From contig CM028333.1 in NCBI GenBank assembly GCA_016647705.1, positions 9,994,616 to 10,058,615 of the forward strand: DNA of 64,000 nt, given 5' to 3'. The notes beneath the pieces were generated by a model. The model ran no database searches, was not told the origin of the DNA, and saw only the letters and a list, made by a program, of their open reading frames with translations. Within the stretch, counting starts at the first letter, position 1. Every line of letters starts with the position of its first letter. The position numbers were made by a program, and so were the translations under genes. The DNA comes from Eucommia ulmoides. Its lineage: Eukaryota; Streptophyta; Magnoliopsida; Garryales; Eucommiaceae. Below are positions 1-64,000 of this stretch, one piece after another.

Positions 1-921
1 ATAAGTTAGATTCATCTCCGTCAATTTGAGTCGTAGGCGAGATTCTCTCGCCTCCTAGGTACGTGTTATAAACCCCCGTCTTCAATATCATGCTATATAT
101 TGTCATTGAGATTGCTGATGGCTCATTTTGGACATCACCTATATTAAGTTGGTGGTGATGTGTCGTATGTTTTAGTATGTGTTTATATTTTTAGTTAAGT
201 TTTACTGTTTTTATATGTGTGCATGCTTGTTTAGAATTAGTTTGTTTAGTTTAATTGTTGTTTTGTGCTAAGTTTTGACGTCATCTAGGCCCTTACCCGA
301 TGATGATTCTATCTCCTGGTTGTTTTGAGGTTGAGCGTAATGCTCATTCATGTGTGTTCTATGTGCTTAATGTATCGTCTTAGTAAAAGTTATTGTGGAT
401 CCTAAATGCACGAGCACGTAAACTCAATATAGTACTATCTAATTGATTTGAAACCGATTATCCTTCACTCAATTTCATGACAATAGGGATTCTAGAATTT
501 GATTTGAGGGAAATTCGAGGCCAAATCCTAGGCGAAGTTGTTTAGGAGATATGATTTAGGTATTCATTTGATCGCTTAAGCCTTTTGAAGCCTACCATGC
601 AATATCATTATCCCTCGTTACCCTGTTGAAGCCTTAAAGCCGTTTCAATTCTGAACATTTAAACAAATACCCTAGCCGATTAAACTTTTTCCAAACCTAC
701 ATCGCTAAACTGAAGGCACAATCTGAGTTAATCAAGTTAGCATTTCGCTACTTGATGTGAACGATTGGGTTTTAAGCGAGCTATTAATTGGTTCGGTACT
801 CGAGTACTCACTTGTCGTATGTCATTCATATTTTTGCACTCCTAAAATTGTAGAAATTCGAATGAGTTTGGGGGTGTGTTACTTAATCCATTTTGCAATT
901 CATGCACTACCACTTTCACCA
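1..921 (+). mobile_element. Internal-region fragment of a non-autonomous LTR retrotransposon (same family as 6338-11539)
   Basis: This stretch aligns along most of its length with the reverse complement of about 8640-9500, the internal region of the complete element at 6338-11539. Shared landmarks include the GAGGCGAGAT start region near 45-60, the TTGTTTTGAGG stretch near 320, and a purine-rich AGTTTGGGGGTGTG tract at 864-877. It therefore lies in sense orientation on the + strand. No open reading frame of retrotransposon type is present. The left end runs off the window. At the right end it changes abruptly into an LTR lying the other way round. Confidence 0.7.
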
Positions 922-2260
922 CAAGCGTACGAATCAAGTTTTAGTATAATGGACCTTTCGGTCGGGTATCGTATCCACAGGGATTGGTTAAGATTACTAT
1001 CGAGTATCATTATCATCATAACCTAATTTTATCTAGGCGACCAAAAATGTTAATAATTAATTACTAATACTAAACTAAAAAACCAATTAAGTTAACTATA
1101 TTATAAATACTATATTGAGATTATTTAGGGGAGTAGATTTCCTAGGGATTAACTTTATTTACTCAAATGCTTTTGGTCTCGTTTTAGTTAACATTAACGG
1201 CGTTTGGTGTATCCGACAATCTCGGTTCGTAAACTCCCGAGTGTAAGACGGGGTAATACGTGATTTCGTGTCAACGCCGAAGTCCCCTTCGATGTCTTAA
1301 CGACTCTAGGTCATGTGAGTCTCGCCCCAACGTCATCGATTGCACACTTTCTAACACCCTCTCGGGTCGTTAGATTATCGTATTGTGTTTACCCTAGTTC
1401 AAATCCGGGGTTACTTCTCCCGAGTGTCAAACCCCATATTCTCATAAACTAGCATATAATCATAGAAAACACGGCAACACAACCAAAATTATAAGGAACA
1501 ACCATAAACAAAACACAAATTCAACCAAAACTACATTTTCATAAATAATACGTTAATCCCTATTACAATCTATGTTTAGCTCATGGACCTAACCGTTTAT
1601 GCAATGTAAAACGAGCTAAACATGCTCAACAACTACCAAAATGAAGAAAACAAAGAGAAGAAACGAGCGACTTAGCCTATATCCGAAGAATTGGTGCTAG
1701 AACCGTCAAACGATCGCTTCACTCTTCATTTTCCACCTCAGGCTGAGAGCGCTCCCTCAAAAACCACTCAAACTAACCCTAAAATATAGCCTAAGACCTT
1801 AGGGGCCGAAAATCTTGGAAGAGAGGAAGAGAGAAGGGTATTTATAGGCTTAAAAATATCAAACAAAATATCTACTTTGTGTAGAGGCCACCCCCGTGGC
1901 GGTGAGTATGTCGGTTCACTGTTCACCTAGGCGGTGGAAAAGGCGATGGAGGTTGGGAACTCTCTATCATTTCACCGCCTAGGCGATGAGTTTACAGCAA
2001 CATAGCCCTTCTTAGCTTTTTCACTGCCGCGGCAGTGGTCAGGACGCCGCAGCGGTGGGTTTGTTTGCAGAATCTTACCGCCTTACTCATTTTTTCACCG
2101 TTCTTGATACGATTTGATCGTTTATGCTCCGATTTCATACTTTTTTACCCTACGCACCTGTTTTAATACAAAAAGAATAAAAATATATAAAAATAACTAT
2201 AAAAGTACTCTAAAACTAACAAAACCGGTTTGAAAATACGTAGGTAGATCACACCTATCA
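922..2260 (-). mobile_element. LTR (5'-truncated in + reading) of the same non-autonomous retrotransposon family, - strand
   Basis: The block matches the LTRs at 6338-7969 and 9936-11539 in the same orientation and the solo LTR at 39073-40492 in reverse. It shares TATCCACAGGGATTGG near 968, the runs of CGAGTGTAAGACGGG, the GC-rich island near 1890-2060 and the terminal GTAGGTAGATCACACCTATCA at 2240-2260. Relative to the complete copies it lacks roughly the first 40 bases, including the TGTACG terminus, so no target-site duplication can be called. It is non-coding. Confidence 0.7.
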
Positions 2261-3282
2261 GCCAGCCCGATGTGAGTTTATTTTCCCTTCTCGATATATT
2301 GTACTAACTTGGCTCTTTTTTGCATTCTCAGCCCAGAAGAAGAACAAGCCCACCCATTAGATCGTTGCACAGAGAGACTGGGTGGTGAAGACGCCCTTCA
2401 ACCACATCAAATCGTTGAGCATGTCGTCCTTGTACGAGATCTACTTTTGGAGCGGCCCTTCTTTCCCCGTGCCATTTTAAAGAAGAATTCGAATAACAGT
2501 AAGTTATTCCACATCAGATCGGTTATGTTTCCGTACTTAGCTTTTTGTAATTCCTATCCTAATCAATTTTTCCTGTCATGCAGTCATGGACATTGAGGCG
2601 ATGCAGGGGTTGGCTATGGAGCAGGTCGAATAGGAGGCAGTTAGGCAGGACTCACAATAAGTTGGCTCACAGCATAGTGAAGAAGCCAGGAGGTGGAACA
2701 CACCTCAGCCTGGTCAACCCCCTAGGTGACCCTTGTAAGGTCCGTGTTAGCGGGCAGGGCCTCGACACCGGTGGGAAAGCCTTCGACCCCAATGGCGTGC
2801 ATACCCATGGAAGAGGAGAGTCCAACCCTTACTAAAAGGAAAGACAAAGGACAAAGAAAGGCAAGCACAATCGAGATGCGATCGAGCCCTAGACGTAGAG
2901 CAGGAGAGAAGGCCAGCCAAGGTAGGCTAGGACATTTATTGCTGATACCGACCTCCAGCTCGACCGTCACATCCTGGATTAGCCCAACTTCCTCTCGAGC
3001 TTCATTCATAAGATCACCGCCTGAATGCTAGAGCCGGATTGTTGCCAAGTCTGACGTGCTCTGCCCAGCAACTTCAGTTTTCAAAACAACATCTTCATCA
3101 ATGCTTTTGCAGTTACCTTTCAAGAGATCAGTCAGTGCAATCATGTCCTCTTCCAATGACTTGATTCTAGCCGACGTATTGGTACAGAATTTTCGAAGGA
3201 GATTCGAAGATTCGCAACGTCAACCTTTAGTTCAATGTTCTGTACAGACAAGTTCACCTTATAGCCCTACTTTGATACCCAT
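2261..3282. other. Unassigned repeat-like sequence, probably the internal region of a truncated LTR element
   Basis: No intact gene is visible. Short frames on both strands (for example + strand 2309-2596 and 2726-3031) are broken and I do not recognise them. At 3268-3282 the - strand reads ATGGGTATCAAAGTAGG-like sequence, resembling the primer-binding site complementary to initiator tRNA-Met, directly downstream of the LTR-like block 3283-4226. This stretch would then be the start of that element's internal region, cut off at 2260 by the LTR fragment. This is inference. Confidence 0.3.
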
Positions 3283-4226
3283 TGTCAAAGGATTAAATTT
3301 TCACCACGAAAGTTGTAACTGAGTGATGGCCTAGTTACACCAATAACTAGCAACCCCGAGAATGTTCATCCACGCAACTGAAGTACACTGACCGTACGTA
3401 AAACACACACGTTTCGGCAAAGTTATACAACGACTATACACTGAAACACAGTACCAAAAACCCACCCCTCAGGTTATAAGGAACCAATTACAATGTATCA
3501 GTCTAAAATCCGCAGCTATACATTCACTAGTCAAAAACAGACCCAAAACCTGACTATTTATAGGAGAAAATAGCAGTTGACAGCCCCAACAACCTAGGTA
3601 GACAACCGACACATGTCTGACATGTGTCCAGGCCATAGGAGTTAGTTTTTCTATCTAAAAACTAACTAAAACCACCACAGAAAACTGTCCAGACAGCACC
3701 CACATATCTTGCACATGTCTGGTAACTACTAGTCCATCAGCTCACCATAAGTTCAACTTCATTCTAGCGTTTTTGCATCATGCCAACATCCTGCCTCGTT
3801 ACCATCACGACCCATAGTCATGCCTACATTTTCTAACACCTCACCATACCACCCATATGGTCAGAACGCGTCTTGCGCCCACGTTTTGTCTCATTATGTC
3901 ATTGTGCCTAACGACTTCCCAACACCGTATGTATTTTTCACACCAAAATGCACCGTTATTCCCAACAGTCTACTATGTTGTGCACATGACACTATTCAAA
4001 ACATAGCATTATGCCTACGTTGTGCCACCTTACCTCGGTACCACACCAAGGTCTTTCTCACTGCCTAACACCTGCTGGTGTTGTGCCACAACACCACTGC
4101 CCACCGATGTACACCAAGTTGGTGCCTTTTATGCTAACGACCCCATTTGTATTACATGCACTGTATCCGGTAGCAAAGTACACTAAGCCAGTGTTGTTTG
4201 GTCCTCTAGTGTTGTTTGGGCTAACA
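3283..4226 (-). mobile_element. Putative LTR of a second element inserted in the Tat-like pol gene
   Basis: The block starts with TGTCAAAGG and ends with GGCTAACA, so it has TG...CA borders, and on its lower-coordinate side it abuts an initiator-Met-like primer-binding site. On the - strand CTATAAATA at about 3555-3565 could be its TATA box. Its upper border coincides with the point where the neighbouring reverse transcriptase reading frame stops matching, right after the conserved DWLA. No partner LTR is in the window, so identity and borders are tentative. Confidence 0.4.
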
Positions 4227-4950
4227 GCTAGCCAGTCCAAGAATTTGACTTCTTCCACGACATCGGACTTGATAAGTTTATCCATTTCTTCTTCGATGAA
4301 CTTGTGCAGGTCTGGGTAGAATTTTCTCCTCTTTTGACGAATAGAAGGGTGGTACACATCGGCATAGATCCGGTGTATAGCCATTCTAGGGTCAACCCCC
4401 GGGAGCTCGTTATGCAACTAAGCAAAAATATCGTAATTCCTCCACAACAGCTCGGCGAGCTCGACACATTGTTCTGGGCTGAGCCTAGCTCCTATTCTTA
4501 TAATTCTTTCTTCGATGGTCAAGTGGATGGGAACTTCAAGGATATCTTCATGGGGCGGAGGAACGGGCTCTTCATCTCAGGGATCATCAATTGGAACTGG
4601 TGGGAAACTTCATCATCTAGTGATAGGAGGAATAGACGGCCTTTAGGGCAGCTATTGTCGGTCACCCTATGATTGCATTATGGGGCGAGGGTTTATCTAG
4701 GATAAGAAACTTTGACCATACGGTAGCCGTTCTGGGCTTAGATCCCACAGTGACGAGCAGGGAAACCCATCCTAGCGAGCTCATGACATCTCCTCTGAAA
4801 CCGACGAGAGGAGCCTTCATGGGCTGCACAACGCTGGAATCCACATTCATCTTGTCAAAGGCCTACTTGAAGATTATGTCAATGGAGCTACCCCCATCGA
4901 CCAAGATCCATCATGTCTTGAAGTGATTGATTAGGGCTGATATAACCTAG
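4227..4950 (-). pseudogene. Tat-like protease and start of reverse transcriptase (pol remnant)
   Basis: On the - strand near 4900-4660 the frame reads ILVDGGSSIDIIF, then PLVGFRGDV, VTVGSKPRTATVW and PSPHNAIIG. This is the pattern of plant Ty3/gypsy aspartic proteases, with DGGSS in place of the usual DNGSS. From 4417 downward LPGVDPRMAIHRI, RQKRRKF, IEEEMDKLI and FLDWLA match the N-terminal part of gypsy RT. Matching stops at about 4227, before the catalytic YxDD region, where the block 3283-4226 begins. In-frame stops (for example between the protease and the IISALINHF stretch) mean it is not translatable as one protein. Confidence 0.75.
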
Positions 4951-5199
4951 GCATCGTCGTGAGGGGGTACGGCCTCGCTAAAAGAGACGATGTTGTGTGT
5001 GGCGACATCAACCATGCTCACCTTGTACATGTTTTGCTCAGTCTTTCTATTTATCTTGTGCTCATACTTTTTCTGGGAGGAAGACGTTTTACCCCCGAAA
5101 CTTAGTCTGCTATGGATAACGTTGATTTCATTATCCACCCTCTGGTCATCGTCATTACAGATGTTGTTGTCCCAAGGTGGAGGTCGGCTATTATTTCTC

Positions 5200-6337
5200 C
5201 TCTGCCGCTGACCTCTATGTTCATCTTGGCAGTCACCACCCCCAGACTAGGGTTCTCTGTTCATTCTGTACATATAGTTCCAAAGTATCCTCTTTTAATT
5301 AGGGCCTTTATCTCTTCCTTCAGTTGGAAGTACTCATCGGTGGTATGTCCACAGTCTCGATGAAACTCGCAATACTTCTTGACCGACCTGCTCATAGGTT
5401 TCCTTCTTAGCGGGGGGGAGGGGAGGAGAGGCAGACGAAAAGATTCTTTTATCGAAGTTCTCAGCAAAAATGATAGTGGTTAATGCTGTCAGAGAATGAA
5501 CTCATGTTAGCGAGGCCTTGGGGTGGATGTGGTCTCCTGTCCCCTGGAAGAGGCCCTAACCGCCCCTCAGCTTGAAGTCATCGTGATCCTTGAGATCAGA
5601 TCGACCCTTTCTCAACTCGGTCATTCTTCTTCTACATCCATTCTCTTTCTCTCTTTACCATATCAAGCAGATCGGCCTCATAGAAGCTGGTACCATGGTC
5701 CAAGGCGTCACAGAGGCTCGGGGCTGGCTATAAGCACAGGTCGTATGACAACCTCCTATACCTTAGCCCATCAATGAAGGCATTCAAGGCAACAGCATTC
5801 GAGACCCCTTTACAAGAGAGAGACTCCTTCCAAAACCTATCCACAAAATCAACCAATATCTCATTAACCTACTGCCTGAGGGAAATAATATGAGTCTCGA
5901 TCTTGGGCCTACGCCTAGAATGGATGAATCTGGCGAGGAAGAACTATTCGAGCTGGGATGAAGGTTGATATTGAGGCGGGTGCAAAATCATTTAACCAAG
6001 TCCGGGCTGGACCAGTTAAAGTGAGAGGGAAGAACTTACATCTCACTGCCATGGAGGCTGTGTGCATATCCATAAAGGATACGAAGATAGAAAAATGATT
6101 TATGGGGTCAGTGGTCTCATCATACTAGGTTACCAAGGGGGTAGGGAATCGATAAGGCATAGGTTTCACTATATTTTTATGAATCGATAAGGCATAGGTT
6201 TCCCTATATTTTCATCGATAAATGGATATTTTACCCTAGCATGCAACCCGGCGGCACCTCCAGCACCCTAGATCTGGTTGAGTGCGGCCTCCATCTTAGC
6301 CATACGGCGCTCTATAGCGGCATCCCCTCTAGGCGGC
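5200..6337 (-). pseudogene. Tat-like gag, middle and C-terminal part
   Basis: The - strand around 6130-5960 encodes YDETTDPINHFSIF, KFFPLTLTGPARTWLNDF and APASISTF, the hallmark of the retrotransposon gag domain of gypsy elements. Further down, near 5400-5340, [20 protein letters not shown] is the usual Cys/His motif that follows gag, with Tyr where the last Cys is expected. Stops and frame changes between the two blocks show decay. The frame is cut at 6337 by the insertion of the element 6338-11539 and resumes at 11545. Confidence 0.75.
6333..6337. repeat. Target-site duplication GCGGC (left copy)
   Basis: GCGGC directly precedes the TGTACG terminus at 6338 and is repeated at 11540-11544 directly after the other terminus. 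Five bases is the usual duplication size for LTR retrotransposon integration. Confidence 0.85.
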
Positions 6338-7969
6338 TGTACGTTGAGGATTTCGATCCTCGCGTATTGACTACTAGAAAGTGTACGAGGTCAAAGATTT
6401 AGTATAGTATGATCATGGAAGATCGGGTTATCGTATCCACAGGGATTGGTGTCGTTACTATCGAGTACCACTTTCGGCATGACCTAACTTTATCTAGGCT
6501 AAAAATAAATGTGTTTAATTAATTAAACTAATACTAATATAACGTAAATTAACTATACTAATATACAAATATGTTTTAGGGGAAATAATTGCCTAGGGAT
6601 TAACTTGTTTACAAATACGTGTTCGGTCTCGATTTACTCACGTTTACGGTGTTCGACTTATTTGATAATCTCGGTATCTAAAACTCCTCTGCCACCTATC
6701 CCGTGTGTAAGACGGGGGATATAACGCAACTTCGTGTCAACAAAAAAATTCCCCTCAACGTCTTAATGACCCTAGGTCACGTGAGTCTCGCCTCAATGTC
6801 ATTGATTGTACACAATCCAACTCTCGACCGGGTCATTGGATCGTCGCGTCGTGTTTACTCTATCGACAATCTCGGTTCTAAAACTCCATCGCCACCTCTC
6901 CCGAGTGTAAGACGGGAGAATACATGACTTCGAGTCAACAAAGAAGTGCCCCTCAATATCTTAACGATCCTAGGTCACGTGAGTCTTGCCCCAACGTCAT
7001 CAATTGTCCACAATCCTAACCCCGACCGGGTTATTGGATCGTGGCGTTTGTTTACCTTAATCCGAATTCGGGGTTTGTCAAACCCCGTATTCTCTATTTA
7101 TCTATCTAAGTATGATAAACAAACAATACGATAAACACAATCAAACTACGAAGAACAAACATAAACGCAACACCGAAATAATCCAAACACATATTTATAA
7201 ATTTATTATTAATCCCTATACAATCCACATTTAGCCTATGGCCATAGCCTTACTTACATGAAAGAACAAGGTAAACATGCTCACAATATCCTAAGTTAAA
7301 GAAATAAGGGAAGAAATCGAAGAACTTAGCCTCGTCCGAAGATTTGTCGCTAAGAACCATTTAACGATTGCTCCGTCGTCTTCCTTCACATCGGGATGTG
7401 AGCTCTTCCTCTAAAACTCCTAATTCCAACCCTAAGTATAGCCCAAGGGGCTCTAGTGGCCAGAGTGTGCAAGAGGAGAGGATAGGAGAGGAGATGGTAT
7501 TTATAAGCAAAATATCTCAAAAATATCTAAAAAATATCTTAGGATGTGCAGAGGTCACCATCGCAGTGGTGGGATTCACCGTCGCAACGGTGAGTTGGTC
7601 GGTTAGTTGATCGCCTAGGCGGTGAAGAATGTTGTGGACTTGGTTGACATCCTGTATCTCCAGCGCCGCAGTGGTGGATGTTCAGGAAGGTAAGTCAGTC
7701 TCTGCATTTTCACCACTGCGACGGAGGTCTGGATGCCGCGGCGGTAGGCTTCTTTCACAATATTGCCTCCGTGCTCATTTTTCCACCGTTCTTCGACCGT
7801 TTTTTATTCGATCTCATCGTTTTCGCTCCAGTTTCCTATCTTGTTGCCCCCATACACCTGATTTATACAAAAAGTATAAAAACTAATTAAAACATAATAA
7901 AATACTATATAAACGCTTGAAAACTAACTTAATACGATTTGGAAATATGTAGGTAGATCACACCTATCA
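6338..7969 (-). repeat. 3' LTR of the LARD-like element
   Basis: It is the lower-coordinate direct repeat of the element and is the 3' LTR because the element reads on the - strand. It starts TGTACGTTGAGG and ends CACCTATCA. It carries three CGAGTGTAAGACGGG-like runs around 6700-6920 and a GC-rich island with repeated CCGC/GTGG words near 7555-7745. A near-copy lies at 9936-11539 with small indels. Confidence 0.9.
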
Positions 7970-7992
7970 AATACCCCCAAACTTAGAATTTG
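7970..7992 (-). promoter_or_regulatory. Polypurine tract of the LARD-like element
   Basis: On the - strand the sequence reads AAGTTTGGGGGTATT immediately before the 3' LTR terminus TGATAGGTGTG. The position and purine richness fit the primer for plus-strand DNA synthesis. Confidence 0.7.
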
Positions 7993-9911
7993 GCTAATCC
8001 TCGAGCCAAACACACACACGGAAATGAAAAAAAAAACTAAATTAAATAACAAACAACCTAAAAATAATCTAAACATAACGACATGTGAGTTTTGACTTTT
8101 TCTAACGGCCTATATATTTTTTCCTCAACAACCGCCAGTCATATCGATTTCAGGCGGTAAAACACATCATGTGATTGTTCTAGAATTTCGACATGCAATA
8201 ATGGTGAACACTATTCTAGATCTTGTAAACGTGTTAGTGCGAGACTCAATAATACGGCTATACAACAACCGGATTAAATTATCCCTCAACGAAATTAATG
8301 ACTTAGACCGTATAGGATTAGAATTTTCATATGCTTGATTGGGGTCCACTCTCCACTAATGTAGGCTTGGAAGTTCATAGAGATCAAAAGGACTTGGTTC
8401 GGTTATGGAATATTTGGCTAAGGGTAATTTGGAATAGAAAACGGGTTAACATTGTTAACTTAATGTTACCTAAGGCTCAATGCTTGGCACATTCACCCTC
8501 GTATTCCATAGATAAATTAGAAATAATCTCGAACAAACATTTAAGACCGACATACTCACTTGTCAAAAAGAAACGAAATTTAACAATATTTACATTTTTT
8601 ATTTTTTATTTTTTATTTTATTTTTATTTTTATTTTTTTTCCGAACCACACCCCCAAACTTATTCGATTAGTATTATTTCACAGGTGTGGTTAAAACGAA
8701 ACAAATGACAAGTGAGTACTCGAATTCCAAACCAATCTGAAGTTCACCCTAAACCCAACCGCTCACATCAAGTAGCATATATGAATGCTAACTTGATTCA
8801 CTCAAATGTGCCTTTAAATTCAGCGATATATGTTTGGAAAAAAATCAAGTAGCTAGGGTATTTGTTTATGTATTCAGAATTGAAATGTCATTTAGGCTTC
8901 GATAGGGTAATGCACGATAAATATATTACAGGGTAGGCTTCAATGGCTCAAGCGACAAAAAATAATGCCTAAATCATGTCTCCTGAACTACCTTGCTTAG
9001 GGTTTCGCCTCAAACTTCTCCTCAATCAGGTTCTAGAATCCTTAATTTTCATGAATTTGGTTAATCGATAATCGTCCTCAAATCAACTGAATAGAAATAC
9101 ATTGAGTCTATGTGCTCGTGCAAATTAGGATCTACAATAACTTTTACCAAAATGCATAGTCAAGCACACAGAACACACATGCATGGGTATTACCCTTGGC
9201 CTCAAAAACAACCAAGGGGTAATATCATCATTGGGTAACAGCCCAGATGAACGCAAAACTCAAAATGCAAACAATAACACAAAAACATAAACACATTCTA
9301 ACCTAAACACGCATGCACACAAGAAAACAATAACATATAACTAACATACTACACTACACATAATCGCCAAACTCAAAATAAACAGTGTCCTCAGCGAACC
9401 CAATCACCATTCTCAACATATAAAATTAAAGTATACTGATGAAGAAGGTTTAGAACACATACCTGGGAGGTGAAAGGATCTCGCCTCCATTTAAATTCGA
9501 CAGAGATGGATTTAAGTTATTTGACCTTGGGTTGCCTCGAAAGAAGCGCGTGGTTTAATGTTCTTGGCCCAAAATTTTGATAATGCCCTCAAGCTTGGCA
9601 AGATTTTGTTTTGTTCGGCTCAATCTTTCAACGAAATGCCTCACTGACTTATGTGCGTGGCCCCGCACAATAAAACGGCTTGGAATCCCATTGAAAGGGA
9701 TGCATCAATGCCTGTCGATCTAACATCGCCAAGTACCATGTATAAGAAACAAAAACAAAATTACAAACAAAAATTATATACAAAAGAAATTCCTAAAGTA
9801 AAATTGGTTCATTTACTCACAATATCGACAATAACGAATAAAACAGTCCCTGGCAATCATTACCAAAAACTTAGTAGTGATCGCCAAGAATTGAATTCAC
9901 CTAACGACTAA

Positions 9912-9929
9912 TCCCCGGCAACGGCATCA
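9912..9929 (-). promoter_or_regulatory. Primer-binding site complementary to tRNA-Asp
   Basis: The + strand reads TCCCCGGCAACGGCATCA, matching the 3' end of plant tRNA-Asp (TCCCCGGCAACGGCGCCA) except for two positions, and sits six bases from the 5' LTR end at 9936. The GC to AT pair of changes is what decay at methylated CpG or similar sites would give. Use of tRNA-Asp is common in Tat/Athila elements. Confidence 0.8.
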
Positions 9930-9935
9930 AAAACT

Positions 9936-11539
9936 TGTACGGCAAGGATTTCGATCCTTGCATATTGACTAATCACAAGTTTATGAGGTCAAAGTTTTAG
10001 TATAGTGTGATCGTGAAAGATCGGATTATCATATCCACAGGGATTGGTGTCGTTACTATCGAGTACTTCGTTTGTCATGACCTAACTTTATCTAGGCTAA
10101 AAATAAATGTGTTTAATTAATTAAACTAATACTAATATAACCTAAATTAACTATACTAATATACTAATATGTTTTAGAGGAAATAATTGCCTAGAGATTA
10201 ACTTGTTTACAAATACGTGTTCGATCTCGATTTACTCACGTTTACGGTGTTCGACCTATTTGACAATCTTGATATCTAAAACTCATCTGCCACCTCTCCC
10301 GAGTGTAAGACGGAGGATATAATGCAACTTCGTGTCAACGAATAAGTCCCCCTCAACGTCTTAATGACCCTAGGTCGCATTAATCTCGCCCCCAACGTCA
10401 TTGATTTCACACAATCCAACTCCCGACCCAGTTATTAGATCGTCGCGTCGTGTTTAACCTATCGACAATCTCGATTCTAGAACTCCACTGCCACATTTCC
10501 TAAGTGTAAGACAGGGGAATACATGACTTAGAGTCAACGAAGAAGTCCTCTTCAACGTCTTAACAACCCTAGGTCACGTGAGTCTTGCCCCAACGTCATC
10601 GATTGTCCACAATCCTAACCCTGATCGGGTTATTGGATCGTGGCGTTTGTTTACCCTAATCCGAATCTGGGGTTTGTCAAACCCCATAATCTCCATTTAT
10701 TTATCTAAGCATGATAAACAAACAATACGATAAACACAATCAAACTACGAAGAACAAACATAAACGCAACACCGAAATCATTCAAACACATATTTATAAA
10801 TTTATTATTAATCCTTATACAATCCACATTTAGCCTATGGTCATAGTCGTATTTACATGAAAAAACGAGTTAAACATACTCACAATATCCTAAGTTAAAG
10901 AAATAAGGAAAGAAATCGAAGAACTTAGTCTCGTCCAAAGATTTGTCGCTAAAAACCGTTCAACGATTGCTCCGCCATCTTCCTCCACATCGGGATGTGA
11001 GCTCTCCCTCTAAAACTCCTAATTCCAACCCTAAGTATAGCCCAAGGGACTCTAGTGGCCGGAGTGTGCAAGAGGAGAGAAGATGAGAGGGTATTTATAA
11101 GCAAAGTATCTCAAAAATTTCTAAAACATATCTCAGGCTGTACAGAGGTCACCGCCGCAGTGGTGAGTAGGTTGGTTAGTTGATCGCCTAGGTGGTGAAA
11201 ACAGTGGTGGACTTGGTTGACATCCTGCATCTCCAGCTCCGTGGCGGTGGATGTTCATCAAGTTAAGTCAGTCTCTGTATTTTCACCGCCGCGACGGAGG
11301 TCTGGACGCCGCGATGGTAGGCTTCTTTCACAATATTGCGTCCGTGCTAATTTTTCCACCGTTCTTCGACCATTTTTTATTCGATCTCATGGTTTTCGCT
11401 CCAATTTTCTATCTTCTTGTCCCACACATCTGATTTATAGAAAAGTATAAAAAATAATTAAAACATAATAAAATACTATATAAACGTTCAAAAACTAACT
11501 AATTTAGTTTGAATATATGTAGGTAGATTATACTTATCA
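9936..11539 (-). repeat. 5' LTR of the LARD-like element
   Basis: This is the higher-coordinate direct repeat, bordered by the primer-binding site at 9912-9929 and by the target-site duplication at 11540-11544. It ends in TACTTATCA, where the other copies have CACCTATCA. It is similar to 6338-7969 over its whole length. Confidence 0.9.
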
Positions 11540-11544
11540 GCGGC
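11540..11544. repeat. Target-site duplication GCGGC (right copy)
   Basis: It is identical to 6333-6337 and directly follows the terminal CTTATCA of the nested element. Confidence 0.85.
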
Positions 11545-12190
11545 GCCGCAGCCTAGTTGGCAGCTGCCTGGGCTTCACACCTCCGGGCTGGCTGTAGAGA
11601 ATGAGAATTTACATCTCAAGTCTAGTAAGACCGTTGTTCAAATCAGACCACACGAATAGGCGCCTTACCTAGTGGCGACTTTGGCCTATCTTCAGATCGG
11701 CACCCGCGAGACTGCCGAGACAAGGTCCCCGAGACAGTAGGGGGGCTAGATCCCTCTCTCTGACTACCCAGTTACCTAGCAGAGGACGGTCCTAGGGCAC
11801 GTGTCTGTGAGAGTAAATTAATCGATTTTCGGACTCCTGAAGTTGGTCCCTTCCCCCTACGATCTGAAGATCCGGTCCCCTTTGCATGGGGATCGGAGGC
11901 AGGGGGGAAATGAGGAATTGGAAATAATTTTGAAACTCACCAAGCCAGCGCTCCAAACTGTCAATTTTTGATACGTCAATGGCCTTGGATATCTGGCTTA
12001 CGAAGCCGCCTGAGGTCGAAACTAATGGACCAGCCTATCCCATAGGAGGGACATTCTCTTCTTCAACCAGGACGTGAGTTGTCGCCCTGGTATTCGGTCT
12101 GGGATCTCTGGGAATGTCTTAGGTGGGGTAGCTATTCACCGCGGCGTTTTGATCTCTCGATTGTACAATATGACTAGACCTTGTGATCAT
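11545..12190 (-). pseudogene. Tat-like gag, N-terminal part
   Basis: The - strand starts MITRSSHIVQSRDQNAAV at 12190 and, after a stop, continues with RATTHVLVEEENVPPM, GGFVSQISKAIDV and FQNYFQFLI before reaching the nested element at 11545. The start lies just downstream of the LTR and primer site, as expected for gag. In-frame stops make it a pseudogene. The continuation is at 6337 and below. Confidence 0.6.
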
Positions 12191-12262
12191 CATATCTTAA
12201 CTGCACTGGGAGTCAATGATCTGAGGAAGCTTTTTGTAAGTTTTCCACATACAGCGCCAAAC

Positions 12263-13220
12263 TGTTGGTGTCTAAAAATTGATGAACCAATAGTATAGTC
12301 TGGTCAGCCTTGGCATAGAGAGTTGATGGTGATTTGGAGATCGTCTTTAATGGAGTTTGTTGGTGTCAAAAAATAGATTGACCAACAGTATGGTTTGGTC
12401 AACATCTATGTGGAGAATTGTTGGTGATCTGGAGGTTATATTTGATGGAACTAGATCTTCTAAGTCTTTTAGTCCTTGATTCTGCGCTTGACCGAGATGG
12501 GGTGGCGTTATCCAGCCTAACCTTCAGGTTGGTACCTGCACACAGGACTTGCCGGGGTTGGCCTTACGTGTCCGAGAAACTGTGGGTGTTGAAAAATGGA
12601 TTGACCAACAGTATGGTCTGGTCAGCGTCCACGTCGAGAATTGTTGGTGATCTAGAGGTTATCTTTGTTGGAACTGGATCTTCTAAGCCTTTTAGTTATT
12701 GGTTTTGCGCTTGACCGAGCTGGGGTGGCATTGTCCGGCCTGACCTTCAGGTTGGTACCTGCACACAGGACTTGCCGGAGTTGGCTCAGCATGTCCCTTC
12801 CAGTGTGAGAGCAAGAGCTCGGGGGAAAAAATTGATATGCTTCAAATTAGAGATTGAGCATTACCTTAGGCCTCCCTTTGGGCATTGAAATGCTCTAGTG
12901 TTTATAGAAATGAATAATGCACAGCAATGGGCTTGGACTTTTTGACCCATTAGGAGAGCCCATTTACCTTGGAAAATGTCTGACTAGCGAACTGAGCTCA
13001 GCCATCCTCTAGTTGGCAAGCTCAGCTTGGCACACCCTGGTCGTGAGGTCTGAGCCCAACTCGGCATACTCTAGTCATGGTCTGAGCTCAGCTCGGCATA
13101 CTCTAGTCATGAGATCTGAGCTCAACTAGGTCTCTGGTCGGTCATTCAGTCGAATTTAGTCAAAATGTCAATCCGCGTATATGTCTTCAGTGGCTGACTT
13201 AGGAGTGACCAAATTTAACA
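12263..13220 (-). repeat. 5' LTR of the Tat-like element, with internal tandem repeats
   Basis: The block begins TGTTGGTGTC next to CAGCGCCAAAC (reverse of the TTTGGCGCTG leader typical of these elements) and ends ATTTAACA, giving TG...CA borders of 958 bp. It contains a ~223-bp tandem duplication (about 12359-12790; compare the GGTTGGTACCTGCACACAGG copies ending near 12546 and 12769) and a 31-32-bp minisatellite (CTCGGCATACTCTAGTCATG) near 13045-13130. The partner LTR is not in the window. Confidence 0.65.
12359..12790. repeat. ~223-bp tandem repeat inside an LTR (two full copies plus a partial)
   Basis: GATTGACCAACAGTATGG recurs at about 12376 and 12600, and CAGGTTGGTACCTGCACACA at about 12526 and 12749. 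A more diverged partial copy precedes them from 12263. The unit includes GGATCTTCTAAG and GCGCTTGACCGAG blocks. Confidence 0.75.
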
Positions 13221-14511
13221 TCATTAATTACTTAATTTAAATGAACAAAGAATTTGAAATGTCTTTAAAAAGAAAATTTTAATGGATAACGAAATAAATA
13301 TGTGATTTGCCTTGAAGATATGATATGACCAATTTAAGAGGAACTAATAAGTGACGGAAAATAAAATAAAAAAATCAGGGACTACAACTTTTAAAAAAAA
13401 ATGATTGGAGGAGAAAAAATGGCAAAAATAAATGGTGGAATAAATTCGTGGTTTCGACCTTTTCAACGTGATAATTGAACGATTTTCCCAATAGTTTATA
13501 CTTCTTTTACCTTAAAATTGGAACCGAATGGAATTATAGGTAGCATTTGATTAGTGTTTCTGCCTTTCTATTTTTTGCTGCTAACAAATTAGGATAGGAT
13601 AGAAATTCTACTTCTGTTCTGAATTATTTGAAAAATAAAAATATATTTGATAATAATTATTGTCTTAAAATTATTTCTTTTAATTTATGATAACAGAAAC
13701 AAAAAATACATTTGGTTGCAACATTTTTTTTTTTAATACATGATGACTAGTGTGGTAGTAGTGGTGGCCGGCGAAGGTGAAAATAATTTTGTGGGAGTGA
13801 ATAGAAATCAATATTTTTTTGTTTTTCAAATTTTAAAGCTCGCAAAATTTTAGCAATAGAAACATGTTTAACAAACGCGTTTTGTACATTGATTCTAAAA
13901 TTTTAAGAGCGAGACACAAGAAACAAAACAGTAACCAAACGGACCTAAGAGCCAAATTCTTCTCAAGTATTTAGAGAGTGTGTGTATATATGCCAAAAAA
14001 AATAGAAAATATTATTTATCCAACCCCCCACCCCCTCCACACACAAAAACAAATGTAGTAATTTACGTAAACAAGGTTTAAAGTGTTGGGCATGCTGGCG
14101 CACGAGCCTAACGATTAGATTCATTTCATCGTCATCTAGAAACAATGGAATGCAAGTGGGAAAAATGTAAGATATACACAGATTTTTCTAAAAACAATTC
14201 TTTTGGAGAATAAGTATGATTGGATAATACTTTTAAATAGCTGAAAAAAAACAAAAACAAATTATAGGTGGTGTTGAAAAAGTACTTTTCTTTTTCCCCA
14301 TTTGAAAAAAAAAAAAAAAAAAAATAGTAATATGCTTTTCACATTAGAGAAAGTACATATAAGTTCAAATTTCACTATTTTAAGACTAATAAGCATGCAA
14401 ATTAAAAACCGCCTCTATAATAGAATCTCACCTTTTTCTTCATTCCACACCCTGTTGTTTATAGCAAGTCAAAAACTATCTACTTTATTTATCCTCTTTA
14501 AGAAGTGAAAA

Positions 14512-14832
14512 AAACATAAAATATTCGATGAAAAATTATGTCAAATTCAACTGATATTGTAATAATATATTTTTTGAAATATTCAGCATAAATTATGCAA
14601 TAATCTTGGGAGATTATTTACTTGGATGTAGATAGCGTAAATTATGCAATAATCTAGGAAGATTATTTACATAGATGTAGTAAAGACTAAAAAACATAAA
14701 AAATTCGATAAAAAATTATGTCAAACTCACTAGATATTGTAAAAATATTTTTTTTTGAAATATTCAAAACACGTTACTAAGCGCAATAATCTCGGATGAT
14801 TATTTACACAGATGTAGTAAAGACTAAACAAC
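14512..14832. repeat. Diverged tandem repeat, unit about 190 bp
   Basis: AAACATAAAATATTCGAT, TTATGTCAAATTCA, GATATTGTAATAATAT and GCAATAATCTTGGGAGATTA recur in the same order from about 14511 and again from about 14692. The motif GCAATAATC-GAAGATTATTTACATAGATGTAG appears three times (near 14600, 14650 and 14790). Confidence 0.65.
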
Positions 14833-15311
14833 ATAAACCGATTAAATTTTAAAATTAAAAAATCGCATGCAATATGTTAGTTAGTTGTGAATTGATAATG
14901 ACATGGTCACATGCATTTTGTTCATTTTTTCAAACAACTCTTCCAAATTTCAATAAAATTGCAATCTTTCTTTGACCCTCCCCCTCCCCACCCCCAAACC
15001 AAATCACCTACCACAATTTTTTATTTTTTATTTTTTATTTTTTATTTTTTTGTATTTAAATATTTTTTGCTCACTATTTAGTTTGAACTGTGACCAGTGA
15101 ACTAAAAAAATAAAAAATCTATCATTAATTATATTTTGTAATTTTGATTTTTATGAAGTAACTGAATTGATAATAATTTAATTTTTAATTTCAATTCTGA
15201 CATTCTAATTTCAGTAAACTAAGGGGCATATAAGTGTTAATAAATTATAATAGCAAGTCAATTTTTATGACCGTTGTAAAAAAAAAAATTATTTTTTCGA
15301 GTTTCAATTTA

Positions 15312-15377
15312 AAATCCTAGAGAGAGAGAAGGGTTTCACTTTTCAGTTTAAAATCCGAGAGAGAGAGAGAGAGACAG
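15312..15377 (+). promoter_or_regulatory. GA-rich tracts just upstream of the PADRE gene start
   Basis: Two (GA)n tracts, near 15318-15331 and 15357-15375, lie within 90 bases of the start codon, in the likely core promoter or 5' leader. GA/CT repeats are common in plant 5' leaders and can be bound by BPC/GAGA-binding proteins; a role here is inference. Confidence 0.45.
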
Positions 15378-15396
15378 AGTACGCTAATCGAATACA

Positions 15397-17226
15397 ATGG
15401 GGAACAGTTTGGGAGGTAAAAAGAGCGCGAAAATCATGAAGATTAACGGCGAGACGATCAAGCAAAAGGTTCCTGTTCTTGCCGGCGAGGTGCTCAATCG
15501 CTATCCGCGTCACGTTTTGATAGAATCGGAAACGTTCAAGCACTTTGGGATTCGAGCCCAGCCGTTGGATCCAATGCAGGAGCTGAAGCCCCGGAGGCTG
15601 TACTTCCTACTGGATCTTCCGATTTCTCAACAGGAGAGAGGCCCTAGGAGAGTTCGGTCGGGGATTCACATGACCGCGAAAGACCGGCTGGAGAGCCTGA
15701 TGCTGGCCCGGCGATCTGTTTCGGACCTCACGCACTCGATCGCGAAATCGCCGGCGAGCATTCCGCACGAGGACTCATCGGAGAGAGACGGATTGAGGAT
15801 GAAGGTGAGGCTTCCGAAGGCGGCGGTGGAGAAATTGATGGTGGAAAGCAAAAACGAGGCGGAGGCAGCCGCGAAGATTTTGGATCTATGCGTACGGAGC
15901 CATGCGGATGGTGCGCCCAACGAGGTCCCTGCCGATCGTGGTAGCGTCAAAGGAGGTGCCAAGACACGTGAGGTACGATCTCTTTTCTCTTTTTTCCGAT
16001 TTTCATGGCATGTTCTTTGGATTTGTTTATTTTCTTTTACATTTTCTTCCCTACAAAACTTTAATCAACCAATTTGAACACCAAATTTTACCAATTGCAT
16101 GTTACAATTGTATAAAAGAGTTTGGAATTTGAGGGATGAGATGATCAGCACTGTTGAGTTTGTAAGAATTCTGTAAATTCACACACTAAAAGAGATTTGT
16201 TAAGCTCAACTTCCATTTGGGATCTTAAAAAAAATAAGGAACAAAATATTAGGGTAGCCATAAACAGTTATTGATTCCCTTGTGATTCATTTATGAAATC
16301 AAAGTTGTTAATCAGCTCCACCTCACACTGTACCAACTTTAAACTCTTATTCCATCTCTAATACCACATATTAATTCATGGTACCTAAACTAGTACTTTC
16401 AGTTGGCACATTAATACCTCAACCATGAATTTTGTCAACTAACCCTCAGAAAACTGTACAGCCTAATCATTAACTTCATTTTTTTATTTTATTTTTCAGT
16501 TTCATGAATTTTTAAACATTTCTCATTGACTTCTTAGGGAAAATTATATATTTGGTCCTTATACTATGGAATGGGATGGTGTCCATGTCCATCCTGAAGT
16601 TTGCCAAATTGTACATTTTGTCCTTCAAGTTTCACATTTATTTTAATTCCGCAAAATAAAAAATATTAACAATTTTGAATGGTAAATAGGTTGTTCTTAA
16701 CACATGACTTTCTAATGATGATGTTTTCATCATTTTATCATTCCACTAAGTTTAAGATATTTTTTTTCGACTTTTTCTTAACAACAACGATTCATATGGA
16801 GAATGAGAAAGAAGTTTGATTTATTGTTTACAGAAAATGTTTAAAGTTTAGTGGAGTAATAAAATAATAAAAATATCTCTAACTACAACTTATTTTTTGG
16901 CAAAAATCATTAACTTCGTCTTCAATTTGGTAGGATTGAAACAAATATAAAACTTGAGAGATCAAATGTGCAAGTTAACAAATCTGAGGGTTCACATAAA
17001 CACTCACCCCATACTTTAAAGCCCAAAAATTTAATAGTCCCGAATTCAAAAATTGTCAAGGTTTAAAAATACATGTATTTGTTATCTTCACGTAGTTAGG
17101 AATTCCTACTTGAGTTCATTTTTTATATTGGAAATACTACTGATATTTGTGTGTATTCACTTGCAGAGGCGAGTTGGTTTCAAGACACCCAGTGAAGCAG
17201 AGATACAATTAGTTACGCACTATTAA
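15397..17226 (+). CDS. DUF4228 / PADRE-domain protein, two exons (15397-15972, 17167-17226)
   Basis: Exon 1 begins at ATG 15397 (MGNSLGGKKSAKIMKINGET) and ends at GAG|GTACGA (15972). Exon 2 follows GCAG at 17166 and adds RRVGFKTPSEAEIQLVTHY before TAA at 17224-17226. The joined protein is 211 residues. The N-terminal glycine at position 2 and MGNxLGGKK suit N-myristoylation. Residues 14-72 carry the KINGET, VLxxYPxHVLIESE and LKPRRLYFLLDLP blocks of the family. PRRVRSG, AKDRLESLMLARRSVSDL and VRLPKAAVEKLM follow, and the short second exon with EIQL is also typical. The family is plant-specific and includes pathogen- and stress-responsive members; its biochemical activity is not known. Reading through the intron would give a false 226-residue product. 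Confidence 0.9.
15973..17166 (+). other. Intron of the PADRE gene, containing a fold-back insert
   Basis: The intron has GT at 15973 and AG at 17165-17166. At 1194 bp it is longer than the coding sequence. Its middle (about 16545-17035) forms an imperfect inverted repeat: TGGTCCTTATACTATGG...GTACATTTTGTCCTTCAAG on the left pairs with the reverse complement of CTTGAGAGATCAAATGTGCA...CCCCATACTTTAAAG on the right. The remainder shows nothing I recognise. Confidence 0.75.
16545..17035. mobile_element. Fold-back MITE-like element in the PADRE gene intron
   Basis: Arms of about 100 bp are inverted and imperfect, and an inner pair (TCATTCCACTAAGTTTAAG near 16738 and its reverse-complement-like AAGTTTAGTGGAGTAATAAA near 16845) extends the palindrome. 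No target-site duplication is clear, so superfamily and exact borders are open. Confidence 0.5.
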
Positions 17227-18049
17227 CAACCGTTGATATATATGATGCACTGTTAAGAAATTGTCTGTCAGATAATTGGGCACTGTACTTTTCTGTGCTA
17301 CCTTTGTACATTAAAAAAGATGAGTTTTTGTTTTTCTCTCATTTAGCTTGTTATCGTAGTTGAAACCGTTTTGGATGGGGGGAAGAAAGGGGTCATGTAT
17401 CAATGAAAAAATACCCTGCGATGTTTGTGTACCACGTCATTAAATGATGTATTGTACCACAATCAATTTAAAACTGATATTTCATAATATTATCTCATTT
17501 TATCAAGTCTTATAAGTCCGATTTTACAAGTCAACATCGTTAATCAAACATTGTTGAATTTTTATTTCGAGGTGTATTTTGAATCGATTATAATATACCA
17601 AATTAGCAAATCACGTAGTGGTAGTGTAGTATAACCAATGAATATTTTTTCACAGTTGATTTCTCTTTTATAATCGTGAATCTCATATTACAAGTATCAT
17701 GAAAACTTATTATATCCAACATACTAAACTTGGTTGAACAAAGAAAACACACTTTTAACTTATTAATACCTCAAACTATCAATTTTGTCAACGAAACCCA
17801 ACAAAAACTATATTAATTAGGTAAATTATTTCTAACTAGGGAAAATTATTATTTTTTTATTATTCTATATTTTTTTATATATTAATTAGTGAGATTTATT
17901 TCTAATCCCGTAGAATTATTTATAATTAGGGAGAATTAGAAATTCTATATTATTTAAATAATTTTCGAGAATTATTTCTAATCAAGGAGAATTAGAAATT
18001 TCTACAATTATTTTTATAATTTTTATATGTTAATTAGGGGGAATTAGGA
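17227..18049. other. Intergenic spacer downstream of the PADRE gene
   Basis: It is AT-rich. The first part is the likely 3' untranslated region. Around 17820-18045 a short degenerate word, AATTATTTCTAATxxGGGAGAATTAGAAAT, recurs several times. TAGGA at 18045-18049 is the left target-site copy of the next element. Confidence 0.5.
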
Positions 18050-18402
18050 TGATACACTCGAACTGGTAATTGTATTGAAATAGAATGGGAATTTTTTTTA
18101 GTACTGGAATGGAAATGGAATTACATAAAACATTAACCAAGTATTTGAGAGACTTGGGACTCTCCTCAAGAGCAAAGCTCAAATTCACAAAGAAATCACA
18201 CATATCCATCTTTCTTCTCTTCACTCCCTTAAATCAACCTTTTCCCCCCCAAAGCATAACTAATTTGTCTAACAGAAAATACACATAATCTAACCAACAT
18301 TTCCACCCCAACAGACTGACCAAGGACAACAGATTCCCCCTGCCCGAATTGCCCAACTTGCTCCTGCGCCTGAAATAAGTAAAACGAACCTAGGGCCTAT
18401 CA
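18050..18402 (-). repeat. 3' LTR of the chromovirus (353 bp)
   Basis: It pairs with 22981-23332. On the - strand it is preceded by the purine-rich AAGTTTGGGTGTGGGGTAA (18403-18421), the polypurine tract. Confidence 0.9.
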
Positions 18403-18424
18403 TTACCCCACACCCAAACTTTTA

Positions 18425-19640
18425 CCTTGTCCTCAAGGTGAAAATCCAGAAACTACCTTAATATAGAGTGGTAATCTTCCCAAGTGGCTACCAAAGGAGG
18501 TAAAGATTTCTATTGTAGCAATACTTTCAGCTCCCTCGGGCCACCATTTTGTTTGGGACGTACTCCAAATAGCACTTCAAGAATGACAATTAACTCAAAG
18601 TCCGATGAAAGCTGTTGAGGAATAACAGGGGAAGAGTTGGAGACTCCCTTAGCACGCCGCAACTGAGAGACATGAAAAACAAGATGTAAAGTTGTAGAAG
18701 ATGGAAGCTCCAAAGTATATGCCACTCGCCCAATGTGCTAAAGGATTTGGAAATGCCCATAATAACGAGCTGCTAACTTCTCATTTCGTCATTGAGCAAG
18801 ATAACGCTACCTATAAGGGCGCAGCTTAAGGAAAACTAAGTCCTTCATAGAAAACTCTTAATCGCTTCTTTTCTCATCAGCTCGTGTCTTCATTCATTGT
18901 TGTGCACGGAGCAAGTGCATTCTCAAATTCTCCAAAATAGCATCATTATCCTCCAACAATTCATTGATCGCAGACACCGGAGTGGACCCCATTTCGTAAC
19001 GAATAATTGGTAGTAGATCTCTCCCATACAGAGCACAGAAATAAGTACAACAAGTGGCAGAATGAATGGTTGTGTTGTAGCAATACTCGGCCCATGCCAA
19101 CCAACGGAACCAGCAGCATGGTTTCTCGGACACAAAACAATGGAGGTATGTTTCCAAGCACCTATTGACCACCTCCGACTGTCCATCGGTTTGAGGATGG
19201 TAATAAGTGCTCCGTTTTAAAGTAGTACCTTGCAATCTAAACAATTCTTGCCTAAACTTACTCATGAAGATCTTGTCACAATCAAATATTATTGATTTTG
19301 GAACTCCATGTAATCTAACCACCTCTTTTATGAAAATTTCAGCCACAAAAACAGCAGTAAAGGGATGTTTAAGCCCCACAAAATTTGTGTACTTGTTCAA
19401 CCGGTCTACCACAACCAAGATAGTGTCCCATCCATCCAAGCAAGGTAACCCTTCGATAAAATCCATCATTAATTCATCTCATACATGCGCTAGAAGAGGA
19501 ATAGGTTGTAAGAGTCTTGCCGGTGAAGTTGACAAGTGTTTGTTTCATTGGCACACTTCACATTCCTACACGTACTTAATAATATCTTTCTTCAAGCCCA
19601 ACCAATACACTTCCGTTGCAATCCGTTGATAGGTTTTCGT
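18425..19640 (-). pseudogene. Chromovirus integrase with C-terminal chromodomain remnant
   Basis: The core (19469-18894) shows MMDFIEGLP (first Asp), IIFDCDKIF (second Asp, with Cys where Arg is usual) and YYHPQTDGQSEVVNR (catalytic Glu), so the D-D-E triad is still readable. Further on, YTLELPSSTTLHLVFHVSQLR is the conserved C-terminal stretch of plant chromovirus integrases, followed by ELKVLLQ, a stop, KSLPPLVATWEDY, the pattern of a chromodomain (VLVxWKGLPxxxATWE). The stop in the chromodomain and frame breaks between 18725 and 18894 make it a pseudogene. Confidence 0.8.
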
Positions 19641-19709
19641 TTCACTCGAATGACCACCCAAACGAGAACCATGAAACTCATCAAGGATCACCAAAATTAA
19701 CTGAGATTT

Positions 19710-21130
19710 CTAGGGAATTACTAACCTGGTCTTGTAGTTCAGTACCCCATTTTCAACCGAAAAATCCACATGTATGATCGTGCCAGTGGTGATATTTGTC
19801 TGTAACCTTTGTAAGAATGCATCAGCCTCCAATTCTGCTCGTAAGTTTTCCCAATGCTGCCACTGAGGTACGACTAGCTGATTGTAAGAAATGCGGTCCA
19901 GAATACGAGATAGAGCATCCGTTGCCTTATTACAAGCCCCTAGTTTGTACTGGATAACAAAATTATAGTTCATCAATTTGGTGATCCACTTTTGGTGTTC
20001 AGTACCCACCAACCGTTGTTCGAGTAAAAAATTGAGGCTTTGTTGATTAGTTCTAACGATGAACTTGCGACCCAAGAAGTAAGGCCGCTACTTCAATATC
20101 ACAAACACAATTGCCATTAGCTTCTTTTCATAGAAATATTTTAGGTGTGCTTGAGGCCCGAGAGTATGACTATAAAAAGATATTAGACGTTGCCCTTGAA
20201 GTAGTACTGCCCCTAAACTGAATCCAGACGCGTCCGCCTCAATAGTAAAAGGCTGGGTAAAATCGGGTATAGCTAGCACAAGCACTTGAGTCATAGCGCG
20301 CTTTAGATTTTGAAAATCCTCTTCTGCCTCTACACTCCACCCAAATTTATCCTTTTTAAGTTGCTCAGTCAGTACCCAAGCTATCTTCCTATACCCAGAA
20401 ACGAACTTCTTGTAGTACCCCGTTAGCCCCAAAAATCCATGAGCTTTTTAAGGGTGTTAGGCATGGGCCAAGATAGTATTGCATGAACATTAGATAGGTC
20501 AACTATCATCCTATCTCCTGATATTACGTGCCCCAAATAAGCAAGTCGAGTTTTACCAAACTCACACTTCTTGTTGTTGGCATATAGACTATTGAGCTGC
20601 AGCTGTTCCAACACTTTGGCCAAATGCCTACATGTAACTCCTCCGTCCAGTTATACACTAAAATGTCATTGAAAAACACCAACACAAATTTTCGAAGGTA
20701 GGGTCGGAATACCTCGTTCATCAAAGATTGGAAAGTGGTCGGTGCATTCGTAAGCCCAAAAGGCATCACTAGAAACTCGAAATGTCCTTCATGTGTTCGA
20801 AAAGCGGTCTTTGGCACATCAGCATCCTTGACTCGAATCTAGTGATAACCAGACTTGATGTTTAACTTGGAGAAAACTCGAGCCCCATGAAGTTCATCCA
20901 ATAACTCATAAATGACTGGGATTGGAAATTTGTTAAGTATGGTGGTTTTATTTAAAACCCTATAATCCACATAGAACCTCCAGCTCCCGTATTTTTTTTC
21001 TTGACCAACAGCACCAAACTAGAAAATGGGCTAGTACTCACTTGAATAATTCCAGTACTCAGAATCTTTTTAATGAGCTTCTCGATCTCATCCTTCTGGG
21101 CTTGTGGATACCTGTAAGGTCTCACACTAA
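19710..21130 (-). pseudogene. Chromovirus reverse transcriptase and RNase H
   Basis: From about 21110 downward: [43 protein letters not shown], a stop (TAG in place of the usual Gln codon, 20839-20841), then [20 protein letters not shown] and VFFNDILVY. The active-site YxDD/F-DD-IL motif reads FNDIL, so the first catalytic Asp is Asn. RNase H follows: FGWSVEAEEDFQNLK, FTIEADASGFSLGAVL, and after a stop GRKFIVRTNQQSLNFLLEQ and KATDALSR. The motif order is that of plant chromoviruses. Confidence 0.85.
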
Positions 21131-21390
21131 TTCGATATGTGTCGTCCTTAAGGATGATGGAGTGTTCTCGTGCCCGTGCTGATGGTAACCCTGCTGGCAG
21201 ACAGAAAACCTAATCCTATTTGTATAAGATGGGTGCACAAACAGCGGCGTGTCTATTTCTTCCTCCGATTCCAGAGTATGGATTCAACTCTACTAAAACA
21301 CCCGACCCTTGGCATTTCAAAGTACGCATCATGGCCTTTAAAGACACCAAGGTCTTTCCCAAATAAGGATCTCCTCGCAGTGTGACTGTA

Positions 21391-22674
21391 TCATTGCCTA
21401 ATCAAAATTTCATAACTTGTCTTCCAATTCGTATACATCATACCCAATGTTTCCACCCATTGAATTCTTAGAATGACATCAAATTTTCCCAACTCCAGGG
21501 GCGAAAATTCTTCCACAATATCGATTCCTTGAAGTTGCAAATGAACGCTCTTACACATACCTTCTCCTTTAACGGCTTCTCTCGTACCAATAGTCACTCC
21601 GTAGGCTTCCATAGCCGTAATTGGTAACTTCAGTTTCTCAACCACAGCCTTAGATATAAAATTATGTGTGGCTCCATTATCCACTAGGGTCATTACTTGT
21701 TGATCACCAATCGCCCCTTCCACCTTCAGTCTTTGGTGACGTAAGACCAGCTATAGAATTGAGCGAGACTTTAGCAATTGGAGGCAATTCAGTAGTTTTT
21801 AATACTGGCCCCTCGTGTTCCATCTGCTCCTCTATGTCCTCCAATTCGTCATCCGTTTCCTAGGTAACCAAAACACTCAATTCCTTGTTTTTGTATTTAT
21901 GCCCAGGCGACCATTTATCATCACACCAATAACACAATCCTCTTTCTCGTTTCTTTTGTATTTCAAAATCCGTCAATCTTCGTACTTCACCATACAGCTT
22001 AGCTCCATAAATGTTTCCTGCTGTGAATGACAAGAATCCCCATGGTAGAGCAGTGGGCCAACCCAGGTTGTTGGGCTTGAAAAACTGGTTGGGTCGATTA
22101 CCCGCTGATGGGTCAACAAAGCTCCTTGAAGAGCTGGCTTGAAAGACTAGGCCAACACCAGTTTTTCTTCTATCTTCTAGGCCAAGTCCATGGCCTGACC
22201 CAAATTAATGGGTTAAAAAATCCTTACTTCAGCCTGAATCTCAGGCTTCAATCCATTGATGAAATTTCCCAAGGCCATATCGTTTGAGACATCCTCCAAT
22301 GGTGCCAACAATTCCAAGAACCTCTGGTGATACTTGTGAACGTCTCCAGTCTGCTTCAAGGCCAACCACTGCTCATGGAATGACCCCATAAGAGTTGAAC
22401 GAAATTGTTTCAGCAGTAGAATCTTCAACTCCTCCCACCACCCGATGGATCGGAACTTGGTTTTCCACTGGTACCATAGTAAATTGTCACCTTCGAAGCC
22501 GATGACTACCGCTTCAATCTTCTCGTCGTTCGTGAACCGGTGGAGAGCAAAATAGCGTTCAACCTTCAAGATCCAACCATTTTTGAAATCGAAAATCAGA
22601 GGGCGAATTGAGAAGATTGGTTGTCGAATCGGGAAGATGGGTAGTCGAATTGGGAAAATTAGGGTTACCTTCAT
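21391..22674 (-). pseudogene. Chromovirus gag, zinc knuckle and protease
   Basis: Gag (22674-22213) contains GWILKVERYFALHRF, GDNLLWYQWKTKF, LLLKQFRSTLMGSFHEQWLAL and MALGNFINGLKPEIQ, the usual chromovirus gag blocks. Near 21945-21890 the - strand reads GLCYWCDDKWSPGHKYKN, a CCHC knuckle whose last Cys is Tyr. The protease (21723-21391) has VMTLVDNGATHNFIS. Frame breaks lie between gag and knuckle and between knuckle and protease. Confidence 0.8.
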
Positions 22675-22980
22675 TTGCTTGCGAACCTCCCACCATCGAT
22701 CTGAGCACCCTAGCTTCTGTCACTTTGCTAGATGACTAAGACGAAGTATGTCGAGCTAAATCCTCATGGAACTTAAGGAGCTGGTCCAGTCTCTTATTCA
22801 TATTCTGCATCTCCTTCTTCATCTATCCAACTTCCTATTGAATTTCCTTCTAGTCCTCCTCCATCGTATCGATTAGTTGAGCAACATTTTTGGCTTCCAT
22901 TATTCGTCAATGGTGAAGATGATGATGAACAGATTCAATGATTGCATAGCAACACCTAGGTACGTGCTCGTGATACTAAA

Positions 22981-23332
22981 TGATACACTCGAACCAATAA
23001 TTGTATTGAAATAGAATGGGAATTTTATTGAGTACTGGAATGGAAATGGAATTACATAAAACACTAACCAAATATTCGAGAGACTTGGGACTCTCCTCGA
23101 GAGCAAAACTCAAATTCACAAAGAAATCACGCATATCCCTCTTTATTCTCTTCACTCCCTTAAATCAACATTTCCCCCCTCAAAGCATAGCTAATTTGAC
23201 TAACAGAAAATACACAGAATCTAACCAACATTTCCACCCCAACAAACTGACCGAGGACAACAGATTCCCCCTGCCCTAATTGCCCGACTGCCCCTACTCC
23301 TGGAATAAGTGAAACGAACCTAGGGCCTATCA
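22981..23332 (-). repeat. 5' LTR of the chromovirus (352 bp)
   Basis: It is nearly identical to 18050-18402 with scattered substitutions, bordered inside by the primer-site-like sequence at about 22965-22980 and outside by TAGAA. Confidence 0.9.
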
Positions 23333-24353
23333 TAGAAATTTTTGTAATTTTTATTTATTAATCAAGGAGAATTATTTCTATAATTTTCAGTTATAATTGT
23401 CGTATATTAGTTTCAGTTTAATATTTCCCTACATAGTTTTCGAAATGTGGAGACAAAATATTTAAGATAAAATAAATACAGTCCTATTTTGTTATATAGA
23501 TTGTTGATGTATGTGTGTGGATATATATATATACACTGTTAAGAAATTGTTTGTCACATAATTAATCTGAAATTAACATTTCTAGATATTATCCCACTTT
23601 GTCAAATCTGACATTACATATCGGCATTGTTAATTTGACGTGTCGGGTAATTATTTGGAGGTGTATTTTTGGAATTAATTGTATTACATCGTATCTTTAT
23701 GTCCTTATGGCCCATGATCCACCACGATGGCTGAATATTTTCTCAAAATTCAATTATGTTATGATCATGAATCTCAATTACAAACATCATAATCACTTTA
23801 AGTCATATCCAAGAAACTAAACTTGATTGAACACATTTAGATTTTAAGGTAATATTGACAAATAAGGACCAAGAATCTAAGGGCCCATTTGTTTGCTTTT
23901 TCAATTCTAAAGTCTGAGAACATCAAATAGAAACATGAGAGTAGTTTTGTTCTACTACCAGGTTTTCAGAACAAATTTTGTGGACATGACATAAGTGTTG
24001 GCTGTTTTTCATTTTTGTTTCGTGATTTTTAGGAACAGAAACACCAAACAAATGCCACCCAAGATTAAAACTTCGAATGATTTAATTTAAATTTCAATAA
24101 AATGTCAAGGATTAAGAAGTCAATTGAAGAAACTTGCTTCAAGTATAAAACTGTACAAAATGTACAAGAAGAAGAGTACGAAGGAAAGCTCAAAAAACAT
24201 AGCTTTTTTCCCTATTTTCTTTTTCCGGTATAAACCGTTATATCCGGGCAAATTCTGCCCACAGTAAAAACCGAGCTAAACAATTAGACCCAAATCCACT
24301 CCCCCTTATTGAAAAAGAATGATGGAACAGAATAGAAACAGAAGAGAACAGTT
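23333..24353. other. Intergenic spacer between the chromovirus and the FAB1C-like gene
   Basis: The sequence is AT-rich. About 23880-24061 has inverted ends (GGGCCCATTTGTTTG and, reversed, GGGTGGCATTTGTTTGG) like a small MITE of hAT or PIF type; no clear target-site duplication. The part next to 24353 is the 3' untranslated region of the - strand gene. Confidence 0.45.
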
Positions 24354-27300
24354 TTAAGAAGACCATTGATCGGGAACTCTGAGAAAATAGGTTGTCATCT
24401 TCTTCCTAAACCGTTTCTTGTACTGTTTCGGAGATATTATCGTTGGAGAAGCATTTTTCGGACCACCAAGAATGCCCGAAGCCTTGACCCAAGTCTCCAA
24501 ATGCTTGTCCCATGTGTATTGCCTCATGAAATCGATTATCCCAATAACAAGCTCCTTCCTCTCCTCATCCACCCCAACCAGTAACGAATAGTCCATCACA
24601 TCAACCGACTGAAACCAACAAAAACAAAAACAAAAACAAAAACAAAATGATCATTGATTTCTGTTGCTGTTCTGAGATTTCAGGGAACGGAAAAAAAAAC
24701 TATATACAGAATTTACACAGCTTTTTTACCGCTAAGAAGGATGTGTCGTTCCAAACAGCCCTCTCTAAACTTCTCTTTGCTTTGGTCCCTAGAAATATGG
24801 GTTCTGTTCGTAATGTTTCGATGAGATTCATGTCGAGCAACACTTTGTTCGTCCCTGTCGTATCGGAGTTGTAACGGGATCGAACTGAGCCTTTTAGATC
24901 ATATACCCTAGAGATATTTCTTTTGAAAAATAGGTTCTCCATCACCATTAAATCCATTTTTGTTTCTTTCCCACCTTTCAAATTTTTCACGGTCACCTAA
25001 AAAAATCAAAACGAATAAATAGGAATTGCGCAAACCCTTAAAAAGGGAAAATTATTATACAAGTGAAATAATTCATATATAATTTTTTATCCCCGTTTTT
25101 TAGTCATTCAGTTAATATCAACAACATGCTGAATTTGTATCAAATATAACAGTTAAAATCAACCAAGGACAAAAATAAATTACTCTTAATCAGGATAAAG
25201 AAAACAAAGATAAGAACTATATAAGAACCCATTTAAGAAATGAGGTCAAACCTGATAAATTCCAAGAACTTTGGCGAGGCAAGTCGGGCTTCTTGAACCG
25301 AGAGAATCGGTCAAATACTTGAAGTATTCGGGCGCGAATTCTTCAAAAGATTCCAATTCAGTTTTGGTGACTTGTTTTACAATGAACCTTTCGTCCAACG
25401 TTTTTGCAAAGTAAACATTACTCTTTCCACCTTGTGCACTCCACCTCTTACACCGGCTCAAAGACCGTAAAAAGTCCAATTTGTTAGGACAACATTTCTT
25501 CCTAAGCCTATCAAATTGCTTCGCCAAATAACACGTCACCGAAAACTTCACTTTTCCGACACCATTCAAAGATTCGTCCTCGAAATTTATCCTTAAATGA
25601 GGCGAAGAAGAACTCTTGGGATCTTCAGATCCGTAGCTCCCGTAGTGAATATAATCCAAATCTAGAGACCCGAAAGACTGCCATGTTGAAAATTTTGGGC
25701 TTCCTTCAGGCCCAGGCCCGGGCACAGCCCCGTTTGATCTATCGGAAACCCAATTCTCGTACTCCTTAGTTCCGAGAGCATATGAAATAATGCTGGTCGG
25801 TTCGTTATCGTAAACCGTGATCACGAAATTATTTTGGCCGTTTTGCGGAAGCATCAACCGTCCTCCTTCCGGCAAAAGAGACAAGGACGATCTGAACAAA
25901 TGAGGGGTGTTCATCAGAAAATTCAATTTCTGGGCTTCTCGAGGTAATATTTGAGAGTAAGTCCGGTGAATGTTTGAAACCGGGTCCCGGACCATGTTCT
26001 TGTATTCGCCCAAAGCATGAAATGATCGAATGGTTGACAAATACAATGAAGACGGCGGCAGTCCTTTTCGAAGTTCTTGAACTCTCACGGCGGAATCGAA
26101 CGAATAACCTCTCGCTGGGGTAGTAACTCTCCGAATCGACGGATTCAGCATAGTGGGGTCGGGCCCATCTGCACGAGGCAACTGGGCTTTCGAAGTGGGC
26201 TGATCTGTTCCAGCCCACGCAGAATCTATTTTCTCAGACAAAGCCGATGCTGCTGACGGAGCCCGTTCCAAAGATGTCTGAACCGCGATTTCACCGTCCG
26301 ATTGAATTTCCCCTTCTTCCGAAGCTTTGGGCTTGGGTTGTAATAGATTCCGCTGTTCCTGCATTTGTTCTGATAAATCGGGTGTGTTTTCTTCGGGGGC
26401 ATTTGCGACATTTCCATCCTTGTGAAGCTGATGGCTTTTCGAATCTTTTGTTTCAAGGAGAGAGTTCAACGAATAAAGCCGGCGATCCCAAGCATGCAAA
26501 CTGATTAGGAGGTTATGTCTCAATCGATTGAGTTCGAGGATGTCTATCGCTGCCTGACCCGAGATCGATTCTTCTTCATCGGACGGTTGGAGCAGAAGCT
26601 GCTCAAACAAAATCAGAAACAAAAAAGCTATAATGTTTCTGTTCCCAAAAAACTTGGAACGAAAACAAAACCTTTAAATACAAATCTGGGAACAAGAACA
26701 CGCTCTGTTCTGTTCCGGATTTTTAGAACAGAACAGTAGGCTGTAGATTGTTACTACTTACAATGCAATCATTCTTTTCTTTCATAAGCAGATCTTTCAA
26801 TTCAAATATGTGATTATATGGCTCATCCAAATCGGAGCGTTTCTCCCCCAAAGCTCCACTCTTTTGCTCAATGCTGTCTATTGCACCCGATATCTCTGCG
26901 TATAAGCCTTCCATCTTGCTCAAAAGCTGAAGGGTGAGAGAGTGAATATCACATATTTCTAGCAAAATTCAAAGAAATTTGAGAAAGTTTCAGTTTTAGA
27001 TTCAAAATAGCACCTCAGCAGCTTCATTTCTCAACCGTTCCTGCTGAAAATGGCCGTTGAACTCGAGTATCGATGGCGGCAAATGGACGGAGAGAATATC
27101 AATCGGAGAATACCGGAAGAAGGCAACCATATTCCCAAATCTATCAAATATGTAATAACCGCAAATTCCAATCATCATCAAATTAAGCACACAAATAAGT
27201 AAAAATCAAATTCAGATTTTTCTATACACCCAACGGAGTCTTACCCGTAGAAACGGAGGCAGTCCCTTTGTAGGGAATGGCCGCAGCTCGCAATTCGGTT

Positions 27301-30300
27301 GGCGGTTGCGTGGTTCGAAAAACTAAGTTCCAAAAACTTTCCAAAAGAGAGTCCCCAAGCAGCATCGGACATCACCACCCTCCTGGTCGCCGGCGGCACT
27401 CCGTCGGCCGCTGTGTGGGCACACTTGAGGCAGCGGTGCCACATCCATATCTTCCCGTCACATTCGCCGGAAAGATTGACAGAAGAAAGTCGCCGAACGT
27501 TAATTGTCAGATTTCCTTGCTGGTGGGTATAGCACATTACATGGGCATCAACCGGTTCTTTGCATGATCTACAGAAAGATGCCTGAAAACAATGAACAGA
27601 AAAAAATTATCCAAGTGTTTTTGTTTCCCAATTTCTGCTTCTCTTTCAATATTTCTGCTCTGTTCCGAAAATATTGATATAAAAATAAAAAATCTGGGAG
27701 CAGAACAAAAACTTATTTATCTTTTGATCCCCCAAATTTTGTCTGTTCCTTGAAGAATTTAAACAACTTCTTTCCAAGGAAAGTCCCCAAGTGGTTTATC
27801 AAAACAGCCACAGATTAAATCTGGAAACAATTCAAGTTCTGTTCTAAAATATCCAGGAAAAAAACAAAAACAGGCCTTTTTTTGTTCCCACATTTCTGTT
27901 TTTGATCCAAGTTAAACGTGTTTTTTAAAAAATCTACCTGATCAAACAGTTCATCTCGAAGATACCGCCCGAGCGGTTTATCAAAAATGGCGTAGAACTT
28001 GATTCGCAATTGCCGAGAGAGTTCACACACAGTTCCATTCAAAACGCAACGGCTAGAAAAGGAAACAAGAATGCTCTGATGACTGTCGACAGACGAATAG
28101 TATTCACTCGACACTTCAGCCTCATCGTTTCTTTCAAAATTCACCACTTCACCGGTGCCATTTTCCGGCGATTCCTCCGGCATATGATTTCGAATCTCCA
28201 AAGGAAGGAAATTACCAGCATCGTCCAAATCATCGTTTTGTGTGTGAGAGAAGAACCCGTTTGTAAGAAGAGAATCGCGATTTTTAGTAGGATTCTCGGG
28301 CGATGAATCAACCTCTTCACGGTCCAAACAAGAATCTAGAGGCCCTTCAATAAAATCCGGAACACTGGAATTAGGGATGAGTGAAATGGAAGAAAATGGA
28401 GTTGTTCTTTCCGGTATAGCTAGTGAGGGCTCTATGGTCATTTTAGGTAGAGTAGCACCCTCATCAGCAAGAAATGAAGTCTCCAAGGATAAATGATAGG
28501 CTGCGAATACTGCATACTGAACAACGTGTTTAACCTTTTTGAGTTCTTTTCTACAAGAGCCCTTGAGTAGAACCTACAAAAAATCATAAAAAAAGGACAT
28601 TTTTAACCCTTCAATAGCCAGTTTTTCTCTCAATCTTTCTAAGGGAGAAGAGCAATGCAAGAACTTAAGGGCGCGTTTGGGTGAGTTATCTGAATAAGGA
28701 ATTTGATTCAGAAGAGGAATTTATATAATTTATGTTCTAAATCAATTACTTCTTCAAATTTGTAAGTGAAAATTCATGTTTTGCTACTTCAGAAAGGAAT
28801 TTATACCTCTCCATCTCGAGGTGAAAATTTAAAATTCAAAACATCAAAATCACACCATTTCTAAATTTCATGAATTTATCAAATTCTTTATCCAAACGCA
28901 CTCTAGACGAAAAAAGAGCAATAAATGAGAATCCTATAGCATAGAAGTATAAAAAATAGCCTGAGATAAAGAGAAAAATACCGTGCAGCCTAAACGCCGG
29001 GGACAACCTTCGAAAAACATTAGGGTTTTGCATGGCTTCTTGTTGAATTGATTGGAAGGCTCATGTCCTTCGGCTATTTTTTCTAACCGGAAAAGTTCGC
29101 AATGTCCCAAACGTGCCAAAGAAATATTATCAATGTTCGGAGTTATAAGAGCACCGGTGCACCTGGCTATACGCTCCAAAAGTGGCCTCTTAACATTCAA
29201 CACCAACGATATCTCCTTTGCTAATAGATACTCCTGGGCGTATGAAGAAACACTTTTCTCTACCAGCAGCACATTCGGATGATGGGCTTCTATCTTTGAA
29301 ACAATCATCTTTAGTTGATCCATCTCCTGTTTGAAAATAAAAATAAATAAACAGTTTATTATCCTCATAAAATAATTCACTTTATCCTTTTTCTATCCCC
29401 GTTTCCATTTTATTTGTTTTTTAAGTCCTTTGAATAAGTTTTTAGTCATTCGGTTAATATCAACTAAATGTCGAATTTTAATTAGATGTTGAATTTGTAT
29501 TTGATATCATAGTTGAAGTTAACCAAAATAAATTTTGGTTAGACCTAAAATCTCTGAAAAATAAGTCGCTCGACTGACAACAGATAGAGAACTATATAAT
29601 AAGAACCCCATTAAAATACATGTTCATTTTGATCCAATTTTACAAGAAATAAATAAGGGAAACAGACAATGACCTGCTGCAGTAATGTGTCAAAAGACGC
29701 CAGCTGATTTGGAACTCTCTGGTATTCAAGCGCTCCTCCTAACAGAAGCAACCTAGGGGTTTTGTATTGGGAAGTCATGCGCTTGTGCTTTATATTCTTT
29801 GTACAAACTACTCCTCTAACAAAAAAACTGAACACAAAAACATAAAATAAAGAATGTTAGACTAATATTAATTTTCCCAAACGAGAATTTAAAAAAAAAA
29901 AAAAAATGGTTTTAGGGCACCATACCTTTCTCTAGGACTTCCTGATGCTACACATTTAACCTTTACATAATCACTGGGATCCATACTACCTCCCCTACTA
30001 GTATCGGGTCTCACAAAGTTTGCAGCTTGAGAAGCTAACGACGTAACAATATCAAGCCAATTGTCTCTCTCATTTTCTTTATCAAACTTTATACCCTCCC
30101 CTTCTAACAGCTGCGATACAAGTGCCCTAAAATGCCCTTGTACAACGGCTTTTAAGGGCTCCCTATGATCCTCGTTCTGTTTTTCCTTTCCCGGGAACAT
30201 GCTAGAAAGGCTGCCACTTGACGAAAATACCCCTCCCGACTCCCCGATTTCGTCGTCCTCATCATCATACGCACAAAACCCATTTTCTGCCTCGTCGTCG

Positions 30301-31694
30301 GGCGGCGGAGGGAGCCATATTACATCGTTGTTTTCAAAATTGAACGTTTTATGCGATTTCTGACATGGGTCTGGGAATATTGAGAGGTTGTCAGTACAAT
30401 CGTCAGTGTTTTCTTGATCGTCGGTCCCTGTTGTTGTTGATGTCTCTGGCTTTTTTAAAACAGTCAGAGGTTGTTGTCCAAAGGGACTGCCGTTCTGAGA
30501 ATTTGGGGTCTCCCTTTGTTCAGAACGCCCGACCCTAATATGAATCCCTGAGGGACTGTCTGAAGGACTCGATTCGACGGACTTGAACCAGTAAAAATCA
30601 TGCCTAGTGCTAACGCTACTCGAATCCATGTCTGATGTATCATGCCAGTATACACTTGATGGGCTGAAGAAGTGGTTTGTCGAATCGTCTCCCTCGTATT
30701 CATCGCTCCTGATTTCATAAACATGTCACGAGAAATTTCGTTTAATTTTTCCTTTTTTATGTGAAATAGTTATACATCAAATAATTGAAAAATATTCAGG
30801 GTTCATTTTCAATTACACTGGAAAGCAAAAATGAAGAAAGTGAAATGAACGTAAGGTAAAAAAGAGAATAGGAGAAAAAAAAACAAATCCTCTTTATGCA
30901 TTTGATACGATGAACTAGTTTCAAGAAAATCCGATTTCAGGTTACAATTAACAGTTTCAACCCAAAATCTAATGAAGAATTTGGTAATTTTACCATGCAT
31001 ATCACCACTTCTTCGAAATTTCCAACATCATTTTTTCCATGAACATTAGACAACTACTTCGTTTGATAATTTGATCAACAAACGGAAGCGGGTTTCCTAA
31101 AATTTATAATCATTGTAACCAAATTATAATCAAATTTCAATTTTTTTCCCCGTTTCCTCGTGCATTTGTCAATCTCAAATCAACGAAACATAGCATAGGA
31201 TTCTTTAAAAAAATATTAGAACTTACAAATTCTGATTCCACCAAAAGAAAAAAAAGGTACCTGCTTGGAGAACAACGAACTACTACAGGAGATGGCCGAT
31301 TGGTCAACGCATAGGGAGAACAATCGTCAATCCGCTCACCATTGAAACTCGGGGAAGATGGTTCGGGGCTTTCTCGGGGCGATTCAGAAGGATATATTTT
31401 ATCATAATTCTTCTTCCCACCTTCATAATATCCTACATTCATGTCTGAACAAAGCTTGCAAGAACTCCCTCTTTTCATACAATCCCCACACAATACCCTA
31501 TCGCAGCTTTGGCAGTGATACTTCAAGCAAGAATCCAAAATTTTCACCTTGCAATCCCAACAATTCATGCAGTTGTCGCCTTCCATTTGAAAATCACCAG
31601 ATAAAGAAGAAGGCAGCGATTGATTGGTTCCCCAAGAAATCCAAGATCGAACCTTCTCAATCAAGTCCTGTAATGAACTATCGGGTATTCCCAT
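24354..31694 (-). CDS. FAB1C: 1-phosphatidylinositol-3-phosphate 5-kinase, FAB1C/PIKfyve-like (11 coding exons)
   Basis: Exons on the - strand: 31694-31261, 30708-29926, 29827-29674, 29326-28982, 28573-27938, 27582-27245, 27140-27014, 26926-26762, 26598-25252, 24996-24730, 24608-24354. All junctions are GT-AG and in frame, giving 1616 residues. The protein makes PI(3,5)P2 from PI3P on late endosome/vacuole membranes. Residues 42-82 are Cys-rich but lack the R(R/K)HHCR core of a FYVE domain, as in plant FAB1C/FAB1D. About 405-580 is the chaperonin-like domain ([27 protein letters not shown]). [15 protein letters not shown] to [15 protein letters not shown] (about 785-897) is the conserved Cys region. 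The C-terminal lipid kinase (from about 1310) has [28 protein letters not shown] and [13 protein letters not shown]. The start was chosen as [19 protein letters not shown], the family's N-terminus. The exact first base of exon 9 is the least certain junction. Confidence 0.93.
28573..28982 (-). other. FAB1C intron 4 with a small MITE-like insert (about 28673-28903)
   Basis: The intron runs from 28981 to 28574. Inside, GGGCGCGTTTGGGTGAG at 28673 and, reversed from the other end, GAGTGCGTTTGGATAAAG near 28903 form terminal inverted repeats of about 15-20 bp. Flanks read TAA on the left and TAG on the right, close to the TWA-type 3-bp duplication of PIF/Harbinger MITEs but not identical. Confidence 0.5.
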
Positions 31695-32785
31695 AGACCA
31701 CCAAAAGCCACCAACTGCAATAACCACCGATCCCGCCTCAAACTAGACTCTGTTTTTCAATTCTCTTCCTTTTTGTTTTTCCCTCCCACCAATCTAACAA
31801 AATTCTAGACTCCAAACTCTAAATGTATCGGACTTTTTAGTATCGAAAAATATAAAACCCACAATTAAAAAATGCTGGGTTTTTGCTGTGTTTTTTCAAC
31901 AAGTTACAGGTTATTGACTTTTTCTTTTTTATGAGAAATGAAAAGGAGTTTAAAGGAAAAAAATTCCTCCTGAAATCACAAAATATCGCAGAGGAGGAAA
32001 TTGATTACTACATTGAATACTCACAGGAAAAATGTAGTATATTTACACTGACTCGATGTAAGAACACAACACGAAGACGATGAATCGAAACAAAAGCAGA
32101 GTATGTATATAAATTCTATCGGCAGTGATACAGAAAACTGGTGAAATTAAGAACAGCCAAACCCTAAACCCAGCTAACCGATCCCAGAATCGTCGAGATT
32201 AGCTTCCAAGGTCTTTTTGACCATTCGCAGCAACACAAGATCCAGAGCTTATCACCAACACCACCAAGATCCAAAGAAACTCCGACACGATTAACTTGAT
32301 CAAACAGTAAGAAAACCCTAATTAGCAGTACTAAAAACCCAGAAAACTCTCGAATCAGAAGAAAATAGGGGTCAGAGACAAAAACTCAGATGAAATAAAT
32401 TCAATAAAAGATGTGGGTGATCGATGAATCGAGTTTTGTATATGTTGATTGCTTTGTAAAGAGAAGAAAATTTTTTGAAAAAAAAATTCAAAGAACGAAG
32501 AGGATGAGAATGAAAAGGAGGAAAAGGAAGAGTACAGAGAAGTTTCCCTTTCTATTTGAGTGAAGAGCTCGCATCTCCATAACCATCTGCTTCTCTTTCT
32601 TCTTAAGCTGCAACAACAATTTCTCTTTTTTTCGCATCTTTCCCGGCAATCCTTTCGTTTTCACTCCCCAACTTTCATTAAAAAATTGCCCATATACACA
32701 CATACACATATGGGGGAGATATATACATACACCCCTATGCTTATATAATCTTTAAATCCTCTCTCTCTTTCTCTCTCTAACTTTA
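31695..32785 (-). promoter_or_regulatory. Probable 5' leader and core promoter of the FAB1C-like gene
   Basis: On the - strand a TATA-like TTATATAAGC lies at about 32739-32748, with a GA-rich tract (CT-rich on +, 32758-32780) just upstream. This would place transcription initiation near 32710, about 1 kb before the start codon, and suggests one or more introns in the 5' leader. I cannot fix leader splice sites. No coding frame here matches a known family. Confidence 0.35.
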
Positions 32786-33261
32786 GTTTACTGTCAACTT
32801 TATCTTTCTTAGGGTTTGTGTCATGTCATGAAAATGAAACCCTTTATCTTTTCTTTACTTAATTAAAAATCATAGTTTGATTCTGTGTCTTTAAATTTTC
32901 AATCTTTTTTCTGATTGGTCAGCAGATTGATTAAACTAATTAAGGTTAAATGTGTGGTTAATTTGGGGTAATGGTTTTATGAATTTTCTGGGTTATAGTA
33001 TTCAAAGCTTTCGGCAAGGATTGGTCAGAAACAGTGAATGGTATTAAAGTTGCTTTGGCTGCTCAGTCAGACATAGTATTTAGATTAGTAGGAGGATTGG
33101 ACTTGTGTATATTTATTTTCGGAACGGAGGAAATATCAACCACGTTCATGCCATTGGCGCGTGTTGACGCGTGGTCTTTTGCTTCATATGGAGGCAAATG
33201 GCGTGGACTTTTCTGCAGACTAGGGCAACCCCCAATTTAATTTAATTTTTTATTAAAAAAA
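32786..33261. other. Upstream spacer of the FAB1C-like gene
   Basis: No gene or repeat I can identify. A 68-residue frame at 33034-33240 has no recognisable family features. Confidence 0.4.
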
Positions 33262-34268
33262 TCTATATAATATATAAAACAATATTTTCAAGGGTAAAAT
33301 AAATAAAATTAAATATTAAAAAAATTAAATAATTTTTCTATAAATTTTTAAATAAGAATTAATATATGAGACATCTGCTGTGATTTTGTCTAATTCCAAA
33401 AACACCCTCTATAGTTTTGCATAATAATATACTTTATTATTTTAATACGGATACGTGAGATACTTTTTATTATATTTTATTGACAAAAATATCATTATAA
33501 TGTAATATTTTTATTTTTGTTTTTTCTTTCTATTTTATATTCTCTTTATCTTTTTTTTATTTCTTATTTTTTATTTTTTGTTAAGGTATTTATAGAAAAA
33601 ATAAGATAAAAACAAAAAATAGGAATTAAAAAACAAAAACTAAAATAATAAATTTAAATTTAAATTTTAGAAAAAATAAAATAAAATAAAATAAAATAAA
33701 AAATATATTTTTTAAAATTTAAAAACAATATATATATATATATTCTTCTTTCTTTCTTTTTTCTTTTTTTTTTTTTTCTTTTTTTTTTTTAGGTTTTCTT
33801 GCTTTTTACTTTGGTTTTATTTTTGAAATAGTTGGTCAATATTTTTATTAGGCTGTGTAATCTATGATTTATCTTATTTTAATTTTAAGTTGAGTATAAA
33901 TTCTTTTATTATGCTTTGCCTTTATTTCAGTCTTATGGTCAATAGTCTCTTATGTCTATAACCCTTAACTCATATTTTGCCCTTTGCTTCAATTTTACTA
34001 GTCGATTTAGTAAATTAGTCGTTCTACTTCACTGGTTTAGTTGGTTCAATACTTGTTTTCCTTTTCTTTTCTTTTTTTGGTTTTAATGAAATTTAATAGT
34101 TTTCTGTGTAGTGTATTTTTTGGAAGTTGACTAGTTTATTTTTAGAACTAGTTGATGGTTAAATAGTTTGAATTGTTAGGTCTGATCTAGTTTTTAAACA
34201 CTGTTATTTAAAAAAAATAAAATAGTGTATTTTTTAATCTACGTCTTCAGACACAAGTTCTATGTTAG
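33262..34268 (+). mobile_element. Possible decayed non-autonomous Helitron
   Basis: The 5' end TCTATATAATATATAA (33262) matches the 5' terminus of the better-preserved Helitron at 42538, and is preceded by A. The 3' end reads GTCTTCAGACACAAGTTCTATGTTAG followed by T (34269), which resembles a mutated form of that element's hairpin plus CTAG terminus. The hairpin is poor and the terminal tetranucleotide is TTAG rather than CTAG. The interior is low-complexity A/T. Confidence 0.4.
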
Positions 34269-34865
34269 TAAATTCATAGGATAATGTTGGTTTTACATTT
34301 TTTTTTTTTTTTTATATATATATCCACGAGTGTCCCCCACACAAAATAAAAGACTAACTTGTTCGGGATATGTGACTGAACATCCTAACAAGTGTTTTTC
34401 TGCAAGCTCGAAACCTCGCATAATATTTTTTTTCAATAGAGCCACAGAGATTTATTATTTGAAAATAAGAACAAAATTTGCATCCATCGGATAAAAAATA
34501 GGGTCAATTGCTAGCTAATTTATTAAGGGGTAGAGATCATTGACACTCATTAATAACTATTTGCACTTAAATTTTATTATTTTTCTCTCCCTCATAAATA
34601 TATGTGTTATATAAATTTTTTCATTATAATATACATTAAAATCTATTAAAGATAAAATAATTGATATGATTGTTATTTCATATAAATAAAAAAGGGAAAT
34701 AAAACAGAATTTTAATGGTTAAAATAAAATATATAAGAAAAGGAATACATTTGAAAATACGAAAATGTTAGGCAGCTAGGCACATAGATCTTTCTTTAAT
34801 ATAGTAATTCAAATTCTATAGCTAACTTCTATTAACACAATATTAGTTGTACCTTTTCTTAATAG

Positions 34866-34924
<59 letters not shown>

Positions 34925-34933
34925 CGATTTGTC
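34269..34933. other. AT-rich intergenic sequence with a (TA)n microsatellite
   Basis: No gene is visible. The region includes a T-tract at about 34299-34312 and the long (TA)n run at 34868-34922. Confidence 0.6.
34868..34922. repeat. (TA)n microsatellite, about 55 bp
   Basis: It is an uninterrupted alternation of T and A over roughly 27 units. Confidence 0.95.
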
Positions 34934-35239
34934 CACTACAATAAAATTCTTTTTAAAGATAATAAATATGTCTCAACATATATAATTTTAAGATGCATTA
35001 AGTATTGAGATAATTAAAAGGTGTCTTATAAAAGGTTGTCTCAGTAATTTATAAAGACAATTATTTTGTCACATTAATTTATGTTTATTAGCATAATTTT
35101 TCATTCTTTATCACATATTTTTTTAAATATGTTTTATTAAATATTTATTATAAGGACATTATAATTGAGTGTTTAAAATGATATATTTTATAAATTGTCT
35201 CTAAAAATATTATCTTAATATTTAGTTTTTGTTTTAGTT
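34934..35239. mobile_element. Possible CACTA-type MITE
   Basis: The left end begins CACTACAATAAAA, the standard CACTA terminus, and the right end reads TTTTTGTTTTAGTT, a degraded inverse. GTC precedes (34931-34933) and follows (35240-35242), matching the 3-bp target-site duplication of the superfamily. The arms share further inverted similarity (AAGATAATA, GTCTC). The right terminus has lost the expected TAGTG by one base. Confidence 0.45.
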
Positions 35240-35242
35240 GTC

Positions 35243-37666
35243 TGGACTAATTTACGCGCACTTTAACTAATCACCTCTCCGTACGACCTTAAGAACGCAT
35301 TCCTTTACATCAGTCTGGTGCATTTAAAATTAAATTTAAGATTTAATTTTTAAAATATTTTTTAAGAGAATCGAACTTTGATTAAAAAAAAAAAAAAAAA
35401 AAGAAAGAAAGATGCATCTCCTTATCAATCGAATTAACACATCCTCGGTGGAACTTTTCTTAATGGATGTTCCATGATCTTTGCACTCAAAGGACCAATT
35501 TACTTTGCTTCTACCACCACATGATTTTCAATGCTTATCTCCTTAATATCTTTAGCTGCTTTTTGAGGGTGGAGCGGGTGAAAATTGAAATCTTTAGGAG
35601 GAGTTCATTTGTATAAAATCCATGCAATTAGTGACTACTTTTTAGAGCTTTAACAAAAAGAGGAAGGTTATTAATGGTAATTTCAACTAGAGATGTATAT
35701 AATTAATCCTTCTAATTTAAGGCCAAATTAATTAATTGTCCTACTTTGAATCTTTTCGTAAGATATAATTTGACAATTTTAAATAATAACATTTAATGAA
35801 TTAGGAAGATTTTTCTTGACAAAAAATCAGTCTTTTTTTATGAAATAATATGAAACCCAATACCCTTGGATTTTTATTTATTTTTTAGATCTATTTATTA
35901 TTAAAAAAAAAAAAAAAAAAACACAAAAGAGAGAGAATTAAGGCTAATTTTAAGGAATAATCTTACCATTATTAACAATAATTTTATTTTTCCTTCCCTC
36001 TTTTTTATTTTTGAATTAACTTCCCAAATCAACATATATTGCCAGAGGTTTCTGTCTTCTAAAATACAGAGATCAATTTTTTCTGACGAAATTTTTAATA
36101 TTAACAAATTGATTAAATAAACATAAGAATTTTTTTTATTAATTTTAACCAACGGATTAAATAGCCACGAGAGTTAGTGTTACGTTCTTAATATTCAGAA
36201 CGGGTCAACAATCATCCGTGAAAGAAAATATGATTCAATTACGTTTAAATTCATAATACATTGATGAATTGTGAGTTTTTATACACCAAAAACTTTCCAA
36301 AAATGGGTTTATGCTTTTAGGAAGATGAAATGTGTGTTAATATGTTACGTTCTAAACACTCAAATTTTTTGGTGATTAAAGGTTACCAAAAAAATAAATA
36401 AATAAATTGGTGATTAAATGACCCCATGACTTTCTACATGCCATCACCTTACTCCCTAAAATCAAAAAATCAAATTTTAATGTTAAAATTAACATAAAGG
36501 ATATAGTTGGATTAGAATATTAATATGTCTAATAATTAAGTTGCTAACACAAGTATATTTTTTTTAAGAAAGATTAAAGGTTGCGACCATCAATTAATAA
36601 ACCCTTAATTTAATTGAAGTGTTCTTAATTCTCAGTTGTTAACCGACATGGGATAAAATATATGGTATGTTGAGACCATAGCTAGACATGGGTTGAAAAT
36701 TGGAATGAAATTTGATATGGGTACACTTGATGCAAGAATCTTTTGAAAAATAAATGTATTCATTTTGTGGCGAAACTTTTATGAGATCAATTCGAATTGG
36801 CTAGTTCTCTTAGAAATTGTGGTTCGAGGAATTATATCCTCGCCTCGTTGATCAAGATTTATACCCATTTACATATGTATAGGTTGAGCCTTATGTAAGA
36901 GCGACTTGTGCCTCCACATGCACTAGACTTCCATCAATACATCAAACCCTAGTCCACCAACATTTGGATCTCCTTTCTTCGAAGAGCTCAACCCCAACTC
37001 TCCCTCACCTCTACCCTCGCAACGAATCACACACACACACACTCATAGGCTATCGATATTTCTCTTAGATGTCATAACCCACCTTTGCCGCCTTACTTCA
37101 GGAAAGAGTAATCATGTGATTTTTGAATGAAGAAAACTCATTCATTTAAAAATTAGGAGTACCACCATTAACAATAGATACACATTCAGATATATTTTAC
37201 TAGTCTATTGGTGTGATTGAAAGAGAATTTACATCGATAAAATTCAGCATCTGGTATGTCTAACAAATCTACGAAATTCATTAGAAGATGCTTGTCCTAA
37301 AAAAATAACCCGTAAAAATGACCAATCCAAACTAGTCAACTTGACAAAGACTCAAGCTTTATAAGGTCATGAATTTGAACCTTACAATATAAATTTATTT
37401 ATGGGGTTATTAAACTTTAAAAAAAAAAAAAAAACCACACACATATATATAAAATATGCAAAAGATAATACATTGAAGAATGGTTCCAAAGAGAGTCGAT
37501 CCAAGGAAGGAAGGGAGAATGGAATGGAGGTTGGGTAGGCTTTTGTTTACGCTTTTGGGTTTGGTGAGAAGACAGGCATCTGTCAAGGTACGTGTGCTGT
37601 CCAATGGGGTGTGCCGAAAGACCACCCCTCTTTTCTCTTCCTTTTTTAATTTCTCTTTATTTTATT
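35243..37666. other. AT-rich intergenic sequence
   Basis: No gene recognised. It contains poly-A tracts (35384-35402, 35904-35922, 37419-37433) and a short (CA)n tract near 37030-37043. Short frames here are low in complexity and carry no family signature. Confidence 0.55.
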
Positions 37667-37676
37667 ATATTTTCAT

Positions 37677-38196
37677 GGAATAATTACTCTTTGGCCCATG
37701 TGGTTACACTTCATTGCATTTTATCTACTGTATTATTTTTGTCATTATTTTACTCCTTTTTGTCAGTATTTTACTCCCTAGAGTGGTGGACTAAAGTGTA
37801 ACACTAACAGTTTTCATCCAACTTAACAATTTTTGTAGTTCACACGCAGCTTCCGAGATTGGGTCATCATTTTACGTGATTTTTCTCCAATCTCAAAAGA
37901 TTATGTGGATAAATGTGATAGGAAAAATTTGTATTTGGCCACCTACAGCTACATGATCAATCCGATTCCTGAAATGCATGATTGAATTCAAATTGAAGAG
38001 AGTTTTTGAGGGAGATTATGCAAAACGGAGCTCCAATCTCGAAAGCTACACGTGGGCCACAAAAATCGTTAACTTAAATAGAAATTGTTAGTATTACACT
38101 TTAATCCACCACCACTACAGAAGGTCAAAGTGTTGACGAAAATAATATAGGGAGAAAGTGCAATAAGACCTAAAGGGGGGCAAAGAATAATTAACC
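37677..38196. mobile_element. Mutator-like (MULE) MITE, 520 bp, with long inverted arms and 10-bp TSD
   Basis: The direct repeat ATATTTTCAT flanks the element at 37667-37676 and 38197-38206, the 9-11 bp size expected of Mutator-like elements. Termini are GGAATAATTACTCTTTGG on the left and, reverse-complemented, GGTTAATTATTCTTTGCC on the right. The arms remain similar for about 200 bp: GTGGTGGACTAAAGTGTAA on the left against GTGGTGGATTAAAGTGTAA reversed on the right, then GAGATTGG in both. No coding capacity. Confidence 0.8.
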
Positions 38197-38206
38197 ATAT
38201 TTTCAT

Positions 38207-39067
38207 TTCCATTTTGCACCCTCGTCCTATGCTTTATCTTGTTGGCGTTTTCTTCCTTTTTCTTTTTCATTTCTTTTCTTTCTTTTTTTTTCCATCACAA
38301 GCAATAATCTAGCCCATTAGGAAAGAGATATGTAATAATCTACTCCATTAAGAAAGACATATTGAGATTCTTTTTTGATGCAAGAGATTAAACTTTTGTA
38401 CTTGAGGATAGTTAAAACAATATCATATTTTTATTGTTGGTATTTCATATAAAATAATGTAAGATGTAATGCATGCCTTTCAAAATAGAATCTAATAAAT
38501 ATTTGTCATTTAAATTGCTGTGTTCTCACCTAATGCAATAACTGCCGTGTTAGAGGTGACTCTATGTACTATTTGTTAAGAATATTTAAGTGACGTTTGT
38601 ATGGTGTCTCTATTGCAAAATATATATTTCATTCTTAGAAAATTGAACTCAAACAAATAGTGTTAGTGTTTAATGACTTGTTTTTGACAGTTCTATTCTA
38701 TATTTTATTTGTTGAATGTATTGAATGACAAATTATTTTCACTCTTTTAAAAGGTATTTTCTTTCCTCACTTTCTCTTTCTCGATCCGAGAAATAAATTA
38801 TTGAAATTGGCTCCTATTTGAGTAGTGGTGTCCAGTGAAAGTTAGGAAACGTAGTACCCTGAAAAAACCATCAAAGAAAGGTTAGGTTATGAACTCCTAT
38901 TTTCTTTGGCGAGAGGAGAGGTTCATTCATTTGGCAACGGAGGGTGTCTGCCATCGAGAAAGTTGCTAATTTCCAAATTCTTCGGATTGGCCTTTTCTTC
39001 TCTTAAGGTTATAAAGCCTTCAGAATCTAATATTTTCATGAGGTTCCTTTTTATTATTCTTAAGAAA
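38207..39067. other. Intergenic sequence without recognised features
   Basis: AT-rich, with a pyrimidine-rich stretch at about 38255-38295. I see no gene or clear repeat. Confidence 0.5.
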
Positions 39068-39072
39068 GTAAA

Positions 39073-40492
39073 GTGATAGATGTAAAATACATATCTACTT
39101 CTAAATCGAATTTGGTAGTTTTCGAGTGTTTTATTTTTATTTAATTGCGTTTTAGTTTGTTTTTAGTTAATTCAGGTGTAGAGACGGAAACAAGTGACAA
39201 ACGAGTGAAAACAGTAGAAAAACGGCGAAGAAACGTTGAAGAAACAAGGTTTCAAGATCACAGAAGTCATCGCCGTGGCGGTTAGAGTGTAGAGGATGTG
39301 CTAAAAATGAACAAGAACCACCGCCTAGGCAAAGATCCGTCAGAAAGTTGGGAGCTGTCGTACGGCCGCGGCCGTGAAAGATCAGAAAGTAACTGACTTA
39401 TCCCACCACCGCGGCCGTGATCCCATCGCCGCGGCCATGACCTCTGCATAGCAAATAAATATTTTTTTAGATATTTTGAAACCTTGTGCCTATTAATACC
39501 TACTTTCCCGCTTCCCTTATGCCCTATTATGTTTGAGAGTGCCCTTTTCACCTTAAATAGGATTAGATAATTTAGGAGTAGATTAGATTAGTTTTAGGAC
39601 GCAATTTTGGCCAATTCTTGAAGAGTTAAAAGAGGAAGTTCATCAATGGAGAAGAGGAAGCTCGGGAGAATTGTTCTTTGGCGAAAGTAGACTACTCCAT
39701 TTTAAGATTTGATTTTTATTTCCTTGTTTCCATCTTTGTACTTAATGTTTATTATTGATGATGATGGTCTCCTCTTGATTTAATTTTGTAATGGCTAAGA
39801 TCATGTTAGTTTAGTTAGATATTAGCTAGGGTTAAATATAATTCATGTAAATATCTCTTTGGTTGAATATAAGTTATTTTGATGGTTTGTTATCCAATTC
39901 CAATTGTGTTTACTGTTATTTCACGTTTATTATGTTTATTACGATAAACTGAGAATACAGGGTTTGACACTCGGGAGAGATAACCCCGGATTCAGACTAG
40001 GGTTAAACATAACGTGACAATCCAATAACCTGGGAGAGAGTTGGAGAGTATGTAATCCATGAGGTTGGGTCAAGACTCACGTGGCTATGTGTTAGAAAAG
40101 GCGTTCGAGGAGGGCTTCGGCGTCAACGCGAAGTCATATATTCGCTCGTTTTTCACTCGGAAGAGGGAGCGAGTGAGTTATAGATACCGAGATTGTTGGA
40201 TGTGATAATAACCGTTGTTGATAACTAAACTAAGCTAAATAGGTACTAAGTGAATAAAATCGATCCCTAGTTAATTAGTGTAATTAGAATTAATTCTTAG
40301 GAGTTGTTTTAATTAGTTTAATTTAAATATTAAATTGAATCGTCAAAATAATATGAGATTACGTAAATTGCGGTACTCAATTATTCACATTTTCCCTGTG
40401 GACACGATACCTGATCTTAACCGATCCACTATTCTAAAACTTTGACTTTGTATACTTGCGAGAATAAGTAGCGGCGTATTCGCGCGCTACCA
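39073..40492 (+). mobile_element. Solo LTR of the LARD-like family, TSD TAAAG
   Basis: TGATAGATGTAAAA at 39073 to GCGCGCTACCA at 40492 corresponds to a whole LTR of the family seen at 6338-11539, here in + orientation. Shared landmarks are the GC-rich island near 39265-39440, CGGGGTTATCTCTCCCGAGTG-type sequence near 39960-39990, and TCCCTGTGGACACGAT near 40390. The flanks TAAAG (39068-39072) and TAAAG (40493-40497) are a perfect 5-bp duplication. There is no internal region beside it, so it is a solo LTR left by recombination between LTRs. Confidence 0.88.
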
Positions 40493-40497
40493 TAAAG

Positions 40498-40974
40498 AGA
40501 CCAAGCTATGACTGCAACTTGTGCTCGCTTGACGTCTTTTTCGGTCAATCCATGAGTCGATTTTTAGATTTTTGAGAAAAGTGGGCACGGGGACTCGGGT
40601 TTAGTAGTTGTTTCTTAAGTCTCTTAGTCGCAGTCGAACAAGGCCTTGTCCGAGAACTTGTATATAAAAGGGCTAAAAATAGAGATGTTAAATGATCGAT
40701 CATGATGATAATGGTCTTCTCTATAATGGTTTAGAAGACCCACGATCCACACGATCTAGGTCTTTAGGCTTTCTGCAAAAATTGGAATTTGGGAACAACA
40801 TTGTTTTGGTTTCAAAAATATGGTATAAAAATTCAAAAATAGCAGAAAATATAACTATTTTTGTTCTATGTTTTTAATACTCGACCTCATGTAATTCAAT
40901 AACTACCACGTTAAGGGTGATCACATTTCAATTTTATAACCATTTGTATGGAATATTTAAGTGACGTCTGTATA
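40498..40974. other. Short spacer of unknown origin
   Basis: The part 40498-40680 is less AT-rich (CTTGTGCTCGCTTGACG, GGGCACGGGGACTCGGG) and may be old LTR debris; the rest is AT-rich. No gene recognised. Confidence 0.4.
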
Positions 40975-40979
40975 ATGTC
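40975..40979. repeat. Target-site duplication ATGTC of the TRIM array (left)
   Basis: It is repeated at 41803-41807, immediately after the last LTR of the array. Confidence 0.8.
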
Positions 40980-41802
40980 TGTAAGGTGGTTTTGGCTCTC
41001 TCTCAACCTCATAGCTAATGTGGTGAAGTTTTTCCTCACACTTGTAACTTGACCACCAACTCCTTTCACATTTTATGTGGGATAAACTCAACAATCTTCC
41101 CTTCACACATCGGGTCTTTGGTCGACTAACACTCAATTAGTCTCTCCATTTGTGACTATTGGGTTAGAGTTGTTGTAACTTGGGCGCTGATACTAGTGTA
41201 GAATGGTTTTGAGTCTTTTTCAACCATAAAAACTAGCTCAAGAGATAAGACTTTCTAGCACACTTATAACTTGATCACCAAACTCTTCCACATCCGATGT
41301 GAGATGATAAACTCAATAATTTATCCCTCACATGTTGGGACTTTTGTCGACTAACTCTCGACCGTTCTCTCATTTTGTGGCTATTGGGTTAGCATTGTTG
41401 TGATTTGGGCTTCTAATAGCAGTGTATGGTGGTCTTGGATCTCTCTCAATTCCAAAAAAATCAATAGGTCAGATTTTCCTTCACACTTATAACTTAAACA
41501 TCAACCGCTTCCACATCCGATGTGGGACAAACCCAACAATCTCCTCCTCACATATTGAGCTTTTGGTCAGCTAACCCTCTACTAATTTATCTCTTTGTGG
41601 CTATTTAGCTAAAATTATTGTAACCTAAGTTTTGATAATAGTTTAGGGGTGATCTTTGGTTAGAGTTGTTGTAACATTGACTCTAGAGGGTGATTTTAGG
41701 TCTCTCTCAACTCTAAAATCTAGCTCATGAGTTGAGTTTTTTCTTCACACTTATAATTTGACCACTAACTTTTTCCACGTCTGATATAGGATAAACTCAA
41801 CA
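40980..41802 (-). mobile_element. TRIM retrotransposon in a multi-LTR tandem array (four LTRs, three internal regions)
   Basis: The - strand LTR begins TGTTGAGTTTATCCCACAT and ends with a CCACCTTACA-like terminus. Copies lie at 40980-41093, 41197-41318, 41423-41538 and about 41682-41802. Each internal region (~105-145 bp) begins on the - strand with TAGTATCAGCGCC-like sequence, the initiator tRNA-Met primer site, and ends with a purine-rich tract (TGAGGxGGAGAT). A perfect ATGTC duplication flanks the whole array, so it integrated once as a unit or grew after insertion. A partial extra LTR start near 41640 shows a further small duplication in the third internal region. It is non-coding. Confidence 0.85.
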
Positions 41803-42537
41803 ATGTCTGGATTCCCTAAAAAATCAAAACAAAAATAAAAATTTGGGAACAATTAGCATAAAGGAGTACTTAATGCGAATTAATTTTGACCGACACGACG
41901 ATGCCAAACTTTGATGGAAGTTACTTTCATTAATTGTTCTTTTTAGGCCTATAATATTCCAAAGTACCTAACTTACAACCAGTGTCACACAAACAACGGG
42001 GGGGGCGGGTTCTTATTCAAGTCTTTTAGGTGCACCCCACTAACATTAAAAAGCAATAAATCATTTCTGCACATTTTCAAGTAGTCACCAATTGCATACA
42101 TAGGATAAGGGTAGATGAAACCGCCCCTACTCATAATTTTCTTCATGTGCATCATCATTCATGACTCACATCCATGTGACAATATTGTTATTTTTTTGTA
42201 CTTTAAGGAATCTACACTGTGCAATGGTAATATCAATCCCATTCCCACGCACACAATATTAATCCCACGCACATATATTATATATAATTAATTACTTAAT
42301 TAAAGTAGAAGTAGAGGTTGGAATGCACATCTAAATGTGTGACAAATCAACAAAGTACTTGTTTATTCTTATTAGGAATTTCTTTTGAAAAAAAAATGAG
42401 AGTCTAGTATAATTTTTATTTTTAGTTTAAAAAAAAAAGGAGGTTGGACGTATCCTTCAACATGCACATTATAAAACAGATTAAAAGTTCTATTTATGAA
42501 AATCAATGTTTGTTTTGTTCAATTTGCTCTTCATATA
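41803..42537. other. Intergenic spacer up to the Helitron
   Basis: It starts with the ATGTC duplication (41803-41807). The rest is AT-rich with no recognised gene; a G run lies at 41998-42006. Confidence 0.5.
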
Positions 42538-45530
42538 TCTATATAATAAAATAGGATGGCTTTTTGGCTGATTAGGACAAACTTATGACTAGGACAAATA
42601 AAATATGACTAGGACAAAAAAAAATATTGACGAGGACAAACAAATGCTGACTAGGACAAATATAAAAAAAAATCAATTTTGGTAAAAGGTTGACTCAATT
42701 TTCCTTAATTAATTTAATTACATAATTGAACAATTATACAATTCCTTAATTAGATATAACAATTAGTGAGAATATAAAAAGCACATTAATTAGTGAGAAT
42801 TGATTAATTAATATAAAAAAAGAATGGTTTATTTAATTAAAAAAAAAAAAAACATGTATTTTTTTATATATTCCATAATTCTTTAAATATCTATATAATA
42901 AATCAGAACGGGTATATTCACGGCTGTCGGATGAGAGACAAAACTCTTGACATTTTAAGGCCATATGATCTTTTCATTTTTATTTTATTTTTTAAATTAG
43001 GGCCATAAAAGAAAACTGGGTTTGTTGAAATGAAAATAATTGTATATCGTTAATTGATTTTTGGCTGAGTAAGACAAACTTATGACTAGGACAAACAAAA
43101 TATGACTAGGACAAAAAAAATACTGACGAGGACAAACAAATGCTGATAAAAAAAAAAAAAAAAAAAATTCAATTTTGGTAAAAGGTTGACTCAATTTTCC
43201 TTAATTAATTTAATTACATAATTGAACAATTATACAATTCCTTAATTAAATATAACAATTAGTGAGAATATAAAAAGCATATTAATTAGTGAGAATTGAT
43301 TAATTAATATAAAAAAAGAATGGTTTATTTAGTTAAAAAAAAAAAAGAAACATGTATTTTTTTATATATTCCATAATTCTTTAAATATCTATATAATAAA
43401 TCAGAACGGGTATATTCAGGGCTGTCGGATGAGAGACAAAACTCTTGACATTTTAAGGCCATATGATCTTTTCATTTTTTATTTTTTTTTAAATTAGGGC
43501 CATAAAAGAAAACTGGGTTTGTTGAAATGAAAATAATTGTATATCGTTAATTGATTTTTGGCTGAGTAAGATAAACTTATGACTAGGACAAACAAAATAT
43601 GACTAGGACAAAAAAAATACTGACGAGGACAAACAAATGCTGATAAAAAAAAAAAAAAAAAAATTCAATTTTGGTAAAAGGTTGACTCAATTTTCCTTAA
43701 TTAATTTAATTACATAATTGAACAATTATACAATTCCTTAATTAGATATAACAATTAGTGAGAATATAAAAAGCACATTAATTAGTGAGAATTGATTAAT
43801 TAATATAAAAAAAGAATGATTTATTTAATTAAAAAAAAAAAAAACATGTATTTTTTTATATATTCCATAATTCTTTAAATATCTATATAATAAATCAGAA
43901 CGGGTATATTTACGGCTGTCGGATGAGAGACAAAACTCTTGACATTTTAAGGCCATATGATCTTTTCATTTTTATTTTATTTTTTAAATTAGGGCCATAA
44001 AAGAAAACTGGGTTTGTTGAAATGAAAATAATTGTATATCGTTAATTGATTTTTGGCTGAGTAAGACAAACTTATGACTAGGACAAACAAAATATGACTA
44101 GGACAAAAAAAATACTGACGAGGACAAACAAATGCTGATAAAAAAAAAAAAAAAAAAAAAAATTCAATTTTGGTAAAAGGTTGACTCAATTTTCCTTAAT
44201 TAATTTAATTACATAATTGAACAATTATACAATTCCTTAATTAGATATAACAATTAGTGAGAATATAAAAAGCATATTAATTAGTGAGAATTGATTAATT
44301 AATATAAAAAAAGAATGGTTTATTTAGTTAAAAAAAAAAAAAAAAACATGTATTTTTTTATATATTCCATAATTCTTTAAATATCTATATAATAAATCAG
44401 AACGAGTATATTCAGGGCTGTCGGATGAGAGACAAAACTCTTGACATTTTAAGGCCATATGATCTTTTCATTTTTTATTTTTTTTTAAATTAGGGCCATA
44501 AAAGAAAACTGGGTTTGTTGAAATGAAAATAATTGTATATCGTTAATTGATTTTTGGCTGAGTAAGACAAACTTATGACTAGGACAAACAAAATATGACT
44601 AGGACAAAAAAAATACTGACGAGGACAAACAAATGCTGATAAAAAAAAAAAAAAAAAAAAATCAATTTTGGTAAAAGGTTGACTCAATTTTCCTTAATTA
44701 ATTTAATTACATAATTGAACAATTATACAATTCCTTAATTAGATATAACAATTAGTGAGAATATAAAAGCACATTAATTAGTGAGAATTGATTAATTAAT
44801 ATAAAAAAAGAATGGTTTATTTAGTTAAAAAAAAAAAGAAACATGTATTTTTTTATATATTCCATAATTCTTTAAATATCTATATAATAAATCAGAACGG
44901 GTATATTCACGGCTGTCGGATGAGAGACAAAACTCTTGACATTTTAAGGCCATATGATCTTTTCATTTTTATTTTATTTTTTAAATTAGGGCCATAAAAG
45001 AAAACTGGGTTTGTTGAAATGAAAATAATTGTATATCGTTAATTGATTTTTGGCTGAGTAAGACAAACTTATGACTAGGACAAACAAAATATGACTAGGA
45101 CAAAAAAAAATACTGACGAGGACAAACAAATACTGATAAAAAAAAAAAAAAAATTCAATTTTGGTAAAAGGTTGACTCAATTTTCCTTAATTAATTTAAT
45201 TACATAATTGAACAATTATACAATTCCTTAATTAGATATAACAATTAGTGAGAATATAAAAAGCACATTAATTAGTGAGAATTAATTAATTAATATAAAA
45301 AAGAAATGGTTTATTTAGTTACAAAAAAAGAAACATGTATTTTTTTATATATTCCTTAATTCTTTAAATATCTATATAATAAATCAAAACGGGTATATTC
45401 ACGACCGTCGGATGAGAGACAAAATTATTGACATTTTAAGGCTGTATGATCTTTTCATTTTTTTTTTAAATTAGGGCCATAAAAGGAAACTGGGTTTGTT
45501 GAAATGAAAATAATTGTATATCATTAATTG
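42538..45530 (+). repeat. Tandem array, unit about 495 bp, each unit starting with a Helitron-like 5' terminus
   Basis: TCTATATAATAA occurs at 42538, 42890, 43388, 43882, 44384, 44879 and 45371, spaced 352, 498, 494, 502, 495 and 492 bp. Each unit carries GGCTGTCGGATGAGAGACAA, a GACTAGGACAAA minisatellite of three or four copies, an A-tract of varying length and CAACAATTAGTGAGAATATA-like sequence. The first unit lacks about 145 bp after its terminus. The last unit (from 45371) is the most diverged and leads into the unique 3' part. Confidence 0.95.
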
Positions 45531-46045
45531 ATAGGATTTGTTACCTATAACTAATCATCTTAATTCCTAATCGTGTATCACTTTTATGGAAACAAATGGC
45601 TAATTAATTCTTAATCCTTAATTGCCTCTCAATTTTATGGAAACAACGACGCTTAATTCCTGTAATCCTCTCATTGTCTTTTTCTCCCTCTAATTGTAAA
45701 AACATAACACCGAGATTTCCAACTTTGAGAGTCCAATTGAGTAATAGTTGCATTTGTGAGGGATCAAAAGAGTCATTAGCCTAAATAGATAACCTGAATA
45801 AAAAAGAGAATTTATAAAAAACTCTATATAGTATATAAATAGTATGAATTAGTAAAGAATGTATAATCTTCTTATTTTACATCGATACATTTTTTAATTT
45901 TAATTATTGGTTATTAGTGATGTTCAACTGTTAGTTATTATTGATATTCAAATTAAATAGGTGAATGATATTAATATCGGTTGTTATTTATTGTTAATGT
46001 TTAAATGAAATAGTTCAATTCTTTATTTTATTTTTGTTGTTTTAC

Positions 46046-46077
46046 ACCCGTGCCTTCAGGCACGGGTTATACGCTAG
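46046..46077 (+). terminator. Helitron 3' hairpin and CTAG terminus
   Basis: The nine-base stem ACCCGTGCC pairs perfectly with GGCACGGGT around the loop TTCA. It ends seven bases before CTAG. In Helitrons this hairpin acts as the rolling-circle replication stop signal. Confidence 0.85.
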
Positions 46078-46264
46078 TATATATATATGCATCAACCTAA
46101 GTGACTTCGGGCTCGTGTGATAATATTAAAAATTAGAAAAAATTAAAGAAAATCTCACTTTTACTATTAAAATTAAAATGGGTCACCATTTGTAAACTCA
46201 TATTGAGAAAACACCACTTATATATTTATTATTCAAGATAACGTCAAATATATGTTCTCTCACT

Positions 46265-46480
46265 ACATCAATTGCAATATAATAAATGGGGATGCAAATA
46301 CTGTTGTACAGTAACAATGTCAACAATAATATAATAAATGGGGAACTGTAAAGTTACTGCCCATCAACAATGTTAATAGTAACATAATGAATGAGGTGAT
46401 ACAAATGTTGCTACATAACAACAATGTTAACAACAATATAATGAATGAGAGGATGTAAATGTTACTGTACAACAAACAAT
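46265..46480. repeat. Degenerate tandem repeat with unit about 55-65 bp
   Basis: The word pair AATATAATAAATGGGG / AACATAATGAATGAGG followed by GTTACTGTACA-CAACAATGTTAACA recurs about four times. Units differ by small indels. Confidence 0.55.
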
Positions 46481-46869
46481 TACCATATACCAATTAAGTT
46501 TTTCTCTAAATTTAAATGGCTACATGGATATAATAATGAATTAGTAGTGGGCCTTGGGGCCCCTGATAAAATACCCTAACAATTAAGTAATAAAAATTTA
46601 TAATGTTGAATTTTAAGTGCTGAAATATTAACTGTTGAATTTATAAGTGCTGAATATATTACATATTTATTTTTCTAACACTTTTATATACAAAAAAAAT
46701 TATATTTGTACAAATTGTTGTCTCTAAAATAATTTTGGGTCATTCGGTGAGAGATCCCTCATTTCGCCCTTAATTTTAAAAAACTCTCAGAGGTAGAAGA
46801 AATTTGTGTTTTAGTCCCGCCTATTTAAAAAAGGCGGAAGCTCACTACAAACGTCTATAGACGTGCAAT

Positions 46870-47045
46870 TACATGTAACAATTTTGTATGTAAATTTTTG
46901 TTAGATGTAACAAATATTACTGTATTTTGTAACATGTAACTAATTTGTGTGTAAAATTTTGTTAGATATAACAAAAATCACTGTATTTTGTAACATGTAA
47001 CTAATTTGTGTGTAAAATTTTATTAGATATAACAAAAATCACATA
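46870..47045. repeat. Tandem repeat with 61-bp unit (nearly three copies)
   Basis: AACATGTAACTAATTTGTGT at 46931 recurs at 46992, and a variant (ACATGTAACAATTTTGTATG) lies at about 46871. Between copies TTGTTAGATATAACAAAAAT is conserved. Confidence 0.75.
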
Positions 47046-48189
47046 AAGTACATGTAATTAGTAACATACAACTAAATGTACACAAATACATGTAACTAAT
47101 ATTAAACTAATTTCAGTATCCAATATTTATTAAATGTCACAAATATTAACGAAATATATGTAATTATAATATGTAACTAATATTATATAAATATATATAA
47201 CCAACAATACATAGACATATGTAAAAATATAACAATTATTAAATTGTAACTAATATTCGCTACATGTAACTAATATTCACTATAAAACCGAATTTATTTA
47301 CCAAGTTCTCCATATAATTCATACAATGCCCTTACAATCTCTACAATGCAGAACTAAAACTCAAGCGAAATCTAACTTAAGGGACTAAATTAAAACTTAT
47401 ATCTTAGGTGAGCCTTTTTTTTTAAAATTATATCTATTTTTTGGGACTTCTAACTGATTAACCCAATAATTTTTACTACTTTCGTTTCCGAAAATATTTT
47501 TCCTATAATTTTCCCTCTCTATTTGTTTTTACCAATTTACTATTTTTCTATTTATAATTGTTTGAATATATCTTCTTCTTCTTTTCGTAAGATTTTATAG
47601 TATTAATGATGAATGGTGGTCGTCGAAAATAGATATGTTTGATTGTTTTAAATGAAAAATGCTAAAAATATAAATGAGTCTTGTATCACTTAAAATTTTG
47701 AACAATTTTAAGTAATACTTACATGTTAAGTTGTTATTTCATTTTCTTATCAACAACTTAATTTGATAAATATTTAATACATTCAGTTCTGATTGTTTAA
47801 TGATGTTAACAAACACAACCGTACTCTATGGTTTTATTTAAAAATAAATATTGGAGTTTTCCAACACATTCTGAAGTTATTAAAAAAAAAAAGTATTTTT
47901 GTCAAATTAGGCTAAAAAAAACCATAAATTTTAAAAAAAAATTTAATATGTTGTGCTAGCGAAAATAATGCGACTCGGTTTTCGGTTAATCTAAAAACAT
48001 AGATTTAAAATTTCTAACAAACAAATTAGTTGAGATTTCAAGTACAACAAGTTAAAAAGAGAGAGAGAACTTTTTAGTACTTTAGAATAAATTTGGATCA
48101 TAATTAAGTATCGTGGTACCTTAATTGTGAATATGTGTTTGGTTGGGAGGATGGAAAAGAAAATAAGAGGATAATTGATGAGAGAAAAT

Positions 48190-48800
48190 TCGACCAGACT
48201 TAAGAGGGCACCACGTGTCTCAAACACGCGATTGGCACGGGGACTCCAAACCGGCCAACTCGACCAGGCCTCATCTCCATACTCGGCCAGGGTCACTGCC
48301 TCCTTAGGCACGAGTGCCATGGTACTCTAGCTCTCAAGCAGTCTAAGCCACATCTGCCGGATAAGGAAGGTATTGTTACTCTCTCTAGACAACGACTCCA
48401 CGATTATGTCCAGTAATCACCGCCTTCTATATGGTAACGAGACCGAGATCAGTGTAATCACCATAATGGTGCACCAAGAATCAATGAGGACTTGTCAAAC
48501 GAGTCTTCTTCCTCTCCTATAATTATCAGAACACATGATATCTAAGGTACGTTTCGATACACTCTCGAACACACAGAAAATACACGCTCTGAGATGCATT
48601 CGCTTTGCACTCAAGCCCACTCTTTCTCCTAACTACCACTTTGCTAGACTCCTGTTCAAAACTCTTGACTAATTTTCATACCAGATGTGCAACGTTGACA
48701 AGCCCACCCGTGGTGCATTGTTTTGTAGGAATTTTAACTGAGGGAAAGCGAGAAAGCCCAGAAGACACTCTGGACCTTAGAAGTGACGTGTTTAGTGATC
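48190..48800 (+). mobile_element. LTR-retrotransposon debris (LTR-like fragment)
   Basis: The base composition is richer in G+C than the surroundings. The sequence CTAAGGTACGTTTCGATACACTCTCGAACACAC near 48541, preceded by TCTCCTATAATTATC, resembles the transcribed part of plant Ty3/gypsy LTRs. No matching second LTR is in the window and borders are unknown. The 102-residue frame inside is not convincing as a gene. Confidence 0.4.
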
Positions 48801-50391
48801 CATATTCAGGCATCATCAATGATATTTTTATTTATTGTGGAATGAAAACTATATTCCATAGTGTTATTTGGTTAAGAAAGAAAAATGAAAGGAATGAAAA
48901 TAATTCAATTTAATATAATTTATCATTTTACCCTCATATACAAAAATTAAATTAAATATTTTTATTATCAAGAGTACAATTGTAATTTTATTATTTTCTT
49001 GTAAAACTCTCGCTCATTTTCCTTCATTTTCTTCAATTGGTATAGGAAAAAAAATGTTTTGAAAAGTGCATTTTTCTTTTTATTTTATTTTTCCTTCCAT
49101 TTTTTCTCCATATTATTTTTTTTTTCCATTTTTCATCGTATTTTCTTATTCGTCCCCTTTTTTTTTTTTTTTTTTTTTTCCAAAACAAACAAACCCTTAT
49201 TCTAGTGTAAAACCCAAGATTTTCCTTAACTTTTGTTTTTTATTTTTATATTTCTAGCGTGTTTTAATGTTCAAAGGGAATCACACTAGCAATTTTCTCC
49301 ACCAATACAAATGAACAACCCTGTGATGCATTACCCTATTTTGACCAATTTTGGTGCATTTTTAATGGAAGGAGGTTGTTCAATTGCGAAGCCATCATTT
49401 ACCCTTTGACCAAAATGAACATGCTACAACCAAAATAAAAAATAAAAAAAGAATAATCATGTAAAAGGCATGGCCATACATGCCTCATTTTTTATTTATT
49501 TATTTGTTTTTTGTTTTTTGTTTTTTTTTTTATCTATGTAAGCATGGTGGTGGTCTACATTGTCTCCATGATTTGACTTTGCTTGAACTTGCACTTGCCT
49601 TTGTATTTTGTCGCCTGTCCTATATTTCCCTTGTTGTTGGTAATATTTCTTAATCATCTTGATTAAAGTGAAAAACCACCTAATCCTATGTGCCAAGTAA
49701 TTATTCTACGTGTATAAAGGTAATTTACATTTTTTTTTTCTTCAATTAGTATAATATTTGTCAAAATTTTATATTAAAATATGAGATGTCGGTTTAGGGA
49801 TGATTTTTTCGTAAAGTATTTTGTATTTATATTAGCGTGAAAAAAGCGATTTTTTATCTTTGAATTGTATATATTTGTCAAAAAAAAATAAATAAATTAT
49901 GATTTATTTGGAAAAGTTGATTCATTGTATTTTGCTTCAAATTTTTTCCAACAAGGAAAATTCTACTACCTTTTTTCCCCTTCATTTTAGCCCCCTTTAA
50001 AGAATGCTCACTAAGTTCCTGTTTGGCAAATCTTCTGTAAAAAAAGGACTTTTAGGCATTAGTACTTTTAGCAATAGTAGTGTTGAGTTATTTTCAGGAG
50101 TTCTCGGTGAACACTTTGTGAATTTGAAAATTTTGTTCATATATTTTATGTCTTATAATAATTTTTTCAGAAGTTAAAAATTATTGTACCACATAAAAAT
50201 TATTGCACTTTTTCTATGTAAAAAAATTACAGTAAATTTCATGTTTTGTAGTGGTTTTGTAATTTTTTTGATAGAAGTATTGATTTTACAAAATTATTTT
50301 TTTCATAGTCCAAGCGCAATAAACAGAGAAAAAAAAAAGTGCATGGTGATCAACAAAATTTGGCAAATGAAAATTATTAAGTTAAATGTCC

Positions 50392-50422
<31 letters not shown>

Positions 50423-51290
50423 AATTATCTAGAGGAAAAGAGAAAAAGGAATTGGTAAGCGAAAAAGTGTGTTAAGGTTGGAAAAATAAACAGGCAAGTA
50501 TGAGTCATGCCCTGCATCATCAAATTGACTAAAGCAATCTATGTGGTTAAAAGCAATCTATGTGGTTAAAAGCAAATCAACAAGATATATCTCAAGATGG
50601 AATGAAAAAAAAAAATCCATTAAAATGAAAAATGTAAATATGGTAGAAAATATATATTTTTTTAATAATTATTAGACATATAACTTGATAATGTTTTTTT
50701 TTTTTTTTTTTCTGAAGTGCTTCAAAAAATAATTTTTTTTTATTTTGCTTTTAAAAAAATAAAAATAAAAAAATATTTTTTTTTTTAAAAAAATTAAAAT
50801 ATATTAAGAGATTGTTTTTATGGATATCACTAATATATCATATTTTTACGCTATAAAATATATTTTTAATTTTTTATTATGTTGTTGAGCAAAAATACTT
50901 TCCGTCACTGGACTTTTTAATATAAAAAAAATACTTAAAAACATGATCAAATGGTACTTAAATTCTTGTAAATCCGTGAAACATTAATGCATGGATTTAA
51001 AAAATACATTTTATTTTTATTTTTTTACTTGTTATACAAAAATGATATTTTTTAGACTCGATTATTTGTGTGACCAAATCTTAGATTGAAACATGTCAAT
51101 ATACCAATATGTTTTTTTTTGTGAAAAAATCAATGCGATATATTTATTTGTAAAAAAAAAAAATCATTTAGAATTGTATATAAATTGTCGCTTAAAGTAT
51201 TCACTTGAATTCATTAATTGATGTACTATGTGGCTATCCCATGTTGGTTATTGAAAAATATGCAAAGTCATTTATTAATGAAAAAATTAT
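48801..51290. other. Low-complexity AT-rich intergenic sequence
   Basis: It contains several homopolymer runs (poly-T near 49158-49180, 50391-50405 and 50694-50711; poly-A near 50407-50420) and no recognisable gene. About 48860-49198 has weak inverted ends (TGTTATTTGGTTAAG and, reversed, AAGGGTTTGTTTGTTTTGG) that hint at a MITE. Confidence 0.5.
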
Positions 51291-52010
51291 CGTTTACTCC
51301 CAAAATAAGTTATTATTTATCGTTTTCTCCCACCTACTTTTTCTTGCACCGTTTACTCCCTATCGCCGGCAATTCTTGCACCGATTAGTCCCCTTTCCAA
51401 ACAAGACCGGCGATAAGATTACTGAAACGCCCTTCTCTCCTCATAGCTCTGCAAATGCGTTGTGGGGAATCGAAGCACGATATGATTTCCGACAATACCA
51501 TTAGCTAGAGCAAGAGATTGAGCATCGGTATTGAGGATTTGCCAATCGAGCTGATTCCATTCGATCGATTGTTGTTTTTTGATTCTCAATTTGCCGTCAC
51601 CATCGATCGTCGATTTTGTACATCGCCATTTCATTTCAAAGCTTGATGATAGATGTTCGTGAAGATTTCTCGACTACATTTCAGATGCTTCGATCAAGAA
51701 TTTGAGATCCGATCTACGATTGCAATTCATCTGCCTTGTTCATCCAGGTCAGATCGTTTACATACCTTTGCTTCTCATCTTCTTGATTTATATTCTTAGA
51801 AGCACAGTTGCTTTGATTATCAATCGTCGAATCGCCGATCATTTTCTTCGATTTGATTCAGATCTTTAGCCTGTACGTTGTCGTTGCTTCGTTGGATCGT
51901 CGATTCGATTCAGAAACAACTTCGATCTTCACGTTCGTTGGTTCGATCTTGATCTTCACGTCGTTGAGAACTTCAATTGAAATCCAAATCATATTTTCTG
52001 TGGATTAAAG
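51291..52010. other. Island of more complex sequence of unknown origin
   Basis: CGATCG-rich and higher in G+C than its neighbours, resembling a gene 5' region (many GATCTTC/TCGTCG words). A CCAG|GTCAGATC near 51748-51752 resembles a splice donor. No convincing protein is encoded; a 71-residue - strand frame at 51419-51634 has no family I know. It could be a captured gene fragment inside a larger transposon that also includes the palindromic array to its right. Confidence 0.3.
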
Positions 52011-52268
52011 AGAGACAGAATTTGATGAAACCTGCAATTGTGTTTGACTATTTACACTTTGTTTGCTGTTTATTTTGTGAGAAATCAATGGGTTTTACAA
52101 AAGCAATTTTTTTTTTCAATTTTAATTTAAATTTGTTCTGAGCTGAATTTTATTCTGAATATGTGAGTTATATGTATGTGGAATTTTAGGGTTCATTGGT
52201 TTGCGTTTGATTTGATTGGTTTGAATGATGAGTTTGATATATATACATGTGAAATTTATGAGAATAAT

Positions 52269-53041
52269 TGATGTTACATTCAACATCTACAGTGTTGAAT
52301 ATAACATCATATGGTTTTTAACTTTGAATAAAAACATGATAACAATTAATGTTACATTCAACATCCATAGTATTGAATGTAACATCCATGCATAACACGA
52401 TCCATAAAAATGTAAGAGCAATTAATGTTACATTTAACTTGAATCCACAAGTGTTGAATGTAACATCATATGAATTTTACTTTACATACATAAAATAAGA
52501 GAACAATTGATGTTACATTCAACATCCACAGGTGTTGAATGTAACATCCACGCATAATACAATCCATAAAAACATGAAAACAATTGATATTACATTCAAC
52601 ATCCACGCATAATAAGATCTATAAAAATATGAGAACAATTGATGTTACATTCAACATCAATAGGTGTTGAATGTAACATTGTAAAAAAAAATAAAAAATT
52701 GATGTTACATTCACATGATGGTATTTTGGCCAGAAAAAGATAACATCATAAAAAAAAAAAAAAAAAAAAAAAAAACAATTGATGTTACATTCAACACTCA
52801 CAAGTGTTGAATTTACATTTAACATCCACATGAAGAGTATTTTGGTCAGAAAAAGATAATATCGTTAAAAAAAAATAAAAAAAAAATAAAAAATCGATGT
52901 TACATTCAACACTCACATGTGTTGAATTTATATTTAACATCCACATGAAGGGTATTTTGGTCAGAAAAAGATAACATCATTTAAAAAAAAAAAAACAATT
53001 GATGTTACATTCAACATTCACAGGTGTTGAATGTTACATTC
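52269..53041. repeat. Array of palindromic repeats (GATGTTACATTCAACA / TGTTGAATGTAACATC)
   Basis: Hairpin-forming units lie at about 52270-52308, 52349-52387, 52424-52470, 52509-52548, 52640-52679, 52781-52820, 52895-52935 and 53001-53041, with isolated left arms near 52584 and 52701. Each has 14-16-bp inverted arms around an 8-9-base centre such as TCCACAGG. Spacing is about 75-85 bp in the first half and about 105-115 bp in the second, where ATGAAGGGTATTTTGGTCAG is added to the unit. Confidence 0.9.
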
Positions 53042-53309
53042 AACATCCATATGAAGGGTATTTTGGTCAGAAAATGACAAAAAGAGTTGTTAGTGCAAAA
53101 AAAAAAAAAATAGTGATGAGATTAATCGGTAATTTCTTTTATATTCAAGAAGTAAATGATGCATGCCTCTTTATTAATACCGAGGTTGACTTTTAGAGGT
53201 AAGCTTGATCACACCGCATTTTGTGCGATCTATTACCACTAAATTTAAATTTGTTAATTGTTCGATTAGATTAACATATTATAAATTAAATTATTTTATT
53301 TATTTTTGT

Positions 53310-54477
53310 AGATTGTTGAAAATGGAACGAAACGACGTTAATTTAGAACAAAACGGATAAGAAACGAACAAATCACGACAATCCGAAGCCACCCAACAGC
53401 CGGTGGCTCCAATTCAAGCCAAGGCAGTTTGCCTTGGTTTCCTTGTGCCGAAAATCCAGCAGTGTCGGTTGAGGAATGACCAATCTAACTTTTCCTATTT
53501 CCCAATGAGTCGTTGGGATATTTTCCCAACAACTCTTGAAATTCCTTTGTTGGGATATTTTCCCAACAACTCTTTAATTCTTTAGATAAAGGGGGAGGAA
53601 TTTGAGGAGGAATTTTAGAAGAAATAAATTACACTTTTGCTCCAAAAGTTTCTTCTATTTTTCATTTTGGCACCATACTTTTATATTTCTTGAAGGAACT
53701 TCTTGATTTGAAAAGATAGAAAGGGATATCGCGGTTTCAAAGATTTCATTAGAGAAAACGTCATTTCACGTATCAATGAGCGACTAATTTCCTCTGATCG
53801 AGTTAAAATTGTGGTGAGATAATTCAAATTTATGTAATGTTGTGTTTTTAATTTAATTTCGAATTTGAGTAAACTATTGTATGATATGGATTATTGTTCT
53901 TCATTATTATCATGTGATTGAATTTATTCTAAAATATTCTTGTAGATATTTTAGTTTTAGATTCGGTTACTTCTAAAAATATTAAATTTAGTACCTGTGA
54001 TCTAAATTTAATAATCATACAATTGTAAATTTTGGAGATTAATAATTATATTTGATGGTTTATACCTAGATTTTAATTCACCGTAGGTTAGTGTAATGTA
54101 GGGATTAAATATCGAAGATAAATCATGCCGATAAAATAATCAATCCGATTTTTTTGAGTAGTTCTAATTTGTAGTTAGGATCACTCATTTGCTCAAATCC
54201 ACGATAAAGAAAAAATACAAGTAAAAACATAAATTCTGAAATACAAATCCATAATTCCTAACCTGGTTCTCTTTTTGTTCTTAAATTTAGTATTTACTTT
54301 TCTTGTATTAAAAATTAGAAAATCAAAAAAATCGAAATCCATTTTCGTTAAAGGAAAAAAAAAAAAAGAATTAGGAATTGATAATTACAAGTTAATCCCT
54401 ATAGTTCGACACTCGTATTTAAGCAAATTATACTACAATATTTTGCGCTTAATTAGGGTATTTAATTTGAGCGATCA
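53310..54477 (+). repeat. 5' LTR of the Athila-like element (start uncertain)
   Basis: The portion 53310-53610 matches 61000-61295, including CACGACAATCCxAAGCCACC, CAAGGCAGTTTGCCTTGG and the hairpin GTTGGGATATTTTCCCAAC. It ends at GATCA 54477, seven bases before the primer-binding site. The true start may lie up to ~120 bp further left, where similarity is lost. Confidence 0.65.
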
Positions 54478-54483
54478 AATTTT

Positions 54484-54500
54484 AACGCTGTTGTCGGGGA
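54484..54500 (+). promoter_or_regulatory. Degenerate tRNA-Asp primer-binding site
   Basis: AACGCTGTTGTCGGGGA corresponds to TGGCGCCGTTGCCGGGGA with several changes. It lies just after the LTR end at 54477. Confidence 0.65.
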
Positions 54501-54708
54501 ACTTGGCATCGTTAATTATTAATTTGGATTATTGTTTTTCTTTCTTGTTCATAATTTTTTGTTTTGTTTATAATTTTCTTTAGTATTTTTAATTTGATAA
54601 CATGTCATAAAGAAAAAAAAAAACTATAAAAAAATTTAAAAAATTAAAATAAAAAAAAACTTAATAATATTTGTGCGAGTGAATCTTGGGGGTTGCTGAA
54701 TCGTTTAT

Positions 54709-56530
54709 ATGCTCAGGGTAAAGTTTGACTTTCCAGACAACCTCAACCTTAATAGAATTTTCAAGTGTGTGCCTAGGAGACCTAGAACTAAGATTAAAAC
54801 CGAAAACAACGCTAAACCCAATCTCACTGAAATGGCTGAACCACCTAGACCACTCTGGGAATATTACATTCCCTTAATTTGTACCTCGCCCTCATGCATT
54901 AGGTTGCCCAAGTTAGGGGTTGCAACTTCATTCGAGATTAAGCCATCTATTATCCAAATGCTTCCATATTTTCATGGGCTTAGTCTCGACCACCCCTATA
55001 GGCATCTTAATGATTTCTTAGAAATTTGCACTACATTTAAGTTGCAACACTTATCTGAGGATGCCGTCCACCTCAAGATCAGGCAAAGGAGTGGCTTCAT
55101 TCTCTGCCCCCGGGATCAATCACCACATGGGAAGGGCTTCAAAAGGTTTTCCTACAGAATTTTTTTCCAATTGGCTGAACCAACCAAATTAGGAAATCCA
55201 TAACTTCATTCTCTCAACAACCCTCTGAATAATTCCGTGAAAGTTGGGATCGAATGAAAGATCTTTTGAGGCAATGCACACATCATGGAGTGCCGAGATG
55301 GCAGATAGTGTAAAGTTTCTACGAGGGGCTTATTGAACACAACCGCCACACGGTGGATGCGTCGTGTGGAAGAACATTCCTTGCAAAAAATAAGGATAAG
55401 GTGTGGAGCATGTTTGAAAACTTGAGTGAAAAATCTTTACAACATGCATTCGCTAGTAGGCAAGAAGACCTTGGACATGAATGATGAAGGATGTACGAGG
55501 TCAAACAAGTAGATCTCGCGACACAGGTAGTTGATTTAATTTCCCAAAAATAAGATAAATTGATGTTGCGAAATCAACCACCCTCGTCCCCTCATCCAGC
55601 AACAACATGTTCAATATGCCTAAACCCATCCCATACTGTCTTTGAGTGTCTTGTGGGAACGAATTTTCATGAATACGTTCAAGAGCATATCAATACTACT
55701 CAAATGTTTCCTTACTAGGACAACAACCCGTACTCCAACACTTACAATCTGGGGTTGCGAAATCCCTCCAATTTCTCATGGAGAACACTAGCTCAAGGAC
55801 AACCCTTTGTCACATCCTCTAGACCACAATACTGAAACCTACCCCTAGGATTTAACCAATCCCAAGGTTAAGCAACGTATTCCCAGCCAGTTAGGAATGC
55901 TTAGTCCACTAAGATGAAACAAATTCTTAAAGCCTTAAAAGGACTTCAAGAGCAAACTTAAATAGTCAACTCACATTTTCAGTCCATAGCTCGGCTAGAG
56001 ACCCAAATTGAGTAGCTCGCTGAAACTTTGAATAAGAGGGACGAGGGGAAGCTTCCTAGCCAACTGGTAAACAATCCTAGGGCTCAACACTTCATTAGAG
56101 AGACGAGTGAGCCTCATGGGCATGTTTAGTCAATTATGACCCTTAGGAATGGGATAATAGTAGATAATCGGGGGATACTAAGGAGAGAATTTTTGAAGAT
56201 GAGGGTGAAAGTGAAGAGACAGTAGAAATACCGCTGCCAAGCAAGAAAATTGGGGAACCCAAATGTTTGAATCCTAAGCTTGACACACCTACGAAGATAT
56301 ATTCAGCTCCTCGGGCACTGTTTCCTCAATGCTTAGCCCAACCTTCACCATTCAATCGGGATAACGCTAGAATGGAAGATATCCTCGAGACATTTAAGCA
56401 AGTCAAAATCAATCTTCCATTTTTGCATGCTATCAAACAGATCCCCGCGTACACAAAATTTCTTAAGGACATTTGTATGCGAAAAAGAAAGTCTAGAACA
56501 TATGTGTCGACAAAGATCTTGCCAACATAG
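54709..56530 (+). pseudogene. Athila-like gag
   Basis: Starting at ATG 54709, the first frame (to 55203) contains PPRPLWEYYIP, FEIKPSIIQMLPYFHGL, DHPYRHLNDFLEICTTFKL and LSEDAVHLKI, the core of the Athila gag domain. It then breaks up in stops and frameshifts from 55203. The C-terminal part, RALFPQCLAQPSPFNRD to IPAYTKFLKDI, is readable again at 56267-56530. Confidence 0.8.
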
Positions 56531-56533
56531 CAA

Positions 56534-56971
56534 GTGAGTTCCATCTTAGGATGTGAAACTCCACCAAAGTTTAAAGACTCGAGAGTCCCGACCATTTCAT
56601 GTGTGATAGGAGGTCAGCCTATTGCGAAGACTCTTCTAGACTTGAGTGCAAGTGTAAATTTGCTGCCATTTTCCGTATATGAGTGTCTAGGTTTGGAGTA
56701 TCTTAAGCCGACATCAGTGACACTCCAGTTAGTTGATAGGTCAATTTGGAATCCGAGAGCTTTAATTGAGGATGTGTTAGTAGGGGTAGAATTTTTTTTC
56801 TATCCCGTGGATTTCATAGTCTTGGACATGGAATCGGTTCCCAACCTAGGTCGTCAAATCCTGGTCATTTTGGGACGTCTCTTCCTTACCACTACCAATG
56901 CTTGCATTGACTGTCGGTCGGGCGTTATGGATCTCATTTGGAAATATGAAGGTGCAACTCAATGTTTTTAA
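56534..56971 (+). pseudogene. Athila-like protease
   Basis: The frame has SCVIGGQPIAKTLLDLSASV NLLPFSVYECLGL, PTSVTLQLVDRSI, IEDVLVGVEFFFYPVDFIVL and ILVILGRLFL. The family motif is DLGASxN at the catalytic Asp; here the Gly is Ser. An in-frame stop (TAG 56528-56530) separates it from the preceding gag part. Confidence 0.8.
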
Positions 56972-57405
56972 TGCAATTAATCAATCCTCGAATGACAACG
57001 CATCAGAGTGTTTTTGAGTTGAACAAATTGATGAGTTAGTAGAAGAGTCTCTACCTTCTATGGTGTCCAGGGAATTTCTTGAGGAAACCAACATGTATAT
57101 GGAAGATAAGGGATTGGAAACTGAGGAGCCAAGTAAAGAAGTCCACGAATTGCTAGGGATATTATGTAATGAGACCCCTTTGTTTAGAAAACCTGAACCA
57201 TTACCATCGATGGATAGTGCCCCTTTAAAGCCATCCATTAAGTCCCCCCCTACTAGAGTTGAAACCTCTCTTGGATTCACTCAAGTATGCATTCTTTAGC
57301 GATAATGATACACTACCTATGACTATCTCGGCCGAATTCACAAGAGAACAAGATAAGAAATTGATTGATGTCCTTTAATGCTTTAAGAAGGCCATAGGAT
57401 GGGGT

Positions 57406-58594
57406 GTGGCAGATTTGAAGAGAATTGACCTTTCAGTGTATATGCATAAAATCCACCTCGCGGATGATGCAAAACCGACGAAAGAGTTTATGAGAAAATT
57501 GAATCCCAACATGAGAGAGGTGGTAAATAAAGAAGTCCTGAAGCTATTGGATGTGGGTATTATTTACCCTATCTCTGATAGCAAATTTGTGAGTCCCATT
57601 CAAGTAGTTCCAAAGAAGTAGGGAATCACAGTGGTGAAAGATTTTGGGGAAAACTTAGTCCCCACTAGAGAAACTACTAGGTGACAGTTTGTATTGATTA
57701 TCGAAAGCTCAACACCATGACAAGGAATTATCACTTTTCGCTGCCATACATCGATCAGACTATTGAAAGCTAGCAAGTTTTCCTTACTATTGTTTCCTCG
57801 ATGGATACTCAGGATATAACCAAGTCCCGGTATTTCCAGAAGATTAAGAAAATACCACATTCAAATCTCTATTTGACACCTTTGAATACAGAAAGATGCC
57901 ACTTGGATTATGTAATGCGTCGGTGACTTTCCAGAGATGCATGACTGCAATTTTCTCTGACATGATCGATAACTTCCTAGAAGTTTTTATGGATAACTTC
58001 TCGATTTTTGGGACATCATTTGAAGAATGTCTTGACAACCTTAAGAAGGTTCTAGCGAGGTGCGAGAAAACAAATTTGGTGTTGAGTTGGAAAAATAGTC
58101 ACTTTATGGTTCAACAGGGTATTGTATTAGGGCATGTCATTTCAGATCAGGGAATTGAGGTAGATCGAGCTAAGGTTGACGTCATTACAAATTTGTCTCC
58201 ACCCACAACGGTATAGAAAATTTGATATTTTTTGGGTTATGCGGACTTCTACCGATGCTTCATCAAGGAGTTCAGCAAGATTTCACGTCCCCTATGCAAT
58301 CTGCTTCATCTAGATGTGTCTTTCATTTTTGACAAGTTATGTCGAGAGGCATTTGAGACACTTAAGGCAAAATTAATATTTGTTCCCATCATTCAGGCCG
58401 CAGACCACTCTCAACCCTTCGAGATTATATGTAATGAATTCGACTATGCTGTCGGTGCCAATTTGGGACAAAGAGTGGACAAGGTACCTCATGTGGTATA
58501 TTATGCAAGTAAAACACTTGTGGATGCACAGGTGAATTACACTACCATCGAGAAAGAGCTGTTGACTGTGATTATTGCGTTGGATAAATTTTGA
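57406..58594 (+). pseudogene. Athila-like reverse transcriptase and RNase H
   Basis: RLNPNMREVVNKEVLKLL-type sequence, IIYPISDSKFVSPIQVVPKK (57406-57621), then after frame breaks MPLGLCNASVTFQRCM, EVFMDNFSIFG and GIVLGHVISDQGIEVDRAK (57896-58216), then DFYRCFIKEFSKISRPLCNL, YAVGANLGQRVDK and VVYYASKTL with YTTIEKELL (58232-58594). The catalytic FMDDFS motif reads FMDNFS, so one metal-binding Asp is lost. Stops occur at 57619, 58214 and 58592. Confidence 0.85.
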
Positions 58595-58899
58595 TCATAT
58601 ATCCTAGGGTAAAAAAATATCATATTTTCCAATCACGCATCTCTAACGTACCTATTGTCGAAGAAAGAGACAAAACCTCAGTTGATTAGGTGGATTCTCT
58701 TACTCCAAGAATTTGATATTGAGATTAGAGATAAGAAATGAGCAGAGTCGTGGCTGACCACTTATCTCGAGTATTTCTCCATGAGAGTAAGAAAAAAGAG
58801 GTCAGTGGGGATTCATTCCCTGATGAGCAGCTTTTCTCTGTGACCCAGATATCCCCATCTTAGTTTGCGCACATTGCAAACTACATCGCTACAACTGAA

Positions 58900-59700
58900 A
58901 TTCCTTCCCAGTAGATGAAACAAGATAAAGACCGATTCTTTTTATAGGTCAAACATTTTTACGGGAAGGATCCTTACCTATTCAAGCATTATGCGGACCA
59001 AGTAATAAGGAGATGTGTACCTGAGTGCGAGTTTGACAATATTCTTAATTTTTGTCATTCTTAGACATGTGGGGGACATTTTGGGGGGAAAAGGATGGCA
59101 ATAAAAATGTTGCAATATGGGTTTTGTTGGCCATCTTTGTTCAAAGATGCTCATCGATTTTGTTAGTCTTGTGATCGGTGTTAGCGCACGGGATCAATAT
59201 CTCGTCGAGATATGATGCCCCTTCAGCCTATCCTGGTAGTTGAGATTTTTGATGTGTGGAGAATCAATTTCATGGGACCATTCCCAACATCCTTTGGTTA
59301 CAAATATATCTTGTTATCAGTAAACTAAATGTCGAAGTGGGTTGAGGTCATAACTATGGATAAACGCAAGCTTCAACTCTCAGAGTTGGACGAATTGCGC
59401 AACGAGGCCTTTGAGAATTCTAGGATTTATAAGGAAATGACGAGAGTTTTTCACGATAATAACATTAATAGGAAGTCTTTTCATCCTAATTAGAAGGTGT
59501 GGTTATTCAACTTGAAGTTGAGACTTTTCCCGGGCAAACTTCGATCTAAGTGGGATGGCCTATTTATGGTTGAAAGAGCATACCCCAGTGGAGTAGTGGA
59601 TATCATCAACTTGTAAGATGGCTGGAAACTTAAGGTTAACGACCAGAGGTTGAAGCTTATGGTAGTTTATGAGGAGATGGGGTGTCATCGAGGTGGTTAA
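58900..59700 (+). pseudogene. Athila-like integrase with core deletion
   Basis: The zinc-binding half is partly readable: [18 protein letters not shown], stop, TCGGHFGGKRMAIKMLQYGF, HRFC...CDRC. The core begins [21 protein letters not shown], where the first catalytic Asp (IDFMGPF in relatives) is Asn, and reaches MSKWVEVI. The frame then jumps to DKRKLQLSELDELRNEAFEN, which normally follows the core, so the part carrying the second Asp and the Glu has been deleted near 59355. The C-terminal [20 protein letters not shown] part is present. Confidence 0.75.
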
Positions 59701-60999
59701 CTTGGTTGATTCGATTTATTCATGATCCCCATCATGTTCGGCTGAAGACGTTAAACTTAGCGTTGAGTGGGAGGTAACCCATTGTTCTTTTAGATTTCTT
59801 ATTTTCTTTCATTTTAGTTATTTCAGTTTTTACTTTTATATTGGATATGATGAGTTTCCTTGAGTGTTGTGTCAAACAGGTTTACGAGCATTATACACCG
59901 ATTCAGTCAAGATATGCAGTCTCGTTATGTCAAGTTGTATCTATCCTTGACAAATTAATTTCGTACTTTTCTCATTGAGGACAATGCGAGGTATAGGTTT
60001 GGGGGATGAATGCTTGTATTTCTTTTGATAGTTTACTCCATACTCAATTTTGTCAATCTATCCATTGATTGCATGTCTGTGGTGTAAAAACTTGAGTTTG
60101 TTGAATAGTTATTGGAGTATAGCACTGGTTTTTAAAAAAATATTTAATTTTTCGACCCTTACATACATAATAACTTTCTTTTGTTTTAAATTTAGTGCGT
60201 CAGTTGGCTTACTGAATTTTGGCATGATAATAACCTATCCCTAGAGTTTAAATGTTTAAAAAATAATAACAAAATAAAAATAAAAATTAATAATAATAAT
60301 TTTATGTCTTAATGATGAACTTTTGCTGAGTAATCGAGTCTTTTGCCTTAGTAAGCTTTGAGTATTCGCCTCAAAATGGAGAAGCGATTTGTTAAGACGA
60401 TAAGTGGTTTGTTAACTTCGAAGCCTAAGTTGTTCGAGTTATTTAGCCTGAAAGGTGCCTTAACACTTAATGCCCCGAGCCAACTAGATTGGGGATCATT
60501 GACTCAACACTAACTACACGGACATTTTAGAAAGCCAGTGGGGTTAACATTGCACATATTACTTATTGAAAGATTTTTTATTTTTATTTTTATATTTATG
60601 TAAGGAGAAAAATTTATTTTGTAGGGAAAAGTTGTTTGATTATTTAAAACCAGTTGACTAACTACTTGTGTTAAATTCATTATAAATAAGAGTTGCATGT
60701 ATGTTGTGGGTGAAAAATAAATATTGCTAGGAAATACGTGCTATAAGATCAATGACTATTTTAGTAACTTGTGTATGATCTCGATTTGATATATTAGTGT
60801 TGGGCATGAATAATAAATCTTTTGTGAGGAATTAAATTTACAATAAAGAACTTGAGATGTTTCTGAGTAACATCACTATAAACTCTCACGATACTCGTCC
60901 ACTAAGGGTGACCTAGGGGTTTAAAGGCTTTTTGCATATGCTAAACGCAATCGTGTTCTTTACAAAAGTGACATTTGATTTCGTGGCTTTCGTTTTCGT
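59701..60999 (+). other. Non-coding 3' region of the Athila-like element
   Basis: It starts with GCTGAAGACGTTAAACTTAGCG...GGGAGGTAACCCA, the stretch that usually follows pol in Athila elements. A polypurine-like AGGTTTGGGGGATG lies at 59996-60009. No open reading frame of note follows; the last part may include the beginning of the 3' LTR. Confidence 0.6.
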
Positions 61000-61325
61000 A
61001 GGTTTTAAAAATGGAACAAAATGGCATTAATTTGGAACAAAACGAACAAAAAACGAGCAAACCACGACAATCCAAAGCCACCCAACAGCAGGCGGCTCTA
61101 GTTCAAGCCAAGGCAGTTTGCCTTGGGTTCCATGTGCAGACAGACAATCCAATAGTGTCGGTTGAGGAATGAACAAAAATATCCAACTTTTCCTATTTCC
61201 TAAGGAGTTGTTGGGATATTTTCCCAACAACTCTTGAATTCCTTTGAATTCCTTAGATAAATAGAGAGGAATTGAGGAGGAATTTCATTTGCAATAAGGA
61301 TTTAATAGGTGTAATCTATTTTTAG
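61000..61325 (+). repeat. Partial 3' LTR of the Athila-like element
   Basis: It matches 53310-53610 with many differences and includes one GTTGGGATATTTTCCCAAC hairpin (61210-61228). Similarity fades by about 61300; the MITE at 61329 is inserted just beyond. Confidence 0.7.
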
Positions 61326-61328
61326 TAA

Positions 61329-62502
61329 CGGCATGTTTGGTTGGACGGAAGGGAATGAGGGTGGAATGGAATGGAAGAAGTAATGGAATGAGAGAAGGAA
61401 TGGAATTGAATTGTGAATGGAATCACTATTCCATTCTCTTGTTTGGTTGGTATGGAATGAAAGAAAGAATGGAATAGTGAAATATAGTAAAATTTCCATT
61501 TTGCCCTTATAAAATTATTATTTCATTCTCTTCTTGGTTGGTTATAATAAAATTTTATTATATTTCATTATTCTATTTCTTTCCTCATTTTATTATATTT
61601 CACTATTCAACTCAATTTTAAGTTTTTGTTCTCTAATTTCTATTTTTGTTTTCAATTTTCAATTTCTATTCTTTAATTTCTGTTTTTGTTCTCAATTTTC
61701 AGTTTCCTTTTTCAATTTTTCGTTCTCTAATTTTTTATTTTTTGTTCTCAATTTTTAGTTTATGTTCTCAATTTTTTGTTTTTGTTCTCAATTTTCTGTT
61801 TTTATTCTCTATTTTCGGTTTCCGTTCTCAATTTTATATTATCTAATTTTATATTTTTGTTCTCAATTTTCTGTTTTTATTCTCAATTTTCCGTTTCTAT
61901 TATCTAATTTTATGTTTTTGTTTTCAATTTTCAGTTTTCATTCTCAATTTTCCGTTATCTAATTTTATATTTTTGTTCTCAATTTTCAATTTATGTTCTC
62001 AATTTTCTGTTTTTGTTCTCAATTTTTTGTTCTCTAATTTTATGTTTTTGTTCTCAATTTTTAGTTTATGTTCTCAATTTTCTGTTCTCTAATTTTTTAT
62101 TTTTGTTCTCAATTTTCGGTTTATGTTCTCAATTTTCTGTTTCTATTATCAATTTTCAGTTTCTGTTCTCAATTTTTCTAGTTCTATTCTCAATTTTTTG
62201 TTCTCAATTTCTATTTCTATTCCCAATTTTCTGTTCTCTAATTTCAATTTATGTTCTCTAATTTCTGTTTTTGTACTCAATTTTTAAGGGCTTAATTACA
62301 ATGGCTATCATGTAATTTAAGATATTGATTCCATTGGGTTGGAATCCCATTCCACTCCATCTCAAATGGAATCCTATTCCATCCAATTTCATTCCAATGG
62401 AATCACAAAAGTGATTCCATTGGAGAACCAAACAACGGAATAGGAATCGAGGGCGGAATGCAATTCCATTCCGCCCTCGATTCCATCCAACCAAACATGC
62501 CG
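61329..62502. mobile_element. PIF/Harbinger-type MITE, 1.17 kb, TSD TAA
   Basis: Terminal inverted repeats CGGCATGTTTGGTTGGACGG (left) and, reversed from the right, CGGCATGTTTGGTTGGATGG, are flanked by TAA at 61326-61328 and 62503-62505. A 3-bp TAA/TTA duplication and CATGTTTGGTTGG-type ends fit PIF/Harbinger. The sub-terminal parts carry several TGGAATGGAAT words in inverted arrangement. The centre is filled by a minisatellite (61600-62290). It encodes no transposase. Confidence 0.8.
61600..62290. repeat. Pyrimidine-rich minisatellite, unit about 18-20 bp
   Basis: The + strand repeats variants of TTTTTGTTCTCAATTTTCTG some 35 times with point changes and TCTAATTTTA interruptions. Long frames across it arise only from this low complexity. 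Confidence 0.9.
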
Positions 62503-62505
62503 TAA

Positions 62506-62635
62506 GGGTTTGATTGGTAATTGTTTTTCCACAAAATTATGACTTTAATTTTTCTATTTTATTTTTGCATCCAATTTCTCGCTCTCTTGCCGCCAGGTAT
62601 GTTCTCCTAATATATGTTTGTTTTTCTAAAATCTA

Positions 62636-62666
<31 letters not shown>

Positions 62667-63575
62667 GATGAAATATGTTCTAACATGGAGTGTTCCTTTC
62701 TAATCTCTCTCCAAATCTGGGGGAAAAAAGATAGCAAAAAAACACAGTACTCCTCGAAAATCCCTCATCCATTTTTTTTTTCTTCTTCTAATTTTTGTTT
62801 CAAATTAGGTTCAATTAGTTATTTTTTTACAGTATATACATTAGATTTTTTTTTTTTAGTTATGATTGCAATTGGGTTCAATTGGTGTAATTTGTTTTCA
62901 TATGATTTTTGTGTGTAATAACCTTTCAATTACTGAATTTTTTGTGAGAATGTTGTATAAACAAATGGAACTGTCTCATTTTTTCAACAACAAAAAAAAG
63001 TTACATTTATATTCTTGGTTATTATTGTGTTGGTTTCAAAACAGATTGTTGAACTTGGGAATGTTGTATTATTTTTTTAATTTTGATTATTCTTGTGTGC
63101 AATTGAAAATGGACGTTGTGAACTTGGGAAACAAGTGGTGCTTTGCCATTTTTTTTAATTGTTAGTTAAGTTTTATTGATTGTGTTGATTAATGTTCTAT
63201 TCATTTGAAAATAGAAATGAGGCCTTGACAATATTGTATAAATAATGGGAGTTTTGTCATATTTTTTAATTTGTGCACGTATTATTAATTTGTGTTTAAT
63301 TGTGGTTTATTGGTATAAACCATCTGATGATATAAACCATTTTATGGTTCATCTACTTCATTATTACGATTCCAATTTCTAGCATTGTTTAGTTCTTTTT
63401 CCAAATTTTTGATTTTTTATACATTTTTTTTTACTATAAAATATGTTTTTGGTTGTTGCTTTGAGTTTTAATCCCTGGGTTGATTTATGATATCTGTTAG
63501 AGTTAAAATGAGTAGAAAAATTTACTCTTTTAACCATCCATTGGTTGAATTAAGATATTTGTTGGTGTTAAAATG
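62506..63575. other. AT-rich intergenic sequence
   Basis: It contains a poly-T tract at 62638-62663 and no recognised gene. Frames at 62514-62918 and 62866-63165 run through T-rich sequence and resemble no family. Confidence 0.5.
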
Positions 63576-63916
63576 TGTTGAGTTTATCCCACATCGGATG
63601 TAGAAGAGGCTGATAATCTGATTATAAGTATAAGGGAAAACCTTACCTTATGAGCTAGCTTTTGGGGCTGATAGAGGCCTAAGACAACTCCTACATTAGT
63701 ATCAGAGCTCAGGTTACAATAATTTTAGTACAATAGTTACAAAGGGAGAGACTGGTCTAGGATTAGCCGACTAAAGGCCAACGTGTGAGGGGGAGATTAT
63801 TGAGTTTATTTTACATTGGATGTGGAAGATGTTGGTGGTCAGGTTATAAGTGTGAGGGAAAACCTCACCTCATAAGTTAATTTTTGAGATTGAGAGAGGC
63901 CCAAGACCACCCTACG
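63576..63916 (+). mobile_element. TRIM retrotransposon, single two-LTR copy (same family as 40980-41802)
   Basis: LTRs at 63576-63695 (TGTTGAGTTTATCCCACAT...CTCCTACA) and 63798-63916 flank an internal region of 102 bp. That region starts TTAGTATCAGAGCTCAGG (initiator tRNA-Met primer site) and ends with the polypurine tract GTGAGGGGGAGAT. Flanks AAATG (63571-63575) and ATATG (63917-63921) match at four of five bases. The second LTR has TATTGAG in place of TGTTGAG, and CTACG in place of CTACA. Confidence 0.85.
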
Positions 63917-64000
63917 ATATGTATTGGAGATGGAATATAATGAGAGAAAAAAAAATCCCTCGCAATGGCAGAGACGTATTCCGGAATCCACAACTCCACG

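Follow-up and report, generated by a model that had tools for sequence, protein, structure and literature searches.

Helitrons with more than one 5' end are already in print from plants, maize and Fusarium, and the kind is thus known. Tandem Helitron arrays of 27 plant genomes were treated by Xiong, Dooner and Du (2016, Plant J), and in the accounts of that work given by PMC12628747 and PMC6591975 many of these arrays have multiple 5' ends and a single 3' end, which is ascribed to rolling-circle copying of a terminator-less circle. The FoHelis of Fusarium also combine several 5' termini with one 3' terminus, and the available sections of the report propose that a nested element moved from the leftmost 5' end to the first 3' end (PMC5148889). 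In maize, multiple 5' termini are given for 17.6% of helA elements and nesting has been proposed for them, and the available text describes no tandem array with reciprocal exchange products (PMC3288121). Head-to-tail maize Helitrons joined by CTAG|TC have also been described, in the excerpt available (PMC2267711); this junction form is found in one relative of the present element but not in its array.

The element considered here lies in a window of 64,000 nucleotides, by which is meant the whole stretch of DNA analysed. Like the plant arrays as summarised in PMC12628747 and PMC6591975, it has several to many truncated 5' units before one 3' end. However, those arrays are summarised as mostly centromeric, whereas a FAB1-like gene is found in the same 64-kb window as this one, and they are explained by rolling-circle copying, whereas the units here start inside the outer end and the inner ones are recombinant chimeras. 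The duplicated 5' stretches of FoHelis are given in the available sections as typically <200 bp, whereas the present unit is ~496 bp and two copies of it are usual in the family (PMC5148889). Reciprocal chimeric units for multi-5'-end Helitron arrays were not found in the literature searched, which was mostly open-access. For an array of this kind the history is unusually clear. Multi-5'-end arrays have so far been read as rolling-circle footprints, and this family presents an ordered alternative, with a usual two-unit composite, a chimeric expansion common to three insertions, a contraction of the reciprocal type and a single outer end observed in use. It is a natural test case for telling recombination from replication in array growth.

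Layout of the element in the window

The terminal motif TCTATATAATAA starts at seven sites in the window (42538, 42890, 43388, 43882, 44384, 44879 and 45371), with site-to-site distances of 352, 498, 494, 502, 495 and 492 bp, and A stands directly before the TC at 7/7. In 1000 runs of a first-order Markov model of the surrounding 4.5 kb the motif occurred 0.003 times per run on average and at most once, so that seven sites are not explained by chance. The first-pass annotation had placed a 5' terminus at these same seven positions and had described one Helitron with a single hairpin-CTAG 3' end followed by T; both the positions and the single element ending at 46077 were confirmed. Its further statement, that the terminus is repeated every ~495 bp, holds for an array of ~496-bp units but not for the first terminus, which lies outside that array. 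The tandem array proper (42561-45532, 6.0 units of ~496 bp by Tandem Repeats Finder and self-BLAST) begins 23 bp in from the outer end, and its right limit falls 162 bp into the last B5' block; the tandem 5' units are followed by one 3' end. The element is laid out as follows.

42538..42560 (+): A5', outer 5' terminus, A|TCTATATAATAAAATAGGATGGC, the end seen in use throughout the family
42561..42889 (+): X1, Xa-type, with five GACTAGGACAAA repeats (motif search, at most 2 mismatches)
42890..43057 (+): B1, Ba-type inner terminus block, beginning A|TC
43058..43387 (+): X2, chimera with Xb left part and Xa right part
43388..43554 (+): B2, Ba-type
43555..43881 (+): X3, chimera with Xb left part and Xa right part
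43882..44049 (+): B3, Ba-type
44050..44383 (+): X4, chimera with Xb left part and Xa right part
44384..44550 (+): B4, Ba-type
44551..44878 (+): X5, chimera with Xb left part and Xa right part
44879..45046 (+): B5, Ba-type
45047..45370 (+): X6, Xb-type
45371..45532 (+): B6, Bb-type, running straight into the tail
45533..46077 (+): tail (Brest), 545 bp, bearing the 3' end; Bb and tail make up the 707-bp block of other loci
46046..46067 (+): 3' terminal hairpin, 6 nt before CTAG
46074..46077 (+): CTAG 3' terminus, then T

Cut at sequence changes, X1 to X6 measure 329, 330, 327, 334, 328 and 324 bp, and the B5' segments B1 to B6 measure 168, 167, 168, 167, 168 and 162 bp. Terminus 1 (42538-42560) has 13 bases in common with the other termini, and past them 5/10 of the next bases match, which is not above chance (P = 0.19). 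What had been taken for a first unit with a ~145-bp deletion is instead the regular outer 5' end of the family, differing after the 13 shared bases. The inner units, which had been called nearly identical, are nearly but not fully so, with 2-6 substitutions among X2-X5 and 0-5 among B1-B5.

At the 3' end a hairpin with 10-bp arms is followed by TATACG, CTAG and T. This is the top hairpin+CTRR site on either strand of the window (score 27; 40 one-strand Markov windows reached 23 at most), and its last 40 nt, as single-stranded DNA, fold at -11 kcal/mol (z = -4.6). With 5'-TC at 42538, 3'-CTAG at 46074-46077 and no ORF of at least 120 aa inside it in the window's ORF list, the element is a non-autonomous composite Helitron. 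Rfam returned nothing at gathering score. Pattern scans of viral contigs for B5', X, the 3' end and A5', and of a genome contigs collection for the 3' end, gave no match, as is expected for plant DNA. A literature search with the letters of the terminus and of the 20-bp repeat brought up nothing related, apart from a single stray match to a fish microsatellite.

Relatives in the genome and the 5' end seen in use

The genome of the window itself (947 Mb, 391 contigs) was searched with the 707-bp block at 45371-46077, which gave 88 matches in 40 loci, 40 of the 1887 first-look candidates being scored. Among the candidates scored, the block is dispersed as 39 near-full matches including that of the window (L009), and the remaining locus, L048, has it split by an insertion. 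All 40 loci, namely the window copy and 39 relatives, were extracted as stretches of 6.0-7.9 kb or 1.7-1.9 kb, on each of which X, B5' and the tail were mapped. Because L048 is cut at the edge of its stretch, it was left out of the unit counts. The 39 countable copies have one B5' (L014), two (35 copies), three (L010), five (L011) or six (L009), with L022, in which an insertion parts the first X from B5', counted among the 35. In the two-unit loci the extra B5' lies ~460-530 bp upstream of the 707-bp block. As read from these aligned loci, the usual form of the family is A5' followed by Xa-Ba-Xb-Bb and the tail, with two inner units.

The insertion behind the interrupted X-B5' pair of L022 (oriented 3015-5016) is a related 2.0-kb Helitron, situated between the X end and the inner B5' and forming a CTAG|TC head-to-tail junction. 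In L012, L017 and L030 a partial duplication is seen within X, where X ending at 268 is joined to X from 56; its occurrence at three sites suggests that this variant has probably also been transposed. L031, L035, L036 and L040 carry an additional X before A5'-X-B5', joined to it precisely at the A5' terminus (oriented 238, 206, 218 and 209, respectively), and this duplication differs in kind from that of the window.

The right end is CTAG in 37 of the 40 loci and CTAA in two, L047 being without this end, and T adjoins the 3' end in all except L047 (39/40). The left junction with flanking DNA is visible in 31/40 loci, and the outermost end there is A5' in 31/31, preceded by A in every one, so that the flank bases are those expected of insertion between A and T without target-site duplication; in L038, L039, L043 and L044 (4 of the 31) A5' reads TA instead of TC. 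Across the genome A5' has 425 matches at no more than 2 mismatches, against 2 for a reversed control, and is therefore the end of a much larger Helitron group. In L031, L035, L036 and L040 the leftmost A5' seen has an X end before it, since these loci carry a further X there, within which the fetched stretch stops; for L036 the genome-wide search finds another A5' match further out. The fetched stretch holds no A5' in five loci, of which L017, L028 and L033 have lost the left part or have it interrupted and L030 and L048 are cut by the stretch, an A5' match starting 6 bases outside L030.

In the 40 loci 85 B5' termini were found (86 by BLAST mapping), of which 84 follow an X end, as scored on the last 5 bases of X, and the exceptional one, in L022, comes after the CTAG of another Helitron. 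Accordingly, no B5' is seen joined to unrelated flanking DNA in these fetched loci. Only the outermost front end, A5', is seen in use among the loci read, and it is presumably the nick site. The proposal of seven possible 5' ends thus finds no support in these loci, since A5' is outermost in all the visible junctions and no inner terminus is seen to adjoin unrelated DNA. The first-pass annotation had suggested tabulating the 5' breakpoints of genome copies with the same 3' hairpin; none of the 40 loci is seen to begin at an inner TC, which is close to the outcome that it had itself named as refuting it. This is also a warning for tools that count 5' termini, as the inner ones are not to be called element starts.

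Unit types, chimeras and relationships of the long arrays

Thirty loci have two full X and two B5', that is, the 39 minus L009, L010, L011, L014, L012, L017, L022, L030 and L033, the last five being excluded from the type set for a partial or separated first X. The a and b types were assigned by majority over 16 diagnostic columns in X and 10 in B5', all of them at least 70% in class, and these columns were derived from the same 30 loci that they classify. By this majority the order Xa-Ba-Xb-Bb is found in 30/30 two-unit loci. The first X of L044 is mixed (8 a, 6 b and 2 neither), and several a/b columns lie in variable poly-A or poly-T tracts, e.g. in B5' of L015, L025, L026 and L043. In the window X1 is Xa, X6 is Xb, B1-B5 are Ba and B6 is Bb, and X2-X5 have an Xb left part and an Xa right part.

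The same mixed unit recurs in the other long copies: all eight inner X segments of L009 (4), L010 (1) and L011 (3) are Xb/Xa chimeras with Ba next. When compared with the end units of each locus itself, the last b columns are at 93-144 in L009, 175 in L010 and 200 in L011, and a follows from 274 on. The chimeras are imperfect, in that X2, X4 and X5 of L009 are b at column 309 and X2 and X5 also at 335, and a few single left columns follow a in L009, L010 and L011. The one-unit copy L014 is the reciprocal, an Xa/Xb chimera ending in Bb, which against its sister L016 follows Xa at 9/10 informative columns up to 160 and Xb at 6/6 from 254. A misaligned exchange between Xb and Xa gives exactly two kinds of product, one longer and one shorter, and the Xb/Xa-Ba inner units together with the Xa/Xb-Bb unit of L014 are the signature of homologous unequal exchange. 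This had been among the options offered before, and it fits the reciprocal chimeras. The long copies and L014 belong to different sublineages, and they therefore represent two events of the same kind and not two halves of one.

Three other readings of these units were given up or weakened. The divergence of X1 and B6 (Fisher P = 0.006 and 1.4e-5) was considered as an edge effect of unequal crossing-over within the array, which the genome copies reject; X1 and B6 differ because they are the old Xa and Bb types, present in two-unit relatives. L014 was dropped as an ancestral one-unit form, as both its left and its right half are of L016 type and its place in the tree is next to L016. Alternating variants in the window array were considered as proof of dimer steps; the period-2 pattern is reached in 8/120 orders for five units and in 164/720 for six, and under this weak permutation test the alternation fits a two-unit step only weakly.

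In a tree built from the final X, the final B5' and the tail (39 loci, 1027 columns), L009, L010, L011 and the two-unit L044 stand apart from the remaining 35 loci with a support of 100 in the consensus tree and 99 when re-rooted. Inside this group L009 pairs with L011 (99) and L010 with L044 (93), and L014 and L016 are paired (80) elsewhere within the family. The flanks of L009, L010 and L011 are three different ones, and three long copies at three sites in one clade suggest that the expanded array has probably also been transposed. Since the two-unit L044 is paired with L010 inside the expanded group, either L044 contracted or expansion happened more than once. Among the long copies, inner units differ by a mean of 5.67 substitutions within loci (9 pairs) vs 6.53 between loci (19 pairs), a difference reached by 1785 of 10000 label permutations, and they are not clearly more alike within loci than between them. 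Recent growth inside the element, which the near-identity of the inner units had been taken to suggest, is therefore unsupported as a purely local process, for the chimeric inner unit is common to three loci. On the simplest reading the founding chimera would be older than the insertions, and the array would have been transposed with its unit number changing afterwards or in transit.

Proposed history and its alternatives

The array very probably arose by misaligned homologous exchange in a two-unit composite and was carried to new sites by transposition. Its starting point would be an A5' with the subterminal X, followed by another 5' terminus block related to it (B5') and a hairpin-CTAG tail; in other words, a second Helitron end (B5' and tail) would lie within an A-type Helitron, 352 bp from its start, the inner TC standing after A as an insertion would leave it. 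X and B5' would then have been duplicated once, giving A5'-Xa-Ba-Xb-Bb-tail as the mobile form, which would have reached dozens of sites, bounded by A5' on the left and by the one CTAG on the right. Xb and Xa would later have been joined in one sublineage by a misaligned exchange, with the switch in X before alignment column 274, which created the Xb/Xa-Ba unit; further exchange would have led to arrays of 3, 5 and 6 units, and an expanded array would have been moved elsewhere by transposition. L014 would have lost one unit through the converse exchange, from Xa to Xb. Within this history the unit types, the chimeras, the outer end used in the loci read and the different insertion sites can be read off the aligned letters themselves. 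That B5' came from a second Helitron is only presumed, because no stand-alone B element occurs among the 40 loci. The expansion presumably preceded the three insertions, and the exchange may have been a chromosomal crossover or a switch of template in the course of copying, as both would fit the chimeras.

Growth during rolling-circle copying, in which a terminator-less circle is recopied or the polymerase jumps from Xb to Xa before insertion, is a possible though rather unlikely source of the array. This is the explanation given in the available part of PMC12628747 for plant arrays that combine many 5' ends with one 3' end, the lack of a clear likeness of inner units within loci is expected if arrays form before or during transposition, and a template jump would yield an identical chimera, although this needs nothing beyond a homologous jump. 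The array, however, is not bounded by Helitron termini: 23 bp separate its start from the outer end, and it runs 162 bp into the last B5' before stopping. Moreover, a deletion product like L014 is a prediction of plain unequal exchange. Serial nesting, with every inner terminus a separate Helitron inserted in the 5' end of the previous one, has a precedent in L022, where the related Helitron of ~2.0 kb sits exactly between A and the TC of an inner B5'. The earlier idea of Helitrons inserting into Helitron ends is to that extent borne out in the family, but such insertion did not make the array: no window unit has its own hairpin-CTAG, the CTAG in the GACTAGGACAAA repeats of X is without a hairpin, the internal break points are common to the units and the inner X are chimeric. 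Of the explanations weighed here this one is the hardest to believe.

Current use of all seven termini as alternative starts for a single 3' end would be in keeping with the presence of A|TCTATATAATAA at each of them, but a B-only copy would match the 707-bp query in full, and the 40 fetched loci show no junction of B5' with an unrelated flank, which makes such use highly improbable. Near-identical 496-bp units are a classic risk in assembly, and the unit number might reflect a collapse or expansion error; yet the window lies inside a 47.5-Mb contig, each unit has distinct variants and the same chimeric unit recurs in the 3- and 5-unit arrays of two more loci, so that an artefact is very unlikely, if marginally easier to accept than multiple start sites. 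Misaligned exchange followed by transposition is hence retained as the favoured history. A more speculative extension, in itself improbable, is that the inner 5' termini are not inert but are targets, during copying, of the transposase or of recombination directed by the 13-bp terminus they share, so that the unit number would change at each transposition and record the copying history. The additional X before A5'-X-B5' in L031, L035, L036 and L040, with its junction exactly at the terminus, is a hint in this direction.

Several other features were noted in the window. A FAB1-like phosphatidylinositol-3-phosphate 5-kinase gene lies at 25246-26622 (-) and probably reaches on to 31727, on the assumption that the ORFs there are further exons, and a PADRE-domain (DUF4228) gene, At1g66480-like, is found at 15397-16077 (+). 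Among named proteins, the nearest ones come from various dicots. Fragments of retrotransposon gag and reverse-transcriptase RNase H are present at 22213-22674 (-) and 58232-58594 (+). A direct repeat of ~1.6 kb with 88% identity occupies 6338-7969 and 9936-11539, with weaker relatives at 936-2262. Two diverged minisatellite-like arrays extend over 52257-53118 and 61611-62286, and a repeat in several diverged copies occurs at 40980-41807 and, on the opposite strand, at 63576-63915, its copies being partly side by side at 41 kb.
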